Both the position numbers and the translations under genes were made by a program. Positions 1 through 64,000 of a stretch of DNA of 64,000 nt are shown here, in pieces. The notes beneath the pieces were generated by a model, which saw only the letters and a list, made by a program, of their open reading frames with translations, was not told where the DNA came from and made no database searches. The stretch's first letter is position 1. Every line of letters starts with the position of its first letter. The DNA comes from a bacterium (GTDB taxonomy: Bacteria; SZUA-79; Acidulodesulfobacterales; Acidulodesulfobacteraceae): contig JAJYDX010000004.1 in assembly GCA_021777135.1 (NCBI GenBank), positions 62,001-126,000 of the forward strand, given 5' to 3'.

Positions 1-1
1 A

Positions 2-598
2 AATTACAAGCCTGAAGAGCTTGCGCCTATTTATGAAAGTGCTGGAGCTAGCGCTATTTCAGTTCTTACAGATAGAAAATTTTTTATGGGCAGACCTTCT
101 GATATTTTAAAAGTCAGAAATGTCGTAAAACTTCCCGTTCTAAGAAAAGATTTTATAATAGACTCAATCCAGGTTTTTGAATCTAAAATAATAGGAGCGG
201 ATGCTATTCTTTTAATTATCAAAGCATTGACCGAAGTCCAATATAAAAACCTTCTTGCGCTGGCTTCCGAACTTTCGTTAGAGGTTCTTACCGAAGTAGC
301 TGATGAAAAGGAACTTGAAACGGCTTATAAATATAATGCCGAGATTATCGGCATAAACAGCAGGGATTTAAGAACCTTCAAAACAGATTTATTTAAAACT
401 GCCGCTCTGGCAGAAAAAATACCACCTGGAAAATTGATTGTTGCCGAAAGCGGAATAAATGGAAGAGGCGATATAGAAATGCTTATGAAAAGAGGTATAA
501 ACTCTTTTCTTATAGGAGAAGCCATCGTTACTTCAAGCGATATCGTAAAAACATTGAAAGACTTTTTATTGCCTTATCCCATGAATAACTATATATAG
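2..598 (+). CDS. trpC: Indole-3-glycerol phosphate synthase, 5' end missing
   Basis: This is the C-terminal part of TrpC, which closes the indole ring by converting carboxyphenylamino-deoxyribulose phosphate to indoleglycerol phosphate in tryptophan synthesis. The frame is already open at base 2, so the true start lies upstream of the window. The visible part has typical TIM-barrel strand motifs: SAISVLTDRKFF, LPVLRKDFIID with the catalytic lysine, GADAILLI, LEVLTEV, IIGINSRDL and VAESGI. About 199 of the usual 250-265 residues are present. It is the first visible gene of a trpC-F-B-A run and is followed 13 bases later by trpF. Family assignment is secure; the N-terminus cannot be seen. Confidence 0.96.
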   Translation, partial: NYKPEELAPIYESAGASAISVLTDRKFFMGRPSDILKVRNVVKLPVLRKDFIIDSIQVFESKIIGADAILLIIKALTEVQYKNLLALASELSLEVLTEVADEKELETAYKYNAEIIGINSRDLRTFKTDLFKTAALAEKIPPGKLIVAESGINGRGDIEMLMKRGINSFLIGEAIVTSSDIVKTLKDFLLPYPMNNYI

Positions 599-611
599 AT
601 TTAAAATTAAT

Positions 612-1307
612 ATGTCAGATATTCCAAAGATTAAGATATGCGGTATAACTAATATTAACGATGCCTATAATGCATTAGATATGGGTGCCGACACGATAGG
701 TTTTGTTTTTTATAAAAAATCAAAAAGATATATTTCTCCTGAAGCCGCAAAAGTAATTATAGAAGAACTTAGAAAAACGGCAGGAAAAAATATAAAAAAT
801 TTCCTATCTGTTAAAAGAAATATTATAATTACTGGAGTCTTTGTAAACGAAGATCCTGAAAATATTAAAAAAATAGTCAAAGAATTGGATATTGACATAA
901 TTCAGTTATCAGGAAGGGAGTCTTCAGATTATTTAAAAGAATTGGATATTGATAAAAAATTAATTCTTAAAGCAGTTCATATTAAAGAAGAATCGGATTT
1001 AGATATGATTTATGAGTATAAGAAAGCCGGCGTTAATATTCTTATAGACGCATTCGTGGGAGAAGACGTGTACGGGGGGACTGGCATACCAGTCAACTTA
1101 AATATAATTAAACAATTAAATACACGCGATTTAATTCTAGCGGGCGGGATAGACCCCGATAATATAAAATATATAATTAAATCTATCGGTCCCTACGGGA
1201 TAGACCTTTCTTCAAAAATAGAAGATTTGCCTGGCATAAAGAATTACGATAAGATGGCGTTATTTTTTAAAAATTTCAGGAGAGCTTCATATGAAACTGC
1301 CAGATAA
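612..1307 (+). CDS. trpF: Phosphoribosylanthranilate isomerase
   Basis: TrpF isomerises N-(5'-phosphoribosyl)anthranilate in the tryptophan pathway, the step before TrpC. The 231-residue protein shows the family N-terminus KICGITN with the catalytic cysteine, the [13 protein letters not shown] strand, the ILIDAFVG region with the catalytic aspartate, and the C-terminal phosphate-binding motifs LAGGIDPDN and GIDLSSKIE. Its length is slightly above the usual 200-220 residues because of an extra charged stretch near residues 55-70. The ATG start lies 13 bases after trpC, and the 3' end overlaps trpB by 17 bases, which suggests translational coupling. Confidence 0.95.
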
Positions 1308-2460
1308 TAAAGGTCATTTTGGAGAGTACGGCGGAAGGTATATTTCCGAAACATTAATGCCGGCCGTAATTGAGCTTGAAAAATTTTATAAAAAAATAAG
1401 AAACGATAAAAAATTCATAAAAGAATTCAATTATTATTTAAAAAATTATGTGGGAAGACCAAGCCCTCTGTATCTTGCTAAGAGACTTTCCGAGACGTAT
1501 AAGGCTGATATATATCTTAAGCGCGAAGATTTAAACCACACTGGAGCCCATAAAATAAATAATACTATTGGTCAGGCATTGCTTGCCGTCAAGATGGGCA
1601 AGAGAAGGATTATTGCTGAAACCGGCGCTGGACAGCACGGAGTTGCTACTGCTACCGTTTGCGCTTTATTCGATTTAGAGTGCGAAGTGTTTATGGGTAA
1701 GAAAGATGTAGAAAGGCAGAAGCAAAATGTTTTCAGGATGGAGCTTCTTGGGGCAAAAGTTAATCCTGTGGAATCAGGTTCGCAGACCTTAAAAGACGCT
1801 ATGAATGAGGCGTTAAGGGATTGGATAACTAATATTAAGACTACATATTACATGATAGGTACAGTTGCGGGGCCGCATCCCTATCCTTTAATAGTAAGAG
1901 ATTTTCAATCCGTTATAGGGAAAGAAGTTCTAAAGCAGCTTAAAAAACTACCAGATATTATGATAGCCTGTATTGGCGGCGGCAGTAATGCCATAGGGCT
2001 GTTTCACCCGTTTTTTAAATATTCCCAAGTCAAAATGTATGGCGTGGAAGCCGGAGGCTTAGGCATTCAAACCGGTATGCACGCCGCTTCTATTTCCGGA
2101 GGGATACCAGGAGTTTTACATGGAAATAAAACCTATCTCCTTCAGGATGAGTTCGGCAGGATTGCAGACGCACATTCTATCGCTGCGGGATTAGACTATC
2201 CCGGCGTTGGTCCAGAACACAGCTATTTTGCAGATGAAAAAAGGATTACATTTACCTCCGTAACAGACGATGAAGCGGTAGAAGCTTTTCAAATGTTATG
2301 CAAGCTGGAAGGCATTATTCCTGCGCTGGAAAGTTCCCACGCAGTCGCATATTTAGAGAAAATAAAAAAAGAAATAAAAGGAAAAACTGTAGTTATTAAT
2401 CTTTCAGGCAGGGGAGATAAGGATATGCATACAATTTCGGAGTATCTTTCAAATGAATAA
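1291..2460 (+). CDS. trpB: Tryptophan synthase beta subunit
   Basis: TrpB condenses indole with serine using pyridoxal phosphate and forms the alpha2-beta2 tryptophan synthase with TrpA. The 389-residue protein has the PLP lysine at about residue 88 in HTGAHKIN, the indole/serine loop ETGAGQHG, the phosphate-binding loop IGGGSNAIG, and the C-terminal NLSGRGDKD. Length and motif order match the standard TrpB1 class. The ATG start is preceded by an AGGAGAG ribosome-binding site inside the end of trpF. The end overlaps trpA by 8 bases, as expected for two subunits made in equal amounts. Confidence 0.98.
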
Positions 2461-3271
2461 AATGCAAAAAAAAATAAAAGAGAATAAAATAGATAAAACG
2501 TTTAAAAGATTGAAGTCGGAAAATAAAACCGCTTTTATACCTTTTATATCTATCGGCGATCCTGATATGGAAACATCGTTGGAAATAGCTAAAACATTGA
2601 TTAAAAACGGTGCAGATATTATAGAGCTTGGTTTTCCTTTCTCCGACCCCATGGCAGACGGTAAAGTAATTCAAAGATCTTATGAAAGAGCACTGAAAAA
2701 CAAAATTTCAATGGAAGACGCATTTAATTTTATAAAACGTCTTAAGAGCTTTAAGGATATTCCGATAATTTTTTTTACTTATTATAACCCTGTTTTCATA
2801 TTAGGCGAAAAATTTTCGGAAGATGCTAGTAATGCTGGAATTGACGGTATTCTGGTTGTTGATTTGCCGCCAGAAGAAAGTTATGAGTTAACAAGATACA
2901 TTAAGCCTAAGAATATATATCAGATTTACCTCCTGGCTCCTACGACCGGAAAAGAAAGGATGAAGCAGATATTGTCGCATGCTAACGGTTTCGTGTATTA
3001 CGTGAGTGTGACCGGAGTCACAGGGGCAAGACAAAGCCTGCCGGAAACAATTAAGTCTAAGGTTAAGGAAATTAAAGATATAAGCTCTATACCTGTCGGG
3101 GTAGGTTTTGGCATATCGTCAAAAGAGCAGGCAAACGATATCGGGAAATCGGCTGATGCCATAATAATTGGCTCTAAAATAATTCAATTTATAGAAGATA
3201 ACATTAACGATAAAAAAGCAATAATCCAAAAAATAGCAGAATTTTCTTCAGATATAAAATCTGGTTTATAA
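2453..3271 (+). CDS. trpA: Tryptophan synthase alpha subunit
   Basis: TrpA cleaves indoleglycerol phosphate to indole and glyceraldehyde 3-phosphate and channels indole to TrpB. The 272-residue TIM barrel contains the catalytic glutamate at about residue 58 and aspartate at about residue 69 within [13 protein letters not shown], the [10 protein letters not shown] strand, the LVVDLPPEE strand and the phosphate-binding GVGFGISS region. The start ATG overlaps the trpB end. Three in-frame ATG-like positions lie close together, but the first fits the overlap and the usual N-terminal extension. It is the last trp gene here; accD follows 9 bases later, probably in the same transcript. Confidence 0.97.
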
Positions 3272-3280
3272 ATATAATAT

Positions 3281-4132
3281 ATGCTTTTATTTAAATCAAG
3301 AAACGGCAAAAAAGAACAAGGCAAACCCGTCATACCGGAAGGTTTATGGATTAAATGTCCAAGTTGCAGCGAAATTATATACAAAAAAGAATTAGAAAGA
3401 AACCTTGAGGTTTGTCCTAAATGCAACTATCATTTCAGGCTTAAGGCGATTAGGAGAATAGAAATAATATTTGATGAAGGCAGTTTCAAGGAACTTTTTC
3501 AAGATATAAAGCCAATAGATATACTTAATTTTACCGATACCAAAAAGTACAAAGACAGGATTAAGGAAGATGTCGACAAAACTGGGCTTTCTGATGCCGT
3601 AGTCGCTGGCGAGGGAAATATACATGGAATAAGAGTGGCATCCTCTATTTTCGATTTTAATTTTATGGGCGGTTCTATGGGAAGGGTTGCGGGGGAAAAG
3701 ATTAAAAAGACATTTGAATACGCTTCTGCAAATAAACTTCCGGTAATAATTTTTTCGTCTTCGGGAGGTGCAAGAATGCAGGAAGGGATTTATTCCCTTA
3801 TGCAGATGTCAAAGACGGTGGCGCTTGTTTCTGAATTTAACGCGACCGGCCTTCCATATATATCCGTTTTGACCGATCCTACCACCGGAGGCGTATCGGC
3901 AAGCTTTGCTTCTATAGGCGACGTTATAATAGCGGAGCCTAAAGCGCTCATAGGGTTTGCAGGGCCGAGAGTTATAGAGAAAACTATCCATCAAAGTCTT
4001 CCTGAGGGATTTCAGAGATCTGAATATCTATTGGAACATGGTATGATAGATATGATTGTAGAAAGAAAAGATTTAAGAGACGTCTTAAGGAACCTGTTGC
4101 TTCTATTTGTAAATGAGCGGGTAAATGAATAA
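3281..4132 (+). CDS. accD: Acetyl-CoA carboxylase carboxyltransferase beta subunit
   Basis: AccD is the beta half of the carboxyltransferase that moves carboxyl from biotin to acetyl-CoA, giving malonyl-CoA for fatty acid synthesis. The 283-residue protein starts with the bacterial zinc ribbon: C26-P-S-C29 and C45-P-K-C48. The crotonase-fold core follows, with FDFNFMGGSMG, SSSGGARMQEG, LTDPTTGGVSASFA and FAGPRVIE. Length is typical. The trpA-accD-folC order is common in proteobacteria. The gene ends overlapping folC by 8 bases. No clear ribosome-binding site precedes the ATG. Confidence 0.97.
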   Translation: MLLFKSRNGKKEQGKPVIPEGLWIKCPSCSEIIYKKELERNLEVCPKCNYHFRLKAIRRIEIIFDEGSFKELFQDIKPIDILNFTDTKKYKDRIKEDVDKTGLSDAVVAGEGNIHGIRVASSIFDFNFMGGSMGRVAGEKIKKTFEYASANKLPVIIFSSSGGARMQEGIYSLMQMSKTVALVSEFNATGLPYISVLTDPTTGGVSASFASIGDVIIAEPKALIGFAGPRVIEKTIHQSLPEGFQRSEYLLEHGMIDMIVERKDLRDVLRNLLLLFVNERVNE

Positions 4133-5429
4133 GCAGGTAAGTACTTTAGATGCTATATATGGTTTAACCGGCTTTTCAATGAATTTCGGTCTTGAACGAA
4201 TAAAGACATTAATGAAATATGCCGGCAATCCGCAGGACAAGTTAAAAACGATACATATCGCTGGAACTAACGGAAAAGGATCGGTAAGCCGTTTTATTTA
4301 TAGTATTTTAGAGGAGCACGGTTTAAATGTCGGGCTTTATACTTCTCCGCATTTAATAACTTTTTCCGAAAGAATTATTGCTTCCGGAGAAAAAATAGCC
4401 AATAATGACTTAGAAAGGCTGAATATTTTTTTTAATAGGATAATTTCGGAAAAAGATGATTTTAAAAAATTAGGCCCTCCCTCTTTTTTCGAACTTACCA
4501 CAGCCATATGTTTTCAGTATTTTTATGAAAAAAATGTTGATATAGCCGTTATAGAAGCGGGTTTAGGAGGCAGATTAGACGCAACTAATATAATCAACAG
4601 ACCTCTTCTTTCCGTGATTACTAATATATCTATGGACCACAAAGATATATTAGGCAATTCTCTTAAAAAAATTGCGCTTGAAAAAGCCGGTATAATTAAA
4701 AAGAATTCACTGGTCGTTTGCGGCGAAAAAAAAAGAGGAATTTCTAATTTAATAAAAGATTGCGCTTTAAGTTTAAATACCGCGTATTTTTCTTCTAACG
4801 ATGTTAGAATATTTAAAAAGGGATATTTATATAATTATAGAGGACTTAATGCCGAAATAAAAAACATAAAAATGCCGAATCTTGCTTCATATCAGAAATA
4901 TAATTTAAAACTTAGCCTTTTATCCATAGAAGTCCTTTATGAATATTTTAAAAAAAGTATCAAGATAGAATTAAACTATAATTCGATAATAAAAGGCATA
5001 TTAAAATTCAAAAATGAAGGACGCTTTGAAGTAATCAAGTATAAAAATAACGTTATAGTTTTAGATGGAGCCCATAATCCAGACGGAATTAAAAATCTTA
5101 TTATTTCTTTAAGAAAAAATTTTAAAAAAAATAATTTTATAATTATTTTTGCGGTTATGAAAGATAAGGACTATAAAACAATTCTTAGAAGGCTTTCGGT
5201 TCTCGAAGGAAAGATTATTTTTGCGGGTTTAAAAAGCGACAGGGCTTTAAGCGGGAGTGAATTAGAAGAATTCTCCAGTAGAAATCATTATTTTAAAAAA
5301 ATTTTTTTAGCAGAAGACATAAAAGAGGCTTTAAATATAGCGGTTAATAACAAAAAAGAGGATGATATAATAATTGTCTGCGGCTCTTTATATCTCATAG
5401 GGGAATTTAAAAAAAATATTATAAATTAA
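4125..5429 (+). CDS. folC: Folylpolyglutamate synthase / dihydrofolate synthase
   Basis: FolC adds glutamate to folates, and in many bacteria also joins dihydropteroate to glutamate. It belongs to the Mur-ligase family. The 434-residue protein has the ATP-binding loop GTNGKGS at about 47-53, the YTSPHL segment, the VIEAGLGGRLDATN region, a metal-binding histidine in ISMDHKDILG and the domain-boundary motif LDGAHNPDG. The start overlaps accD by 8 bases. Sequence alone cannot tell whether it has one or both activities. It ends 15 bases before lptD. Confidence 0.94.
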   Translation: MNKQVSTLDAIYGLTGFSMNFGLERIKTLMKYAGNPQDKLKTIHIAGTNGKGSVSRFIYSILEEHGLNVGLYTSPHLITFSERIIASGEKIANNDLERLNIFFNRIISEKDDFKKLGPPSFFELTTAICFQYFYEKNVDIAVIEAGLGGRLDATNIINRPLLSVITNISMDHKDILGNSLKKIALEKAGIIKKNSLVVCGEKKRGISNLIKDCALSLNTAYFSSNDVRIFKKGYLYNYRGLNAEIKNIKMPNLASYQKYNLKLSLLSIEVLYEYFKKSIKIELNYNSIIKGILKFKNEGRFEVIKYKNNVIVLDGAHNPDGIKNLIISLRKNFKKNNFIIIFAVMKDKDYKTILRRLSVLEGKIIFAGLKSDRALSGSELEEFSSRNHYFKKIFLAEDIKEALNIAVNNKKEDDIIIVCGSLYLIGEFKKNIIN

Positions 5430-5444
5430 TTTACTTTTAATTTT

Positions 5445-7688
5445 ATGAAAAAGATTTTCTCCGCTATTATTTTTTTGGCGATTTTATGCTCGTTAAACGT
5501 CTTTAGGGTTAAGGTTTTATATGCGTTAGAACCGGAAGTTATTCCCATACATATTTTAGCGGACAAAGTAATTTATAATAAGAACAATCATACCTATATT
5601 TTTACCGGAAAAGTAATAATCACACGTAAAAAATTCACTTTAAAAGCTGACAAAGTAATTTATTTTTACAAAACAGATTATGCCGTTGCTACCGGAAGCG
5701 TTATAGTAAATTCAAAAGGAACAGTTACAAAAGCTAGAAAACTTAAGGTATATTTAAAAAACAGAATAGGTACCATATATAATTCTCATATACACTATTT
5801 AAACAAGAATATTTATGTTTACGGCGATAAAATTTATCACAAGGGCAATGGATTTTATCAGGTTAAGAACGGATATCTGACTTCATGCAAAAGGAATCCT
5901 CCTTCGTGGAAGTTATATTCATCTTTTTCTGATATATATGAAGGCAGTTACGCATATTCTTTTAATTCTATATTTTATATTCATAACCTGCCTATTTTAT
6001 ATTTGCCGATTATGATAACTCCTATCAAGAATAAGAAGTCATCGGGTCTTTTAATACCTACGGTTGGATACAGTTCCCTTACCGGATATCAGGCTGGAGA
6101 GGGTTATTATTTCGATTTAGGCAGATCTCAAGACTTAACTTACAATTTAAATTATTACAGTTACCTTGGTATTGGAAACTCCCTGAAATACAGGTATAGT
6201 CTTAATCCGTATTCGCATGGTTCTATTTATGGTTTTTATATGCATGAGGGGAATAATCAAAAAAGTTATTCCATGACCGCTAATTTGACACGGTATCTTC
6301 TGTTTTCCCATAATATGGATTTTTTTGGCAATCTGGCAGTTAAAACCAATTTAAATATTCCTTCCGATAATTCATTTTATACAGATTTTTCTACAAGCGT
6401 CTATCAGATGACGAAAAACAGATTGTCTTCTAATTTTTCTGCTACTTATGATTTTGACGGTTATTCAACAAGGATGAACTTCCTTAGGTTAGATAACTTA
6501 TTTATTCCAAATTATGCCACGGTTGACGAGTATCCGGCTTTTACACTGGACGGACAATCCAAACTCGGAGATTTTTTAAATTATCCTTTATATTTGAATT
6601 TACATTCATCGTTTGATGTCTTTAGAAGTCCCGCATATCTGAACGATGAAAGATTAGACTTGTATCCTCAGGCTTATATGCCGCTTAGACTTATAAGAGG
6701 CATTCATATAACTCCTAAGATAGGAATAAGGGATACCGGTTATTTTAACATTGCGAATGGGTATTCCGGCATATCTTCAGACGACAAGAACAGGCAGGTT
6801 TATTACGCTTCGTTAAACGACAATACGACCCTGTTTAATGACTATAAAATATCTTCTAAAAATAATAGCGGTTACCTAGCTTTTTTAACACCATACGTAA
6901 ATTATAATCTTGTCAGGCCGGTCAATCAATCCGGCGTTCCTTTGATCGACCAGACCGATTATATTCCTAAAGAAAGCGCGTTCAAATACGGCTTTAATTT
7001 TAACTTAGAGGGCTATACGAACAAAGGCATTAATAATCTGCTTAGATTCAGTATTTATCAGTATCATTCTATCTCGGGCAATTTTATAAATCCTGTTAAT
7101 TATTTTGATTATGACAACGCAAATTCAGATATTATCACTAGAATAAAAGTGCATCCTATTTCAAATGTATATTTTTTCGGAAACGGAAGTTACGACGATT
7201 ATAATTATATATTTCATGATTATAATATTAGTTCCCAGATTAAGGATTTTAGAAAAGATTCTTTTGGCATAGGATATACTGAGATAAACGATGTTCAGGG
7301 TTACCTAACGGCTTTAAATATGTTTAATTCTACAAATCCGAATATATTTCCGCAGACGTCTTCTGTAATTACCAGTTTAAATACCCTGTCTTACACCAGC
7401 TTGTCCGCTAATCTCAATATTATAGGCAACTTTAGCGTTGATACTACTGAAAATATAGACCTGACAGTTCATAAAGATATATCAAATTCTATAGGAGTAT
7501 CGTATCAGGCTGGATGCGTAGGTTTTATGGCAAATTATATGAATCTGCCGTATTTCCACCAATGGGCGTTTTCCTTCGGCTTGGTACTTAGAGGTCTGGG
7601 AACATATGGTTTTGGCAATATGATTTCTCCGGGAGCTTCAGCCCAAGGCATGGCGGCGAACGCGCCTGGTTTTAATAACGGGTTGTAA
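5445..7688 (+). CDS. lptD: LPS-assembly outer membrane protein LptD
   Basis: LptD is the outer-membrane beta-barrel that, with LptE, inserts lipopolysaccharide into the outer leaflet. The 747-residue protein begins with a signal peptide of about 27 residues (MKKIFS, then a hydrophobic core). An OstA/LptA-like jellyroll follows, with alternating ADKVIY and TGKV motifs at about 35-110. The barrel begins with the family segment NLPILYLPI and SSGLLIPTVGYS, then many aromatic beta-strands with Y/F-rich ends. A cysteine in LTSCKRNP is one of the few cysteines available for disulfides. Its presence indicates an LPS-bearing outer membrane. No lptE or surA is adjacent. Confidence 0.92.
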   Translation: MKKIFSAIIFLAILCSLNVFRVKVLYALEPEVIPIHILADKVIYNKNNHTYIFTGKVIITRKKFTLKADKVIYFYKTDYAVATGSVIVNSKGTVTKARKLKVYLKNRIGTIYNSHIHYLNKNIYVYGDKIYHKGNGFYQVKNGYLTSCKRNPPSWKLYSSFSDIYEGSYAYSFNSIFYIHNLPILYLPIMITPIKNKKSSGLLIPTVGYSSLTGYQAGEGYYFDLGRSQDLTYNLNYYSYLGIGNSLKYRYSLNPYSHGSIYGFYMHEGNNQKSYSMTANLTRYLLFSHNMDFFGNLAVKTNLNIPSDNSFYTDFSTSVYQMTKNRLSSNFSATYDFDGYSTRMNFLRLDNLFIPNYATVDEYPAFTLDGQSKLGDFLNYPLYLNLHSSFDVFRSPAYLNDERLDLYPQAYMPLRLIRGIHITPKIGIRDTGYFNIANGYSGISSDDKNRQVYYASLNDNTTLFNDYKISSKNNSGYLAFLTPYVNYNLVRPVNQSGVPLIDQTDYIPKESAFKYGFNFNLEGYTNKGINNLLRFSIYQYHSISGNFINPVNYFDYDNANSDIITRIKVHPISNVYFFGNGSYDDYNYIFHDYNISSQIKDFRKDSFGIGYTEINDVQGYLTALNMFNSTNPNIFPQTSSVITSLNTLSYTSLSANLNIIGNFSVDTTENIDLTVHKDISNSIGVSYQAGCVGFMANYMNLPYFHQWAFSFGLVLRGLGTYGFGNMISPGASAQGMAANAPGFNNGL

Positions 7689-7738
7689 TATCTTGACGGT
7701 TTAAACTTAGTGTAAAATATAACAGTTATAATATATTT

Positions 7739-8746
7739 ATGAAAACATATTTAGTAACCGGCGGTTTCGGCTTTATAGGGTCCAACTTTATACGTTATAT
7801 TCTTGACGAACAAAAAGACGTCTTTATAATTAACGTTGATAATATCACATATGCGGCGAATCCTGAAAATCTTTCAGGTTATTCCACAAATTATAAGTTT
7901 TATAAAACCGATATTTCGGATAAGACTGCTTTATCTAAAGTCTTTAACGAAAACAAGATAGATTGCGTGGTCAATTTCGCTGCTGAATCGCACGTTGACA
8001 GGTCTATAGCCGACCCGGGTATTTTTATTAAAACCAATATTGAGGGGACTCTAAATCTATTGGAATTATCAATGGCACATAACATAGGCAAATTCCTTCA
8101 AATTTCTACGGACGAGGTCTATGGTTCGCTTGGCGAAACCGGAAAATTCAGCGAAGAAACTTGTGTTTCACCGCGCAGCCCTTATTCTGCTTCAAAAGCT
8201 GGAGCCGATATGCTTGCCATGTCTTTTTTTCATACATATAATATGCCAGTTTTAATATCGAGATGTTCCAATAATTACGGACCGTATCAATTTCCTGAAA
8301 AATTGATGCCCTTAGTTATAATAAACGCGATAAATGATAAGGATATACCATTATACGGGGACGGAAAGAATATTAGAGACTGGATACATGTTTCCGATCA
8401 CGTTAAAGGTATATGCTTAGTTTTAGATAAAGGGAAATTCGGAGAGGTTTATAATATAGGCGGCGATTCCGAGGCTGAAAACATAGATATAATAACATAT
8501 ATATTAAATAAGCTTAATAAGCCGCATTCTTTAATAAAGTATGTTAAAGACAGACAGGGGCATGACAGAAGATATGCCATGGATTTTCATAAAATTAATG
8601 GGGAAATGGGATTTTTACCGGAATACAATATAGAAAAGGGCATAGATTCTACTATAAATTGGTATATAAAAAACGAAAGCTGGTGGCGGAAAATATTATC
8701 CGGAAATTACAAGGATTATTATAAAAAAATGTATGAAAACAGGTGA
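7739..8746 (+). CDS. rfbB: dTDP-glucose 4,6-dehydratase
   Basis: RfbB (RmlB) makes dTDP-4-keto-6-deoxyglucose, the second step of dTDP-rhamnose synthesis for LPS or other surface glycans. The 335-residue extended short-chain dehydrogenase has the NAD-binding motif GGFGFIGS at 8-15, the catalytic TDE triad at about 124-126, Y149 and K153 in YSASK, and NNYGPYQFPEKL and RDWIHVSDH downstream. The next gene, rfbD, is 9 bases away. The companion genes rfbA and rfbC are not in the window. A TTGACG element at 7693-7698 with an A/T-rich -10 region may be part of its promoter, but this is weak. Confidence 0.96.
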   Translation: MKTYLVTGGFGFIGSNFIRYILDEQKDVFIINVDNITYAANPENLSGYSTNYKFYKTDISDKTALSKVFNENKIDCVVNFAAESHVDRSIADPGIFIKTNIEGTLNLLELSMAHNIGKFLQISTDEVYGSLGETGKFSEETCVSPRSPYSASKAGADMLAMSFFHTYNMPVLISRCSNNYGPYQFPEKLMPLVIINAINDKDIPLYGDGKNIRDWIHVSDHVKGICLVLDKGKFGEVYNIGGDSEAENIDIITYILNKLNKPHSLIKYVKDRQGHDRRYAMDFHKINGEMGFLPEYNIEKGIDSTINWYIKNESWWRKILSGNYKDYYKKMYENR

Positions 8747-8755
8747 GGTTTTATA

Positions 8756-9622
8756 ATGTTAAAGATTGCTCTTATAGGTTCAACGGGCATGCTTGGCATA
8801 GACGTTAATTCCGCATTTAAAGGGGTTAATTGTCTTATCAAGAATTATAATTCCAAAAATTTAGATATAGCGGATGCTCGGTCGGTTAGTGAAGCTTTTA
8901 ACGTTTTTCAACCAGATTATATTATTAATTGTGCCGCTTATACAAATGTGGACGGAGCTGAAACTGAAAAAGAAAAAGCGGAAGCCGTTAATAATACAGG
9001 AGTGAAAAATTTAGCCGATTCGGCTTTAAATATAGGCTCAAGAATAATACATTTAAGCACTGACTATGTGTTTGACGGGTCTAAAAATTTGCCTTACACT
9101 GAAGACGATGCGGTTAATCCCCTAAACGAATATGGACTTTCTAAGCTCAGAGGAGAAGAAGCTTTAAAAAAATCAGGGGCAAGCTATATAATATTAAGAA
9201 CGTCATGGTTATACGGCAAAAACGGTAAGAATTTCGTGAACACGATTTTAAAAGCGGCGGATACAAAAAAAACAATAGAAGTCGTGGACGATCAGTTCGG
9301 TAGTCCCACTTACACTAAAGACGTTGCCTATGCTATATCGGAAATAATTATAAAAGATAATTCCAAGAATGAAATCTATCATCTTACTAACCATGGTAAT
9401 ACCTCATGGTATAAATTTGCCGTTGAAATAGTTAAGGTTTTCAAAAGGACTAATTGCGAAATTATACCTGTATCCTCTGATAAATTTTTAAGACCCGCTA
9501 ACAGGCCGGCTTACAGCATACTAGATAATTCTAAAATTAAAGAAGATTATAATATTGAACTAAGACCATGGAAAGATGCCCTTAAAAAATATTGCAGCGA
9601 TATAGGATATTTTATTATTTGA
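8756..9622 (+). CDS. rfbD: dTDP-4-dehydrorhamnose reductase
   Basis: RfbD (RmlD) performs the last step to dTDP-L-rhamnose with NAD(P)H. The 288-residue short-chain dehydrogenase has GSTGMLG at 8-14, the INCAAYTNVDGAE motif, HLSTDYVFDG at about 99-108 and the catalytic Y126/K130 in EYGLSK. PTYTKDVA and RPANRPAYSILD near the C-terminus are typical for the family. It is co-directional with rfbB and overlaps the -35 element of the promoter proposed for the following cytochrome gene. Confidence 0.95.
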   Translation: MLKIALIGSTGMLGIDVNSAFKGVNCLIKNYNSKNLDIADARSVSEAFNVFQPDYIINCAAYTNVDGAETEKEKAEAVNNTGVKNLADSALNIGSRIIHLSTDYVFDGSKNLPYTEDDAVNPLNEYGLSKLRGEEALKKSGASYIILRTSWLYGKNGKNFVNTILKAADTKKTIEVVDDQFGSPTYTKDVAYAISEIIIKDNSKNEIYHLTNHGNTSWYKFAVEIVKVFKRTNCEIIPVSSDKFLRPANRPAYSILDNSKIKEDYNIELRPWKDALKKYCSDIGYFII

Positions 9623-9646
9623 AAAATTTTAATTAAGATATATAAT
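9619..9646 (+). promoter_or_regulatory. Sigma70-type promoter for the cytochrome gene
   Basis: TTGAAA at 9619-9624 and TATAAT at 9641-9646 are separated by 16 bases, a near-consensus pair that overlaps the end of rfbD. A leader of about 50 bases leads to the ATG at 9705, which has a strong AAGAAGGGGG ribosome-binding site. With the terminator at 10151 this makes the cytochrome a likely single-gene transcript. Confidence 0.5.
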
Positions 9647-9704
9647 TATAATACATAAATTAGTCATTAAAATATTTAATTTACGGTCTTAAGAAGGGGG
9701 CTTT

Positions 9705-10118
9705 ATGAAGAAGTTAATTTTAGCTGTTTTTTTAATTTTAGCGTTTTTTTTAACAGCCGGTATTTTATTTTCTTCGAATGCTAATGCCAATATGAAGAAT
9801 AAAATGATATCAAAAAATTTAAAATTGATAAATAAGGGTAAGAAGCTGTTTTATTCTAAGAATGTAGGGACCAACGGTTTTTCATGCGCTTCTTGTCATG
9901 TTTTCAGTGCCGGAACCTATATAAATTTACATGGAAGGGGAATGGTTATCAGACCTATTAAAAATGCGGGAAAAAATATGGCTAAATTCGATAAGATGCA
10001 CCATATGAATATGTCCGTTAAAATGAAAGACAAAATGTGCGTTAAATTTGCTCTAAAGGGTCATATATCTAAAAACGGTTTGAACGCGTTAACCGCATAT
10101 GTGAATTCCTTAAAATAA
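9705..10118 (+). CDS. Small secreted monohaem c-type cytochrome
   Basis: The 137-residue protein has a signal peptide (MKKLILAV to about residue 28, ending SNANA) and one haem c attachment motif, CASCH, at about 61-65, in the context GKKLFY...FSCASCH usual for class I cytochromes c. The C-terminal half is rich in methionine and lysine (MHHMNMSVKMKDKM), giving several possible axial methionines, and ends with the helix LNALTAYVNSLK. It is probably periplasmic and carries electrons between respiratory components. The partner cannot be named: neighbours are sugar-nucleotide genes and a membrane protein. It has its own promoter and terminator, so it is probably regulated separately. Confidence 0.8.
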   Translation: MKKLILAVFLILAFFLTAGILFSSNANANMKNKMISKNLKLINKGKKLFYSKNVGTNGFSCASCHVFSAGTYINLHGRGMVIRPIKNAGKNMAKFDKMHHMNMSVKMKDKMCVKFALKGHISKNGLNALTAYVNSLK

Positions 10119-10150
10119 CAGAACCTTAAGATAAGTTCAATAAATTCGTT

Positions 10151-10188
10151 AAAGCGCTTTCGGTGCTATAGGAAGCGCTTTATTTTTT
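10151..10188 (+). terminator. Rho-independent terminator after the cytochrome gene
   Basis: AAAGCGCTT at 10151-10159 pairs perfectly with AAGCGCTTT at 10173-10181, with a loop of 13 bases or fewer, and is followed by a T-rich run to 10188. It lies 32 bases after the cytochrome stop codon and 13 bases before the DUF502 start. Confidence 0.85.
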
Positions 10189-10200
10189 AAAATCTAAATA

Positions 10201-10797
10201 ATGAGAAAATCTTTTTTGGCTAAAATAAGAAGCAGGTTTCTTACGGGACTGACTATCGTTATTCCCGGAGCAATAACTATTTTTATAATTGTATGGCTAT
10301 TAAGGGAAGTTAATAGAATATTTAACCCTTTTTCTATTTTTATAAAGAGATACATTCATATTTATATACCTGACGTAGGATTAATACTTTTATTCTTATT
10401 TATTTTGGCATCAGGTTTTCTAATTACTAATTGGCTTGGCAGGGCAGTTATTAATTTATATGAAAATGTTATGTTGAAAATTCCGGTAGTAAATTTACTT
10501 TATAAATCTACTAAACAATGGGTAGATATATTTTCTCCAGGCAAAAGTTCTTTTAAAAAATTTGTGCTGGTCAGATACTCTGGCGATAAATTTATTTACG
10601 GTTTTCTAACGTCTCATACGGCAATAAATGGTGAGAATAAAGACGATTATGCAGTGGTTTATATTCCTACCAATCATCTTTATATAGGTATGAATATAAT
10701 TGCAAAGAAGGACGATATAATCGAAACCGGCTTAAAGGTCGAGCAGGGAATACAGATTGTGCTTTCGGCAGGTATAGCATTTCCAGAAAAATTGTAA
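10201..10797 (+). CDS. DUF502 family inner-membrane protein
   Basis: The 198-residue protein matches the DUF502 family. The N-terminus RSRFLTGLTIVIPGAIT is the family signature, with membrane segments at about 14-34 and 57-79. A later soluble part contains the conserved PVVNLLYKSTKQ segment and ends near VLSAGIAFP. No biochemical function is established for the family, and nothing nearby gives one. It begins just after the terminator of the cytochrome gene and is followed by rsmE 23 bases on, so it may be the first gene of an rsmE-smc run. Confidence 0.85.
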   Translation: MRKSFLAKIRSRFLTGLTIVIPGAITIFIIVWLLREVNRIFNPFSIFIKRYIHIYIPDVGLILLFLFILASGFLITNWLGRAVINLYENVMLKIPVVNLLYKSTKQWVDIFSPGKSSFKKFVLVRYSGDKFIYGFLTSHTAINGENKDDYAVVYIPTNHLYIGMNIIAKKDDIIETGLKVEQGIQIVLSAGIAFPEKL

Positions 10798-10820
10798 TAT
10801 AAAAAATTAACGGTTTTTAA

Positions 10821-11579
10821 ATGCACAATAGATTTTATTTTGAGGAGAAAATAAACGGCGATTTCAAAAAGGAAATTGTTTTAGAATCTATATGCGCACA
10901 TATTAAAGCATTTCGTAAAAAAATTGGCGACGAGATTGAATTATATGATGGATCAGGAACTGTTTATTCAGGTAAAATTCTTAAAATAGCTAAAAAAAAT
11001 ATTAGCATAGAATTAATATCAAGTAATAAATTTTTAGAGAATGCTACCAAGGTTTATCTTTTCCTCCCGCTTATTACATCCCATGTAATGGACCAGCTTA
11101 TTGCCAGGGTATGCGAACTTGAGGTCGATACTATTTTCCCTGTTATAACGGAAAGGTCGATTAAATTAAAAAATGAAAAAGAAATAAACTCTAAGTTATC
11201 GAAATGGAATAAAATTTCCAGAGGGGCTATGATTATAGCCGGAAAAAAATTTTCTACGGTTATAAATGAACCTGTCGAATTGTCCGACGCTTTTGAATTG
11301 TCAGAAAATTTTAACGCAAAGTTAATAGCTTCTCCGGACGCAGGTTTGTCCTTGAAAAATTATCTTGAAGCTTTTGATTTTAAAAAAGAATGTATTTCTA
11401 TTGGGATATTTATAGGACCCGAAGGAGATTTCTCACCGTCAGAATTAAGACTAGCTAAAGAATTAGAATTTACGCCTGTTAAATTATCTAATTATATTAT
11501 GAGTTCTTTTGTCGCTTCCATTTATGCCATTTCAAATATAATATGTTTTGCTTTTTCGGATAATAATTATGCGTCTTAA
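10821..11579 (+). CDS. rsmE: 16S rRNA (uridine1498-N3)-methyltransferase, divergent
   Basis: RsmE is a SPOUT-class methyltransferase that methylates U1498 of 16S rRNA. The 252-residue protein has the N-terminal PUA-like RNA-binding region (HNRFYF, then DGSGTVYSGKI) and the SPOUT domain with CELEVDTIFPVITERS and the S-adenosylmethionine loop IGPEGDFSPSE. Oddly, the usual last knot motif (a form of RILRxETA) reads NYIMSSFVAS here, so the conserved arginine and glutamate are missing. It may still fold and bind cofactor, but activity or target could differ. Its 3' end overlaps the smc start by 11 bases. Confidence 0.82.
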   Translation: MHNRFYFEEKINGDFKKEIVLESICAHIKAFRKKIGDEIELYDGSGTVYSGKILKIAKKNISIELISSNKFLENATKVYLFLPLITSHVMDQLIARVCELEVDTIFPVITERSIKLKNEKEINSKLSKWNKISRGAMIIAGKKFSTVINEPVELSDAFELSENFNAKLIASPDAGLSLKNYLEAFDFKKECISIGIFIGPEGDFSPSELRLAKELEFTPVKLSNYIMSSFVASIYAISNIICFAFSDNNYAS

Positions 11580-14500
11580 ATTTATAGAACTATTTGGGTT
11601 TAAAACATTCCCTGATAAAGTAAGAATACCTTTCCATCCGGGCATAAACGTTATAGTAGGACCTAACGGATGCGGCAAAACCAATATTGTAGATGCAGTC
11701 AGGTTTATTCTTGGGGAACAGAACTTAAAAGATTTGAGACTTAAGAATATGAACGATATAATCTTTCACGGCTCCAACACGCGCAATCAGTCATCGGTCG
11801 CTTTGTGCAGGGGGGTATTTGAAAATACTTCTGACGGCAGTTTCAAGTATAAAGACTTTTCCGAAATAATGGTTGAAAGAAGGCATTTTAAAAACAAAGA
11901 AACAGAATACAGAATTAACGGAATTTCCGTTCCTTACAGGCAATATTTAGATTTTTTTAATGAAAGTGGTTTGTCCAAGCATTACTCCATAATAGATTCC
12001 TCTAAAATCAACGCTATATTAAACTTTAAGCCAAATGAATTAAGGCTTTTTTTTGAAGAAGCTTCAGGGATAACAAAATATAAAATTCAAAAAAAATCGG
12101 CATCCAAAAAATTAGAAGCGGCATTAGGTAATCTTATTAGAATAGGCGACCTGTTTAATGAAGTCAATATGCAATTAAGCTCTTTAGAAAAGTCGTCAAA
12201 AAAATTAGAGGAGTATAAAAAACTCGAAACAGAAAGAAATCGGTTCGATTCGGCTTTATACGAAAGGATAAAAAGAAAAATAGTTTCTGAAATTGATAAG
12301 TATAAAAAAGAGCTTGAAGATTATTCCTTACAGCTTACGTCCGCAGAATTAAAGCAAAGCTCCATTTTAAAAGCATTAACCGACGCCAAGACCTCTTTTG
12401 ATAATACAGAATCAGAATATAAACTTATATACGCAGAAAAAAACAGGTTCTTAATAGATCTTACAAAATTTAATTCCGATATAGAATATGGCAGTGTGAA
12501 AATAAAAAATTTAGAATCCGAAATTCTAAAGAAATCTAAAGAAATAGAAGAACAAACCCAGTCAAAAAATAAAAACGCCGGAAAACTGGATAATCTTAAA
12601 AAACTTTTAACGTCTGATGAATTAAACCTTGAAGATGTTAGGCAAAAATTAAATATTTTAACCAAATCGGTTGCGGATAAAAAAGATTTAGTGGTTAAGA
12701 CAAAAAGCAATATAGAAGATATTAACGACGAAATGTTAAATATCGTCGAAAATTCCCAAAATAATAATAATAAATTGATTTTTAACAATAAAAATATTAA
12801 AAATATCGAATCAAGACTTAGCGATACAAATAATCTTATATCCAAAATTTCTTCGGAAACTGAAGAAATCCAAGATTCTCTAGAAAAAAAGATAAAATCT
12901 CTTAACGATGCATTTGAAGTTATTGAAAATTTAAAAAAAGAATATGCGGGAAACAAAACTAAACTGTCGGAATTGACCGAACGGCTTAATGAATATGCTG
13001 CAAAAAAAGATTCTTTAGGAAAAGAACTTGTAAAATTAGATATGGATATATCTCAATTAACTGATTTTATAGATAATAGGGAAGCTTTTTCAGAAGGAAC
13101 AAAAAATTTTTTGAAAGCAAAAAAAGATTATGATGCATTTCCTTTATCAGACCTCATAGAAATTGAATCAGGATTTGAAAATGCAGTACTATCTGGTGCA
13201 GGTGAAATATTAGAAGCTGTTTTAGTCGGCAACATGGAAGATGCTGAAAAAGCGTTAAATTATGTCAATAACAATAAGACAGGGGAAATAAAAATTTTTG
13301 TTCAGGGCAAAAAAAATGAAAAAGTTTCTAAACCGGAAAATTTATCCGAAAACAAGATTAGGCAATTAAACCTTATACCGCTTAAAGATAAAATTTTATT
13401 AAACAAAAATAATTTATTTTCTGAAGACATAGGCATCGATTTTTATTATCACAATAGCAAGAACGATATTTTGGAATATATAAAACAGACCGGTTTTTTC
13501 CCAGAGGTCAATATTGTTACGGAAGATGGAGTTATGTTTCTTTCTAACGGATTTATAATCGCCGGTAAAAATAAAAATATAGAAAGCCAAAATTTATTTA
13601 TTAATAAGAAAAAGTTAACAGAATATAAAAATATCAGAATTAAAAAACAAGAAGAATTTGACCGCGAGGAATCGCTGTTTAACTTTATTCATATTGAAAT
13701 TAACGGACTTCAGGTAAAAATAGGCGGCATGGGAGACGAGATTAAAACTAATGAGATGGCCTCGTTGACTTTAAAAAACGATATCAAGCATTTGGAAAAC
13801 TTGCTGATTAAATCAAAAGAAAGACTTAATATATTAACCGGCGAGTTTAATAATCTTGAGAATGAGAGGATAGAGAGCTATAAAGAGGAAGAAAATTTAA
13901 AAAAAGAAATTTTAATCATGGAAAATGAATTAAAATTAAAATCTGATGAAAAAAATACAATAGAAAAAAGGCTCAAAAGTTTTGAAAACGAACTTGAAAA
14001 CGTAAAGGAAGATGAAACGACTTTAAAAATAGAAATTAATTCTGTCGAACAGAATATAAATTTTCTTAGAAAACAAATCAGGGATTTGGAATCAAATATT
14101 TTAAATTATGATAAAAGAATAGAATCTTTAATAGGACAAAAGGCAAAAATGTCTTTGGATTTAGATAATACGGTTAAAGATTTATCATCTAAACAAAAAA
14201 ATATAGAAAATATTAACAAATCGCTAAAACTAGCTGAAAGCGCCATTGAAGATACGGAGATTAAACTGGAAAAACTAAAAGAAAGCATTAATAATGCCGA
14301 GAAAGATTTAGAAAATTCAAACAGGCAAAAAATCAATATGGATAAGAAAAAAGATGCGGTGCAGACATATATAGATATTAATAACGAAAAACTTGCAGAG
14401 CTTAACTCAAACAGAGATTTAAACGGTTTATCTACAGAACCGTCGCAAGAAGATAAATATTTTATTGGCAGTATTGAAAGCATGGGCAATGAAGGCATTA

Positions 14501-15168
14501 GAAAAAGGATAGAAGAGCTCAACTTAAAAATAAAAGAACTCGGCGATATAAATATGAATGCCGCAAAAGAGTACGGAGAAGCATTAGACAGGCTTGAGTT
14601 TTTAGGCAAACAAAAAACAGACCTTGAAAGCTCTATAGAAACCCTGCAGGGCGTTATAAAACAATTAGACACGTTATCAAGAGATAAATTTAATTCCAGC
14701 CTTGCCCATATAAGACAAAAATTCAAAGAGTTATTTGTGTTTTTATTTGGAGGGGGAAACGCTGATATATTAAATGTAGCTTCGCGAAACCTTGAGAGCG
14801 CGGATGAAAATGAAGAGCATAACGATTCAGATATGCCGGGTATGGAGATAAATGCGCAGATACCAGGAAAAAAATTTTCCGGAATAAACATTTTATCGCA
14901 GGGTGAAAGAGTACTTGTGGCCGTCAGCCTTTTGTTTTCTATTTTTTTAGTAAAGAAGACCCCTTTTTGCGTAATAGACGAAGTAGATGCGCCATTAGAT
15001 TACGCAAATAACGCCAGATACAATAAATTGATAGAGGAAATATCGAATTATTCCCAGATAATTTTAATAACGCATAATAAAAAAACTATGGAAATAGGAA
15101 AAAATATTTTCGGAGTAACTTCTAAACATCCTGGCATTTCAGGAATAGTTTCTGTTTCAATGAATTAA
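11569..15168 (+). CDS. smc: Chromosome segregation ATPase SMC
   Basis: SMC forms long coiled-coil dimers that, with ScpA and ScpB, organise and separate chromosomes. The ATG at 11569 gives a 1199-residue protein beginning MRLKFIELFGFKTF, the canonical start; a TTG seven codons upstream is less likely. Walker A GPNGCGKT is at 31-38. Coiled coil runs to about 490, a hinge near 500-660 follows, then a second coiled coil and the C-terminal head with FLFGGGNADI, the ABC signature and Walker B FCVIDEVDAPLD. The signature reads LSQGE instead of the usual LSGGE. Length is normal. ftsY follows, a common smc neighbour. Confidence 0.96.
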   Translation: MRLKFIELFGFKTFPDKVRIPFHPGINVIVGPNGCGKTNIVDAVRFILGEQNLKDLRLKNMNDIIFHGSNTRNQSSVALCRGVFENTSDGSFKYKDFSEIMVERRHFKNKETEYRINGISVPYRQYLDFFNESGLSKHYSIIDSSKINAILNFKPNELRLFFEEASGITKYKIQKKSASKKLEAALGNLIRIGDLFNEVNMQLSSLEKSSKKLEEYKKLETERNRFDSALYERIKRKIVSEIDKYKKELEDYSLQLTSAELKQSSILKALTDAKTSFDNTESEYKLIYAEKNRFLIDLTKFNSDIEYGSVKIKNLESEILKKSKEIEEQTQSKNKNAGKLDNLKKLLTSDELNLEDVRQKLNILTKSVADKKDLVVKTKSNIEDINDEMLNIVENSQNNNNKLIFNNKNIKNIESRLSDTNNLISKISSETEEIQDSLEKKIKSLNDAFEVIENLKKEYAGNKTKLSELTERLNEYAAKKDSLGKELVKLDMDISQLTDFIDNREAFSEGTKNFLKAKKDYDAFPLSDLIEIESGFENAVLSGAGEILEAVLVGNMEDAEKALNYVNNNKTGEIKIFVQGKKNEKVSKPENLSENKIRQLNLIPLKDKILLNKNNLFSEDIGIDFYYHNSKNDILEYIKQTGFFPEVNIVTEDGVMFLSNGFIIAGKNKNIESQNLFINKKKLTEYKNIRIKKQEEFDREESLFNFIHIEINGLQVKIGGMGDEIKTNEMASLTLKNDIKHLENLLIKSKERLNILTGEFNNLENERIESYKEEENLKKEILIMENELKLKSDEKNTIEKRLKSFENELENVKEDETTLKIEINSVEQNINFLRKQIRDLESNILNYDKRIESLIGQKAKMSLDLDNTVKDLSSKQKNIENINKSLKLAESAIEDTEIKLEKLKESINNAEKDLENSNRQKINMDKKKDAVQTYIDINNEKLAELNSNRDLNGLSTEPSQEDKYFIGSIESMGNEGIRKRIEELNLKIKELGDINMNAAKEYGEALDRLEFLGKQKTDLESSIETLQGVIKQLDTLSRDKFNSSLAHIRQKFKELFVFLFGGGNADILNVASRNLESADENEEHNDSDMPGMEINAQIPGKKFSGINILSQGERVLVAVSLLFSIFLVKKTPFCVIDEVDAPLDYANNARYNKLIEEISNYSQIILITHNKKTMEIGKNIFGVTSKHPGISGIVSVSMN

Positions 15169-15226
15169 AAAATATAGGAAAATATATAATAATAGCAAAT
15201 ATTTAGAATAAGAAAGTAAAAAAACC

Positions 15227-15248
15227 GGGACAGACTTAATCCTGTCCC
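15227..15248 (+). promoter_or_regulatory. Hairpin in the ftsY leader
   Basis: GGGACAG at 15227-15233 pairs with CTGTCCC at 15242-15248. Directly after it comes CTAAATAAAGGA, which carries the ribosome-binding site of ftsY. The 3' arm (CCCCT) could instead pair with the AGG of that site, giving two exclusive folds. There is no T-run, so it does not look like a terminator. The ilvC leader at 60039 has the same layout. Confidence 0.4.
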
Positions 15249-15269
15249 CTAAATAAAGGATAGATATTA

Positions 15270-16181
15270 ATGAAAATATTTGAAAAATTTAAAAATTTAG
15301 CTGAAAGCTTAAAAAAAACAAAACAGGAATTGTCAGACAAGATAAATTTTATTTTTAACTCAGGCAAAATCGAAAGTAAAGACATCGATAAAATAGAAGA
15401 GGTATTAATATTATCTGATATATCATATCAAACAGCATCAGAGATTATAGAAGGTGTTAAAAAAAAGGTCATTAAAATTAAAGATCTGACGCCTGATATT
15501 ATAAAAAAGGCTTTAAAAGAAGAGGTAAATTCCAAAATATCAGTTGCTTTTCCGGACATTAAAGATGCCGGTAAAAAAAATATTTTCATTATAGTAGGCG
15601 TTAACGGGGTAGGAAAGACTACAACCATTGGGAAGCTCGGTAAATATTATGCCGACAGAGGTAAAAAGGTTATGATGGCGGCATGCGATACATTCAGAGC
15701 GGCGGGCAGGGAACAAATTGAGGCTTGGGGTATGAAATCCGGTATAGAAGTCGTATCGGGCGTAGAAAATCAAGACCCTGCTTCCGTTGCACACGATGCC
15801 GTTCAACGGTTTAAAGAAAAAGATTACGACCTTTTGCTAATAGACACTGCCGGCAGGTTGCACAACAAAAAACATCTTATGGAAGAGCTATCCAAAATAA
15901 AAAGAGTCATATCAAAATCTTACGGCAGCGAACCAGATGAAGTTTTAATAGTTATAGATGCCGGTTTAGGACAAAATTCCTTGATTCAAGTAGAACAGTT
16001 CAAGGCTATTGTGGATATTACAGGAGTTATAATTACGAAATTAGACGGTTCGGCTAAAGGAGGTATAATCATAGATATAATACATAAACTTAATCTTCCC
16101 GTAAGGTTCATAGGAACTGGAGAATCTCCCGATAAAATATCGGAATTTTCCCCCGAAATTTTTACCGATAGTTTGCTTTAA
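15270..16181 (+). CDS. ftsY: Signal recognition particle receptor FtsY
   Basis: FtsY docks SRP-bound ribosomes at the inner membrane; it is an SRP GTPase. The 303-residue protein has an N domain (about 1-95) and a G domain with P-loop GVNGVGKTT at about 110-118, DTFRAAGREQ, the DTAGR motif, TKLDGSAKGG and the closing GTGESPDKISEF. It lacks the long acidic A domain found in E. coli FtsY, as in many other bacteria. A few substitutions are seen relative to the common form, for example DAGLGQNSL where DATTGQNA or DAxxGQNA is usual. It is convergent with hsp20, 15 bases away. Confidence 0.96.
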   Translation: MKIFEKFKNLAESLKKTKQELSDKINFIFNSGKIESKDIDKIEEVLILSDISYQTASEIIEGVKKKVIKIKDLTPDIIKKALKEEVNSKISVAFPDIKDAGKKNIFIIVGVNGVGKTTTIGKLGKYYADRGKKVMMAACDTFRAAGREQIEAWGMKSGIEVVSGVENQDPASVAHDAVQRFKEKDYDLLLIDTAGRLHNKKHLMEELSKIKRVISKSYGSEPDEVLIVIDAGLGQNSLIQVEQFKAIVDITGVIITKLDGSAKGGIIIDIIHKLNLPVRFIGTGESPDKISEFSPEIFTDSLL

Positions 16182-16196
16182 TTTCAAGCAGTTAAT

Positions 16197-16622
16197 TTAT
16201 TTAATTTCTATTTTTTTAGGAGCAGCGGCTTTGCTTTTTTTAAGGGTAACTTCAAGCACCCCGTCTTTAAGCAATGCTTCTGCGTTGTCTTTCTCGACCT
16301 CTGAAGGCAGATCTATTATTCTATAGAAAGACCCGTATTGGATTTCCTGCCGGTAAAAATTTTCTTTTTTTTCCTCTCTTTCCTGCTTGTGTTCCCCTTT
16401 TATCGTAAGCTGGTCACCGTTTACCTCTATTGCGATATTTTCTTTCGGTATCCCTGGCACTTGAGCTTTAATTACTATGTTTTCATCCTGTTCTACTACA
16501 TCGACAGCCGGTTCTATATAACCCGCCGTGTTTCTTGTTACCGGATTAAAAAAATCGAAAAAATTTTTTTCAATCTCACTTCTTATAGGATAAAAAGGGT
16601 CGAATTTTACAATCTTTTTCAT
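16197..16622 (-). CDS. Hsp20 / alpha-crystallin family small heat shock protein
   Basis: Small heat shock proteins hold unfolding proteins in a refoldable state without ATP. The 141-residue protein has the N-terminal segment DPFYPIRSEIEKNFFDFF, an alpha-crystallin domain at about 38-135 starting with PAVDVVEQDENIVI, the PGIPKENI strand and the signature DGVLEVTLKK, and a C-terminal KKIEIK with an I-x-I tail. The ribosome-binding site is a full TAAGGAGGT (complement at 16629-16637), so translation should be strong. No clear sigma32 promoter or ROSE-type leader was recognised in the 111 bases upstream. It is divergent from purM. Confidence 0.95.
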   Translation of the reverse strand: MKKIVKFDPFYPIRSEIEKNFFDFFNPVTRNTAGYIEPAVDVVEQDENIVIKAQVPGIPKENIAIEVNGDQLTIKGEHKQEREEKKENFYRQEIQYGSFYRIIDLPSEVEKDNAEALLKDGVLEVTLKKSKAAAPKKIEIK

Positions 16623-16733
16623 ATTTTAACCTCCTTATGCCATGTATTAGAATCACATTTTAATTTAAATATATCATAAAAAATTTATTTTTCAATTTAC
16701 AAAATTTTAAAAAAATTATAAAATCAAACGACT

Positions 16734-17789
16734 ATGGATTATAAAAAAGCTGGAGTAAATATAGAAGCCGGGAAAAAAGCCGTATCCGATATTACTTCTA
16801 TGGTAAAAAGCACTTATACTAAAGGAGCGATAGATAATTTCGGTCTGTTCGGCTCTCTGTTTTCTATAGGAGAATTAAATTATAAAAATCCGGTTTTAGT
16901 TTCAGGAACTGACGGGGTAGGAACTAAATTAAAGATTGCTTTTGCCGCAAATAAACACGACACCATAGGCATAGACTTAGTTGCTATGAGCATAAACGAT
17001 ATTGCCTGTCTGGGAGCCAAGCCGCTTTTCTTTTTGGATTATATATCAACCTCAAATTTAAACCCGGATATTATTAAAGAAATCGTTTCGGGAATAGTTA
17101 CAGGCTGTAAACAGGCAAAGTGTTCCCTTCTCGGAGGAGAAATGGCTGAAATGCCGTCCTTTTACAGTTCAGACGAGTATGACCTAGCAGGTTTTGCGGT
17201 AGGAATAATCGAAAAAGATAAAATTATAGACGGGAAAGAAATTAAGGAAGGAGATGCTATAATAGGCATTGCTTCAAGCGGACTTCATTCCAACGGCTAT
17301 TCCCTCGCCAGAAAGATTGTTTTTGAAATGATTGGTTCAGATATAAACGCACCTTTGCTTAAAGATGGAACAACCGTTAAGGATGCTCTTTTAGAACCTA
17401 CCTTAATTTATTCCGAGCTCATAGGCGCTCTTAACGAAAAATTTAAAATTAAAGGAATTGCGCACATAACAGGCGGGGGGATACCAGAAAATTTAGTCAG
17501 GATACTCCCGGCAAACACGTCTGCGGAAATCGATAAGCTTTCGTGGGAATCGCCAGAACTTTTTAATCTGCTTAAAATCAAAGGCGGGCTTGACGAAGCT
17601 GAATTTTACAGAGTATTTAACGCAGGCATAGGTATGATTTTAGTTGTGGAACCGATTTTTGCCGACGAAATTATTTCGCTCATAAACAATACGGAATATT
17701 TGGATTTAAAACATTTTAAGTCATACAATATAGGCAGGATAACCTGTTCTAAAACATTTACCGGAGAACCATCGGTCAACCTGATTTAA
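16734..17789 (+). CDS. purM: Phosphoribosylformylglycinamidine cyclo-ligase (AIR synthetase)
   Basis: PurM closes the imidazole ring of aminoimidazole ribotide in purine synthesis, using ATP. The 351-residue protein starts [12 protein letters not shown], which is typical, and carries SGTDGVGTKLK, GIDLVAMSINDI, LLGGEMAEMPSFY, ASSGLHSNGYSLAR and AHITGGGIPENL in the expected order. Length is standard. purN follows 8 bases later. An AT-rich stretch just upstream includes TTTACA and TATAAA about 15 bases apart, which may be a promoter but is weak. Confidence 0.97.
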   Translation: MDYKKAGVNIEAGKKAVSDITSMVKSTYTKGAIDNFGLFGSLFSIGELNYKNPVLVSGTDGVGTKLKIAFAANKHDTIGIDLVAMSINDIACLGAKPLFFLDYISTSNLNPDIIKEIVSGIVTGCKQAKCSLLGGEMAEMPSFYSSDEYDLAGFAVGIIEKDKIIDGKEIKEGDAIIGIASSGLHSNGYSLARKIVFEMIGSDINAPLLKDGTTVKDALLEPTLIYSELIGALNEKFKIKGIAHITGGGIPENLVRILPANTSAEIDKLSWESPELFNLLKIKGGLDEAEFYRVFNAGIGMILVVEPIFADEIISLINNTEYLDLKHFKSYNIGRITCSKTFTGEPSVNLI

Positions 17790-17797
17790 ATAAAAAA

Positions 17798-18397
17798 ATG
17801 CAAAAAAATTGTGTAATTTTGGCTTCCGGCAACGGTTCTAACGCTTTAAACCTAATTAATATATTTTATGTCGGCAAAACCGGCTCAAGTTCAATAAATA
17901 TATCGGCAGTAATTTCTAATGTAGGGGATGCGCCAGTTATAGACAAGGTTAAAAAAACAGCGCCAAACTTACCTGTTTTCACGATACCTTTCGGTTCGCT
18001 TTCCGAAAGACAAGTTTTTGAGAACAAGCTCGAAAATATTATTGATAAGTATAAAATAAAATATATAATTTTAGCCGGTTTTATGAAAATACTATCAAAG
18101 GAGTTTGTTTCAAAATTTCCTTTCAAAATAATAAATATTCATCCGTCCCTGCTTCCGGCATTTAAAGGCAGGGACGCTATAAAAAGCGCATTCGAATATG
18201 GAGTAAAATATACCGGAGTTACCGTGCATTACGTTACCCATGAAGTGGACGCCGGTCCTATTATATATCAAGAAATCGTTAAAATAGAAGATTACGATAC
18301 CCTAGAATCGTTAGAAGCAAAAGTGCATATAGCGGAGCATAAAATTTATCCAGCCGCTATTGAATTAGCTATGAACGCCGATAAACCGCAACGTTAA
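17798..18397 (+). CDS. purN: Phosphoribosylglycinamide formyltransferase
   Basis: PurN transfers a formyl group from 10-formyl-tetrahydrofolate to glycinamide ribotide. The 199-residue protein has the substrate loop SGNGSNA at about 10-16, the catalytic N113 and H115 in INIHPSLLPAFKG, and D151 in HEVDAGPII. The motif order and length match the folate-dependent enzyme and not the formate-dependent PurT. It forms a two-gene operon with purM. Confidence 0.96.
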   Translation: MQKNCVILASGNGSNALNLINIFYVGKTGSSSINISAVISNVGDAPVIDKVKKTAPNLPVFTIPFGSLSERQVFENKLENIIDKYKIKYIILAGFMKILSKEFVSKFPFKIINIHPSLLPAFKGRDAIKSAFEYGVKYTGVTVHYVTHEVDAGPIIYQEIVKIEDYDTLESLEAKVHIAEHKIYPAAIELAMNADKPQR

Positions 18398-18452
18398 TTA
18401 ATATAAATTATTTATTTATTTAATTAATTTTTAAATTGGTGCCGCTATAAAT

Positions 18453-19343
18453 TTGAAACCTCTAAACGTTAGCCGCGAAAATATATTCAATAAATTGAAA
18501 TTTGTTTCTTACGTAGGTATTTTTGTAAACTTAATACTTACGATTTCCAAGTTTTACGTGGGGATTGCCGGAAATTCTGAAGCTCTTGTTGCAGATGGCT
18601 TTAATTCTCTCTCCGATATATTTGCCGGCTTTGTCGTTTACATATCTTTCAAAATCTCCAACAAGCCCCAGGATAAAGAACATCCTTACGGGCATGCTAA
18701 AGCCGAAATGATAGCGACATTTATCGTGGCGTTGATATTAATACTTTTTGGATTTTCAATAATAGGCGTTTCAGTTTACAAAATTTATTTTCGTAAATTT
18801 GAAAAACCGGCAGTAGATACTTTAATAGTCGCTCTTGCGACAATAGTAGTTAAAGAATTCCTTTATAAATGGACTTTAAGGTGGGGGAAACTTCTAAAAT
18901 CGACAGGGTTGATTGCAACCGCGTATGACCACAGAAGCGATGTCATAGTATCGTTAGCCGTAGTAATAGGGATTATTTTCGCCATAAAAGGATATTACTA
19001 TATGGACCCTATAGCCGGTATAGTAGTAAGCTTTTTTATATTCAGGCTTGCCGTAAAACTCATCAAGGAATCGATAGGCAACCTTATGGACGAAAGCCCC
19101 CCTGGTTTTGTAGTCGATAAAATTAAAAATATTATTACTTCTATTAAAGGAGTTGAAAAAATTACAGATATAAAAGTCAGGAAATCCGGTCCTTATTTTT
19201 ATATAGACGTTGAAATAGAAATTAATCAAAATATGACGGTTAAAATGTCCCACGATATTGCAGAAAATGTAAAGACCAACTTGATGTCGTCTAATATTTA
19301 TATCAACGACGTTATGGTGCACATAAACCCCTTTGAAAATTGA
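18453..19343 (+). CDS. Cation diffusion facilitator, possibly manganese efflux
   Basis: This 296-residue inner-membrane antiporter exports divalent metal ions using the proton gradient. It has about six membrane helices in residues 18-215 and a cytoplasmic ferredoxin-like domain (about 215-296) that includes KIRKSGPYFYIDV-type strands. The metal site residues appear as N51-x3-D55 (NSLSD) and D159-x3-D163 (DHRSD). This N-D/D-D set is, as I recall, associated with manganese transporters, while zinc and iron members carry a histidine in helix 5. HPYGHAKAE is present. A TTG start is used here because no ATG lies upstream in frame; the exact start is uncertain. Confidence 0.85.
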   Translation: MKPLNVSRENIFNKLKFVSYVGIFVNLILTISKFYVGIAGNSEALVADGFNSLSDIFAGFVVYISFKISNKPQDKEHPYGHAKAEMIATFIVALILILFGFSIIGVSVYKIYFRKFEKPAVDTLIVALATIVVKEFLYKWTLRWGKLLKSTGLIATAYDHRSDVIVSLAVVIGIIFAIKGYYYMDPIAGIVVSFFIFRLAVKLIKESIGNLMDESPPGFVVDKIKNIITSIKGVEKITDIKVRKSGPYFYIDVEIEINQNMTVKMSHDIAENVKTNLMSSNIYINDVMVHINPFEN

Positions 19344-19451
19344 TAAAAGTCACATCATTACTGCCTGAATTAAATTATAATTATAACGTACCGTTTTAAC
19401 TTCCGCTTTAGTTTGGCCAATAATTGAATTATTTAAAAAGGCTTTGAGATT

Positions 19452-20027
19452 ATGGATATATACGTTCAGATAAAAAATAAGAAAGGCGAGGTATTAAAAA
19501 TAGTAAACCTTGGCAGAGAAGAATATTTATCTTTTTTTAAAGAACGTTTGGCAAAATCAAGTGAAAATATAGTCAGTAATTTTCCTATTTTTTATAGCGA
19601 GTTTAAAGCCGGTAATTACTTTGATGTAAAAAAAGTAAAGAAATTAAGAGAAGAAGTTAAAGATATAGCGGTAATAATCGGAAAAGATGTGGAAAATTAT
19701 AAAGAAATTATACAGAAAAGGACGCGGTTGGAAAATGAAATTATCGACCGCTCTTCTTTGAAAAATTTAATGGTTATAGGCATGCGCAGGTTAGAAGAAA
19801 TATCCTCTGCTGGAAGGACAGGCGATGAAGCCGAAATAGGTATAGATATAGAAGAGCTTAAAACTGAACTAGACTCAATGCGCAAAGAAATAGATAAACT
19901 TTATGAAAGCGAGAGTTTATTGGAAGCAGAAAGGAAAAAACTTCAAACCGTGTTTGATATAGAATCGTTGTTCGATATTTTATCGGAAAGCATAAAGTCT
20001 TCTTCCGGAATATACATAAAAAATTAA
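19452..20027 (+). CDS. Coiled-coil protein of unknown function
   Basis: I do not recognise this 191-residue protein. It has no signal peptide, membrane segment or catalytic motif. It is highly charged and mostly helical by appearance, with likely coiled coils at about 60-105 (KKVKKLREEVKDI) and 125-170 (IEELKTELDSMRKEIDKL). It starts with a beta-like stretch, MDIYVQIKNKKGEV. It runs convergently against the NtrC-type regulator and the two coding ends overlap by 4 bases. The codon use and clear ATG support a real gene. It could be a structural or adaptor protein; no function is claimed. Confidence 0.7.
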   Translation: MDIYVQIKNKKGEVLKIVNLGREEYLSFFKERLAKSSENIVSNFPIFYSEFKAGNYFDVKKVKKLREEVKDIAVIIGKDVENYKEIIQKRTRLENEIIDRSSLKNLMVIGMRRLEEISSAGRTGDEAEIGIDIEELKTELDSMRKEIDKLYESESLLEAERKKLQTVFDIESLFDILSESIKSSSGIYIKN

Positions 20028-21481
20028 CTGTTTGTCGTTTTTTTTAAATCTATTTTATATTCGTTAATTTTTTTCCGTAAAGTATTCCTGTTTATTCCTA
20101 AAAGTTTTGAAACTTTTAACTGGTTAAAATTGTATAAATTAAGTATTTCTTCTATGACTATCTTTTCTGTTAAACCCATTATTGATTTATAAACATCATT
20201 AATTTCAGCGTATTTTATTTTTTCAGCGTAATTTTTTATTCTGCGCCTTATGATTTCTTCAAAAGGGTCGGTTTCCGTTTTTTTATCTTTTAGATTTTTA
20301 TCGATAGATAAATTGTCTTCTCCATTGTTTAATGTCTCCCTAAAATCTTCTGAATTCAATATTAAGGAAGAGGACATAACCATGCATCTTCTGACCGCGT
20401 TTTCCAGCTCTCTGATATTTCCTGGAAAGTTATAGGATTGAAGAAATAATAAGGCATCTTTACTTATTTGTTTTTCTGGTATATTAAGTTCTTTAGAAAA
20501 TTTTTTTATAAAAAAGTCAGTTAAAATAGGTATGTCCGTCCTTCTTTCCCTTAAAGGCGGTAGTGTAATTTCTATTACGTTAAGTCGGTAGTATAAATCT
20601 TCCCTGAATTTAGAACTATTAATCATAGATTTAAGGTTTTTATTAGTAGCAGCAATAATTCTGACATCTATTTTGACCGGCTTGGTAGAGCCTACAGGCT
20701 CTACCTCTTTTTCTTGTATTACCCGCAGAAGCTTTGCTTGAAGGCTTAAGGGCATATCTCCTATTTCATCTAAAAAAATAGTCCCCCCGTTTGCGGCTGT
20801 AAATTTACCGTCTTTTTTTTCATTTGCTCCTGTATATGCACCCTTTTCATGGCCGAACAATTCTGATTCAAGCAGTTCAGACGGAATAGATGGAGTGTTT
20901 ACTACTATAAAAGGTTTATCGCTTCTTACGCTGTTTAAATGTATGGCTCTTGCAACAAGCTCCTTGCCCGTGCCTGATTCTCCCAAGATTAACACCGTAA
21001 TACTGTTATGGGAAAGTTTGCCTATAGTTTTGAAAACTTCCTGCATGGTTTTGGACTTGCCTACAAGCAGCGTATCTATAAAATCTTCCGATTTTTCTAA
21101 TTTTTTATTAGCTAAATCCTCATTTTTCTTTATTTTTTCGATTATGCCTATAATTTCGTCTAATTCAAAAGGCTTGGTTATATAATCATAAGCACCCTGT
21201 TTCATGGCATCTATGGCATTCACCATAGTGTTTTGGGCGGTCATAATTATCACTCTCGGTTTGTTGTTTAATTTTCTTGTATAAGATAAAACTTCCATGC
21301 CGTTCATTTTTGGAATTCTAATGTCTAAAAATATGGCAAAATATTCATTTTGTTTAATATATGAAACCGCTTCTTCGCCGTCGGACGCCGTATCGATAAT
21401 AAATTCGTCTTCAAGCAGTTTTTTTAAGACATAAACTAAACTTTGTTCGTCGTCGACGATTAATATTTTGTGTTTTCTCAT
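20024..21481 (-). CDS. NtrC-family sigma54-dependent response regulator
   Basis: This 485-residue regulator activates sigma54 promoters when phosphorylated. It has a receiver domain (1-120) with acidic pair D10/D11, phospho-acceptor D53 and the lysine of ITKPFE. The AAA+ domain (about 145-385) carries Walker A GESGTGKE, the sigma54 contact loop GAYTGA (usual GAFTGA, a seen variant), Walker B TIFLDEIGD and the sensor region RLNVIEITLPPLRER. A Fis-type helix-turn-helix closes it (VSKLLGINRNTLRKKI). It starts 1 base after moeA ends and is the last gene of a three-gene run. No cognate kinase is adjacent; the kinase at 36.2-37.4 kb is far away. Confidence 0.95.
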   Translation of the reverse strand: MRKHKILIVDDEQSLVYVLKKLLEDEFIIDTASDGEEAVSYIKQNEYFAIFLDIRIPKMNGMEVLSYTRKLNNKPRVIIMTAQNTMVNAIDAMKQGAYDYITKPFELDEIIGIIEKIKKNEDLANKKLEKSEDFIDTLLVGKSKTMQEVFKTIGKLSHNSITVLILGESGTGKELVARAIHLNSVRSDKPFIVVNTPSIPSELLESELFGHEKGAYTGANEKKDGKFTAANGGTIFLDEIGDMPLSLQAKLLRVIQEKEVEPVGSTKPVKIDVRIIAATNKNLKSMINSSKFREDLYYRLNVIEITLPPLRERRTDIPILTDFFIKKFSKELNIPEKQISKDALLFLQSYNFPGNIRELENAVRRCMVMSSSLILNSEDFRETLNNGEDNLSIDKNLKDKKTETDPFEEIIRRRIKNYAEKIKYAEINDVYKSIMGLTEKIVIEEILNLYNFNQLKVSKLLGINRNTLRKKINEYKIDLKKTTNS

Positions 21482-21482
21482 T

Positions 21483-22688
21483 TTATATCAAGTATGTATC
21501 AAGCAGTTCGCCCTTGGATACCACGGAAGTATTTTCCGGAACAGATATTATAGAATTCATATATCCAAAAGAGCTTATCATCGCCGGTCCGTGTTTTTTG
21601 TATATTTCCGAATACACCGCGCCATCTTTATAAAAGGTATGTGCAGGTAAAAACTCTCTTCTTCTGTTATTTTTAGTATATTCAAATAAAGTTTTTGACT
21701 GAATTATCTGTAAGCGGCTGTTTATATCGATATGCCTGTTGATAAAAGGTTTTACGAATACCGCTAAGCATGTATAAAATGCAATAGGATTTCCAGGAAG
21801 CATAAAGACAGGAATTTTTTTATTAATTAATCCGAACGAAAAAGGTTTAGCAGGTTTTATGGCTGTTTGCCTGAATTTAATTTTAAACCCAACAGACTCA
21901 AGGGCTTTTTCCGTAAAGTCTTTATCTCCGAAAGAAGCTCCCGCGGAAGTTATTATTATTTTACTATTTTTCACGGCATACGATAAAGCGTCCGCTATTT
22001 CATTCAAATTGTCCTTGCATAAAAAATTGCTAGACACAATGCAACCGTTTTGCAATAAAAAGTTTTCTGCCAGAATCCCGTTGGAATTATATATTTTGCC
22101 GTATTTTGGTTTCTGGTTAAAATTTAAGATTTCATTGCCGGTAGAGATTATTGACGCATATATTTTTTCATAGACTTTTATTTTCTTTATATTACATGAC
22201 ACAAGTAAAGATATATTTTCCGAAGTCAATCTTGTGTTTTTATTCAAGATTATATCTCCAGTTTTTATATCTTCGCCTTTTTTTCTCACGTTTTTATTTG
22301 GTTTTATAGATGAATTTATAATCAGGCTGCCGTTCTCGACTAAGGCATCTTCTACGGGTATAACTGTATCAAACATCTTAGGAAGATACCCTCCGGTCAT
22401 TATACGTAGCGCGGAGTTATGTTTTGCCGTCGTTTTTAAAGCGTCGCCAGCATATATGACATTTTTATCTATTTTTAATTTTAGTATGCCGTCACTTTTT
22501 TTTGAGGCTGTATGTGAATTTAAGGCGTAACCGTCCATCGCAGAATTGTCTTCTGCAGGATAATCCACACTTGAAACGATATCGCAGCAAGAAACCCTGT
22601 CTAAGGAGTTTAATGGAGATATGTTTTCTTGTTTTAAGCGTATATCTGAGGAATTGATTAAATCGTATGCTTCGTCGAAAGATATCAT
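21483..22688 (-). CDS. moeA: Molybdopterin molybdenumtransferase
   Basis: MoeA inserts molybdate into adenylated molybdopterin to give the active molybdenum cofactor. The 401-residue protein has the expected order: MDGYAL near residue 50, IMTGGYLP, IPVEDA, KGEDIKTGD, ISTGNEI, ITSAGASFGDKDF (usually TSGGVSMGDxD) and LPGNPIAF. It sits between a cell-wall transglycosylase and a regulator with 2- and 1-base gaps, an unusual setting. No other cofactor genes are in the window. Its presence implies that a molybdenum or tungsten enzyme exists in the cell. Confidence 0.93.
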   Translation of the reverse strand: MISFDEAYDLINSSDIRLKQENISPLNSLDRVSCCDIVSSVDYPAEDNSAMDGYALNSHTASKKSDGILKLKIDKNVIYAGDALKTTAKHNSALRIMTGGYLPKMFDTVIPVEDALVENGSLIINSSIKPNKNVRKKGEDIKTGDIILNKNTRLTSENISLLVSCNIKKIKVYEKIYASIISTGNEILNFNQKPKYGKIYNSNGILAENFLLQNGCIVSSNFLCKDNLNEIADALSYAVKNSKIIITSAGASFGDKDFTEKALESVGFKIKFRQTAIKPAKPFSFGLINKKIPVFMLPGNPIAFYTCLAVFVKPFINRHIDINSRLQIIQSKTLFEYTKNNRRREFLPAHTFYKDGAVYSEIYKKHGPAMISSFGYMNSIISVPENTSVVSKGELLDTYLI

Positions 22689-22690
22689 TT

Positions 22691-24655
22691 TTATCTGGCT
22701 ATCTTTATAACCTCGCCAGGATATATAGAATTAGGATTTTTTATATTATTTGCAGCCATTATGTTCCTGATGTTGTCATGAAATTTTGATGAGATAGCAT
22801 AAAGAGAATCGCCGAATTTAACCCTATAATATAGTAATCCGCTTTTTTTTGCTTTGGCTTGACTATTGTTTATATAAGAGTATCTAAGTTTAGGATTTCC
22901 GCCCCTTAAAAATATTTTTTCTCCGGAATGGATATCATTTCCTCCTATATGATTAATACTTTTAATAACGCTAAGAGATACGTTAAATCTTTTAGATATA
23001 CCCCATAAAGTCATACCGGGTTTAACTATTATGTAAGTCAGTCCGGTATTGCCATAATTTTTTCTTGGCGCATTCGACGGGGCTGAACCCTCCCTACCCG
23101 GAATAGTAATTCTTTCTCCTACTTTAAGCATTGAATAATTATTTAATCCGTTATATCTTTCAATAGTTTGAAGAGTTACGCCGTATTTGGAAGCTATTCG
23201 TAAAAGCGTATCTCCGGGTTCGACCGTATATGTAGTATTTGCCGTATTTTTTATTTCCCTACCCGGAATAGTAATTATTTCTCCTACTTTAAGCATTGAA
23301 TAATTATTTAATCCGTTATATCTTTCAATAGTTTGAAGAGTTACGCCGTATTTGGAAGCTATTCGTAAAAGCGTATCTCCGGGTTCGACCGTATATGTAG
23401 TATTATTCTTAGGCCTGTGGTAAGCGGTATAAACTATGCGCTGTTGTTTTGCGACATATTCTTTGACGTATTTAAAATTCCTTATGAATCTTTTATAATC
23501 TTTTGCCGGTATATTCAGCATGAATCGGGGATCGTCAGGTGGAGTAGCATTTCTTAAAAGTTCCGGATTCATTTTGTGAAGCCTGTATTCGGAAATACCA
23601 GTGCATTTTGCTAAATCGTATAAGCTGGCTGAATATGGAACATTTACCTGTTTGAATTTAATAGGCTTTTTATAGTTTATATTATGAAATCCAAAATTTT
23701 CCGGGTCTTTTGCAATTATAGCGGCGGCTATAATTTTTGGAACATATCTTCTTGTCTGTCCTGGCAAAAGGTAAGGTCTGTTTTGAGAAATAGTCCAGAA
23801 ATTACCCCCGGGGTATAACGATAAAGCTCTCTCTATAGTCAATTCTCCTGAATTGTAAGCCGCTGCGGCAAGATACCACGAGCCAAATTTATTAAACAGG
23901 TCTTTTAAATATTCGCCCGCCGCATACGTAGATTCAACAGGATTTCTTCTTTCGTCAACCCACCAGTTTATGGTTAGCCCGAATATTCTTCCCGTAGATG
24001 GTATAAACTGCCACATACCGCTAGCTCCGGCATAAGAATATGCAGTAGGAGAAAAACCGCTTTCTATCATTGCGAGATAAGCCAAATCGTTAGGCAGCCC
24101 CAATTTCCGAAAAACCTTTTTAATCATTGGAATATATCTTTCGGACCTTGAAAGCGCATATTTAAAAAACTTCCTTCCGGAAGTTTGGTAAAAATGTATA
24201 TAATGTATTATTTCTTTGTTTATAATCATCGGAAATATATGGGATAAATTTTTTTGATAATTATTGAAATCCCCTTTTTTGGCTAAAAGTCCTGAATTAG
24301 AAAGATTAGAAGAAGAATCCGTGTTATTTTTTTCGGAAGAAGTTTTAATGCCGTTTAATCTTTTAGCTTTTGGAACGGTTTGCACCGGCGGGATTTGCGG
24401 AGCCGAAGATTTGATGACCGTCGATTTTTTTTTGCCGGCAGCGTTATTGTCAGCGGTTACAATAGGAGAAGACGATATTACCGTAACCTGGGCAGAGTTA
24501 TCGTTGTCCGGTTTTTTCTTGTTATTATAGGTAGTTTTAAACCTTATCTTTATGAAATTTGTGTCGCCGTTTAAATTTGAGGCATAACATTTTGAAATTA
24601 AAAAAATAGTAAATATTGCTGTAAAAAAAATATATAAAATGCTTATTTTTCTCAT
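22691..24655 (-). CDS. Membrane-bound lytic murein transglycosylase with four LysM domains (MltD-like)
   Basis: This enzyme cleaves peptidoglycan glycan strands to 1,6-anhydro products. The 654-residue protein has a signal peptide (about 1-25) and a low-complexity linker to about 130. An SLT domain follows, with the catalytic glutamate in AMIESGFSP and the family motifs GASGMWQFIPSTG and NSGELTI. Four LysM peptidoglycan-binding domains occupy about 410-654. The first two LysM are almost identical to each other (see the repeat at 23091-23404). It is the first gene of the minus-strand run with moeA and the regulator. MltD usually has two LysM; four is above average but known in related bacteria. 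Confidence 0.93.
   Translation of the reverse strand: MRKISILYIFFTAIFTIFLISKCYASNLNGDTNFIKIRFKTTYNNKKKPDNDNSAQVTVISSSPIVTADNNAAGKKKSTVIKSSAPQIPPVQTVPKAKRLNGIKTSSEKNNTDSSSNLSNSGLLAKKGDFNNYQKNLSHIFPMIINKEIIHYIHFYQTSGRKFFKYALSRSERYIPMIKKVFRKLGLPNDLAYLAMIESGFSPTAYSYAGASGMWQFIPSTGRIFGLTINWWVDERRNPVESTYAAGEYLKDLFNKFGSWYLAAAAYNSGELTIERALSLYPGGNFWTISQNRPYLLPGQTRRYVPKIIAAAIIAKDPENFGFHNINYKKPIKFKQVNVPYSASLYDLAKCTGISEYRLHKMNPELLRNATPPDDPRFMLNIPAKDYKRFIRNFKYVKEYVAKQQRIVYTAYHRPKNNTTYTVEPGDTLLRIASKYGVTLQTIERYNGLNNYSMLKVGEIITIPGREIKNTANTTYTVEPGDTLLRIASKYGVTLQTIERYNGLNNYSMLKVGERITIPGREGSAPSNAPRKNYGNTGLTYIIVKPGMTLWGISKRFNVSLSVIKSINHIGGNDIHSGEKIFLRGGNPKLRYSYINNSQAKAKKSGLLYYRVKFGDSLYAISSKFHDNIRNIMAANNIKNPNSIYPGEVIKIAR
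23091..23404 (-). repeat. Tandem 149-base direct repeat encoding duplicated LysM domains
   Basis: Bases 23091-23239 and 23256-23404 match over 149 positions with a single difference (C at 23111, A at 23276), offset by 165 bases, which is 55 codons and keeps the frame. Each unit encodes one LysM domain plus the linker IPGRE. The identity at synonymous positions shows a very recent duplication or ongoing gene conversion. Confidence 0.95.
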
Positions 24656-24767
24656 AATTTATCGTTATAATATTATATAAAATTTGAAATTAAAATATTA
24701 AAACATTAATGATTATAATTCTAATAAGCATAAATGTCAAATTTATCAATGAAATTTATATAAATTC

Positions 24768-24796
24768 TTGACAATTTTTCATAAATTTGGTTAAGT
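24768..24796 (+). promoter_or_regulatory. Possible promoter for the aminotransferase-serA operon
   Basis: A perfect TTGACA lies at 24768-24773. The best-spaced -10 (TTAAGT at 24791-24796, 17 bases) is poor, and a better TATAAT at 24819 is too far from it. The element lies in the 196-base divergent gap between the transglycosylase and the aminotransferase, which otherwise shows only A/T-rich sequence. Confidence 0.3.
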
Positions 24797-24851
24797 ATTA
24801 AATGGTTTTGTTTGTATATATAATTTAATTAAAATAAGAAGGGGTTTAAAA

Positions 24852-25994
24852 ATGAAGAAAAAATATTTATTGGCGCCTGGACCTACTCCAGTGCCAGAAC
24901 GCGCTTTAGCTGAGATGGCGCTTCCAATAGTCCACCACCGTGCTCCAGAATATTCAGTTATACTTCAGGAAGTAAGAGACAATCTAAAATATCTTTTTCA
25001 GACCACGCAGGAAGTTTTAATATTTACTTCAAGCGGAACCGGAGCAATGGAAGGTTGCGTATCCAATCTTCTTTCCGCCGGCGACCATGCTCTTGCGGTT
25101 AGAGGAGGAAAATTCGGGGAAAGGTGGTTTGATATTTGCAAGGCATATTCCGTTAACGTGAAAGCGATAGACGTAGAGTGGGGGCATACCGTTTCTCCTA
25201 AAGCTATCGAAGACGCCTTAAACGAGGACCCCGAAATAAAAGCTGTTTATATTCAGGCTTCTGAAACATCCACGGGAGTTTATCATCCTGTAAAGGAAAT
25301 TGCGGATATAATTAAAAAAAGACCCAACACGATATTAGTAGTAGATGCGATTACAGCCCTCGGAGTAGCGGACGTGCCTCAAGACGCATGGGGTATTGAC
25401 GTTGTAGTTACCGGTTCGCAGAAAGCGCTTATGCTGCCGCCAGGACTCGCCTTCGCTTCATTAAGCGAAAAAGCATGGGGTTTCGTAGAAAAATCGACAT
25501 TGCCAAAGTATTATTTTAATTTTAAGAAAGAGAAAAAATCTCTTGAAAAAAATCAGAATGCTTATACTCCAAACGTTCAGCTTATAGTTGGTTTAAGAGA
25601 AGTTTTGAAGGAAATTAAGGAAGAAGGGCTGGAAAATGTTTTTAAAAGACACGCAAATCTTGCAAATGCCGTAAGGTTAGCAGTACAGGCAATGGGATTG
25701 AAGCTTTACACTGTCGATGAACCTTCAAACGCTCTTACGGCTGTTTGGGCACCAGAAGGAATGGACGCGGGTAAAATAACGAAACTTATAAGGGAAAAAT
25801 ACGGCATAACAATAGCGGGCGGTCAGGATGCTGCTAAGGGCAAGATATTCAGAATAGCTCATCTCGGCTATGCGGGCTGTTTCGATGTTATTACCGCTAT
25901 TTCCGCGTTAGAAGCCGTGTTAAAAGAACTTGGATATAAATTCGAAATAGGCAGCGGGCTTAAAGCCGCACAAAAAGCGCTTTTCGGAGAATAA
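24852..25994 (+). CDS. Class V PLP aminotransferase (serine/phosphoserine-type), next to serA
   Basis: The 380-residue protein is a class V aminotransferase of the alanine-glyoxylate/serine-pyruvate group. It starts LLAPGPTPVPERALAEM, has TSSGTGAMEG for the cofactor phosphate, VVDAITALGV with the ring-binding aspartate, and the PLP lysine K191 in GSQKALMLPPG. Immediately downstream is serA, so I infer it supplies the transamination step of serine synthesis in place of a classical SerC. Alternatives are serine-glyoxylate or alanine-glyoxylate transamination. The ribosome-binding site AAGAAGGGG precedes the ATG. Confidence 0.88.
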   Translation: MKKKYLLAPGPTPVPERALAEMALPIVHHRAPEYSVILQEVRDNLKYLFQTTQEVLIFTSSGTGAMEGCVSNLLSAGDHALAVRGGKFGERWFDICKAYSVNVKAIDVEWGHTVSPKAIEDALNEDPEIKAVYIQASETSTGVYHPVKEIADIIKKRPNTILVVDAITALGVADVPQDAWGIDVVVTGSQKALMLPPGLAFASLSEKAWGFVEKSTLPKYYFNFKKEKKSLEKNQNAYTPNVQLIVGLREVLKEIKEEGLENVFKRHANLANAVRLAVQAMGLKLYTVDEPSNALTAVWAPEGMDAGKITKLIREKYGITIAGGQDAAKGKIFRIAHLGYAGCFDVITAISALEAVLKELGYKFEIGSGLKAAQKALFGE

Positions 25995-26044
25995 TTTTTG
26001 GTAAATTTAATTATTTATTATTAATATAATACGGGAGATGCAAG

Positions 26045-27622
26045 ATGTTTAAGGTTATCGTTAGCGATAAGCTTTCCAAAGAAGGAATAGACATATTAAA
26101 CAATACCGGCAAGATACAGGTTGACGTCAAGACCGGACTTAAGCCCGAAGAGCTTAAACAGATAATTCATGAATATGACGGCATCGTTATCAGAAGCGCT
26201 ACTAAGGTTACTCAAGAAATTATTGCCGCCGCGAAAAATCTTAAAGTCATAGGTAGGGCAGGCAGCGGCTTAGACAATGTAGATAAGGCTGCTGCAACCG
26301 CCGCAGGCATAGTCGTTATGAATACGCCTGGAGGAAATACGGTAACGACCGCTGAGCTTACTTTCGCGATGCTTCTGGCTATGTCCAGGCATATACCGCA
26401 GTCTTTTCTTTCAATTAAAGAAGGCAAATGGGAAAAGAGCAAATTCCAGGGTACTGAAGTTTATGGCAAAACCCTAGGTATTATAGGAATGGGTAATATC
26501 GGACAGGTCCTTTATAACAGAGCAAAGTGTTTTGGAATGAATCCGATAGGTTACGACCCTCTTTTGTCAAAGGAAAAAGCTAAAGAATTAGAAATTAACC
26601 TTGTAAGTCTTGACGAGATATATGCAAAATCTGATTATATAAGCGTCCATACTCCTTTAGTTAAAGAAACTAAGGGAATGATAAATAAAGATACTATATC
26701 TAAAATGAAAGACGGCGTTAAGCTTCTCAACATAGCGAGAGGAGGCATAATTAATGAAGCAGACCTATACGAAGCTCTTAAATCCGGCAAAGTTTCTGCC
26801 TGCGCGTTAGACGTATTCGAGATAGAACCGCCGGTTAATAATCCGCTTTTGACATTGGAAAATCTTATTGCTACCCCTCATCTAGGTGCGTCTACCGAAG
26901 AAGCACAGACAAACGTAGCGGTAGCCATATGTCATCAAATTGCGGACTATCTTATAAGCGGCACTATAAAAAATGCAGTTAACGTTCCTTCCGTAACAAA
27001 AGAAGAAGTTGATATTATAGGACCTTATCTTAATTTAGGAGAGAAGATAGGCAGGCTGTTGGGAAGTATTATAACCGGCGGAATTACAAATATTAAAATT
27101 GATTATAACGGAGCCGTTTCAGCTCATAACACAGGCGCTATTACACCAAATGTAGTCAAGGGGATACTTTATCCGATTCTTGGAGAAGATATAAATTACG
27201 TAAATGCAAACGAGGTGGCAAAAAAAAGAGGCATTTCGGTTGTAGAGTCTAAATCGGACCAGACGTTTGACTACACTAGTTCCATATCCATAACGGCAAC
27301 AACCGATGTTAAAACTTTCAGTATATCCGGCGCGATATTCGGCAAAAAAAATCCATGGATAGTTAAAATAGACGATTATTCTATTGAAGCTATTCCCGAA
27401 GGTCACATACTAGTCATATTCAATCTTGATAAGCCCGGCGTTATAGCATCTATCGGCAAGGTTCTCGGTAAGAATAAAATAAATATTGCAAGAATGCATC
27501 TCGGAAGGCATTTAGACAAAGCCATTTCTATATTGCAATTAGATTCTGCCGTTGATGCCGGCGTTATTAATGAATTAAAAGCGGAGCCAAACATAACCGA
27601 AGCTAAATATTTAGAATTATAG
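26045..27622 (+). CDS. serA: D-3-phosphoglycerate dehydrogenase, long form with ACT domain
   Basis: SerA oxidises 3-phosphoglycerate to 3-phosphohydroxypyruvate, the first step of serine synthesis. The 525-residue protein has the substrate domain with GRAGSGLDNVD, the Rossmann motif GMGNIGQ at about 149-155, the catalytic region TPHLGASTEEAQ, an intervening domain and a C-terminal ACT domain (AIPEGHILVIFNLDKPGVI) that usually mediates serine feedback. This is the standard length for the ACT-containing type. Its TAG stop shares its last base with the GTG start of hisZ. Confidence 0.97.
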   Translation: MFKVIVSDKLSKEGIDILNNTGKIQVDVKTGLKPEELKQIIHEYDGIVIRSATKVTQEIIAAAKNLKVIGRAGSGLDNVDKAAATAAGIVVMNTPGGNTVTTAELTFAMLLAMSRHIPQSFLSIKEGKWEKSKFQGTEVYGKTLGIIGMGNIGQVLYNRAKCFGMNPIGYDPLLSKEKAKELEINLVSLDEIYAKSDYISVHTPLVKETKGMINKDTISKMKDGVKLLNIARGGIINEADLYEALKSGKVSACALDVFEIEPPVNNPLLTLENLIATPHLGASTEEAQTNVAVAICHQIADYLISGTIKNAVNVPSVTKEEVDIIGPYLNLGEKIGRLLGSIITGGITNIKIDYNGAVSAHNTGAITPNVVKGILYPILGEDINYVNANEVAKKRGISVVESKSDQTFDYTSSISITATTDVKTFSISGAIFGKKNPWIVKIDDYSIEAIPEGHILVIFNLDKPGVIASIGKVLGKNKINIARMHLGRHLDKAISILQLDSAVDAGVINELKAEPNITEAKYLEL

Positions 27623-28884
27623 TGAACAGAAAAAATTCGATAGTTTCTTCCCAACCGCCTCCTGGAACAAGGGATTTTCTTCCGGGAGAAACGCAGCTAA
27701 TAGACAGTACGGCAAATATATTGCTGGAAGAATTTTCAAAATGGGGCTACGACAAGGTTATAACTCCAAGTATAGACTATTTAGACGTATTTTTAATGAG
27801 TTCGGAAGCTGCCGAACTTTTTAAGGTTGCCGATATAAGCACAGGGGAGATGCTGTCGTTTAGAAGCGATTTTACGCCCCAGATAGGCAGGCTTAGTTCT
27901 GCATTAAAGAATTCTATTACACTGCCGTATAAATTTTCTTACAGCGGTCCAGTCCTGAGAAATTTCGACCCTGTTCTGGGTAAGCCTAGGGAAATATGGC
28001 AAGTCGGAGCGGAATTAGTTGGACCGGAATGCCCGGAAAGCGATGCCGAGCTGATAATTATGGGCATAGAGTCCCTTAAGCGACTGAATATAAAAGATTT
28101 TAGCGTTGATATAGGAAATGTAGAATTTTTTAGGGGAATAGTTTCAGATATTGAAGCGCCTTTAAAGAAAAGGATAGAAGAATTTATATTAAGAAAAGAT
28201 TCTTCAGGATTGCATAATTTTCTTGAAGGTGTATCTTTGCCTTTAGACAAAAAAGAAGCTATAAACGAGCTTCCTTTTATATTTGGAAAAAAATCGGTTA
28301 TTAAAAAGGCTTGGAAAATGGCTTGCAATGAGGCTTCTCAAAATGCACTGGATAATTTAGAGCGCATCGTTTCATATATAAAGTCTTATAACCTTGAAAA
28401 ATATATTACTATAGATTTAGGGGAAATTAGAGGATTAAATTATTATACCGGAACTATTTTCGAATGTTTTGCCCCACACGTCGGTTATGAAATTTTTGGA
28501 GGAGGCAGGTATAATAATTTAATAGGTATGTTCGGAGAAAATCGGGCAGGAGCCGGTTTTGCAGTAAATTTAGATATTTTATGTAAATATACAGGCACTT
28601 CCGCTTATGGCTATAATGATAAGGATTACCTTATTTTTAATAAGTCTGCAGATAAGAAACTTGAGTCTGAACTTATAATTTTTTTGAGAAAAAAGGGTCG
28701 CACAGCTGAATCAAATTTTATGAATTACGGATACTTAGACGCCGTAAAATATATGGAAGAAAATAATATTAAAAATATTATATATATCGATGAAAAGAAA
28801 ATCTTATTAAAAAATATCAATACCGGCAAAGAGAAAAATTTTAAAAACGTTCCTGATATTAAAAAATATTTAGAAGATAATTAA
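27622..28884 (+). CDS. hisZ: ATP phosphoribosyltransferase regulatory subunit HisZ
   Basis: HisZ is a catalytically inactive relative of histidyl-tRNA synthetase that activates the short form of HisG in histidine synthesis. The 420-residue protein has the PPGTRDFLPGE motif, SFRSDFTPQIGRL where a true synthetase has a different motif 2, and GGRYNNLIGMFGENRAGAGFA as motif 3. It lacks the full anticodon-binding domain. A GTG start is used, overlapping the serA stop by one base. Its presence implies a short HisG elsewhere. The hisZ-purA order is widespread in proteobacteria. Confidence 0.9.
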   Translation: MNRKNSIVSSQPPPGTRDFLPGETQLIDSTANILLEEFSKWGYDKVITPSIDYLDVFLMSSEAAELFKVADISTGEMLSFRSDFTPQIGRLSSALKNSITLPYKFSYSGPVLRNFDPVLGKPREIWQVGAELVGPECPESDAELIIMGIESLKRLNIKDFSVDIGNVEFFRGIVSDIEAPLKKRIEEFILRKDSSGLHNFLEGVSLPLDKKEAINELPFIFGKKSVIKKAWKMACNEASQNALDNLERIVSYIKSYNLEKYITIDLGEIRGLNYYTGTIFECFAPHVGYEIFGGGRYNNLIGMFGENRAGAGFAVNLDILCKYTGTSAYGYNDKDYLIFNKSADKKLESELIIFLRKKGRTAESNFMNYGYLDAVKYMEENNIKNIIYIDEKKILLKNINTGKEKNFKNVPDIKKYLEDN

Positions 28885-28906
28885 TTTAAATTTAAATAAA
28901 ATATTT

Positions 28907-30199
28907 ATGAGAAAAAAAAATATTATAGTGGTTGGTCTTCAATGGGGAGATGAAGGTAAAGGCAAGATAGTTGATTTGCTTGCAAAAAATGCTGATATTG
29001 TAGCCCGTTATCAGGGAGGAAATAATGCGGGACACACTGTGGTAAGCGGTGATTTAAGTCTTGTATTCAGGCTCGTTCCTTCTGGAATATTAAACGAGGA
29101 AAAAATTTGTATTCTTGGCAACGGAGTTGTTATAGATCCAATAGTGCTCTTTCAAGAGCTCGAAGATTTAAAAGCAATAGGAATTAATATCAAAGACAGG
29201 TTTTTTATTTCGTATAAGTCGCATATTATAATGCCGTATCATAAAAGGCTTGATATTGCCAGGGAGAGACTGAGAGGCGCAGGCATGATTGGAACTACCG
29301 GAAGGGGAATAGGGCCTGCATACGAAGACAAGGTTGCAAGACTTGGCATAAGAGCCATAGATTTGCTTGACAAGGATTTGCTGTATAAAAAAATTGTGTT
29401 AAGCCTTAAGGAGAAGAACTATCTTTTTAAAAATGTTTTAGGTGAAGATGAATTTAATCCAGATGATTTAATAGAAACATATTTAGATTACGGCAATAAA
29501 ATTAAGGAATTATTAACTGACACTTCAATATTTGTCAACGAACGGCTCGATAAAGGTTTTAATGTTATGCTTGAAGGGGCGCAGGGAACCTTTCTTGACG
29601 TCGACCACGGCACCTATCCTTATGTTACTTCGTCTAATACGGTAGGAGGATCTTCTCTTTCCGGCATAGGCATAGGTCCTACGAAAATAGACGAGGTAAT
29701 AGGTATTACAAAGGCTTATACTACAAGAGTAGGAGAAGGTTATTTCCCTACCGAACTCAAGGGTGAGGAAGGAAGGATAATAAGGGATAAGGGAGAGGAA
29801 TTCGGCTCCGTAACCGGTAGACCAAGAAGATGCGGCTGGTTTGACGTTAACTTAATCAAAGAAGCGGGACGATTAAACGGCGCTACGGGAATAATTGTAA
29901 CAAAACTTGATGTTTTATCAGGATTAGGAAAAATAAAGATATGTACCGGCTATATGTTAAAAGGTTCCGTCATAAACCATCTGCCATTTTCTTTAGCGGA
30001 CTATGATAATGCGGTACCAATTTATGAAGAAATGGAAGGGTGGAGCGGCGATATATCCGGTATAAAATCATTCAAAGACCTACCCGTTAATTCCCAAAAA
30101 TATATTCTTAGAATAGAAGAGCTTACGGGCTTAGGCGTTAATATGCTTTCTATAGGCAAGGATAGGATGCAGACCATAAATTTAAAAAATATTTTTTAG
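28907..30199 (+). CDS. purA: Adenylosuccinate synthetase
   Basis: PurA joins aspartate to IMP using GTP, the first step from IMP to AMP. The 430-residue protein has the P-loop WGDEGKGK at about 13-20, the catalytic aspartate in it, H43 in NNAGHTVV, GTTGRGIGPAYEDK, LEGAQGTFLDVDHGTYPYV, the aspartate loop TTRVGEG and TGRPRRCGWFD. Length is normal. It is part of the long plus-strand series; the methyltransferase gene follows 9 bases later. Confidence 0.98.
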   Translation: MRKKNIIVVGLQWGDEGKGKIVDLLAKNADIVARYQGGNNAGHTVVSGDLSLVFRLVPSGILNEEKICILGNGVVIDPIVLFQELEDLKAIGINIKDRFFISYKSHIIMPYHKRLDIARERLRGAGMIGTTGRGIGPAYEDKVARLGIRAIDLLDKDLLYKKIVLSLKEKNYLFKNVLGEDEFNPDDLIETYLDYGNKIKELLTDTSIFVNERLDKGFNVMLEGAQGTFLDVDHGTYPYVTSSNTVGGSSLSGIGIGPTKIDEVIGITKAYTTRVGEGYFPTELKGEEGRIIRDKGEEFGSVTGRPRRCGWFDVNLIKEAGRLNGATGIIVTKLDVLSGLGKIKICTGYMLKGSVINHLPFSLADYDNAVPIYEEMEGWSGDISGIKSFKDLPVNSQKYILRIEELTGLGVNMLSIGKDRMQTINLKNIF

Positions 30200-30208
30200 G
30201 AAGGTTAA

Positions 30209-31048
30209 TTGTATTGCGGTAAATTTTTTGACACTGCTTTGTCGAAAGACTATGTTTTGAACGTTCGCTATATGGCTTACCAGTCATATTTGACCGCACC
30301 CCACCTATTAAATCAGTTAAATAATTTAAACTACCCATTAGACGGCAAGGTCGTTGCTGATATCGGCACAGGATTAGGAATATTGCCCTGCCTATTGAAA
30401 GATAAAAATACTTCTAAGATTATAGGCATAGACTTAGATAAAGATTTTTTAAAAGCCGCGCGCAGTATAAACCATGCTGAAAATACCGGTTATGTAAATG
30501 CTGACGGTCGCAATATACCAATTAAAAATTCTGTTTTTGACGCAGTTTTTGTAAGATATGTTTTTCAACATATCAATCTATCCGAGATTTTTATTTCCGA
30601 AATTAAAAGAGTAATCAAAGACGGCGGATTATTAGTTATAGTAGATATAGAAGACGATATGAATATATTTTATCCTGATTTGCCGGAAAGTTCTAAAAAA
30701 TTATTTGGAGTTTATTATGAATATCAAAAGTTACGAGGCGGAGACAGGTCTGTTTCCAAAAAATTACCAGGTTTTTTATTATCCCAAGGTTTTAGGGATA
30801 TCAAGATAAAGCCATATACATTTGTTTTTTTTAATAATGAGGCGAAAAGAGCCGATGCTGAAGCATTAAAAAAAGCTTTTTTGCTGGTTCAAAATGAATT
30901 GGAACTTGTAAAAGATGCTCTTTTTTATAATAAATTAATAACGCCGGTAGAATTCCATAAAGGTTTAAACGAGTATTTTAAATTTTTAAATTTGAAAGAC
31001 GATGTGCTAATTTCAAAAACCGAATTTTTGATTACATGTAAAAAGTGA
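30209..31048 (+). CDS. Class I SAM-dependent methyltransferase, substrate unknown
   Basis: The 279-residue protein has a Rossmann-like methyltransferase core: motif I VADIGTGLGI at about 50-59, the acidic residue after strand 2 in IIGIDLD, VNADGRNIPI, FDAVFVRYVFQHI and GGLLVIVDIED. These match methyltransferase type 11 proteins. The start is a TTG five bases after AGGAAGG, the only well-placed site in frame. It lies between purA and an ABC-2 permease in close spacing. The substrate cannot be inferred; a small molecule or lipid is possible. Confidence 0.83.
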   Translation: MYCGKFFDTALSKDYVLNVRYMAYQSYLTAPHLLNQLNNLNYPLDGKVVADIGTGLGILPCLLKDKNTSKIIGIDLDKDFLKAARSINHAENTGYVNADGRNIPIKNSVFDAVFVRYVFQHINLSEIFISEIKRVIKDGGLLVIVDIEDDMNIFYPDLPESSKKLFGVYYEYQKLRGGDRSVSKKLPGFLLSQGFRDIKIKPYTFVFFNNEAKRADAEALKKAFLLVQNELELVKDALFYNKLITPVEFHKGLNEYFKFLNLKDDVLISKTEFLITCKK

Positions 31049-31052
31049 TAAA

Positions 31053-31826
31053 ATGAAAAGCGAATTGCATGCTTTTATTGCGATAACCAACAGGGAAATA
31101 TTAAAATTCATAAGGCAGAAGTCCAGGCTTATTACGGACCTTTCCAGACCAGTAATATGGCTCTTATTTGTTGGTTACGGTATTTCTACTATGGTTAAGA
31201 TTAAAAGCGGTTCGTATATGCAGTTTATTTTCCCCGGAATTCTTGTTATGACAGTTCTTTTCAGATCTATTTTTTCTTCGATATCTATAATTTGGGACAG
31301 GGAATTCGGTATCCTTAAAGAAATACTTGTTTCTCCAGTTTCAAGAAAGACTTTTGTGCTTGCTAAAATTACCTCCGGTGGTATAGTCAGCACCGCCCAA
31401 GCTGTAATAATGCTTATATTTGCGCCGTTTATCGGTATTAAGCTGACATTTACGGTTTTTGTATTATCTGTAGCCGCGCTTTTTTTGATTTCTTCAGCGA
31501 TTACGGCATTCGGTATAGTTATAGCTTCAAAAATGACCTCTTTTGAAGGATTCAACTCTATTATAAATTTAATAGTCCAGCCTATGTTTTTCGTAAGCGG
31601 AGCTCTTTACCCCATAAAGAGGTTTCCGGCTTTTTTAAAAATACTCGCCTATATTAATCCAGTTACCTATTCAGTAGATTTACTCAAATATGTCTTTTTT
31701 TACAATAAAAAAATAAATTTATTCATACCTGAAACCCCAGTTTTGTGGGACTTTATTTTTATTTTATTGTTTTTAGTCCTAATGATTTTTCTTTCTAACT
31801 ATTTTTTTGAAAGAGAAGACGATTAG
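31053..31826 (+). CDS. ABC-2 type transporter permease without adjacent ATPase
   Basis: The 257-residue protein belongs to the ABC-2 export permease family (NodJ/DrrB-like). It has about six membrane segments and the family pattern SRPVIWLLFVGYGIS near the N-terminus, WDREFGILKEILVSPVSR, and MFFVSGALYPIKRFP near residue 190. Such permeases need an ATP-binding partner; none is nearby, although the genes on both sides are in the same direction. The neighbour upstream is a methyltransferase and downstream an alkaline-phosphatase-fold enzyme. The cargo is unknown; a lipid, glycan or drug is typical of the family. Confidence 0.88.
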   Translation: MKSELHAFIAITNREILKFIRQKSRLITDLSRPVIWLLFVGYGISTMVKIKSGSYMQFIFPGILVMTVLFRSIFSSISIIWDREFGILKEILVSPVSRKTFVLAKITSGGIVSTAQAVIMLIFAPFIGIKLTFTVFVLSVAALFLISSAITAFGIVIASKMTSFEGFNSIINLIVQPMFFVSGALYPIKRFPAFLKILAYINPVTYSVDLLKYVFFYNKKINLFIPETPVLWDFIFILLFLVLMIFLSNYFFEREDD

Positions 31827-31830
31827 AAAT

Positions 31831-33513
31831 ATGAAAATAAGTTTTTTAAATATTTTTAAAAAATCTATAAGAAAAATAAAAGTAAATAAACCTTTAGAAA
31901 AAAAAGGCTTTGTAATATTTCAGATAGACGGTCTTTCTTATGAGGCTTTAAAAAAGGCATTATCGCTTGATTTGATGCCTCATTTAAAAAAAATTATCAG
32001 GTCTGATAAATATTTTTTAAAAAAATATTTTACAGGTGTTCCAAGCGATACCCCATTTTTTCAAGCAGGACTTTTATACGGCAACAATGATAATATTCCT
32101 GGATTCAGATGGATAGAAAGAAAAACTGGAGAAGAGATTATATTTAAAAAACCCGAAAGTGCCGGACACATCGAAGAACTTTTAGCGAATAAGAACGGCG
32201 GTCTTTTAAAAGGCGGTTCCAGTTATGTTAATTTATTCTCTGGAGGGGCATCGCGTTCTACATTTACGCTTTCTACTTTTTCGATACGATATTTGTTTAA
32301 AAAAAAGGTAAGGCATTTCGATATTTTTATAGTTTTTGCTTTCCATATTTTTACTTTTTTAAAAACCTTTTTTTATGTTTTTTTCGAGGCTTTATTCGAA
32401 ATATGGGAAAGAGTAACGGATATTATTAAAAACAGAAATGTACGCCCGGAAGGATTTTTCCCTTTTGCCAGGGCAATGTCTAATGTTATATTTAAAGAAA
32501 TAGAAACATTAGGTGCCATAATGGATATATCAAGGGGCGTTCCATCTATTTATCTTGATTATATTGGTTACGACGAGCTTTCTCACCATAGGGGTCCATA
32601 TTCTTTTAGCGCTCTTAGGACATTAAAGGCTATAGACAAAAAAATATTTCATATATATAAAGCTATGCTTAAAGCAGAAAGAAAATATGACTTTTTTATC
32701 ATATCGGATCACGGACACACCCCTTCAGTTCCTTTTTCTAAATTAAACGAAAATAAAATGCTTAGTTCTGTAATCCGAGATTGTCTTAATGATACGGATT
32801 TTGAAATTTACGAGTTCGATACCGGCTATAACGCAGTTTTTAAAAGATTATTTTTGTATATCGGCGATTTTTTTAAAAAAGGAACCTGCAATAAAATTTT
32901 TAATAAGTTTACCGGCAGAATTGAATCAAAGAAAGGGCATAAGGAGCAGGAAGAAAAATTTGATTGGAATTCGGATAAACTAATTTATATTATGGATTCC
33001 GGACCGATGGTAAATATTTACTTTTCAGGAAATTCCCGCCGAATGTTAGTCGAAGAAGTAGAAGAAAGATTCAAAGGGTTAATCGCAATGCTTGCAGACA
33101 CAAAAGGCGTGGGTTTTATAGCCGGTGTAGATAGCAGTGGAAAAACGGTTATTTACGATAATATCGATAAAAAATTTTACGGTTTGTTATATTATCTAGA
33201 TAACAGTAAAAATATATGTCCGACTATTAAGCATATTATTGAAAATTATAAAAATGAAGACGAAAGAAATGCAGCATTAATCTCCTTGCAAATTTTTTCA
33301 GAATTTGAAAATTCTGGAGATTTGATATTATTCGGTGAATATAACGGTATTAGCATAGTTAACTTTGAAAACCAGATGGGTGCCCACGGAGGTATAGGCG
33401 GAGAGCAGAATAACCCGTTTGCAGTATGGGGCAAAAACGTTTTGCTTGATTTTGAAAAAGTTAATAATTCTTGTAAAATTTATGAATTTTTGTATAATAA
33501 TTACGTAAAGTAA
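31831..33513 (+). CDS. Alkaline phosphatase superfamily (type I phosphodiesterase-like) protein
   Basis: The ATG at 31831 gives 560 residues; a TTG eight codons upstream inside the permease gene is less likely. Metal-site motifs of the alkaline phosphatase/nucleotide pyrophosphatase fold are visible: FQIDGLSYEALKKA, the nucleophile region GVPSDTPFFQAGLLYG with a threonine or serine, DYIGYDELSHHRGP, ISDHGHTP and a final histidine in GAHGGIGGEQN. A hydrophobic stretch at about 160-190 (rich in F) suggests membrane association. The substrate is unknown; it may hydrolyse a phosphodiester or transfer a phospho-headgroup. Confidence 0.82.
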   Translation: MKISFLNIFKKSIRKIKVNKPLEKKGFVIFQIDGLSYEALKKALSLDLMPHLKKIIRSDKYFLKKYFTGVPSDTPFFQAGLLYGNNDNIPGFRWIERKTGEEIIFKKPESAGHIEELLANKNGGLLKGGSSYVNLFSGGASRSTFTLSTFSIRYLFKKKVRHFDIFIVFAFHIFTFLKTFFYVFFEALFEIWERVTDIIKNRNVRPEGFFPFARAMSNVIFKEIETLGAIMDISRGVPSIYLDYIGYDELSHHRGPYSFSALRTLKAIDKKIFHIYKAMLKAERKYDFFIISDHGHTPSVPFSKLNENKMLSSVIRDCLNDTDFEIYEFDTGYNAVFKRLFLYIGDFFKKGTCNKIFNKFTGRIESKKGHKEQEEKFDWNSDKLIYIMDSGPMVNIYFSGNSRRMLVEEVEERFKGLIAMLADTKGVGFIAGVDSSGKTVIYDNIDKKFYGLLYYLDNSKNICPTIKHIIENYKNEDERNAALISLQIFSEFENSGDLILFGEYNGISIVNFENQMGAHGGIGGEQNNPFAVWGKNVLLDFEKVNNSCKIYEFLYNNYVK

Positions 33514-33553
33514 ATTTTTATTCAAAATAAAAATCGGTTTAAATTTATAATAT

Positions 33554-34639
33554 ATGTCGGAATTAAGGCAGGACCCTACTACAAGGGAATGGGTTATTAT
33601 TGCCACTGAAAGGAGGCGAAGGCCCCACGAGTTCGGCACTGATTTTTCTAGCAAAAAAGACGGACCCGAAAATCTTCAGGAATATTCGAATGACTGTCCG
33701 TTTTGTTCCGGAAACGAACATTTCTCGCCTCATGAAACGGCATCATATAGAACTTTCGGAACAAATCCAAATTCTAAGGGTTGGTGGGTCAGAGTAATTC
33801 CTAATAAGTTTCCCGCGCTATCCCTTGATTTTGAAGAAAATGTGCATGCGTATGAGGGATTAAAAGCGGTTAATACAGATTTTTCCGGATATTTTTTTCC
33901 AAGGGCTACGGAAGTTTTTAGAACAAAACCGGGGATTGGCGCTCATGAAGTAGTAATAGACACTCCGAAACACAATGAGCAGCTGCCCTTTTTTTCAGAC
34001 AAACAGGTAGAAGAACTTTTTTTGATGTACAGAGAAAGATATTTGAATTTACGGATAAATCCAAAGTTTAAGTATATTATAATATTTAAAAATAGCGGCG
34101 CCAACGCAGGAACTTCAATAGTCCACTCGCATTCGCAGATTATAGCGACCCCCATAATCCCGCTTACCTTGAGAAACAATATTTCTCAGGCGAGATTTTA
34201 TTACGACGAGGTCGGCAGATGTATATTCTGCGATATGATACAGGGTGAAATCGTGGACGGAAGAAGAATTATAATGCAAACAGAAGACTTTATAGTTTTC
34301 CATCCATTCGCTTCCACGAGCCCGTTTGAAACATGGATAATGCCATTGTCACATGAACCCTGTTTTTCAAATATATCAATAGATAGAATAAAAGCTCTTT
34401 CTATTATAGCTAAAAAGATTCTTAAGGGAATGTACGACGCACTGGGAGACCCCGACTATAATTTTGTATTTAATAATCCGCCTATAGCCGATGAAAAGGA
34501 GGATTATTATCACTGGAGTTTGAGAATTATTCCAAGACTAACCATGAAAGCAGGTTTTGAGATAGGTACCGGTATGTCTATAAATACCGCGATTCCCGAA
34601 GAGACTGCTGAATTTATGAGAGGATTTCTAAAATTTTAA
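33554..34639 (+). CDS. galT: Galactose-1-phosphate uridylyltransferase family protein
   Basis: GalT exchanges UMP between UDP-glucose and galactose 1-phosphate; it is a HIT-superfamily nucleotidyl transferase. The 361-residue protein has the zinc site C48-P-F-C51, NKFPAL, and the catalytic H191-S-H193-S-Q195 motif with H193 as the likely nucleophile. A second zinc or structural cysteine pair occurs in CIFCDM. GalE and GalK are not nearby, and bacterial relatives may act on other sugar phosphates. It is followed by a HAD phosphatase that overlaps its end. Confidence 0.88.
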   Translation: MSELRQDPTTREWVIIATERRRRPHEFGTDFSSKKDGPENLQEYSNDCPFCSGNEHFSPHETASYRTFGTNPNSKGWWVRVIPNKFPALSLDFEENVHAYEGLKAVNTDFSGYFFPRATEVFRTKPGIGAHEVVIDTPKHNEQLPFFSDKQVEELFLMYRERYLNLRINPKFKYIIIFKNSGANAGTSIVHSHSQIIATPIIPLTLRNNISQARFYYDEVGRCIFCDMIQGEIVDGRRIIMQTEDFIVFHPFASTSPFETWIMPLSHEPCFSNISIDRIKALSIIAKKILKGMYDALGDPDYNFVFNNPPIADEKEDYYHWSLRIIPRLTMKAGFEIGTGMSINTAIPEETAEFMRGFLKF

Positions 34640-35298
34640 AACAATACGATTCTATAATTTTTGATTTAGACGGAACGTTAATAGATTCATTTGAGGCTAT
34701 TAACGATGCTTTCGATGCCGTGTTTTCAAAATTTCAAGGCAGGGAATTGACCTTAGAAGAGTCTAATTCTTATGTGGGCGTCCCTCTCGAAGGGCTTCTA
34801 GGAAAGCTTTTTGGAAAAGAAAATGAAGACGAGGCAATAACTATTTTTAGAAACAGGTATAAAGAGGTATGTTTCGAGAAAACATTTTTAATTAAAGGCG
34901 CCAAAGAACTTCTTCTACTTCTCAAAGATGAAAAAAAATCTTTAAGTGTTGCGACGAATAAAACTGGTTCGATATCAAGAAAATTATTGGAACACTTGGG
35001 TATTTCCGAATTTTTTGGTTGTGTTTACGGCGTGTTTGATGGACTGGAAGGAAAACCTTCCCCTGAAATGATAGATAAAATAGTCGAGAAAACGGCTATA
35101 CCTAAAACATCTACAATATTAATTGGCGATTCCCCCATAGATATAATGACCGCTAAAAATGCAGGTATCCATATTTGCAGCGTAGCTTCAGGCAACCATA
35201 CGTTTGAAGAATTAGAAAAATATAACCCCGACTATCTTTATACCGCCATATCAGAATTAAGCCTTGCTAACACATATTGCGGAGATAAAAATGATTAA
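34633..35298 (+). CDS. HAD-family phosphatase (Gph-like) with a non-canonical start codon
   Basis: The protein is a HAD hydrolase with the nucleophile motif IIFDLDGTLIDS, a threonine motif in SVATNKTGS, LEGKPSPEM, and the acidic motif ILIGDSPIDIMTA, like phosphoglycolate or other sugar-phosphate phosphatases. The catalytic DLDGT lies at 34663-34677, but the first in-frame ATG, GTG or TTG is GTG at 34720, after it. The frame is open from a TGA at 34609. The best start is ATT at 34633, eight bases after GAGAGGA, giving 221 residues and a 7-base overlap with galT. ATA or other weak codons are alternatives. Confidence 0.8.
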   Translation: MLKQYDSIIFDLDGTLIDSFEAINDAFDAVFSKFQGRELTLEESNSYVGVPLEGLLGKLFGKENEDEAITIFRNRYKEVCFEKTFLIKGAKELLLLLKDEKKSLSVATNKTGSISRKLLEHLGISEFFGCVYGVFDGLEGKPSPEMIDKIVEKTAIPKTSTILIGDSPIDIMTAKNAGIHICSVASGNHTFEELEKYNPDYLYTAISELSLANTYCGDKND

Positions 35299-36175
35299 AA
35301 TCGGAGAAATAAATTATCTTAACGTGTATCCGATTTATTATTATTTAAAAAAGGCGCTTAAAAAGGATAATAATATAAATTTTATGAATTTTTCTTCCGG
35401 TAGTCCGGCTTTTTTAAACGGTGAGTTAGAAGCCAGACATATAGATATAAGTCCATCGTCAGCGTTTTATTATATTTTAAATTATAAACGTTCCTATATA
35501 TTTCCCAACCTGTCAATAAGTTCTAAAAAAAAAGTTAAAAGCATTTATCTTTTCTCACCGAAGCCGATTGAAAATTTTAATGAAAACGAAACAATATATA
35601 TTACCCCGGAAACTTTTACGTCCATAAATTTACTTAAAGTTATACTGGTTGAAATATATAAAATGGATTTAAATAAAATAAAATTTTCGGTTTTAAAGTC
35701 CAACGATAAATTAGAGCTCGAACTTGGTTCTGCGGCAGGCGAAGAATCGATAAAACAGGGAATTTTTTTACATATAGGAAATAATGCTTTAAAGCTTATA
35801 AAGAATGTGCCAAGCGGTCACTTTGCTTATGATTTGGCTGATATATGGTACAGATATACCGGTTATCCTTTTGTTTTCGCACTTTTTATTATAAACAAAG
35901 AATCTTACGATAAAAATAAGAATGAATTTGATATCTTATACAAATTTCTTATAGAATCAAAAAAAACGGCTGTTTCTGGTTTTAGAGAGGCAGCCTTGTC
36001 TATACTGGCATCAGATGAATACAAATTTATATCTTATGAAGAACTGATGGACTACTGGACGGAATGCTTGAGTTTCGATTTTGGGGAAAAAGAGATTAAA
36101 GGATTTAATATTTATTCGGAATTATTATATAAAAATCAGTTAATATCTTCCCTTCCAGAACTTAATTTTGTTTAA
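35291..36175 (+). CDS. mqnA: Chorismate dehydratase of the futalosine menaquinone pathway
   Basis: MqnA dehydrates chorismate to 3-[(1-carboxyvinyl)oxy]benzoate, the first committed step of the futalosine route to menaquinone. The ATG at 35291, with GGAG upstream, gives 294 residues. It has the periplasmic-binding-protein-like fold of the family: INYLNVYPIYYYL, SPSSAFYYIL, FLHIGNNALK and DLADIWYRYTGYPFVFALF. Its presence indicates menaquinone respiration. It overlaps the HAD gene by 8 bases and converges with the histidine kinase with a 14-base coding overlap. Confidence 0.9.
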   Translation: MIKIGEINYLNVYPIYYYLKKALKKDNNINFMNFSSGSPAFLNGELEARHIDISPSSAFYYILNYKRSYIFPNLSISSKKKVKSIYLFSPKPIENFNENETIYITPETFTSINLLKVILVEIYKMDLNKIKFSVLKSNDKLELELGSAAGEESIKQGIFLHIGNNALKLIKNVPSGHFAYDLADIWYRYTGYPFVFALFIINKESYDKNKNEFDILYKFLIESKKTAVSGFREAALSILASDEYKFISYEELMDYWTECLSFDFGEKEIKGFNIYSELLYKNQLISSLPELNFV

Positions 36176-37424
36176 AATCAATTTTTGCTTCGGGTATCAT
36201 AAAAGAAAATTTAAACCCTCCCCCTAAACTGCTTTTAATTATTGCCTTTCCTTGAAGAAGCTTTAAAGTATGTTTTACTATTGCAAGTCCTAATCCTGTT
36301 CCTTTATGAACGTCGCTATGCGAACTGTCCACTCTGAAAAATCTTTCCCCTAGCCTTAAAAGATTAGTGTAGTTTACTCCTTTGCCGTCATCTTCTATAG
36401 AAAATAAGAAAAATTTGCCATAGTTTTCCTTAAGATGAGGATTATCCCATAACACTGAAGTTCCTTCCTGATCTGGTATAAAATTATCGAAGCTCCAAGA
36501 GTCGGCAATATACCCCTCAAGTTTGATGATTCCGCCTTTATCAGTATATTTAACGGCATTTTGTATTAAATTAGTAATAATCTGATTAACTTTTACGGGA
36601 TCTGAAATAAACGTGACATCGGTAATATTATTAATTACGGTCAGATTTTTTGCATTTATTTCTTTTTCAAATAAAACCAATGAATCTTCTATATCTAATT
36701 TAATGTTCGTTTTTTCATATTTTACTCTGGATTTTTCAGTTTCAATATTAGTCAGTGTTATTAAATCGTCAATTAAAGAATTAAGTCTTTTTGCGTGGTG
36801 GTCTATTATATCAATAAACTTAATTCTGACTTCAGGATTATCGATAGCACCGTTTTTTAATGTTTCGGTAAAACCGGTTATTGCCGTTATCGGTGTTTTT
36901 AATTCATGGGATATGTTTTGAATGAATGCGGTCCGCATATTTTCTATTTTTTGAAGATAAGTTATATCCCTTGTAATAATTGCATATTCATTAAAGGGTT
37001 CTATTTTTAATACGATGCAGTAAATTATCTTTTCCTCAGCTTTGTCATAGTATGAAATTTTTTTTTCTATAAACTTAAAATTTATGTCGGAAACTGCATG
37101 CTCTATTAAAGAATTGAGTTCTAAATTTCTAGTTAATAAGTCGAATTCTTTAATATTGGATAAAATTTTCACGGCCCTTATATTCTTATTGAAAGCTGCG
37201 TTAACAAATAGAATATTTTTTTCGCCGTCGATTATTACCAGTCCGTCCGTTATATTATTTAATATGTATAAATATTTTTCAATTTCATCCTCATATTTTT
37301 TAAATTTATTTTTAGCAAAAAATATTTGTATGTTTTTATATAAAAAGATATACAAAAAAAATAAAAATAATGATAATATTAGAGTAATTAAGATATAAAA
37401 TATGAGCGGAAAAGAATATTTCAT
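36162..37424 (-). CDS. Membrane histidine kinase (PhoR-like)
   Basis: The likely start at 37424 gives 420 residues starting MKYSFPLIFYILI; an upstream extension rich in aromatic residues is less likely. One or two membrane segments occur at about 5-35, then a PAS-like sensor region (about 50-160). The HisKA domain carries H173 in NISHELKTPITAITGF, and the HATPase domain carries N box NLIQNAVKYT, DDGKGV and GTGLGLAIVKH. The order fits PhoR-type phosphate-sensing kinases, but no response regulator is adjacent, so it is an orphan here. It overlaps mqnA tail to tail. Confidence 0.9.
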   Translation of the reverse strand: MKYSFPLIFYILITLILSLFLFFLYIFLYKNIQIFFAKNKFKKYEDEIEKYLYILNNITDGLVIIDGEKNILFVNAAFNKNIRAVKILSNIKEFDLLTRNLELNSLIEHAVSDINFKFIEKKISYYDKAEEKIIYCIVLKIEPFNEYAIITRDITYLQKIENMRTAFIQNISHELKTPITAITGFTETLKNGAIDNPEVRIKFIDIIDHHAKRLNSLIDDLITLTNIETEKSRVKYEKTNIKLDIEDSLVLFEKEINAKNLTVINNITDVTFISDPVKVNQIITNLIQNAVKYTDKGGIIKLEGYIADSWSFDNFIPDQEGTSVLWDNPHLKENYGKFFLFSIEDDGKGVNYTNLLRLGERFFRVDSSHSDVHKGTGLGLAIVKHTLKLLQGKAIIKSSLGGGFKFSFMIPEAKIDFKQN

Positions 37425-37478
37425 AACCTGAATTTTATAACTTTTAAGACATATTGTAAAATAATTTCTGTTAAAATA

Positions 37479-38108
37479 ATGAAAAAAAAAGTAATTAATA
37501 TACAAGTATATATTTTTTTGATTTTTTTATCATATTTTACGATTTTATTCCTATCCGCCGTAAATTCTCATGGATTCTTAGCAGATGAGGTAGCCGCTTC
37601 CGTAGATAACACGCCGATTACTTTGAATGAGCTTTATTTTTTATATAATTTCAATATGATAAATCATTTGAAATATCGTAAAATTAATCAAACCGTAAAC
37701 AATACAGAATTACGGCAGACCCTTAATTTTTATATAAACAGGATGTTGATTCTAAATCAGGAAAAAAAAACAGGAGGAACAAAGGTATCGGAAAGCAGCA
37801 TTAATTTATTAACAGCAGATTTTAAAAAGAAATTTAAATTTCTCCATAAAAGAACCAGTTTTAATTTATTTCTGGAAATGTTTGGTTTAAACGAAATAGA
37901 TTTCCGCGCTTTCGCAGAAAACATTCTTATTGAAAAAATTTTTATTAATGAGCGTCTTAGTTTTTTTATGCTGACTTTAGAGAATAGGGAAAAAATTTCG
38001 ACTAACGCAAAACAAAAGCGCAATAAGGAATTATCTCTTGAACTTAGAAACCTGCTTTTGAAGCTTAAAAGTAATGCCAAAATTCAAATAAACAATAATT
38101 TTAATTAA
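37479..38108 (+). CDS. SurA N-terminal-like periplasmic protein lacking a prolyl isomerase domain
   Basis: The 209-residue protein has a signal peptide (about 1-35) and then EVAASVDNTPITLNELYFLY, the start typical of SurA/PpiC-type chaperone domains. A helical region follows (LNFYINRMLILNQEKK, FLEMFGLNEIDFRAFAENILIEKIF). No parvulin-type isomerase domain is present and the protein ends about residue 209, whereas SurA has about 430. It may be a trimmed periplasmic chaperone for outer membrane proteins. It is divergent from the kinase gene with a 54-base gap and is followed 6 bases later by queD. Confidence 0.78.
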   Translation: MKKKVINIQVYIFLIFLSYFTILFLSAVNSHGFLADEVAASVDNTPITLNELYFLYNFNMINHLKYRKINQTVNNTELRQTLNFYINRMLILNQEKKTGGTKVSESSINLLTADFKKKFKFLHKRTSFNLFLEMFGLNEIDFRAFAENILIEKIFINERLSFFMLTLENREKISTNAKQKRNKELSLELRNLLLKLKSNAKIQINNNFN

Positions 38109-38114
38109 ACAAAC

Positions 38115-38495
38115 ATGTATGATCTAAAGGTTTTATCAGGCTTTTCATCCGCGCACGCTCTTAGGGGCTATAACGGGAAATGCGAGAAGATTCACGGTCA
38201 TAACTGGCAAGTAGAATTAGTCGTGTCGTCTGAAGTGTTAAACGAAATAGGTCTCGTCGTTGATTTTAAATTGCTTAAAAAATATCTTAACGAGATAATG
38301 GAAACGCTTGACCACAAATTTATTAATGAAACAGAATTTTTTAAAGAAGTAAATCCCTCTGCTGAAAATATTGCAAAATATATATATGAAGAGTTTGAAA
38401 AAAAAATAAACGTAAATAAAATATTTAATGTATCAGTTAAAAGGGTCGACGTTTATGAAACAGACTCTTCGATGGCTTCTTATTATAAAATTTGA
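38115..38495 (+). CDS. queD: 6-carboxy-5,6,7,8-tetrahydropterin synthase (QueD)
   Basis: QueD converts dihydroneopterin triphosphate to 6-carboxytetrahydropterin in queuosine/7-deazaguanine synthesis; it belongs to the PTPS family. The 126-residue protein has the zinc ligands H14, H27 and H29 (FSSAHAL and IHGHNW), the catalytic C23, LDHKFIN and the closing glutamate in YETDSS. Length is normal. Other queuosine genes are not in the window. Confidence 0.93.
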   Translation: MYDLKVLSGFSSAHALRGYNGKCEKIHGHNWQVELVVSSEVLNEIGLVVDFKLLKKYLNEIMETLDHKFINETEFFKEVNPSAENIAKYIYEEFEKKINVNKIFNVSVKRVDVYETDSSMASYYKI

Positions 38496-38574
38496 TTATC
38501 TTTTTACGTTAACAACATATATTTACAAAGTTTATATTTTTTATACAATGAAAGATTAAATATTATAAAATTGA

Positions 38575-38603
38575 TTGACTAAAGTTTATTAATAATGTAT
38601 TAA
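38575..38603 (+). promoter_or_regulatory. Possible sigma70 promoter upstream of the PilO-like/TPR gene
   Basis: TTGACT at 38575-38580 and TATTAA at 38598-38603 are 17 bases apart, in the 185-base gap between queD and the PilO-like/TPR gene. No other structure was recognised in this AT-rich gap. Confidence 0.35.
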
Positions 38604-38680
38604 ATATATTAAAGCTTTTTGAGATGGTTATTTAATATAATATAAAATTAATTTGGCAAGTTAAGGCGAGCATTATTTTT

Positions 38681-39727
38681 GTGCATAAAAAAAATATTTA
38701 TTATTATATCGCTATCTTAGTTTTCACGGTTTCGATACTTGGAATTTTTTTGGCTTATCAAACTTTTACGGCAAAAGAAAAAAAAATAGGCTCAATGATA
38801 AACATAAGGCTCAATAACCTTGAAAACATACAAAAACGCATATCCGATAACATAAAAAGCATTAAAAATATTGAGTTGCCGGTTCTTAGATACGGATATT
38901 CTTTCAATGAGAACGATGATTATTTTATGTCAGAAATAGTAAGGGCATCTAAAAAATATAACGTAAAATCCAGAAATATAAAATTAATCCGCACTAATAA
39001 AAAGAAAAATACAGCAGAGTTTATATTTAAAGTAAAAGGGCTAGGAAAGCCCGAGGATATCTATTCATTCATTAAGACGCTTGAATATAACCATAAGATA
39101 GAATTAAAAAAATTCTACATAAGCAAAAATTTCAATAGCAAAAACGAAGTCTATTTTTCCTCAATATTAGCCGCTTATGTAATAAACAAGCATGAAATAT
39201 TGCCGGATATAGTAAAAGTAAAAGCCAAACTCTTACCGCCGGATAATTTCGGAAAGATAGATCCTTTTAAATATTCTGTCGAGGCAAAAAAACCTGTTAA
39301 AAAAATCATAAGCAAGCCTTCAAAAAAAATAGCCGAAAATGTATATAAAAAATTATCTGAAGAATCAAGAATTAAACAATCTGATTTTTACAATAAAGAA
39401 GGGGTTCGTTTTTTCGATAAAAATAATCTTTCAAAAGCGTATGTTATGTTTAAAAAAGCAGTTATGCTAAATCCAGATAATTATATGGCACTATCTAACG
39501 CTGCTCTCGACAGCTACAAAACTGAAAATTATAACGATTCCATATTATATGCTAAAAAAGCGTTAAAATTGAAGAAACTATGGCAGATTAATTTTATTCT
39601 AGGATTGGCATACCTGCATATTGAAAATTTTTCAAAAGCTAACTTTAATTTCAATGAAGCTTTAAAATTAAACCCTTCTGATGAACAAATTAAATATTAT
39701 TTAAATATTTCAAAAAAAAGACGATAA
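38681..39727 (+). CDS. Single-pass membrane protein with PilO-like and TPR regions
   Basis: The 348-residue protein begins at a GTG. It has one membrane segment at about 7-27, a short coiled coil (NLENIQKRISDNIKSI), and a PilO/GspM-like ferredoxin-type region at about 60-175 (FIFKVKGLGKPEDIYSFIKTLE). A linker follows, then TPR repeats at about 235-345 (FYNKEGVRFFDKNNLSKAY, MLNPDNYMALSNAALDSY, ILGLAYLHIENFSKANFNF). It is probably anchored in the inner membrane with the rest in the periplasm. The role is unknown; a pilus or secretion scaffold is possible. The closest genes are queD and the Ig-like repeat protein. Confidence 0.7.
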   Translation: MHKKNIYYYIAILVFTVSILGIFLAYQTFTAKEKKIGSMINIRLNNLENIQKRISDNIKSIKNIELPVLRYGYSFNENDDYFMSEIVRASKKYNVKSRNIKLIRTNKKKNTAEFIFKVKGLGKPEDIYSFIKTLEYNHKIELKKFYISKNFNSKNEVYFSSILAAYVINKHEILPDIVKVKAKLLPPDNFGKIDPFKYSVEAKKPVKKIISKPSKKIAENVYKKLSEESRIKQSDFYNKEGVRFFDKNNLSKAYVMFKKAVMLNPDNYMALSNAALDSYKTENYNDSILYAKKALKLKKLWQINFILGLAYLHIENFSKANFNFNEALKLNPSDEQIKYYLNISKKRR

Positions 39728-39778
39728 ATATGTGTTAAAATCATATATGCATAATTATTTTATAGAGGGAATCCAATT

Positions 39779-40876
39779 ATGAATTTAAATTTTAAAAAAA
39801 CAGCTGCTTATCGTATTGTCCTGATTCTATTTGCAATTTCAATTTTATTGGCTTCTGCGAGAGTATATGCGTTCACTACGATAACCATTCTGCCAGGCAA
39901 GTTAAATAACTTTAGGGTAAATGTTCCAGGTACGGTAGCGGCAGGAAGTAAATTTACGGTTAAATTAGTGGCTCTTGATGATTATGGAAATATTATAACT
40001 GATTTTGCAAATAAATATGAAGGTCTTAATATAGGCGTAAATATTGGAAATAATATAACTTCGGAACATTTGGATATTCCCGCGTCTGAATTTAAAAACG
40101 GAGCGGTAAATTTTAATCTCTCATATAAAAAAGCCGGCAATATTAAAGTATCCGCATTGTTCGAAGGCGTTCAGAATACAAGCTCTACAATATATGTTGC
40201 CGCAGGTCCATTCCACAATTTAAAAATAGCGGCGCCAAAAAAAGCATCTGCAGGCGAACCTTTCGGCGTTAAAGTGTTTGCGGTTGACCAATACGGCAAC
40301 TCTATTCGTTTTATGCCGAAACCCAACGGAGATATAAAAGTTTATCTTACTGGAGATAATTTTAAAGTACGTCCCAGAATTATTCCGGCAAATTATATTA
40401 AAAACGGTTCGGGAAAATTTAGTTTTATTTCTGACAGGGCGGGTTCAAGCCGACTTAATTTTGAAGTTGATTACGACGGCAGAACCCATATTTTTATTAG
40501 TAAAAATATCGATATTTATCCTTCATATTTTAATAAATTTCTCATATCTACAAATATTGCTAAAGTTCCAGCCGGCAGACCCTTTATAATTAAAATTGTT
40601 TCGGTAGATAAATACGGAAACGTAATAAACGACGTAAATAAAATGAAAGGGAAGGTTAAATTAGTTTTAATTTCGCAAAGCGGGATAGAAAGAAGCAGCT
40701 TGTTTAGTTTTAAATCCTTTAATAAAGGCATCGCGTTAGTGAAAACAGTATTTAACAGAGTCGGTACTTTTTCTATTTATGCAAAGCCGGAAGGAATAAA
40801 TTTAAAAAAACTTAAAGCGCATTTGCCAAAAGTTAACCGCAAAATAAGGGCTAAAAGTCTTCTATTATACAAATAA
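39779..40876 (+). CDS. Secreted protein with three Ig-like repeats
   Basis: The 365-residue protein has a signal peptide (about 1-31). Three repeats of about 105 residues follow, each with a glycine-rich start and a pattern A-G-x-x-F-x-V-K-x-x-A-x-D-x-Y-G-N (AAGSKFTVKLVALDDYGN; SAGEPFGVKVFAVDQYGN; PAGRPFIIKIVSVDKYGN). The pattern is that of bacterial Ig-like/invasin-type beta-sandwich domains found in exported proteins. A basic tail ends it. It is likely periplasmic or cell-surface. No function is known. Confidence 0.75.
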   Translation: MNLNFKKTAAYRIVLILFAISILLASARVYAFTTITILPGKLNNFRVNVPGTVAAGSKFTVKLVALDDYGNIITDFANKYEGLNIGVNIGNNITSEHLDIPASEFKNGAVNFNLSYKKAGNIKVSALFEGVQNTSSTIYVAAGPFHNLKIAAPKKASAGEPFGVKVFAVDQYGNSIRFMPKPNGDIKVYLTGDNFKVRPRIIPANYIKNGSGKFSFISDRAGSSRLNFEVDYDGRTHIFISKNIDIYPSYFNKFLISTNIAKVPAGRPFIIKIVSVDKYGNVINDVNKMKGKVKLVLISQSGIERSSLFSFKSFNKGIALVKTVFNRVGTFSIYAKPEGINLKKLKAHLPKVNRKIRAKSLLLYK

Positions 40877-40952
40877 CGTAAACCCCTATCACTTTTCTAT
40901 TTCAAAAAAAATAAAAAAGTAATATAATAAAAAATTAATCCGTAATATTTAA

Positions 40953-41027
40953 GGCGGCATAGCCAAGCGGTAAGGCAGAGGTCTGCAAAACCTCTATACC
41001 TCGGTTCAATTCCGAGTGCCGCCTCCA
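40953..41027 (+). tRNA. tRNA-Cys (anticodon GCA)
   Basis: The sequence folds as a complete cloverleaf. The acceptor GGCGGCA at 40953-40959 pairs with TGCCGCC at 41017-41023, with T as the discriminator and CCA encoded at 41025-41027. The anticodon stem GAGGT/ACCTC encloses the loop CTGCAAA with GCA. The T arm has TCGG with GTTCAAT in the loop. It reads the Cys codons UGC and UGU. Confidence 0.97.
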
Positions 41028-41061
41028 TAAAATATTCTGATATTTGCGAGGTAATAAAAAT

Positions 41062-41901
41062 ATGTATGAAATTATCGGTAAAAAAAATTTAGGAGAAGGA
41101 ATAAATTTATATATTATATCTGTCCCAGATATAGCTTTAAAAGCACTGCCTGGACAGTTTATAATTCTTAGGGTCAATAAAAACGGGGAAAGGATTCCTA
41201 TTACCTTAGCTGATTCCGATAAAAACAACGGAACAATAACGATACTCGTCCAAACGCTTGGCAAAACAACTCATCTGCTTAGTGAATTAAATGTTGGAGA
41301 CAGCTTGGCTGACGTAGTCGGTCCGCTCGGCGTTCCGACTGAAATTGAAAAATTTGGAACCGTAGTTTGCGTTGGTGGAGGTTTTGGAATTGCCGCTATT
41401 TATCCTATAGCCAAAGCGATGAAGTCTGCCGGAAATAACGTTATTTCTATAATAGGCGCCAGAAGCAAAGAGCTTCTTTTAATGGAAAACGAAATGAGGT
41501 CGGCTAGCAGTGAAGTCCTCGTTGCTACAAACGATGGAAGCTACGGCACTAAAGGAATAGTTACCGATGTGTTGAGAGAGCTAATTTACGATAAGAAAAT
41601 GCAGATAGACAGGGTTATAGCAATAGGACCGGTTATCATGATGAAAGCTGTCAGCGACCTTACTAAAGAAAAATCTATTAAAACGACTGTAAGCTTAAAT
41701 CCGATTATGATTGACGGAACGGGAATGTGCGGAGCATGCAGAGTTCTTGTCGACAAAAAAACTAAATTTGCCTGCGTGGATGGTCCAGATTTTGACGGAC
41801 ACCTCGTTGATTTCGATAACCTTATGAACAGGCTTAAGTTTTATAAAGAAGAGGAAAAAGCTTCTTACGAATGCCATATGAAACAGCATCACAATATATA
41901 A
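41062..41901 (+). CDS. Ferredoxin-NADP reductase-like flavoprotein, NfnA / sulfide dehydrogenase beta-type
   Basis: The ATG at 41062 gives 279 residues; a TTG six codons earlier is also in frame. The protein binds FAD (PGQFIILRVNKNGERIPIT) and NAD(P)H (CVGGGFGIAAIYPIAKAM), and carries a C-terminal Fe-S cysteine cluster in GMCGACRV plus a later cysteine in FACVDGPDFDGH. It matches the small subunit of NfnAB, a reduced ferredoxin:NADP oxidoreductase that can bifurcate electrons, and the SudB subunit of sulfide dehydrogenase. The next gene is its partner, 43 bases away. Confidence 0.87.
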   Translation: MYEIIGKKNLGEGINLYIISVPDIALKALPGQFIILRVNKNGERIPITLADSDKNNGTITILVQTLGKTTHLLSELNVGDSLADVVGPLGVPTEIEKFGTVVCVGGGFGIAAIYPIAKAMKSAGNNVISIIGARSKELLLMENEMRSASSEVLVATNDGSYGTKGIVTDVLRELIYDKKMQIDRVIAIGPVIMMKAVSDLTKEKSIKTTVSLNPIMIDGTGMCGACRVLVDKKTKFACVDGPDFDGHLVDFDNLMNRLKFYKEEEKASYECHMKQHHNI

Positions 41902-41944
41902 CTACTTAATATAAATATATATAATATAGCAAAAATAGAGAGAT

Positions 41945-43402
41945 ATGGATATGGATAAAACCGCAAATACGAATAAGCAGAATTCTTTAGAAACAAAAGA
42001 AAGGCTTAAAATTAAAAAACACGAGATGCAGTCGCAGTCTCCAGACGAAAGAAGGAGTAACTTCAAGGAAGTGCCTTACGGCTACTCTCCTGAAGACGCG
42101 GTAGAGGAGGCTAAAAGATGCATACAATGCAAAAGACCTTACTGCATAGAAGGCTGTCCGGTCAATATCGATATTCCGGCTTTTATAAAGCTTATTGAAG
42201 AAGGCGATTTTTTAGGAGCGGCAAAAAAAATTAAAGAAACTAATGCTTTGCCTGCTGTTTGCGGCAGGGTATGCCCGCAAGAAGACCAGTGTGAAAAGGT
42301 TTGCACAATAGGCAAAAGAAAAGACACTCCTTCAGTAGCAATAGGAAACTTAGAAAGATTTGCGGCGGATTACGAGTCTAAATACGGAGACATCAGAATT
42401 GAAGTCAATAAAAGAAAAGACAAGAAAGTGGCAATAGTTGGTGGCGGACCGGCAGGTTTGACTGTGGCAGGAGATTTATGCAAAATGGGTTATTCCGTTT
42501 CCATATTTGAGGCCCTTCACGAAATAGGCGGAGTTTTAATGTACGGAATCCCCGAATTCCGTCTTCCTAAAGAGATTTTATCCAGAGAATTAAAAGTTCT
42601 TGAAGATATGGGAGTAGGAATATTCACTAACGAAGTTATCGGAAAGACAATAACCGTCGACGAATTATTAACAGAAAGGGGTTATAGCGCTGTTTTTATA
42701 GGAACCGGCGCTGGAACGCCTAAATTTCTTAATATACCCGGAGAGGAGCTTAACGGCGTTTATTCGGCAAATGAATTTTTGACGCGTGTTAATTTAATGC
42801 GGGCATACAATAAATCTGAATTTGATACCCCTATTAAATGCGGTAAAACATTAGTTGTTTTCGGAGCAGGCAATACAGCTATGGATGCCGTAAGAACAGG
42901 TTTAAGGCTTGGTTATGACGATGCCAAGATTTTTTACAGAAGGTCTAGGAAGGAAATGACCGCGAGGCTCGAAGAAGTTCATCATGCCGAAGAAGAAGGG
43001 ATTAAATTTGAATTTTTAATAAACCCGCTCCGATTTATAGGAGATGAAAATCATAACGTTACCGCAGTTGAATGCGAACGCATGGAACTTGGCGAACCAG
43101 ATGAAAGCGGCAGAAGGAGACCAATTCCGATAAAAGGTTCGGAGTTTATTTCAGATATTAATGCCGCTGTTATAGCCATAGGAACAAATGTTAATCCTAT
43201 TGTTCCTTCTTCTACTCCCGGAATGAATTTGAATAAATGGGGCTATATAATTGCTGATGAAGACACCGGTAAAACAACAAAAAAAGGCGTTTTTGCCGGA
43301 GGCGATATAGTAACGGGAGCGGCTACCGTAATACTGGCTATGGGAGCAGGGAAAAAAGCTGCAGTCGCGATAGATAAATATATAGAAACCGGTATTTGGT
43401 AA
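41945..43402 (+). CDS. NADPH-dependent flavoprotein, GltD / NfnB / SudA-type large subunit
   Basis: The 485-residue protein has an N-terminal cysteine-rich ferredoxin-like region (CIQCKRPYCIEGCPV and CGRVCPQEDQCEKVCTIG) and two dinucleotide-binding motifs (VAIVGGGPAGL and VVFGAGNTAMD). This is the architecture of NADPH-dependent glutamate synthase small subunit, NfnB and SudA. Paired with the preceding gene, an NfnAB-type transhydrogenase is most likely. The absence of a glutamate synthase large subunit nearby argues against GltD proper. Two ATG codons (41945 and 41951) could be the start. Confidence 0.88.
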   Translation: MDMDKTANTNKQNSLETKERLKIKKHEMQSQSPDERRSNFKEVPYGYSPEDAVEEAKRCIQCKRPYCIEGCPVNIDIPAFIKLIEEGDFLGAAKKIKETNALPAVCGRVCPQEDQCEKVCTIGKRKDTPSVAIGNLERFAADYESKYGDIRIEVNKRKDKKVAIVGGGPAGLTVAGDLCKMGYSVSIFEALHEIGGVLMYGIPEFRLPKEILSRELKVLEDMGVGIFTNEVIGKTITVDELLTERGYSAVFIGTGAGTPKFLNIPGEELNGVYSANEFLTRVNLMRAYNKSEFDTPIKCGKTLVVFGAGNTAMDAVRTGLRLGYDDAKIFYRRSRKEMTARLEEVHHAEEEGIKFEFLINPLRFIGDENHNVTAVECERMELGEPDESGRRRPIPIKGSEFISDINAAVIAIGTNVNPIVPSSTPGMNLNKWGYIIADEDTGKTTKKGVFAGGDIVTGAATVILAMGAGKKAAVAIDKYIETGIW

Positions 43403-43405
43403 AAT

Positions 43406-43436
43406 TTGACAAATTTTTTTATTTATGGGATATATA
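43406..43436 (+). promoter_or_regulatory. Possible promoter for tRNA-Leu
   Basis: A perfect TTGACA lies at 43406-43411, four bases after the preceding gene. A -10-like TATATA at 43431-43436 is 19 bases downstream, and GATATA at 43429 is at 17 bases. The tRNA-Leu starts about 50 bases later. Confidence 0.4.
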
Positions 43437-43488
43437 TTATATTAATTTACTTTTTCGGTTTCCGCAAATTCATTCTTTCGAAAAATTT

Positions 43489-43576
43489 GCCGGGGTGGCG
43501 GAAGTGGTAGACGCAAGGGACTTAAAATCCCTCGGAACTTAGTTCCGTGCCGGTTCGATTCCGGCCCTCGGCACCA
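43489..43576 (+). tRNA. tRNA-Leu (anticodon TAA)
   Basis: The acceptor GCCGGGG at 43489-43495 pairs with CCTCGGC, followed by discriminator A and an encoded CCA ending at 43576. The anticodon stem AGGGA/TCCCT encloses CTTAAAA with the anticodon TAA. The long variable arm (about CGGAACTTAGTTCCG) is typical of class II leucine tRNAs. The total of 88 bases fits. It reads UUA and UUG. Confidence 0.97.
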
Positions 43577-43640
43577 TAAAATCTTTTTACTTATCAATAT
43601 TTCAATATTAAATTCCGGCGGCAATTGTAAAATTTTTTTA

Positions 43641-43669
43641 TTGACTTATTTTTTTATAAGTAGTATATT
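43641..43669 (+). promoter_or_regulatory. Strong sigma70 promoter of the sulfur module
   Basis: TTGACT at 43641-43646 and TATATT at 43664-43669 are separated by 17 bases. This is the best promoter in the window. It is followed by a leader of about 80 bases that contains TAGTTG and CAACTA arms (43672 and around 43711), which may form a hairpin. A GGAGG ribosome-binding site lies before the ATG at 43760. Confidence 0.65.
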
Positions 43670-43759
43670 TTGTAGTTGTAATTAAATCTTCGGCTTTTCT
43701 ACACAGTATAGCAACTAAATTAAAATCAAACAAAAATTAACTTTGGAGGTTAAAGGATT

Positions 43760-44746
43760 ATGCGTTCATTTCGTTTGTTTAAAATGCTGGCATTAGGCCT
43801 GGCATTAATGTTTGTTTTAACTGCTTCTATGTCCCAAGACTCTTTTGCTCTTGGCATTAAAGGTATTTATCCGCCATGGTGCAGGAACGGGAACCCGTCA
43901 GTCAATCAAGGTTACCATTTTAGCCCTATGACCGTAGATAACAACCCCGATTTTCACGGAAACATTACTGCTGTTACTTTGCATCCTAAGTCAAGCTTGG
44001 TAGTATTTATCGGAGGCAATATATTTTTTGTGCTGCCTCACGTCGTAAAAGCATTTATGAAAAAATATCCAAACGTAAAGCATGTATTTTATATAACTAT
44101 TCCTCCCGGAATGTTGGTAAGAGTTTGGAAACATAATAACACGGTTACTTTAGGAAACATGACTATGCATTTTTCTCCGGATATATATATGGCTGGAGCA
44201 AAAAAACTTCATTTTACCAATAAGATAGGAATGACTACAGGAAAAATTGTTACTTACGGAAAGAATGACTTAGCCATAATGACTTATAAAGGAAACCCTT
44301 ATCATATTACCGGTTTAAAAAGCCTCGGCAATCCAAAATTAAAATTATCTATGCCGAATCCCGCATTTGAAGGAATTGCACATCAGATTAAAGCTTCTCT
44401 CGTTAAAGCAGGCGGAAAGAAATTAGAGCAGTCTGTTTATAACTACGGAGTAAAAAACGGAAGGGTTTATTTGACGCATATACATCACCGCCAGACTCCT
44501 ATGAGGATTATGCAGAAGAAATCAGATGCCGGCGTTACATGGCAGTCTGAAGCTAAATTTCAGGAAATGATTGGAAACCCCATTACAGAAATAAATATTC
44601 CTGCTAATGAAAACACAGTCGCGTTATACGGTGGAGCTATGGTCAAAGGCGCTCCTAACGCTAAAGCAGCTCAGGAATGGCTCAGCTTCTTAAAATCCAA
44701 AGAATGTTTAAAAATATTCGAACGTTTTGGATTTACCGCTCCTTGA
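43760..44746 (+). CDS. Secreted ModA-like substrate-binding protein, orphan
   Basis: The 328-residue protein has a signal peptide (about 1-29, with SFALG near the cut) and the overall features of class II periplasmic binding proteins of the molybdate/sulfate type: SSLVVFIGGNIFFVLPHVVKAFMKKYP near 75-100, DLAIMTYKGNP, DAGVTWQSEAKF, and the closing GGAMVKGAPNAKAAQEWLSFLKSKE. No permease or ATPase accompanies it. It contains several histidines (HIHHRQ near 245). It is the first gene of a module with DoxDA and a DsrE-like protein, so the ligand may be a sulfur oxyanion such as thiosulfate; this is inference. Confidence 0.8.
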   Translation: MRSFRLFKMLALGLALMFVLTASMSQDSFALGIKGIYPPWCRNGNPSVNQGYHFSPMTVDNNPDFHGNITAVTLHPKSSLVVFIGGNIFFVLPHVVKAFMKKYPNVKHVFYITIPPGMLVRVWKHNNTVTLGNMTMHFSPDIYMAGAKKLHFTNKIGMTTGKIVTYGKNDLAIMTYKGNPYHITGLKSLGNPKLKLSMPNPAFEGIAHQIKASLVKAGGKKLEQSVYNYGVKNGRVYLTHIHHRQTPMRIMQKKSDAGVTWQSEAKFQEMIGNPITEINIPANENTVALYGGAMVKGAPNAKAAQEWLSFLKSKECLKIFERFGFTAP

Positions 44747-44771
44747 TTATAAATAATTTATAATAAATTCC

Positions 44772-44808
44772 ATCAGGCTGTACCTCTTAGGTATAGCCTG
44801 ATTCTTTA
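44772..44808 (+). terminator. Hairpin terminator/attenuator between the binding protein and doxDA
   Basis: ATCAGGCT at 44772-44779 pairs with AGCCTGAT at 44795-44802, continuing through G-T and TACCT/AGGTA to a CTT loop, a stem of 14 pairs, followed by TCTTTAATT. It lies between two co-directional genes, so it would lower transcription of doxDA relative to the binding protein. No clear promoter was found between it and doxDA. Confidence 0.75.
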
Positions 44809-44851
44809 ATTAAATCATAATTTAATTATAACAAGGGGGAGTAATAAAATT

Positions 44852-45904
44852 ATGTCGAAGAGTATAAATGAAATCGAAGACAACGCGGTATACCGTTATC
44901 TTGGATATGCTGCGATTCCGTTAAGATTGGTTTTGGGTTGGATGTTTTTTTCGGCTGCATGGAGGAGAGTTGTTCTTGCAAGCGGAAAGCTTCAGCCTAA
45001 TTCGCCTTTATGGGTAGGGCACAAGTTTAACACTTTTTTACCTCATGCGAGTAATTTCATGGGGGTAGGAAATTTAATCCATCTCTTAATACTGCACCCG
45101 CAGGCATTGGCAGTGTTCCTTAACGTTTTTACAGTAATAGAATTCCTTGTAGGATTATCGTTAATATTTGGTTTGTTTTCAAGGCTAGGCGGTTTAGGAT
45201 CGGTTGCCTTAGCTTTCGGTATCCTATTTGGTTCAGGATGGCTCGGCGCTACTTGTCTTGATGAATGGCAGGTAGGTTCAGTAGAGATGACCATAGGTTT
45301 GCTGATACTTTTTGCAGGAAGCACATGGTCTTTAGACGACGTTGTCAGAAACATATGGCCTAAAGCAGCAGATTCTTTTATCTATAGACTTATAGGTAAC
45401 GGTCCGTTGTGGGGAAAAGGATTCAAGGCATGGAACGCCGTATTCGCTATTTTTGCTATTTTGGTTACCATGGGAACCAACCAGATGTTTCAAGGAGGCG
45501 TCTGGGGAAAGCTTCATAATTTCGGAAAAAAATTAGCCGTATCGGTTTCTGCAGCTAAAATTGCCAATAAAAGTTTGAAATTCACCGTTTACAGGACCGG
45601 AGGCAGTGGAGCCGCATTTGCATATATAATTAAAGCTCAGATTAACGACTCTGCCGGAAAACCGGTTTATGTTTGGAGTCAAAATGCTATAGAAAAATTA
45701 CCTCAATCTGCGATACATAACAGATATGTTAACAGAGCTTTTATAAATAAATACAGCATGGTAATGCAGCTTGGAGCCAAAGCCGACATCAGCCTGCCAA
45801 TTGCCAAAAAGGCATTAAAATCTTTAAAACCGGGCAATTATAAAATTGTGCTTTCTGATGTTAGCGGAGCAATATTTTCGGAAAATTTTTCATATAAAGG
45901 TTAA
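44852..45904 (+). CDS. doxDA: DoxD-DoxA fusion, thiosulfate:quinone oxidoreductase-like
   Basis: DoxDA oxidises thiosulfate to tetrathionate and passes electrons to quinone. The 350-residue protein starts with an N-terminal DoxD region of about four membrane segments (about 15-180; PLRLVLGWMFFSAAWRR, LVGLSLIFGLFSRLGGLG, CLDEWQVGSVEM). A further membrane segment at about 195-215 is followed by a DoxA-like periplasmic domain (about 220-350) ending in LKPGNYKIVLSDVSG. The fused arrangement is known from acidophilic sulfur oxidisers. The start has a GGGGGAG ribosome-binding site. Quinone and thiosulfate specificity is inferred from the family. Confidence 0.87.
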   Translation: MSKSINEIEDNAVYRYLGYAAIPLRLVLGWMFFSAAWRRVVLASGKLQPNSPLWVGHKFNTFLPHASNFMGVGNLIHLLILHPQALAVFLNVFTVIEFLVGLSLIFGLFSRLGGLGSVALAFGILFGSGWLGATCLDEWQVGSVEMTIGLLILFAGSTWSLDDVVRNIWPKAADSFIYRLIGNGPLWGKGFKAWNAVFAIFAILVTMGTNQMFQGGVWGKLHNFGKKLAVSVSAAKIANKSLKFTVYRTGGSGAAFAYIIKAQINDSAGKPVYVWSQNAIEKLPQSAIHNRYVNRAFINKYSMVMQLGAKADISLPIAKKALKSLKPGNYKIVLSDVSGAIFSENFSYKG

Positions 45905-45934
45905 GTAAAAATTAATTTAAAAGGAGAAGAGAAA

Positions 45935-46507
45935 ATGAAGAACAAAAGAATTAAAACCTTTCTGAGCATCTTTGTTTTAGTATTTTCGGCTATTGTTTTT
46001 TCTGTAACTTCCAATGCCTTTGCAGGCTGGAGAGGAACTGCCCCTACGGTGCATCCGGTAGGCTGGTATGGTTGGCACAATGTTAAAGGTGTTAGAGAGT
46101 ATTATCCAAATTTATCTACCGCGCCGAAATATACTATGGGTGCTCCTTATGTTCCAGGAAAGATGTATCATGCGATTTATGTAATAAGCGCAAACAATAA
46201 AATTAAAATGAATAAGATTATAGACAATATTCATAATGCTTTAAACGATCCAAGACTTAAAGGTCACATTAAAATAGAGCTTCAGGCATTCAGTGCCGGA
46301 ACGCACCTTTATTTTAAAGGAAACGGACGTGAAAAAGCATTACTGCAATTAAAAAAATTGGGAGTAGAACTGGTTCAATGCGCGAATAGCTTATATGAGC
46401 TTCATATTCCAGTTTCAAAACTGTATCCTTTTATAAAAATAGTTCCGTCTGCGCAGGGCGAGATTATTTTGAGGGAATCTGAAGGATATGCTTACTTGAA
46501 ACCCTGA
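45935..46507 (+). CDS. Secreted DsrE-like sulfur-carrier-type protein
   Basis: The 190-residue protein has a signal peptide (about 1-30, ending NAFA). An N-terminal extension of unknown role (about 31-75) precedes a DsrE/DsrF-like fold: AIYVISANNKIKMNKIIDNI, IKIELQAFSAGTHL, KLGVELVQCANSLYEL and the C-terminal ESEGYAYLKP. The conserved cysteine C149 in the QCANSL segment is at the position of the sulfur-binding cysteine in DsrE relatives. It is probably periplasmic. With DoxDA and the binding protein it may pick up or hand on sulfane sulfur. A strong terminator follows. Confidence 0.82.
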   Translation: MKNKRIKTFLSIFVLVFSAIVFSVTSNAFAGWRGTAPTVHPVGWYGWHNVKGVREYYPNLSTAPKYTMGAPYVPGKMYHAIYVISANNKIKMNKIIDNIHNALNDPRLKGHIKIELQAFSAGTHLYFKGNGREKALLQLKKLGVELVQCANSLYELHIPVSKLYPFIKIVPSAQGEIILRESEGYAYLKP

Positions 46508-46537
46508 TTATAGTTCTTATTATAGTTCGATTTCTAT

Positions 46538-46577
46538 GCCCGTAATTTAAAATATTGTTAAATTACGGGCTTTTTTA
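46538..46577 (+). terminator. Strong rho-independent terminator after the DsrE-like gene
   Basis: GCCCGTAATTT at 46538-46548 pairs with AAATTACGGGC at 46560-46570, followed by TTTTTTATT. The stem has 11 pairs with a short A/T loop. It closes the sulfur module before pheS. Confidence 0.92.
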
Positions 46578-46596
46578 TTATGAATTAAATTCCTGC

Positions 46597-46625
46597 TTGA
46601 AAATTAATGAAAAAAGATTAATAAT
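46597..46625 (+). promoter_or_regulatory. Possible promoter for pheS
   Basis: TTGAAA at 46597-46602 and AATAAT at 46620-46625 are 17 bases apart, directly after the terminator. The pheS ATG at 46636 follows within about 10 bases, so the leader would be nearly absent; this leaves little room for the T-box or leader-peptide control sometimes used on phe genes. No such element was seen. Confidence 0.38.
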
Positions 46626-46635
46626 ATATACCAAT

Positions 46636-47670
46636 ATGAATACAATACAGGAAATTATAAATGAGATAGATAAGATTTTAGAAGATGCGGGAAATCTTCT
46701 AAAATCTTCTGAAAATGTAAATGAATTGGAAAGCCGGTTCCGTAATTTTACCGGTAAAAAAAGCAAGCTGAACGAAGTATTGCATAACATTCATTCATAT
46801 TCATCAGAAGAAAAGAAAATAATAGGGTCTAAGTCTAATGAAGTTAAAAATCTCATAGGTAATATTTATGATGCTAAAAAAAAGGAACTTTCAAATGTAG
46901 AGCATGAGAAGCTTTTAACTGGATGCCCCATAGATTTAACCATACCCGGCAAAAATATTGAAAAGCAACACAAACATCCAATAATAGCAGTTTTGGAAGA
47001 AGCCGTTGATTTTTTTTCGTCAATGGGCTTCGAGATGGTAGAAGGTCCAGAAATAGAAACTACGCATTATAATTTTGACGCACTAAATATACCTGCCGAA
47101 CATCCGGCAAGAGACGTATGGGATACTTTTTACCTTCTTAACGGGTTTGTCCCGAGAACCCATACTTCGAGCGTTCAGGCAAGAACTCTTGAGAAAAAAG
47201 AACTTCCTTTCAGAATAATTGCTCCGGGAAGATGTTACAGATACGAAGCTGTTGATGCTACGCATCTTTTTATGTTTAACCAAATGGAAGGGCTTTTTGT
47301 CGATAAAAATGTCAGGTTAACGGATTTAAAAGGAATCTTGGAAGAAACCGTAAAGAATCTTTTAGGAGCAAGAAAAACGCGTTTTAGGCCGGCTTTTTAT
47401 CCATTCGTCGAACCTGGTTTAGACTTGGATATCGAATGCGTTTTTTGCGGAGGCAGAGGTTGCGGAATCTGTAAAAATACAGGATGGATAGAAGTCATAC
47501 CATGCGGAATGGTTCACCCTAATGTTTTTAAATATGCCGGAATAGACCCAAATGAATATAGGGGATTTGCCTTTGGAATGGGATTCGATAGAATTGTTAT
47601 GCTGAAATATAATATTAACGACCTAAGGATTTTATATCAGGGAAACCTAGATATATTAGGACAGTTCTAA
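46636..47670 (+). CDS. pheS: Phenylalanine-tRNA ligase alpha subunit
   Basis: PheS is the catalytic subunit that charges tRNA-Phe. The ATG at 46636 gives 344 residues starting MNTIQEIINEID; an in-frame TTG 27 codons earlier is not supported. Motif 1 and 2 regions are visible: THYNFDALNIPAEHPARD, RTHTSSVQAR, IAPGRCYRYE, then DATHLFMFNQMEGL, and motif 3 FAFGMGFDRIVML. A cysteine pattern VFCGGRGCGIC near 280 is typical of a subgroup with a metal-like site. The pheT gene is not adjacent: a 3.7-kb block lies between them. Confidence 0.97.
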   Translation: MNTIQEIINEIDKILEDAGNLLKSSENVNELESRFRNFTGKKSKLNEVLHNIHSYSSEEKKIIGSKSNEVKNLIGNIYDAKKKELSNVEHEKLLTGCPIDLTIPGKNIEKQHKHPIIAVLEEAVDFFSSMGFEMVEGPEIETTHYNFDALNIPAEHPARDVWDTFYLLNGFVPRTHTSSVQARTLEKKELPFRIIAPGRCYRYEAVDATHLFMFNQMEGLFVDKNVRLTDLKGILEETVKNLLGARKTRFRPAFYPFVEPGLDLDIECVFCGGRGCGICKNTGWIEVIPCGMVHPNVFKYAGIDPNEYRGFAFGMGFDRIVMLKYNINDLRILYQGNLDILGQF

Positions 47671-47707
47671 ATTTAAAAGCCTTGCTATTTTTATATTTTC
47701 TATAAGC

Positions 47708-49768
47708 TCAATATGTTAGAAATTCAGATATTTTACCTGAATAAGTAATAAAAACTTTTTCTTTAGCTCTTGAAACCGCAACATAAAACAGTTTAATTTC
47801 ATCGTCCATTTCGGTATGCAATTCAATCCTTTCGTTTAAAAATTGAACAAAAGGATGCTTATGTCTTTTCTGCCGGCTTATAATATCCGGTATGCTTTTT
47901 AAATTTGGAATGTTACCGCTTGATGCGTTTGCTATAAATATAATATCGAATTCCATGCCCTTGCTCTTGTGTATAGTTCCTATGTAGCTAACCTCGTTTG
48001 CATATGCGGCAGTTTTAAAACGTATTTCTTCTTTTTGAGTCCTTACGAGTATTGCCGCAGTTTTTCCTTCATTGATAAATCTGCCGGCTGTTTTTATAAT
48101 AAATTGTTCCTCCGATTTTTTATTTTTTAATTGTATAATATTGATAATATAAGAACTGCATTTTTCATTTCCGACCTTTTCCGACGTTAATTTTTTAGAA
48201 TATCTAAAGCCGATTTTATCGATTATTGAATTACAAAATTCGATAATCTTATAATGCGACCTGTAATTATTTTGCATAACAAATATTTTTCCCGAAGGAT
48301 AAAACAAATCAAAAAATAATATATTAAAAGAATCGCCGCCGTTAAATCCGTATATAGCTTGATCGTCGTCGCCTGAATACATAACCGCTCCTCTTGCCGA
48401 ATCAATTTTTTTGATAATGTAATCACTGTAAAAATCCAGATCCTGATATTCGTCTATGAGTATGTATTTAAACCTTGACGCTATATTTAGAAGAATGTCG
48501 TTATTTTTTAAAAGTTCAATAACTTTCATAATAATTTCGTCATAAGATATGTAGTCTTTATTTGATTTATCAAGAATTTCGTTATTATTATCCTTAATTA
48601 AAGGAGGGTATTTAAACCCTAATTCCATATAAAATTCTTTTATAATAGAATAAAAGAAGCTATGATATGTTGAGATATTTAAAATCTTATCTGCGTTGAA
48701 ATTGCCGTAAATCCCACTAACGGGCAATGACGACGCGATTCTGTTCCTTATTTCATCTGCAGCGTTATTTGTAAACGTTAAAATTACTATAGAGTCCGAA
48801 GAAATAAAATTCAAAAGGTATAAGAATTTATTTACGATGATTCTGGTTTTACCTGATCCGGCCCCTGCTATAACCAGATTGGGAAAAAATATTTCTTTCT
48901 TGGACATATCCTGAATTTGGCTTATATCGCGCATTTTTATATTGTTTACATTTTTATTTATTTTAATTCCTTTACGTCTGCAATAAAAAGGTTCGCGAGC
49001 GTTTGCCGCAGCGCCAAGAAATATTTTTATTTTATCTATTAATTCATCCTTATGGAAATAAATATCAGTTAAATTTGTGTTTACAATAATACCTTTTTTT
49101 CCAATAAATTCACCGTTTAAATCATATATCCCGTTAAGGCTGGCGATATTTAATTTAATTTTAAGTTTTTTATCGTTCGAAAAAAGTATATACGGCTTAT
49201 CGTAATTTTGATTAAATCCTAAAACATTATGAAACCCCAGAATACTAATTTTATTAATAACCTTATACATTGAAGAGGTGTATCCTTCGCATTTGATATC
49301 TTTAATTATTCTTGTTTCAGTTAAAAGAATTAAATGTGATTTATAAATATCTAAAATTAAGTGTTCCGGAGAATTTAAGCCGTAATTTAAATATGAAAAA
49401 AAAATATCGTGCACGTTAAAATCACTTTCTGTTTTTATGCAGAGAATAACAGCGTTATTTAAGACGAAATCGCAAATAGCATTAAATAAAGCCGCATCCC
49501 ATAGGCAATCGATTTTTACGTCTTCAAGGATAACCAGCTTTGAACAAAAAAGCTTATTAATATTTTTAAAGGGAAAATTCAGCGGTGAAATTATTTTGCC
49601 TTTAAAATCAAAATTTGTTTTTAAAAATTTAAACGAATAGAGTTTATAATCTAATTTAAATTCTTCTATTTTTTTTATAAAATTTTCTTTTTCTAATGCT
49701 GAAGAAATTAAAACTCCGATTGAGCAGGATAGATTAAAATTGAAATTTTTAAAATAAAGATTTATCAT
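47708..49768 (-). CDS. Compact UvrD-like SF1 helicase with an unrecognised N-terminal domain
   Basis: The 686-residue protein has a helicase core at about 290-686. Motif I AGAGSGKT is at 301-308, Q-type motifs precede it, motif Ia is near TFTNNAADEI, motif II LIDEYQDLD near 437-445, GDDDQAIYGFNGGD at 466-479, NYRSH at 501-505, TIHKSKGMEFD near 598-607 and VAVSRAKE near 666. The first 290 residues match nothing I recognise. The distance from motif IV to motif V is about 95 residues, far shorter than in UvrD, so domain 2B is missing or tiny. It starts 23 bases from the divergent phosphoribosyltransferase. Confidence 0.88.
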   Translation of the reverse strand: MINLYFKNFNFNLSCSIGVLISSALEKENFIKKIEEFKLDYKLYSFKFLKTNFDFKGKIISPLNFPFKNINKLFCSKLVILEDVKIDCLWDAALFNAICDFVLNNAVILCIKTESDFNVHDIFFSYLNYGLNSPEHLILDIYKSHLILLTETRIIKDIKCEGYTSSMYKVINKISILGFHNVLGFNQNYDKPYILFSNDKKLKIKLNIASLNGIYDLNGEFIGKKGIIVNTNLTDIYFHKDELIDKIKIFLGAAANAREPFYCRRKGIKINKNVNNIKMRDISQIQDMSKKEIFFPNLVIAGAGSGKTRIIVNKFLYLLNFISSDSIVILTFTNNAADEIRNRIASSLPVSGIYGNFNADKILNISTYHSFFYSIIKEFYMELGFKYPPLIKDNNNEILDKSNKDYISYDEIIMKVIELLKNNDILLNIASRFKYILIDEYQDLDFYSDYIIKKIDSARGAVMYSGDDDQAIYGFNGGDSFNILFFDLFYPSGKIFVMQNNYRSHYKIIEFCNSIIDKIGFRYSKKLTSEKVGNEKCSSYIINIIQLKNKKSEEQFIIKTAGRFINEGKTAAILVRTQKEEIRFKTAAYANEVSYIGTIHKSKGMEFDIIFIANASSGNIPNLKSIPDIISRQKRHKHPFVQFLNERIELHTEMDDEIKLFYVAVSRAKEKVFITYSGKISEFLTY

Positions 49769-49791
49769 ATTATAGATTAAATTATTTTAAG

Positions 49792-50379
49792 ATGAATAAA
49801 AAATACTATAATATTCATGCTGATAAAAACGGTGAATATTTTTATCTTAACGACTATATACCGAAAAATAAAAAGATACCGTTTGATTACGAAGTCCATA
49901 AACATTCGGAGCGGATATTAAAATATAAAAAAGGCGACCCCCGGATGATAGCTTTTTTCGTTAAAATTTTAAATAACATTATATATAATTATTTTTATTT
50001 TTACGATTTGATTCTGCCAGTTCCTCCAAGTAATTCATATCTAGACGTTTATCCAAACGCGATTGCGTGTTCGTATATTTCGTCGGTTGGGACGATGGAT
50101 ACTTTTGAAGGAGCAATCATATGCAGCAAGGGGCATAAGCCGGGACACATAGAAAATTTCGTATCGAAAAAAATTGATTTAAAAAATATCTTTGTTGTGA
50201 ATAAATATGATTTCGAACATAAAAACATAATTATTCTGGACGATATTATTACGACCGGAAATACATTTTCATATATTAAAAAAGCTTTGTTAAAAAGAGG
50301 CGCAAATTCTGTTGCGGGTTTATTTCTAGGCAAAACATATTCATCCGGCGGTATTATAGAAGAGGATTTTAATGGATGA
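49792..50379 (+). CDS. ComF-like phosphoribosyltransferase without the zinc finger
   Basis: The 195-residue protein has the PRPP-binding signature NIIILDDIITTGNTFSYI at about 145-161, with preceding DLILPVPPSNSY. This identifies a type I phosphoribosyltransferase fold related to ComF and adenine/hypoxanthine enzymes. The N-terminal CxxC zinc-finger of ComF is missing, and N-terminal residues are DYEVHKHSERILKYKKGD. It overlaps dprA by 8 bases, so the two are almost certainly made together. The substrate is unknown. A nucleotide salvage enzyme is a less likely alternative given the neighbour. Confidence 0.82.
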   Translation: MNKKYYNIHADKNGEYFYLNDYIPKNKKIPFDYEVHKHSERILKYKKGDPRMIAFFVKILNNIIYNYFYFYDLILPVPPSNSYLDVYPNAIACSYISSVGTMDTFEGAIICSKGHKPGHIENFVSKKIDLKNIFVVNKYDFEHKNIIILDDIITTGNTFSYIKKALLKRGANSVAGLFLGKTYSSGGIIEEDFNG

Positions 50380-51364
50380 TTTAATATGCACTCTTGCGTT
50401 AAAGAAGATAAAAGGGCTTCAGAACCGTCATATATTTTATTTATTGGACGCGTTTAAAAATCCTTGCGAAATTTTTAGCGCTGATAAGGTAGATTTTATA
50501 AAAGCCGGCTTAAAAACCGAATACATAAATATTCTAACTAATTCAAGAATCATAAGGACTGCATTTTTCGACGCTATTAAAGAAATTGAAGAGGCTTCAA
50601 AAAACGGAATTAAAATTATAACCTTTAATTCCTCTTTTTATCCTTCTAATCTCAGGAAGATAAAAGCTAAGCCTCCTATTTTATATTATAAAGGTATACT
50701 AAAGGAAAATTTAAGACTTGCTGTCGCGGTCGCGGGGCAGAGGAAGCCGCCGGATTACGCGCTTGAACTTGCAGCCAATATTACCGAAGCGCTTTGTTCG
50801 TTCGGTTATTCTATAATAAGCGGATTAGCTCTGGGGATAGATGCCGCCGCCCACAAAGCTGCTTTAAAGAACAACGGCTACACTGTCGCATATATAGGCT
50901 CTGGTCTTCTGTCTCCGGTATATCCTCCAGAGAACAGGGATCTTTATAACGAAATTATATTAAACGGGGGAGCCATAGTTTCGGAATTACCCCTGTATGA
51001 AAAAATATCTTCTAAAAATTTAGTCGCCAGAGACAGATTGCAAAGCGGTTCCGGAATTGGGACGTTTGCCTTGTCTTCGCAGTTAAAAAGCGGAACGATG
51101 AAAACATGTAATTTTTCTTTAAAACAAAAAAGACCGGTTTTTATTCCGGAGTATAATTTGGGACTTATGAATTCTTATGATAATCTTGGTTTAAAATCTC
51201 TTTTAGGTTGCTCCGGGGTTTTCGGTTTAAAATTAAAAAAAGATTTTTCTTTCGATATAAACGATGCTTTAGAAGAGATGACCTCGGCATATAATAAAAT
51301 ATACACCGAAAAGTCTGCCGAAGATGATATATCTGCCCAATTATGCTTGTTTGACTTTATTTAA
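50372..51364 (+). CDS. dprA: DprA/Smf-like protein, variant type
   Basis: DprA loads RecA on incoming single-stranded DNA during transformation; its SLOG-type Rossmann fold also occurs in conflict systems. The 330-residue protein has the N-terminal helical region, SSFYPSNLRKIKAKPPILYYKG (residues 87-108), AGQRKPPDYALE, ISGLALGIDAAAH at 149-161 and YPPENRDLYNEI. Where usual DprA has a FPxRNRIIAGLS segment and SG(A/S)LITA, this one has VARDRLQSG and SGTMKT (240-245). The C-terminal winged-helix domain is missing. The protein ends QLCLFDFI, in which QLCLF resembles the beta-clamp-binding motif. pheT follows 32 bases later. Confidence 0.85.
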   Translation: MDDLICTLALKKIKGLQNRHIFYLLDAFKNPCEIFSADKVDFIKAGLKTEYINILTNSRIIRTAFFDAIKEIEEASKNGIKIITFNSSFYPSNLRKIKAKPPILYYKGILKENLRLAVAVAGQRKPPDYALELAANITEALCSFGYSIISGLALGIDAAAHKAALKNNGYTVAYIGSGLLSPVYPPENRDLYNEIILNGGAIVSELPLYEKISSKNLVARDRLQSGSGIGTFALSSQLKSGTMKTCNFSLKQKRPVFIPEYNLGLMNSYDNLGLKSLLGCSGVFGLKLKKDFSFDINDALEEMTSAYNKIYTEKSAEDDISAQLCLFDFI

Positions 51365-51396
51365 ACAATTTTTTATGAGACAGGGAGGAATTTAAA

Positions 51397-53862
51397 TTGA
51401 AGGTTAGTTTAAACTGGCTTAAAGAGTTTTTAAATTTTAATACTGATGCCGAAAAGATAGCAAATCTCTTGAACGGCAGAACTATGGAAGTGGAAAAAAT
51501 TTTTCCGTATTATTCGCAAAAAAAATCATTTGAAAATATAGTAGTTGGCGAAATTAAAAGCATAAGCGAACATCCGACGAGCGATAAATTCGGCATTGCT
51601 GAAGTTTACGGCGGTGAAACTATAGGAATTAAAAGAATAGTTTTTACAAAAGAAGGACTTGATATAAAAGTCGGAGAGAAACCTTTAATCGCTACTAAAG
51701 GAACTGTTTTTGAACACGGTTTAAAAATAAGAGATAAAGCAATATTCGGCATAGTTTCGGAGGCTGCTTTCTGTTCAGAAAAAGATCTGGGCTTGCAATT
51801 AAACACATCTTCTATTGTGAAGTTTCCTTTTGAAAAGACAGGAAGTACTGCTTACGATATTTTTGAATTAAACGACGTCGTTTTAGAATTTGACCTTGAG
51901 CCTAACAGGCCGGACCTATTTGGCATACTGGGGTTTGTTTACGAGTTGTCCGCTATATTAGACAAGGATATGATTCTGCCAGAACTTTACGGCGGCATAG
52001 AATTGAAATCTTACGGTAATTATTCTTCCAAGGAAACTGAGCTGGTTGTTAATGTAGAAGATAATGACTTAATCCCGGCTTATACGGCAGTTAAAATTTC
52101 CGGAATAAAAATAAAAGAATCCCCTATGGATATAAAAAACAAATTGCTTAAATGCGGGATAAGGCCGATTAATAATATAGTTGATTTGACAAATATCGTT
52201 ATGCTTGAAACAGCCCAGCCGTTGCACGCATTCGATGCAGAAAAATTAAGCGGCAATAAGATAGATGCTAGGCGCGCTAAAGAAGGGGAATCGGTTATTT
52301 CTCTGGACGGCAAAGAAAGGAAACTGTCGAATGAAGATATCGTTATAGCCGATAAAGATAAGATTATTGCAATAGCTGGAATTATGGGCGGAGAAAATAG
52401 TGAAATCGATGAAGGCACCGTTAATATTATAGTAGAATCCGCTAATTTTAATATGTCTAGCATTAGAAAAACATCAAGAAAGCTGTCTTTAAGGACAGAT
52501 GCTTCGACCCGCTACGAAAAAGGTCTTCACCCTTCCCTAAGCGTCTCTGCTATAAAACGTTTTTTATATCTACTCAATAAATATTATGATGGTTTAAATG
52601 TTTCCTGTTATGCCTATGATATAAAAGAATTCGATAGTCCCAAAAATTATAAAATCAAATTAAATGATTTATCGAGTTTTCTTGGCGATATGGCGGTAGA
52701 AAATAAAGCCCGCCGTTTTCTATCCCGCCTTGGCTATGAAATTATGGAGAATAAATCCGGAGAAACGGCGCCTGAAGAAATAATTACCGTTATACCGCCT
52801 TACTTTAGGAGCGATATAAGCGAGAATGTTAATATTTACGAGGATGTATTTAGAATTTACGGTTACGATAATATTAAATCTACGGTTCCATTAGGTTTTT
52901 TAATACCGCCGCAAAAAAATTCAAACTTCGAAACCTCAAGACTTTTCAGGAATTTGTTAAGACACAACGGATTTACCGAAGTTATTTCAGCTTCCCTTAC
53001 CGGAGAAAAAGAGATAAGCATATCGGTTTCCGACGATCAAGCCGTTAAAAATAAGATATTAAATAACAAAGATTATGTTCTTGAGCTTAAAAATCCTATA
53101 TCTAGAGACTTTGCTTTTTTTAGGATAAGTATAATACCTGATATATTAAAATCGGTGTCGCAAAATTCTAAAAAATATAAAAGCATTAAAATATTCGAAA
53201 TCGGAAAGATATACACAGGAGAAGAATCGGAGGGTTATCCGGTTGCCGAAAAAAATATTTTATGCGGAAGCCTTTGCTCCGGTATTAAGCACACGAGCCG
53301 TGACGACGAGTTTTACGGAGGGAAAGGCTTAATTGAATTTCTATTAAAAGAATCCGGCATTAAAAAATTTACATTTAATAAATTAGATGCCGGTACTTTC
53401 TATAATGAAAATGCTGCATTAGAAATTTCTATAGGCAAAAAAAGAGCCGGTATATTTGGAGAAATAAAGAAAGAAATACTCGACGAGTTCAAGATAGAAT
53501 ATAAGGTTTTCTCATTCGAGATAGATATAGATTTCATAAAAGATTTTATTTCAAATAAAAAAACTTTTATACAGCTAAATAAATATCCAGAAATAGAACA
53601 GGATATTTCCATAGTTGCAGATTGCGCAATAGAATACTCTGCCATAGAAAAATTTATAAAGGGTTTTTCAGGATTAATTAAAAATGTCAGGTTGGCGGAC
53701 GTTTACAAGGGAAAGCAGATTGAGGAGGGGAAGATATCCTTTCTCATAAGATACGATGCTATGGCTGACGACAGAACGCTGACTATGGAAGAAGTTAATT
53801 TATTGAGAGACGGCATCTTAAAAGAATTAAATGCCCGCTTCGGAATTACCCTGAGAAGTTAA
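51397..53862 (+). CDS. pheT: Phenylalanine-tRNA ligase beta subunit
   Basis: PheT completes the heterotetrameric synthetase and edits mischarged tyrosine. The TTG start has the ribosome-binding site GGGAGGA; the 821-residue protein begins KVSLNWLKEFLNF, as in the family. Visible regions are the EMAP-like tRNA-binding domain (about 40-150), the B5 domain, the B3/B4 editing region with LFGILGFVYELSA and NNIVDLTNIVM, the synthetase-like core, and the ferredoxin-fold anticodon-binding domain at the C-terminus (LNKYPEIEQDISIV). Length is normal. Confidence 0.96.
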   Translation: MKVSLNWLKEFLNFNTDAEKIANLLNGRTMEVEKIFPYYSQKKSFENIVVGEIKSISEHPTSDKFGIAEVYGGETIGIKRIVFTKEGLDIKVGEKPLIATKGTVFEHGLKIRDKAIFGIVSEAAFCSEKDLGLQLNTSSIVKFPFEKTGSTAYDIFELNDVVLEFDLEPNRPDLFGILGFVYELSAILDKDMILPELYGGIELKSYGNYSSKETELVVNVEDNDLIPAYTAVKISGIKIKESPMDIKNKLLKCGIRPINNIVDLTNIVMLETAQPLHAFDAEKLSGNKIDARRAKEGESVISLDGKERKLSNEDIVIADKDKIIAIAGIMGGENSEIDEGTVNIIVESANFNMSSIRKTSRKLSLRTDASTRYEKGLHPSLSVSAIKRFLYLLNKYYDGLNVSCYAYDIKEFDSPKNYKIKLNDLSSFLGDMAVENKARRFLSRLGYEIMENKSGETAPEEIITVIPPYFRSDISENVNIYEDVFRIYGYDNIKSTVPLGFLIPPQKNSNFETSRLFRNLLRHNGFTEVISASLTGEKEISISVSDDQAVKNKILNNKDYVLELKNPISRDFAFFRISIIPDILKSVSQNSKKYKSIKIFEIGKIYTGEESEGYPVAEKNILCGSLCSGIKHTSRDDEFYGGKGLIEFLLKESGIKKFTFNKLDAGTFYNENAALEISIGKKRAGIFGEIKKEILDEFKIEYKVFSFEIDIDFIKDFISNKKTFIQLNKYPEIEQDISIVADCAIEYSAIEKFIKGFSGLIKNVRLADVYKGKQIEEGKISFLIRYDAMADDRTLTMEEVNLLRDGILKELNARFGITLRS

Positions 53863-53868
53863 AAAAAA

Positions 53869-53897
53869 TTGCATTTTTAACAAAAAAAAAATATAAT
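53869..53897 (+). promoter_or_regulatory. Possible promoter for rseP
   Basis: TTGCAT at 53869-53874 and TATAAT at 53892-53897 are 17 bases apart, with the rseP ATG at 53950. The -10 is perfect and the -35 is poor. Confidence 0.38.
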
Positions 53898-53949
53898 AAA
53901 ATATATTAATATAGAAAAAATATAAAAAATTTCAACAAATAAAAATATT

Positions 53950-55029
53950 ATGATTAACGGAATCATTTACGACATCGTTGCTTTTCTAATAGTAATAAGT
54001 GTCATTGTTTTAATACACGAGTTCGGGCACTTCATAGTCGCAAAAAAAATGGGCGTTAAAGTGGAAAAATTTTCGCTCGGTTTCGGCCCTAAGGTTTTCG
54101 GCAAAAAAATCGGAGAAACGGAATACGTAGTTTCTGTTCTTCCTTTGGGCGGATACGTTAAGCTTCTCGGAGAAGACCCTTCAGAAGAATTGCCGGAAGA
54201 AGATAAAAAACGTTCTTATTCTAATCTGCCCCCTTATAAAAAATTTTTAATCATTTTTTTCGGTCCCTTTTTTAATTTTATTTTAGCCGCCGTAATATTT
54301 ACTATAATTTTTATGGCCGGAAGACCTGTTCTTAAGCCTGTTGTTGGTGGAGTCATGAACGGCATGCCGGCGGTAAAAGCCGGTCTTAAAAAAGGCGACA
54401 TAATTACCGATGTTAACGGAATAAAGGTTAATTCATGGGCGGCACTTTCTGAATATATCGAAAAATTCGGCAAGAATACGATAACTTTGGGAGTCAAAGA
54501 AAATAAAATATATAAAAAAGTGGCATTAAAACCGCAATTATCTACGGGCTTAAATATTTATCAACAAAAGATAAAAAGATATATAATCGGAATAACGCCT
54601 TCAAATAAAGATGTCTTTTATAAGTATGCCGGTTTATTAAATTCGTTCTATTCCGCCATAAAAGAAATATGGTTTGTTATATATATTACGGTTGTCAGCC
54701 TGTTTTATCTTATAGCGGGAAAACTTCCGGCTAGCGATTTAGGCGGACCAATAATGATAGCCCAGCTTTCAGGACGAGCGGCCAGCCTCGGAGTTTCAGG
54801 TTTTTTTTATTTCATAGCATTTATCAGCGTCAATATAGGACTTGTAAATTTATTTCCAATACCCGCTTTAGACGGAGGACATTTACTGTTTTCCGTGATA
54901 GAAATGATTAAGAGGGGACCGTTAAGCATTAAGTTTCAGGAAACGGCTGCAAAAGTCGGATTCGCGCTTTTAATAATGCTTTTATTGTTTGTTTCTTATA
55001 ACGACATAATGAGAGTCATAAAAACATAA
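53950..55029 (+). CDS. rseP: RIP zinc metalloprotease RseP
   Basis: RseP cleaves anti-sigma factors and remnant signal peptides within the inner membrane. The 359-residue site-2 protease has the zinc motif HEFGH at 23-27, the LGFGPK segment, one PDZ domain (about 115-190; GMPAVKAGLKKGDIITDVNG) and the second zinc ligand in LFPIPALDGGHLLF. It has one PDZ where E. coli has two, as in many other bacteria. The tsaB gene starts one base after its stop. Confidence 0.96.
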   Translation: MINGIIYDIVAFLIVISVIVLIHEFGHFIVAKKMGVKVEKFSLGFGPKVFGKKIGETEYVVSVLPLGGYVKLLGEDPSEELPEEDKKRSYSNLPPYKKFLIIFFGPFFNFILAAVIFTIIFMAGRPVLKPVVGGVMNGMPAVKAGLKKGDIITDVNGIKVNSWAALSEYIEKFGKNTITLGVKENKIYKKVALKPQLSTGLNIYQQKIKRYIIGITPSNKDVFYKYAGLLNSFYSAIKEIWFVIYITVVSLFYLIAGKLPASDLGGPIMIAQLSGRAASLGVSGFFYFIAFISVNIGLVNLFPIPALDGGHLLFSVIEMIKRGPLSIKFQETAAKVGFALLIMLLLFVSYNDIMRVIKT

Positions 55030-55030
55030 T

Positions 55031-55738
55031 ATGCTTCTGCTGTCGATAGATGGTTCAAACGGCTATTCCAGCGTATTGTTAACGGATGAAAATTTAAATA
55101 AGGTTTCCGAATCCATATCGGACTTTCATGAAAAACATTCTATCCTTATATTTAAACAATTAGACGAAATAATGCGGAAAGCCGATGTAAGACTTAACGA
55201 TTTAACAGGAATAACCGTTATTTTAGGTCCTGGCTCTTATACCGGCATTAGGGTTTCCCTGACTATTGCAAAAACGCTGTCTTACTCTCTGGGAATAAAT
55301 ATTACGGGGGTGGAAAGCTTATTGGTATGCGCCTATTCGCTTATTAAAAATAGCATGGGTTCTATTGGAGTAATAGCCGTGAAAGATGCGTCAAAGGGTA
55401 ATTATTACGTGTCGGAATATTTTGACGGCATTGAAAATTTTACTAGTCCGCCGAGGATTAGCCTTTTAAATACGGATGAGCTCAAGTCGCTTTTGGAAAA
55501 TATGGAAAATAAACCGTCTATAGTTTATGGATTTAACAGGTCAATTGATTACGAAAAATTTAAAAGTGAATTTGAAGGCATAAATTTACCGGTACCTTTT
55601 GATTTAAAACAGACTGCTTATTTTGCTTCAGCATATACGCTTGAAAGTAAAAATAAGCCTGGCAAAAGTCCGTCTTCCTTAATAAAATACGCGGAGGAAC
55701 TGTCGCCATATTATGTTTACGGCAACGGGCCTTTTTAA
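55031..55738 (+). CDS. tsaB: tRNA threonylcarbamoyladenosine biosynthesis protein TsaB
   Basis: TsaB, with TsaD and TsaE, forms t6A37 on tRNAs reading ANN codons. The 235-residue actin-like protein has SIDGSNGYSSVLL at the N-terminus and the family motif GPGSYTGIRVSLTIAKTL followed by GVESL. Length is normal. It lies directly downstream of rseP, probably in the same transcript. Confidence 0.92.
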   Translation: MLLLSIDGSNGYSSVLLTDENLNKVSESISDFHEKHSILIFKQLDEIMRKADVRLNDLTGITVILGPGSYTGIRVSLTIAKTLSYSLGINITGVESLLVCAYSLIKNSMGSIGVIAVKDASKGNYYVSEYFDGIENFTSPPRISLLNTDELKSLLENMENKPSIVYGFNRSIDYEKFKSEFEGINLPVPFDLKQTAYFASAYTLESKNKPGKSPSSLIKYAEELSPYYVYGNGPF

Positions 55739-55827
55739 ATGCCGGATAAATAAATGTTTAGTTTTTAAAAGTTGCAAAGCAACTTAAATATAATATAAAA
55801 ATATAAAAATATAAGGAGGTATTATCT

Positions 55828-56061
55828 ATGCAATTTTTGGATGAAACCGAAAAAAAAATGGCGGAATCCCTTGCAGCCGCCGACGAAAATTTTAAGAAGA
55901 TATACAGCGAACATATTGAGATTGAAAAAATGTTAAGCAAATACAGCACTAAACCATTTTTAACGCCTGACGAGCAAAAAACAATAAAAGAGCTTAAACT
56001 AAAAAAACTTAACGGCAACGATATAATGAAGAAAATCATTAAAGAAAAAATAGCCGGATAA
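55828..56061 (+). CDS. DUF465/YdcH family small protein
   Basis: The 77-residue protein matches the DUF465 (YdcH) pattern: an N-terminal helix with ESLAAADENFKKIYSEH, then LSKYSTKPFLTPDEQKTIKELKLKKL and a basic tail. The family has no firm function. The ribosome-binding site AAGGAGG is near perfect. The 89-base gap upstream holds an inverted repeat AAGTTGC/GCAACTT at 55769-55785 and an AT-rich TATAAT. ilvD follows 29 bases later. Confidence 0.82.
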   Translation: MQFLDETEKKMAESLAAADENFKKIYSEHIEIEKMLSKYSTKPFLTPDEQKTIKELKLKKLNGNDIMKKIIKEKIAG

Positions 56062-56090
56062 ATTAAATAAAATACGAAAGGATAAATTTT

Positions 56091-57761
56091 ATGAAAAGCA
56101 ATAATATCAAAGAAGGCGTGGACAGAACTCCTCATAGATCGCTATTGTATGCTACTGGGATAGCTAAGAGCGAAATGAAAAAACCTTTTATAGGCATTGC
56201 TTCCAGTTTTACAGATTTAATACCGGGGCATGTAGGGATAAGAGATTTGGAAAGAGCTGCTGAAAATGGCGTTTACAGCAACGGCGGTCATCCTTTCGTT
56301 TTCGGTATTCCGGGAATTTGCGACGGTGTTGCAATGGGACATATGGGTATGCACTATTCCCTGCCTTCCAGAGAACTTATTGCGGATATGATAGAAACAG
56401 TGGCGGAAGCGCATTGCCTTGACGGTCTTATTCTTTTAACTAATTGCGATAAAATTACCCCGGGTATGCTTATGGCTACTTTGCGCCTTAACATTCCGTC
56501 TGTTGTAGTTACTGCCGGGCCTATGCTTTCAGGCCATTATCACGGGAACAGGCTTTCTTTTGTGAGGGATACTTTTGAAGCGGTCGCAAAATTCAGAATC
56601 AACGAGATAACCGAAAATGAGCTTAACGATTTGGAAATGTGCGCTTGTCCCGGGCAAGGGTCTTGTCAGGGGCTTTATACAGCGAACACTATGGCGTGTT
56701 TAACGGAAGTCCTTGGTATGTCTTTACCGGGAGCCGGAACAGCCCTTGCCGGTTCTGCGATAAAAAAAAGAATGGCATTTGAGAGCGGCGCCAGGGTTGT
56801 AGATCTCGTAAAAAATAATATACGCCCCAGAGATATCGTAACTATCGATTCTTTTAAAAATGCTATATCTGTAGATATGGCACTTGGTGGTTCGTCTAAT
56901 TCGGTTTTACATTTACTTGCAATTGCAAACGAAGCCGGAATAAAATTAGATTTAAAGCTGTTCGACGAGATTTCTAAGAATATACCGCAGATTACCAGCT
57001 TAAGACCTGCCGGAGAGTATTTTTTAGAGGATTTAGATTTTGCGGGCGGCATACCGTCTTTACTGTATGAGTTAAAAACATTTATAAATCTCGACCCCGT
57101 TAACGTTTCAGGTAAATCTATCGGTGAAATAATATCCGGCGTTAATTACGTAAATAATGAAGTTATACGAAAGGCGAATAATCCATACCGCAAAGAAGGA
57201 GGCATAGCGATTCTTTTCGGTAATTTGGCACCAAACGGCGCCGTAATAAAATCCAGCGGCGTCAGTCAGTCTATGATGAAATTTACCGGAAACGCGGTGA
57301 TTTTTGACAGCGAAGAATCGGCAATGGAAAATATATCTAAGGGCGTTATTAAAGAAGGCGACGTCGTAGTTATTAGATACGAAGGTCCAAAAGGCGGACC
57401 GGGAATGAGAGAAATGCTTGCGCCTACTTCCCAGATAGTAGGTATGGGTCTGGGAGAAAAAGTCGCCCTTATTACCGATGGAAGATTTTCAGGGGGAACA
57501 AGGGGTCCATGTATCGGACATATATCGCCTGAAGCACAGGAAGGCGGACCTATTGCTCTTTTAAATAACGGCGATAAAATTGAAATAGACGTTGCCGGCA
57601 GAAAACTTAACGTGCTTGTTTCCGACGAGGAACTAAATAATAGGAAAGCAAAAGTTTCCAAAAAACCCAAAAAAATTAATTACGGTTACCTGTCAAGATA
57701 TGCGGAAATGGTTTCATCCGCGGACGAAGGAGCCATAGTCAATAGAAATATAAGGAAATAA
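56091..57761 (+). CDS. ilvD: Dihydroxy-acid dehydratase
   Basis: IlvD dehydrates dihydroxy acids in valine and isoleucine synthesis and needs an Fe-S cluster. The 556-residue protein has [30 protein letters not shown] with two cluster cysteines, [10 protein letters not shown] and the C-terminal [19 protein letters not shown]. Length is normal. It is 2 bases before ilvB and starts the branched-chain run. Confidence 0.97.
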
Positions 57762-57763
57762 AC

Positions 57764-59482
57764 ATGAATCATAATTCTAAAAAAAATTTAATGACCGGTT
57801 CAAAAATAATTATAGAAAGCCTTATAAAAGAAGGCGTAGACACTATATTTGGATATCCCGGAGGAGCGGTTTTAAATATTTATGACGAACTTTTAAATTA
57901 TAAAGATAAAATAAAACATATTCTTGTAAGACATGAACAGGGTGCCGCCCATGCCGCTGACGGTTATGCTAGGGCTTCAGGAAAGGTAGGCGTAGTGCTC
58001 GTAACATCAGGACCGGGTGCTACTAATACCATAACAGGGATTGCTACGGCTAATATGGACTCAGTGCCGATGGTTATTCTAACAGGGCAGGTTCCTACTA
58101 ATTTAATTGGCAACGATGCGTTCCAGGAGGCAGACACGGTCGGCATAACCCGCCCATGCACCAAGCATAATTATTTGGTTAAAGACATAAAAGATCTTGC
58201 AAGGACTATTAAGGAGGCTTTTTATATTGCTTCAACCGGAAGACCCGGACCCGTTCTTATAGATATTCCTAAAGATATTACCTCAAGCGTATATGAGTTT
58301 GATTATCCTGAAAACGTGGAATTAAGAGGTTATAGTCCTACGTATTTTGGGCATCATGTTCAGATTTCAAAACTTTCGGCAGAAATTTTAAAAGCAAAAA
58401 AACCTTTGCTTTATATCGGCGGCGGCGTTATAAGTTCAAATGCGGCTAACGAATTAAAAGAATTGGCGGAACTTTTAGACTTACCCGTTACTTCGACACT
58501 TATGGGTCTTGGCGGTTTTCCTTCCAATCACCCCCTCTTTTTCGGAATGCTTGGAATGCACGGCACATATGCGGCAAATATGGCAATATCCAATGCGGAT
58601 TTTATCGTGGCGGTTGGAGCAAGGTTTGACGACAGGGTTACAGGAAAAGTAGAGGAATTTGGAAAAAATGCAAAATTTGCCCATATAGATATAGACCCTT
58701 CTTCTATCGGCAAGAACGTGAAGATAGAAATACCCGTAGTAGGCGACGTTAAATCTGTTTTAAGCAGCGTTTTAGAAATACTAAACAATAAAACTGAAGA
58801 AATTTCATCGGCTAAATATGAGAGGCTGGGGTGGCTAGAAGAAATAAATGCATGGAAATATGAACATCCTCTCTTATACCGTATGAACGATATAATAAAG
58901 CCCCAGTACGTAATAGAAAAAATTTACGAACTTACCGATGGCGAGGCGGTCATAGCGACAGAAGTAGGTCAAAGCCAAATGTGGACCGCGCAGTTTTATC
59001 AATTTAAGCATCCGAGGACGTTATTGACTTCTGGCGGACTAGGAACAATGGGTTTCGGATTTCCGGCTGCAATAGGCGCGCAGATAGCATGCCCCGATAA
59101 AACTGTTTTTGATATTGCCGGAGACGGAAGTATTCAAATGAATATTCAAGAACTTGCGACAGCCGTACAATATAATCTTCCTGTTAAAATCGCCATAATT
59201 AATAATAACTTTCTAGGCATGATAAGGCAGTGGCAGGAATTATTTTATCATAAAAGATATTCTTTCTCGGAAATGAACGTTAACCCCGATTTCGTTAAGC
59301 TTGCCGAAGCATACGGCGCGGTTGGATTAAGGGCAAAAAGTCCCGACGAGGTAGTTCCGGTAATAGAAAAAGCATTGTCTATAAAAAAGCCGGTCATAAT
59401 GGACTTCGTAGTAGATAAAGAAGAGAGCGTTTACCCTATGGTCGCTCCTGGTTCTCCAATTACCGGAATGTTATTAGTATAA
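57764..59482 (+). CDS. ilvB: Acetolactate synthase large subunit
   Basis: IlvB makes acetolactate or acetohydroxybutyrate with thiamine diphosphate. The 572-residue protein has [14 protein letters not shown], the catalytic glutamate in [22 protein letters not shown], and the cofactor-binding segment from [12 protein letters not shown] to INNNF. Length is normal. The regulatory subunit follows in the same direction. Confidence 0.97.
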
Positions 59483-59529
59483 ATAATAACTAATATTTAT
59501 AATTGATTAACGAAAAAAATAAAATTATT

Positions 59530-60024
59530 ATGGAAAAAACACATATTCTTTCAATTCATGTCGAAAATGAATCCGGCGTCCTTACGAGAGTCGCAGGGCT
59601 TTTTTCAGCGAGAGGATTTAATATAGACAGCATATGCGTCGCAAAAACGCTAGAAAAAAACGAATCAAAGATGATAATCGCCACGTCAGGTGATACCCAG
59701 ATTTTAGAACAGATTACAAAACAGCTTAACAGGCTTGTCAACGTCATAAAGGTTCAGGAGTTAACCGATGAAGATTCAGTTGTAAGGCAAACTGTTTTAA
59801 TTAAAGTTAATGCCGATGAAACTACAAAAAGCGACATATTTAGAATAAAAGATATTTTTGGCGGCAGGGTTATAGATGTTTCAAGAAATTCTTATACGCT
59901 GGAAGTTACCGGTTCAGAAAGAAAAATAGAATCGCTAATAGATATTTTAAGACCTTTAGGCATAAAAGATATTGTCAAGACAGGCATAATTGCATTACAA
60001 AGAACCAGAAAGCCAAATTTATAA
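59530..60024 (+). CDS. ilvH: Acetolactate synthase small (regulatory) subunit
   Basis: IlvH (IlvN) binds valine and increases large-subunit activity. The ATG at 59530 gives 164 residues starting MEKTHILSIHVENESGVLTR, the standard beginning of the ACT domain; a TTG nine codons upstream is possible but less likely, and neither has a clear ribosome-binding site. The ACT domain (about 1-75) has RVAGLFSARGFNIDS, and a C-terminal region ending IVKTGIIALQR completes it. Confidence 0.94.
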   Translation: MEKTHILSIHVENESGVLTRVAGLFSARGFNIDSICVAKTLEKNESKMIIATSGDTQILEQITKQLNRLVNVIKVQELTDEDSVVRQTVLIKVNADETTKSDIFRIKDIFGGRVIDVSRNSYTLEVTGSERKIESLIDILRPLGIKDIVKTGIIALQRTRKPNL

Positions 60025-60038
60025 TAAAAATATAGAAT

Positions 60039-60062
60039 AGGGACGGGTTTAAGCCCTTCCCT
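60039..60062 (+). promoter_or_regulatory. Hairpin in the ilvC leader
   Basis: AGGGA-C-GGG at 60039-60047 pairs with CCC-T-TCCCT at 60054-60062. Directly after it is CTAATAAAGGGGG, which carries the ribosome-binding site of ilvC. The 3' arm could alternatively pair with AGGG of that site. The layout matches the ftsY leader at 15227-15248. It has no T-run. A role in adjusting ilvC translation is possible; no ligand or leader peptide was seen. Confidence 0.42.
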
Positions 60063-60069
60063 CTAATAA

Positions 60070-61098
<1,029 letters not shown>

Positions 61099-61107
61099 TA
61101 AAAAAAA

Positions 61108-61140
61108 TAAAGGTATCAGAATTCAATTCTGGTACCTTTA
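61108..61140 (+). terminator. Stem-loop after ilvC
   Basis: TAAAGGTATCAGAAT at 61108-61122 pairs with ATTCTGGTACCTTTA at 61126-61140, a stem of 15 pairs with one G-T pair and a three-base loop. It is followed by TTCCG, so it lacks a strong T-run; the A-rich 5' side would serve the opposite strand. It is a weak terminator or processing site between ilvC and psd. A second short hairpin GCCTGC/GCGGGC lies at 61165-61180. Confidence 0.6.
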
Positions 61141-61194
61141 TTCCGATAAAGACTTGGGGTAAAAGCCTGCAAATGCGGGCATTAGCAAATATTG

Positions 61195-61881
61195 ATGAAA
61201 TATATCGCGAAAGAAGGAATTAAAATTATAATAACGGTTTTACTGTTTTCTATATTTTTTTTATTTCTATATTTTTTTTACGCAAAATATATTCATATAA
61301 AATATATTTTTTTGTTTTTATCTTTTTTATCTTTTTTGTTTTTTTTATTCAGTATCTATTTTTTTAGGGATCCCGAACGGAAGCCGGATGATATTTTAAG
61401 CGGAGGAGAGGTAATTTCTCCTGCAGACGGCAGGGTGATATTTGTACAAAAAGTTTTTGACGATAGATTCCTAAAAAGCGAAGCTATTAAAGTAAGCATT
61501 TTTATGTCCTTGTTTAACGTTCATGTAAACAGGGTTCCTATAGATGGAAAAGTAGAAAAGATAATATATAATAAAGGAAAATTTTTTTCAGCCAATTTAG
61601 ACAAGGCATCCATAGAAAACGAGTTTAACGGAATAATATTAAAACTGGAAAGCGCAGGCGGCGGGGGAAATGAAAGAATAGCTTTCGTTCAGATAGCAGG
61701 GTTAATCGCTAGAAGGATAGTTTGCAAAATCAAGGAAGGAGATAAAGTGCTATCCGGAAGCAGGTTTGGTTTGATTAAGTTTGGTTCGAGGCTTGATATT
61801 TATCTGCCATTAAATTTTAAACAGAATATTAAAATCGGGGACAGTGTGTTCTCCGGAAAAACCGTTATAGGTAAAATATAA
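61195..61881 (+). CDS. psd: Phosphatidylserine decarboxylase
   Basis: Psd makes phosphatidylethanolamine. The ATG at 61195 gives 228 residues. Membrane helices lie at about 10-55 (rich in F and L). The catalytic part has PADGRVIFVQ, FNVHVNRVPIDG, and the autocatalytic cleavage site GSR in IKFGSRLDIYLP that yields the pyruvoyl group. This is the short form also seen in many deltaproteobacteria. pssA follows 19 bases later. The start is not backed by a strong ribosome-binding site. Confidence 0.93.
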   Translation: MKYIAKEGIKIIITVLLFSIFFLFLYFFYAKYIHIKYIFLFLSFLSFLFFLFSIYFFRDPERKPDDILSGGEVISPADGRVIFVQKVFDDRFLKSEAIKVSIFMSLFNVHVNRVPIDGKVEKIIYNKGKFFSANLDKASIENEFNGIILKLESAGGGGNERIAFVQIAGLIARRIVCKIKEGDKVLSGSRFGLIKFGSRLDIYLPLNFKQNIKIGDSVFSGKTVIGKI

Positions 61882-61900
61882 TAAGTTACATTAGAACATA

Positions 61901-62698
61901 ATGTTAAGTAAGCATAAAAAACCGCTTCAACCTTTAAAAGACGCATTAACGTCCAACGATATCTATAAAAACAGTATGACTAAGGGCGTTTTTCTTTTGC
62001 CTAATCTAATAACCAGCCTTTCGCTTTTATCGGGGTTTTATTCAATTATTAACTCTATAGAAGGAAAATACTGGATTGCCGGTTGGTTAATAATAGCTTC
62101 TATTTTTTTTGACGGCATAGACGGAAAAGTAGCGAGGCTTACAAATACAAGTTCTAAATTCGGCATAGAATATGATTCTCTTTCTGACCTTATCGCATTC
62201 GGCGCTGCTCCGTCGGTATTATCGTTTAAATGGTTTCTCATAGGTTACGGCAGGGCGGGATGGGCGGCGGTGTTCGTTTATCTGCTTGGAGCGGCTCTTA
62301 GGCTTGCAAGATTTAACGTTCAGCGGAATTCGGTAGAGTACAATAAATTTATGGGACTTCCCTCTCCTGCCGCAGCCGGTACGGTAGTCTCATTTCTTTT
62401 TATTATGACTGAATTTTCTTTAGAATCCGCAATGATAGGCAAAATTATGCTTGTCCTAATAATTATTACAGGTCTTTTGATGGTTAGCAACATAGGGTAT
62501 TTTGCTATGAAAGATTTTAGCATTTTTAAGCGCAGGGCGTTTGAATCCCTTGTCCTGCTTTTATTGGTTTTGATTATAATCGTAATCAAGCCGGTGGAAT
62601 CCCTTTTCACGATTTTCTTCCTTTATTCTTTCGTATCGCCGCTATTGTATTTTTATCTTGTTAGTGTTAAGATAAAAAATAATAAAGAAATTGAATAA
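61901..62698 (+). CDS. pssA: CDP-diacylglycerol-serine O-phosphatidyltransferase
   Basis: PssA makes phosphatidylserine, the substrate of Psd. The 265-residue membrane protein has the CDP-alcohol phosphotransferase signature: D71-G, D74-G, A78-R79, G88, D92 and D96. It has about eight hydrophobic segments. It lies directly between psd and leuA; the pair psd-pssA supplies phosphatidylethanolamine to the membrane. Confidence 0.95.
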
Positions 62699-62718
62699 GC
62701 TGTATTCCGGAGGGCTTT

Positions 62719-64000
62719 TTGGGCGGTAATCAATTAAAAAAAATTAAAATATTCGATACTACTTTGAGAGACGGAGAACAGTCTCCCGGAGCAAGTATGA
62801 ACATACAGGAAAAAATAAATCTTGCAAGGCAGCTTTCCCGTCTGGGGGTTGATGTCATAGAGGCTGGATTCCCCGTTGCTTCCGAAGGTGATTTCGAAGC
62901 CGTAAAAACTATAGCGATGGAGATAAAAGGACCTGAGATAGCCGGACTGGCAAGGGCTAACGAAAAAGATATATACAGGGCTTATTCAGCGGTGAAATAT
63001 GCTTCAAAACCCGTTATACATACCTTTATAGCCACCTCAGACGTTCATCTTAAATATAAGCTTAAAATGACCCGTGACGAATTATACGATAAAGCCGTCA
63101 ATATGGTAAAATATGCCAAATCGTTTACGGAAAATGTCGAGTTTTCGGCGGAAGACGCATCCAGGTCTGATTTAGGTTTTTTATGCAGGGTAATTGAAGG
63201 AGTTATAGCAGCCGGCGCAACGACTATAAATATTCCCGACACAGTGGGATATGCTACTCCGTACGAGTTTTTTAATTTTATAAAAAATATAAGAGAAAAG
63301 GTAGAAGGAATAGACAATATAATACTTAGCGTTCATTGCCATAATGATTTAGGTTTAGGTACGTCAAATTCTTTGTCGGCGATTTTAGCCGGCGCTAATC
63401 AGGTAGAATGCACTATTAACGGTATAGGGGAAAGAGCAGGAAATGCGGCATTAGAAGAAATAGTAATGGCTTTAGACGTTAGAAAAGATATATATAATGC
63501 TGTTACCGGCATAAACACGACTGAGATATATAGGTCTTCACAACTTTTAACGCATATAACTGGAATATCGGTTCAACCTAATAAAGCGATAGTAGGCAAG
63601 AATGCTTTTGCTCACGAAGCCGGTATACATCAAGACGGCGTATTAAAGGAAAAAACGACATATGAAATTATGACTCCTGAACGGGTAGGCAGGCAGGCTA
63701 ACGAGTTGGTTTTAGGCAAACATTCAGGAAAACATGCATTTAAAGAAAAGCTCGTATCTTTAGGTTATTTATTAAATAATGAAGAAATAGAAGCCGCTTT
63801 CGTCAAATTTAAAGCCTTAGCCGACAGAAAAAAAGATATTTACGACGAAGACATAGATTCTCTTGTCGCAAAAGCACATCCTTTGGAAAAGTATGAATTA
63901 AAATATGTAAACGTAGTTTGCGGAGATACCGTTTCGCCACTTTCAATGGTTAAGCTTATCGTTGACGGCGAGTTAAAACAGGATTCTTCATGTGGAAACG
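62719..64000 (+). CDS. leuA: 2-isopropylmalate synthase, 3' end missing
   Basis: LeuA condenses acetyl-CoA with 2-oxoisovalerate, the first committed step of leucine synthesis. The gene starts with TTG four bases after GGAGGG and runs off the window; about 427 of the usual 500-520 residues are visible. Motifs are [30 protein letters not shown], the metal-binding [31 protein letters not shown] and GIHQDGVL. The C-terminal regulatory domain that binds leucine is only partly inside. The gene closes the ilvB-H-C-psd-pssA-leuA order. Confidence 0.96.

Follow-up and report, generated by a model that had tools for sequence, protein, structure and literature searches.

A PRT–DprA Gene Pair Beside a UvrD-like Helicase, Conserved Between pheS and pheT Throughout a Bacterial Phylum

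Results

In the genome studied here, pheS and pheT are separated by three genes, encoding a UvrD-like helicase, a phosphoribosyltransferase (PRT) and a variant DprA. The last two very probably form a functional pair, and the block, the cassette of an earlier note on this DNA, is a vertically inherited core part of the chromosome and not a mobile element. I put at about even the chance that the pair is a coupled two-gene module, kin to the RqlHI/PsyrTA and ShosTA pairs, that has become single-copy core in the phylum and acts in genome integrity.

Organization of the Locus

Coordinates refer to the window, the whole stretch of 64,000 nucleotides that was analyzed. The open reading frames give the order pheS, minus-strand helicase, PRT, dprA-like gene, pheT, in exact agreement with the first description of the locus. 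The block is bounded on the left by pheS (46633..47670, plus strand), the gene of the phenylalanyl-tRNA synthetase alpha subunit, which scores 307 bits against TIGR00468, above the cut-off, and whose start was taken as the ATG at 46633, where family alignments begin. Convergent with pheS is the gene of the helicase (47708..49768, minus strand, 686 aa), followed by a divergent intergenic gap of 23 bp (49769..49791) and, on the plus strand, by the genes of the PRT (49792..50379, 195 aa) and the DprA-like protein (50372..51364, 330 aa), which overlap by 8 bp (50372..50379). The same overlap is found in many relatives of genera g1 and g5, and translational coupling of the two genes through it is likely. 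The right boundary is pheT (beta subunit; 51397..53862, plus strand, TTG start), which begins 32 bp past dprA and scores 609 bits against TIGR00472, also above the cut-off.

The arrangement is neither chance nor an assembly artefact, because independent genomes from all over the phylum share it. That pheS and pheT are usually adjacent holds for the clear majority of 31 outgroup genomes, read by eye, but not universally. The close spacing of helicase and PRT had been taken to suggest shared control, a suggestion that the comparison leaves unsupported, since the gap varies between 12 and 313 bp among relatives and a promoter scan gave 27 matches against 20.9 expected, near chance. A divergent promoter was accordingly rejected.

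Distribution and Inheritance

The PRT gene and dprA are both present in 28 of 28 genomes of the phylum, that is, in all those sequenced adequately and having the relevant contig, and the helicase is in nearly all. The linkage of the three genes is therefore real and conserved, and the proposed co-occurrence stands fully for the pair. For the helicase it fails in genus g4 (genome G018), from which the gene is cleanly gone, leaving pheS–PRT–dprA–pheT. G018 is nested within the phylum in a rooted tree of pheS plus pheT (support 99/97), so the absence is read as a loss; an AU test gave p = 0.024 against placing G018 outside the rest, on a tree with long outgroup branches. The converse, a late gain of the helicase with G018 ancestral, is hinted at by the DprA tree alone and countered by the rooted tree.

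The helicase (GC 0.286) and PRT (0.310) genes are AT-rich, while dprA (0.365) is not. The comparison of GC and codon use that had been proposed earlier showed the same contrast in every helicase-bearing relative and an ordinary codon use in the block, and hence the block was not recently imported. Recent horizontal transfer, considered on account of the low GC, was also at odds with the distances between block genes, which follow the species tree. In a search of viral contigs no relatives of the PRT were found, and matches to the helicase were limited to the generic UvrD core.

Purifying selection acts on all three genes (dN/dS 0.05–0.21 for dprA, 0.07–0.28 for the PRT), and the active-site motifs are intact. 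The order of the flanking housekeeping genes downstream (rseP, tsaB and further genes) is as syntenic as the block itself, which weakens synteny as proof of joint function. The cassette idea had been made to depend on the layout not being universal in the lineage with a known housekeeping role; the layout proves to be universal there, yet no housekeeping role is known that would account for it.

The Three Proteins

The helicase is recognized by Pfam UvrD (145 bits; UvrD-helicase, 5.9e-42) but falls far under the cut-offs of all the named helicases of NCBIfam. SF1A motifs I, Ia, II, III, IV, V and VI are all conserved in an alignment of 26 orthologues, motif I (Walker A) being AGAGSGKT at 48845..48868 on the minus strand, and the best Foldseek match of the AlphaFold model is to UvrD/PcrA/Rep. 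Preceding this core is an N-terminal domain of about 280 aa (48931..49768, minus strand), predicted to be alpha/beta, that matches no family, Pfam included. A profile of the domain (A4) found it in 27 of 386 genomes, always at this locus within the phylum and never outside it.

The PRT lies under the cut-offs of the relevant models (Pfam PF00156, 3e-5, 23.8 vs 26.3 bits; comF, 45 vs 233). Its PRPP-binding motif, IILDDIITTGNT (50230..50265, plus strand), is found in 19 of 19 PRTs of the family, and none of the same 19 has the CxxC of a ComFC-type zinc finger. No HAD match occurs within the block. When the structural model, which is only moderately confident (pLDDT 79), was compared with the PDB by Foldseek, ranks 1–3 were taken by ShosT (8zvb, 8zvd and 8zvc; TM(query) 0.56–0.61), above HGPRT and ComF. 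By sequence the match to ShosT is weak (E 0.011). A profile of the family PRT matches the open reading frame beside DprA in an RqlH-type locus (L071) and in HAD-PRT loci.

The DprA-like protein matches PF02481 (8e-49, 166 bits) and, as the single genomic match, is the sole DprA of the genome. It scores 155.8 bits against TIGR00732 (dprA), under the cut-off of 191, and the label of variant DprA was therefore correct. Where a canonical DprA has FPxRNRIISG, this one has RDRLQSG (51029..51049, plus strand), and it falls outside the canonical clade (support 98/98). An AU test nonetheless did not reject family and canonical DprA as one clade that excludes the PRT-partnered rows (p = 0.44). The motif R[DN]R[ILV]Q occurs in 12 of 12 family rows and in 7 others, 4 of these with a PRT neighbor at Pfam level; it is common to family DprA, to DprA-like proteins from PRT- or HAD-partnered loci, and to ShosA (9vzo). 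A search of 386 genomes with the DNA pattern for RDR[IL]Q[SA]G gave ten matches, none within a DprA, and missed known family members as well, so it is uninformative. PADLOC matches to ShosA and ShosT were set aside as proof of defense, because the ShosA profile (PDLC03961), at 201 bits here, scores the control protein, Smf of E. coli, much the same (195 bits) and is thus non-specific.

Discussion

That the PRT and DprA belong together is suggested by their joint presence throughout the phylum, by their start/stop overlap in many genomes, and by G018, where the two stayed together when the helicase went. Their rate covariation (0.65) is not above that of neighboring null pairs. Kinship with the PRT–DprA pairs of defense and toxin-antitoxin (TA) systems is supported by predicted fold and by motif, and the phylogeny is compatible with it; that the PRT has neither the HAD part seen in ShosT-like proteins nor the RecQ part of RqlH counts against it. 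Defense and TA modules are usually patchy in distribution. The phylum-wide fixation of the present pair resembles housekeeping, which counts against reading it as a relative of such modules.

The shared function earlier proposed for all three proteins is very probable for the pair and weak for the helicase. There is about an even chance that the helicase is an unrelated neighbor kept by conserved gene order, leaving the PRT and dprA as the only unit or all three independent, and this can hold alongside the preferred reading of the pair. It sits on the opposite strand, it was cleanly lost in G018 amid equally syntenic genes, and its partial rate correlation with the PRT (0.27) lies below those with rseP (0.57) and tsaB (0.53), so that co-evolution with the pair, by rate covariation, was not above the null. 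Against this, its N-terminal domain is known at this locus alone, and the combination of helicase, PRT and DprA recurs elsewhere, as RecQ-PRT with DprA (L071) and, similarly, HAD-DUF559-RecQ with DprA (L058). As a third part, the helicase is possibly an optional, dispensable accessory. A bolder and less likely reading is that the three make up a genome-surveillance module (an SF1 helicase whose N-terminal domain is specific to the phylum, a free-standing PRT and an RDRLQ-type DprA), and so a third architecture next to those of RqlHI and ShosTA, domesticated as a core set that replaces canonical DprA phylum-wide.

The earlier suggestion of a competence or defense unit fares differently in its two halves. 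The names of DprA, a ComF-like PRT and a helicase are of the competence type, but ComEC, needed by all naturally transformable bacteria (PMC9005727), is found in 0 of 30 genomes of the phylum, the control being positive, as against 11 of 12 outgroups; barring a non-homologous channel, gene content refutes a DNA-uptake module, and I consider one extremely improbable. Kinship to defense pairs by fold and motif stands, relatives occur on plasmids and phages, and PRTs and DprA-like proteins are part of proven defense (PMC9122126); a dedicated anti-phage system of the ShosTA type is still unlikely, given fixation in the phylum, no mobility, no defense-island context among the genes examined, and a non-specific database match. 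Less unlikely, though doubtful, is a housekeeping set for recombination and repair, in which DprA would load RecA onto single-stranded DNA that a ComF-like PRT handles, a relic of transformation machinery after the loss of ComEC and without relation to TA pairs. The block is universal, vertical, single-copy and strongly conserved; binding to single-stranded DNA and interaction with DprA are on record for the ComFC proteins of two species (PMC9005727); and canonical DprA, present in nearly all outgroup genomes, is missing here, so the variant may fill its place. Yet the DprA departs from the canonical type, the PRT lacks the zinc finger and has a predicted fold closer to ShosT than to ComF, and the whole phylum lacks ComEC.

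In the preferred reading, that of a coupled PRT–DprA module acting in genome integrity, the PRT would use PRPP in making or removing a product of nucleotide type, harmful or signaling if unrestrained, and the Rossmann protein would bind both DNA and its PRT partner and so restrain it. The trigger would be abnormal or single-stranded DNA, from damage, stalled replication or invaders, which the divergent helicase may feed or clear. The interaction, the toxicity with its antagonism, and the trigger are inferred; a precedent is the PRT domain of RqlH, genotoxic unless held in check by the DprA-like RqlI (PMC4670107). Why non-competent bacteria retain DprA is an open question on which the locus bears: with such a pair as sole DprA, vertically fixed in a phylum without ComEC, it is a natural setting for asking what role PRT–DprA pairs have beyond DNA uptake and mobile-element conflict, and the helicase loss in G018 is a ready-made knock-out comparison.

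Comparison with Known Systems

The locus resembles RqlHI/PsyrTA (E. coli F11; PMC4670107), a RecQ-helicase-PRT fusion with a DprA-like protein, in that helicase, PRT and DprA-like functions share one locus, the PRT gene adjoins and overlaps the DprA-like gene, and the PRPP motif is intact. It differs in that its helicase is of the SF1A UvrD-like type, encoded by a gene of its own on the opposite strand and bearing an N-terminal domain seen nowhere else, rather than RecQ-like (SF2) and fused to the PRT, which here is free-standing. Moreover, RqlHI/PsyrTA is strain-specific, while the present locus is part of the phylum's chromosomal core.

With ShosTA (HAD-PRT plus DprA-like ShosA; PDB 8zvb-d, 9vzo; PMC9122126, and reviewed in PMC12593503) it shares a PRT–DprA operon, a DprA-like partner with an RxR[IL]Q motif and, judging from the model, the PRT fold. 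However, ShosT has 432 aa, with an N-terminal HAD-like part and the PRT at 280–372, and loci of the ShosT clade carry HAD, whereas the PRT here has none; identity is about 15%, and the locus adds a helicase and is vertically fixed.

The competence set of ComFC and DprA (with ComFA in Gram-positives) offers the same logic of PRT, DprA and helicase, and the DDIITTG motif is shared (H. pylori ComFC carries DDIITTGTTL; PMC9005727). Unlike that set, the locus belongs to a phylum without ComEC, and has a PRT without the four-cysteine N-terminal ComFC zinc finger, a non-canonical DprA, and a helicase of the UvrD/Rep-type SF1A. Finally, the DprA-like protein has in common with canonical DprA/Smf the Rossmann DNA_processg_A domain and a single copy per genome, but it lacks both the FPxRNRIISG and the SG[AS]LITA stretches, scores under the TIGR00732 cut-off and stands outside the canonical clade.

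Layout of the Locus

The gene order described in the earlier note, with its spacings, proved exact on re-examination: pheS (46633..47670, plus strand), a UvrD-like helicase of 686 aa (47708..49768, minus strand), a phosphoribosyltransferase (PRT) of 195 aa (49792..50379, plus strand) 23 bp away, a dprA-like gene encoding 330 aa (50372..51364, plus strand) overlapping the PRT gene by 8 bp, and pheT (51397..53862, plus strand). In profile searches, both pheS and pheT exceeded NCBIfam cut-offs, the helicase had matches to generic UvrD/Rep families alone, the PRT scored under the Pfam and comF cut-offs, and DprA scored above the Pfam cut-off and under that of TIGR00732 (dprA).

Upstream of pheS, between tRNA-Leu with a conserved gene (41945-43402) and pheS itself, lie three genes (43760-46507): substrate-binding-like, DoxD/DoxX-resembling, and a small protein. 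Genus g2 and part of g1 carry the cluster, others lack it, and the site is a variable insertion site adjoining tRNA-Leu.

Distribution and Inheritance

The source genome (2.12 Mb, 92 contigs) has a single DprA. The phylum was sampled through 30 genomes, representing one family and six genera. DprA and PRT occur wherever the contig is present; G013 (65% complete), the one genome missing both, gives no matches to the helicase, pheS or pheT either. Order and strands are identical in all but one of the 28 loci mapped by tblastn, allowing for parts unseen where sequence begins within the block (G007, G009) or stops inside pheT or dprA (G001, G010). The exception, G018 of genus g4, has no helicase, and pheS, PRT, dprA and pheT are consecutive on one strand. 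Co-occurrence of the three genes in relatives holds for PRT and dprA, not throughout for the helicase. Ancestral presence of the helicase, followed by loss in G018, is probable, since G018 is nested in a pheS+pheT tree that has its root on other phyla (99/97) and the topology uniting all other family members is rejected (AU p=0.024, to be read with caution given the long outgroup branches). In another locus (L037 of G017, 239-2657) pheT is broken across three reading frames, a sign of assembly errors or of real disruption of this essential gene.

Pairwise dN/dS is 0.05-0.21 for dprA, as against 0.04-0.12 for pheS, 0.07-0.28 for the PRT and 0.12-0.28 for the helicase, and distances for all three block genes correlate 0.87-0.99 with those of pheS and pheT. 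The synteny shows vertical inheritance and is not in itself proof that helicase, PRT and DprA work together, because the order of rseP, tsaB and further genes downstream of pheT is as conserved as the block itself. With the species-tree component removed, helicase–PRT covariation (0.27) is weaker than that of the null pairs helicase–rseP (0.57) and helicase–tsaB (0.53), and PRT–DprA covariation (0.65) is similar to null pairs.

Affinities of the Three Proteins

The helicase conserves all SF1A motifs, and its predicted model, of modest confidence (pLDDT 70), matches the fold of UvrD/PcrA/Rep. Residues 1-280 match no Pfam family; a profile of them finds orthologues at this locus only, in 27 of 386 genomes and in none outside the phylum. 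In genus g2 (L036, L041, L043, L045, L047-L049) the protein is about 60-80 aa longer and carries inserted residues between motifs IV and V.

The best three PDB matches of the PRT AlphaFold model (pLDDT 79) are to ShosT (8zvb, 8zvd, 8zvc), followed by HGPRT, with H. pylori ComF at rank 10. A profile search gave a weak match to ShosT residues 280-372 (E 0.011). The PRT has no HAD part.

Canonical DprA proteins carry the pattern (F)P.RNRIISGLS...SG[AS]LITA..ALEQGREVFAVPG, and those of this family NLVARDRLQSG...SGTMKTC..KQKRPVF. Every one of the 12 family rows has the form R[DN]R[ILV]Q, which ShosA of known structure shares, with RNRIQAA. It also occurs in seven further DprA-like proteins, all plasmid-borne, of which four (L059, L061, L062, L144) have a Pfam-level PRT neighbor, two (L058, L060) a HAD protein neighbor weakly matched by the family PRT profile, and one (L147) neither. 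On the NT-25 plasmid (L061, 3959-7731), two DprA-like genes lie on opposite strands within 4 kb, each adjoining a PRT-type or PRT-profile-matching ORF. On E. coli plasmid pLAO18 (L058, 3827-8789), the DprA-like gene is followed by one very long protein in which HAD, DUF559 nuclease-like and RecQ-type helicase domains are fused, making it a giant relative of RqlH-type proteins.

The family PRT profile matches a neighbor in 2 of 80 named-genome loci collected with the DprA profile, both with non-canonical DprA motifs: L071, a RecQ–PRT of RqlHI type, and L096 (93-2557), a HAD–PRT paired with a DprA-like gene on a contig titled as archaeon (a Methanophagales bin). The maximum-likelihood tree places family DprA outside the canonical clade (98/98; SH-aLRT 97 in a quick tree), though a clade of family plus canonical DprA is not rejected (AU p 0.44); family DprA falls among PRT-partnered rows, its sister group not resolved. 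The PADLOC ShosA model PDLC03961 does not discriminate ShosA from ordinary DprA: it gives the chromosomal Smf of E. coli K-12 195 bits, as against 201 bits for the DprA studied here, and therefore ShosA calls from that model alone take in ordinary DprA.

Possible Roles and Known Systems

The earlier note proposed competence or defence. ComFC–DprA is a competence pairing, and all naturally transformable bacteria have and need ComEC (PMC9005727). I reject a competence role, since ComEC (PF03772) was found in 0 of 30 phylum genomes by a search positive in 10 of 14 control and 11 of 12 outgroup genomes, and the ComFC zinc finger in 0 of 19 PRTs examined. All 19 retain an intact PRPP motif. As to defence, the fact that the locus is fixed in the phylum favours a core role in genome integrity rather than one in mobile defence.

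A link between PRT, helicase and DprA has been pointed out before (PMC5512222). These activities come together in RqlHI, in ShosTA and in the ComFC–DprA pairing of competence. In RqlH, a RecQ–PRT fusion, the PRT domain is genotoxic when the DprA-like RqlI does not hold it in check (PMC4670107). Pu et al. 2025, as reviewed in PMC12593503, describe ShosT as a phosphoribosyltransferase and pyrophosphatase that disturbs purine metabolism; ShosA in that account is an antitoxin that binds DNA. The locus most plausibly works like RqlHI and ShosTA, and I infer for it the PRT–DprA interaction, the toxicity and the trigger. It belongs to neither system, because its PRT carries neither the RecQ fusion of RqlHI nor the HAD part of the ShosTA toxin.
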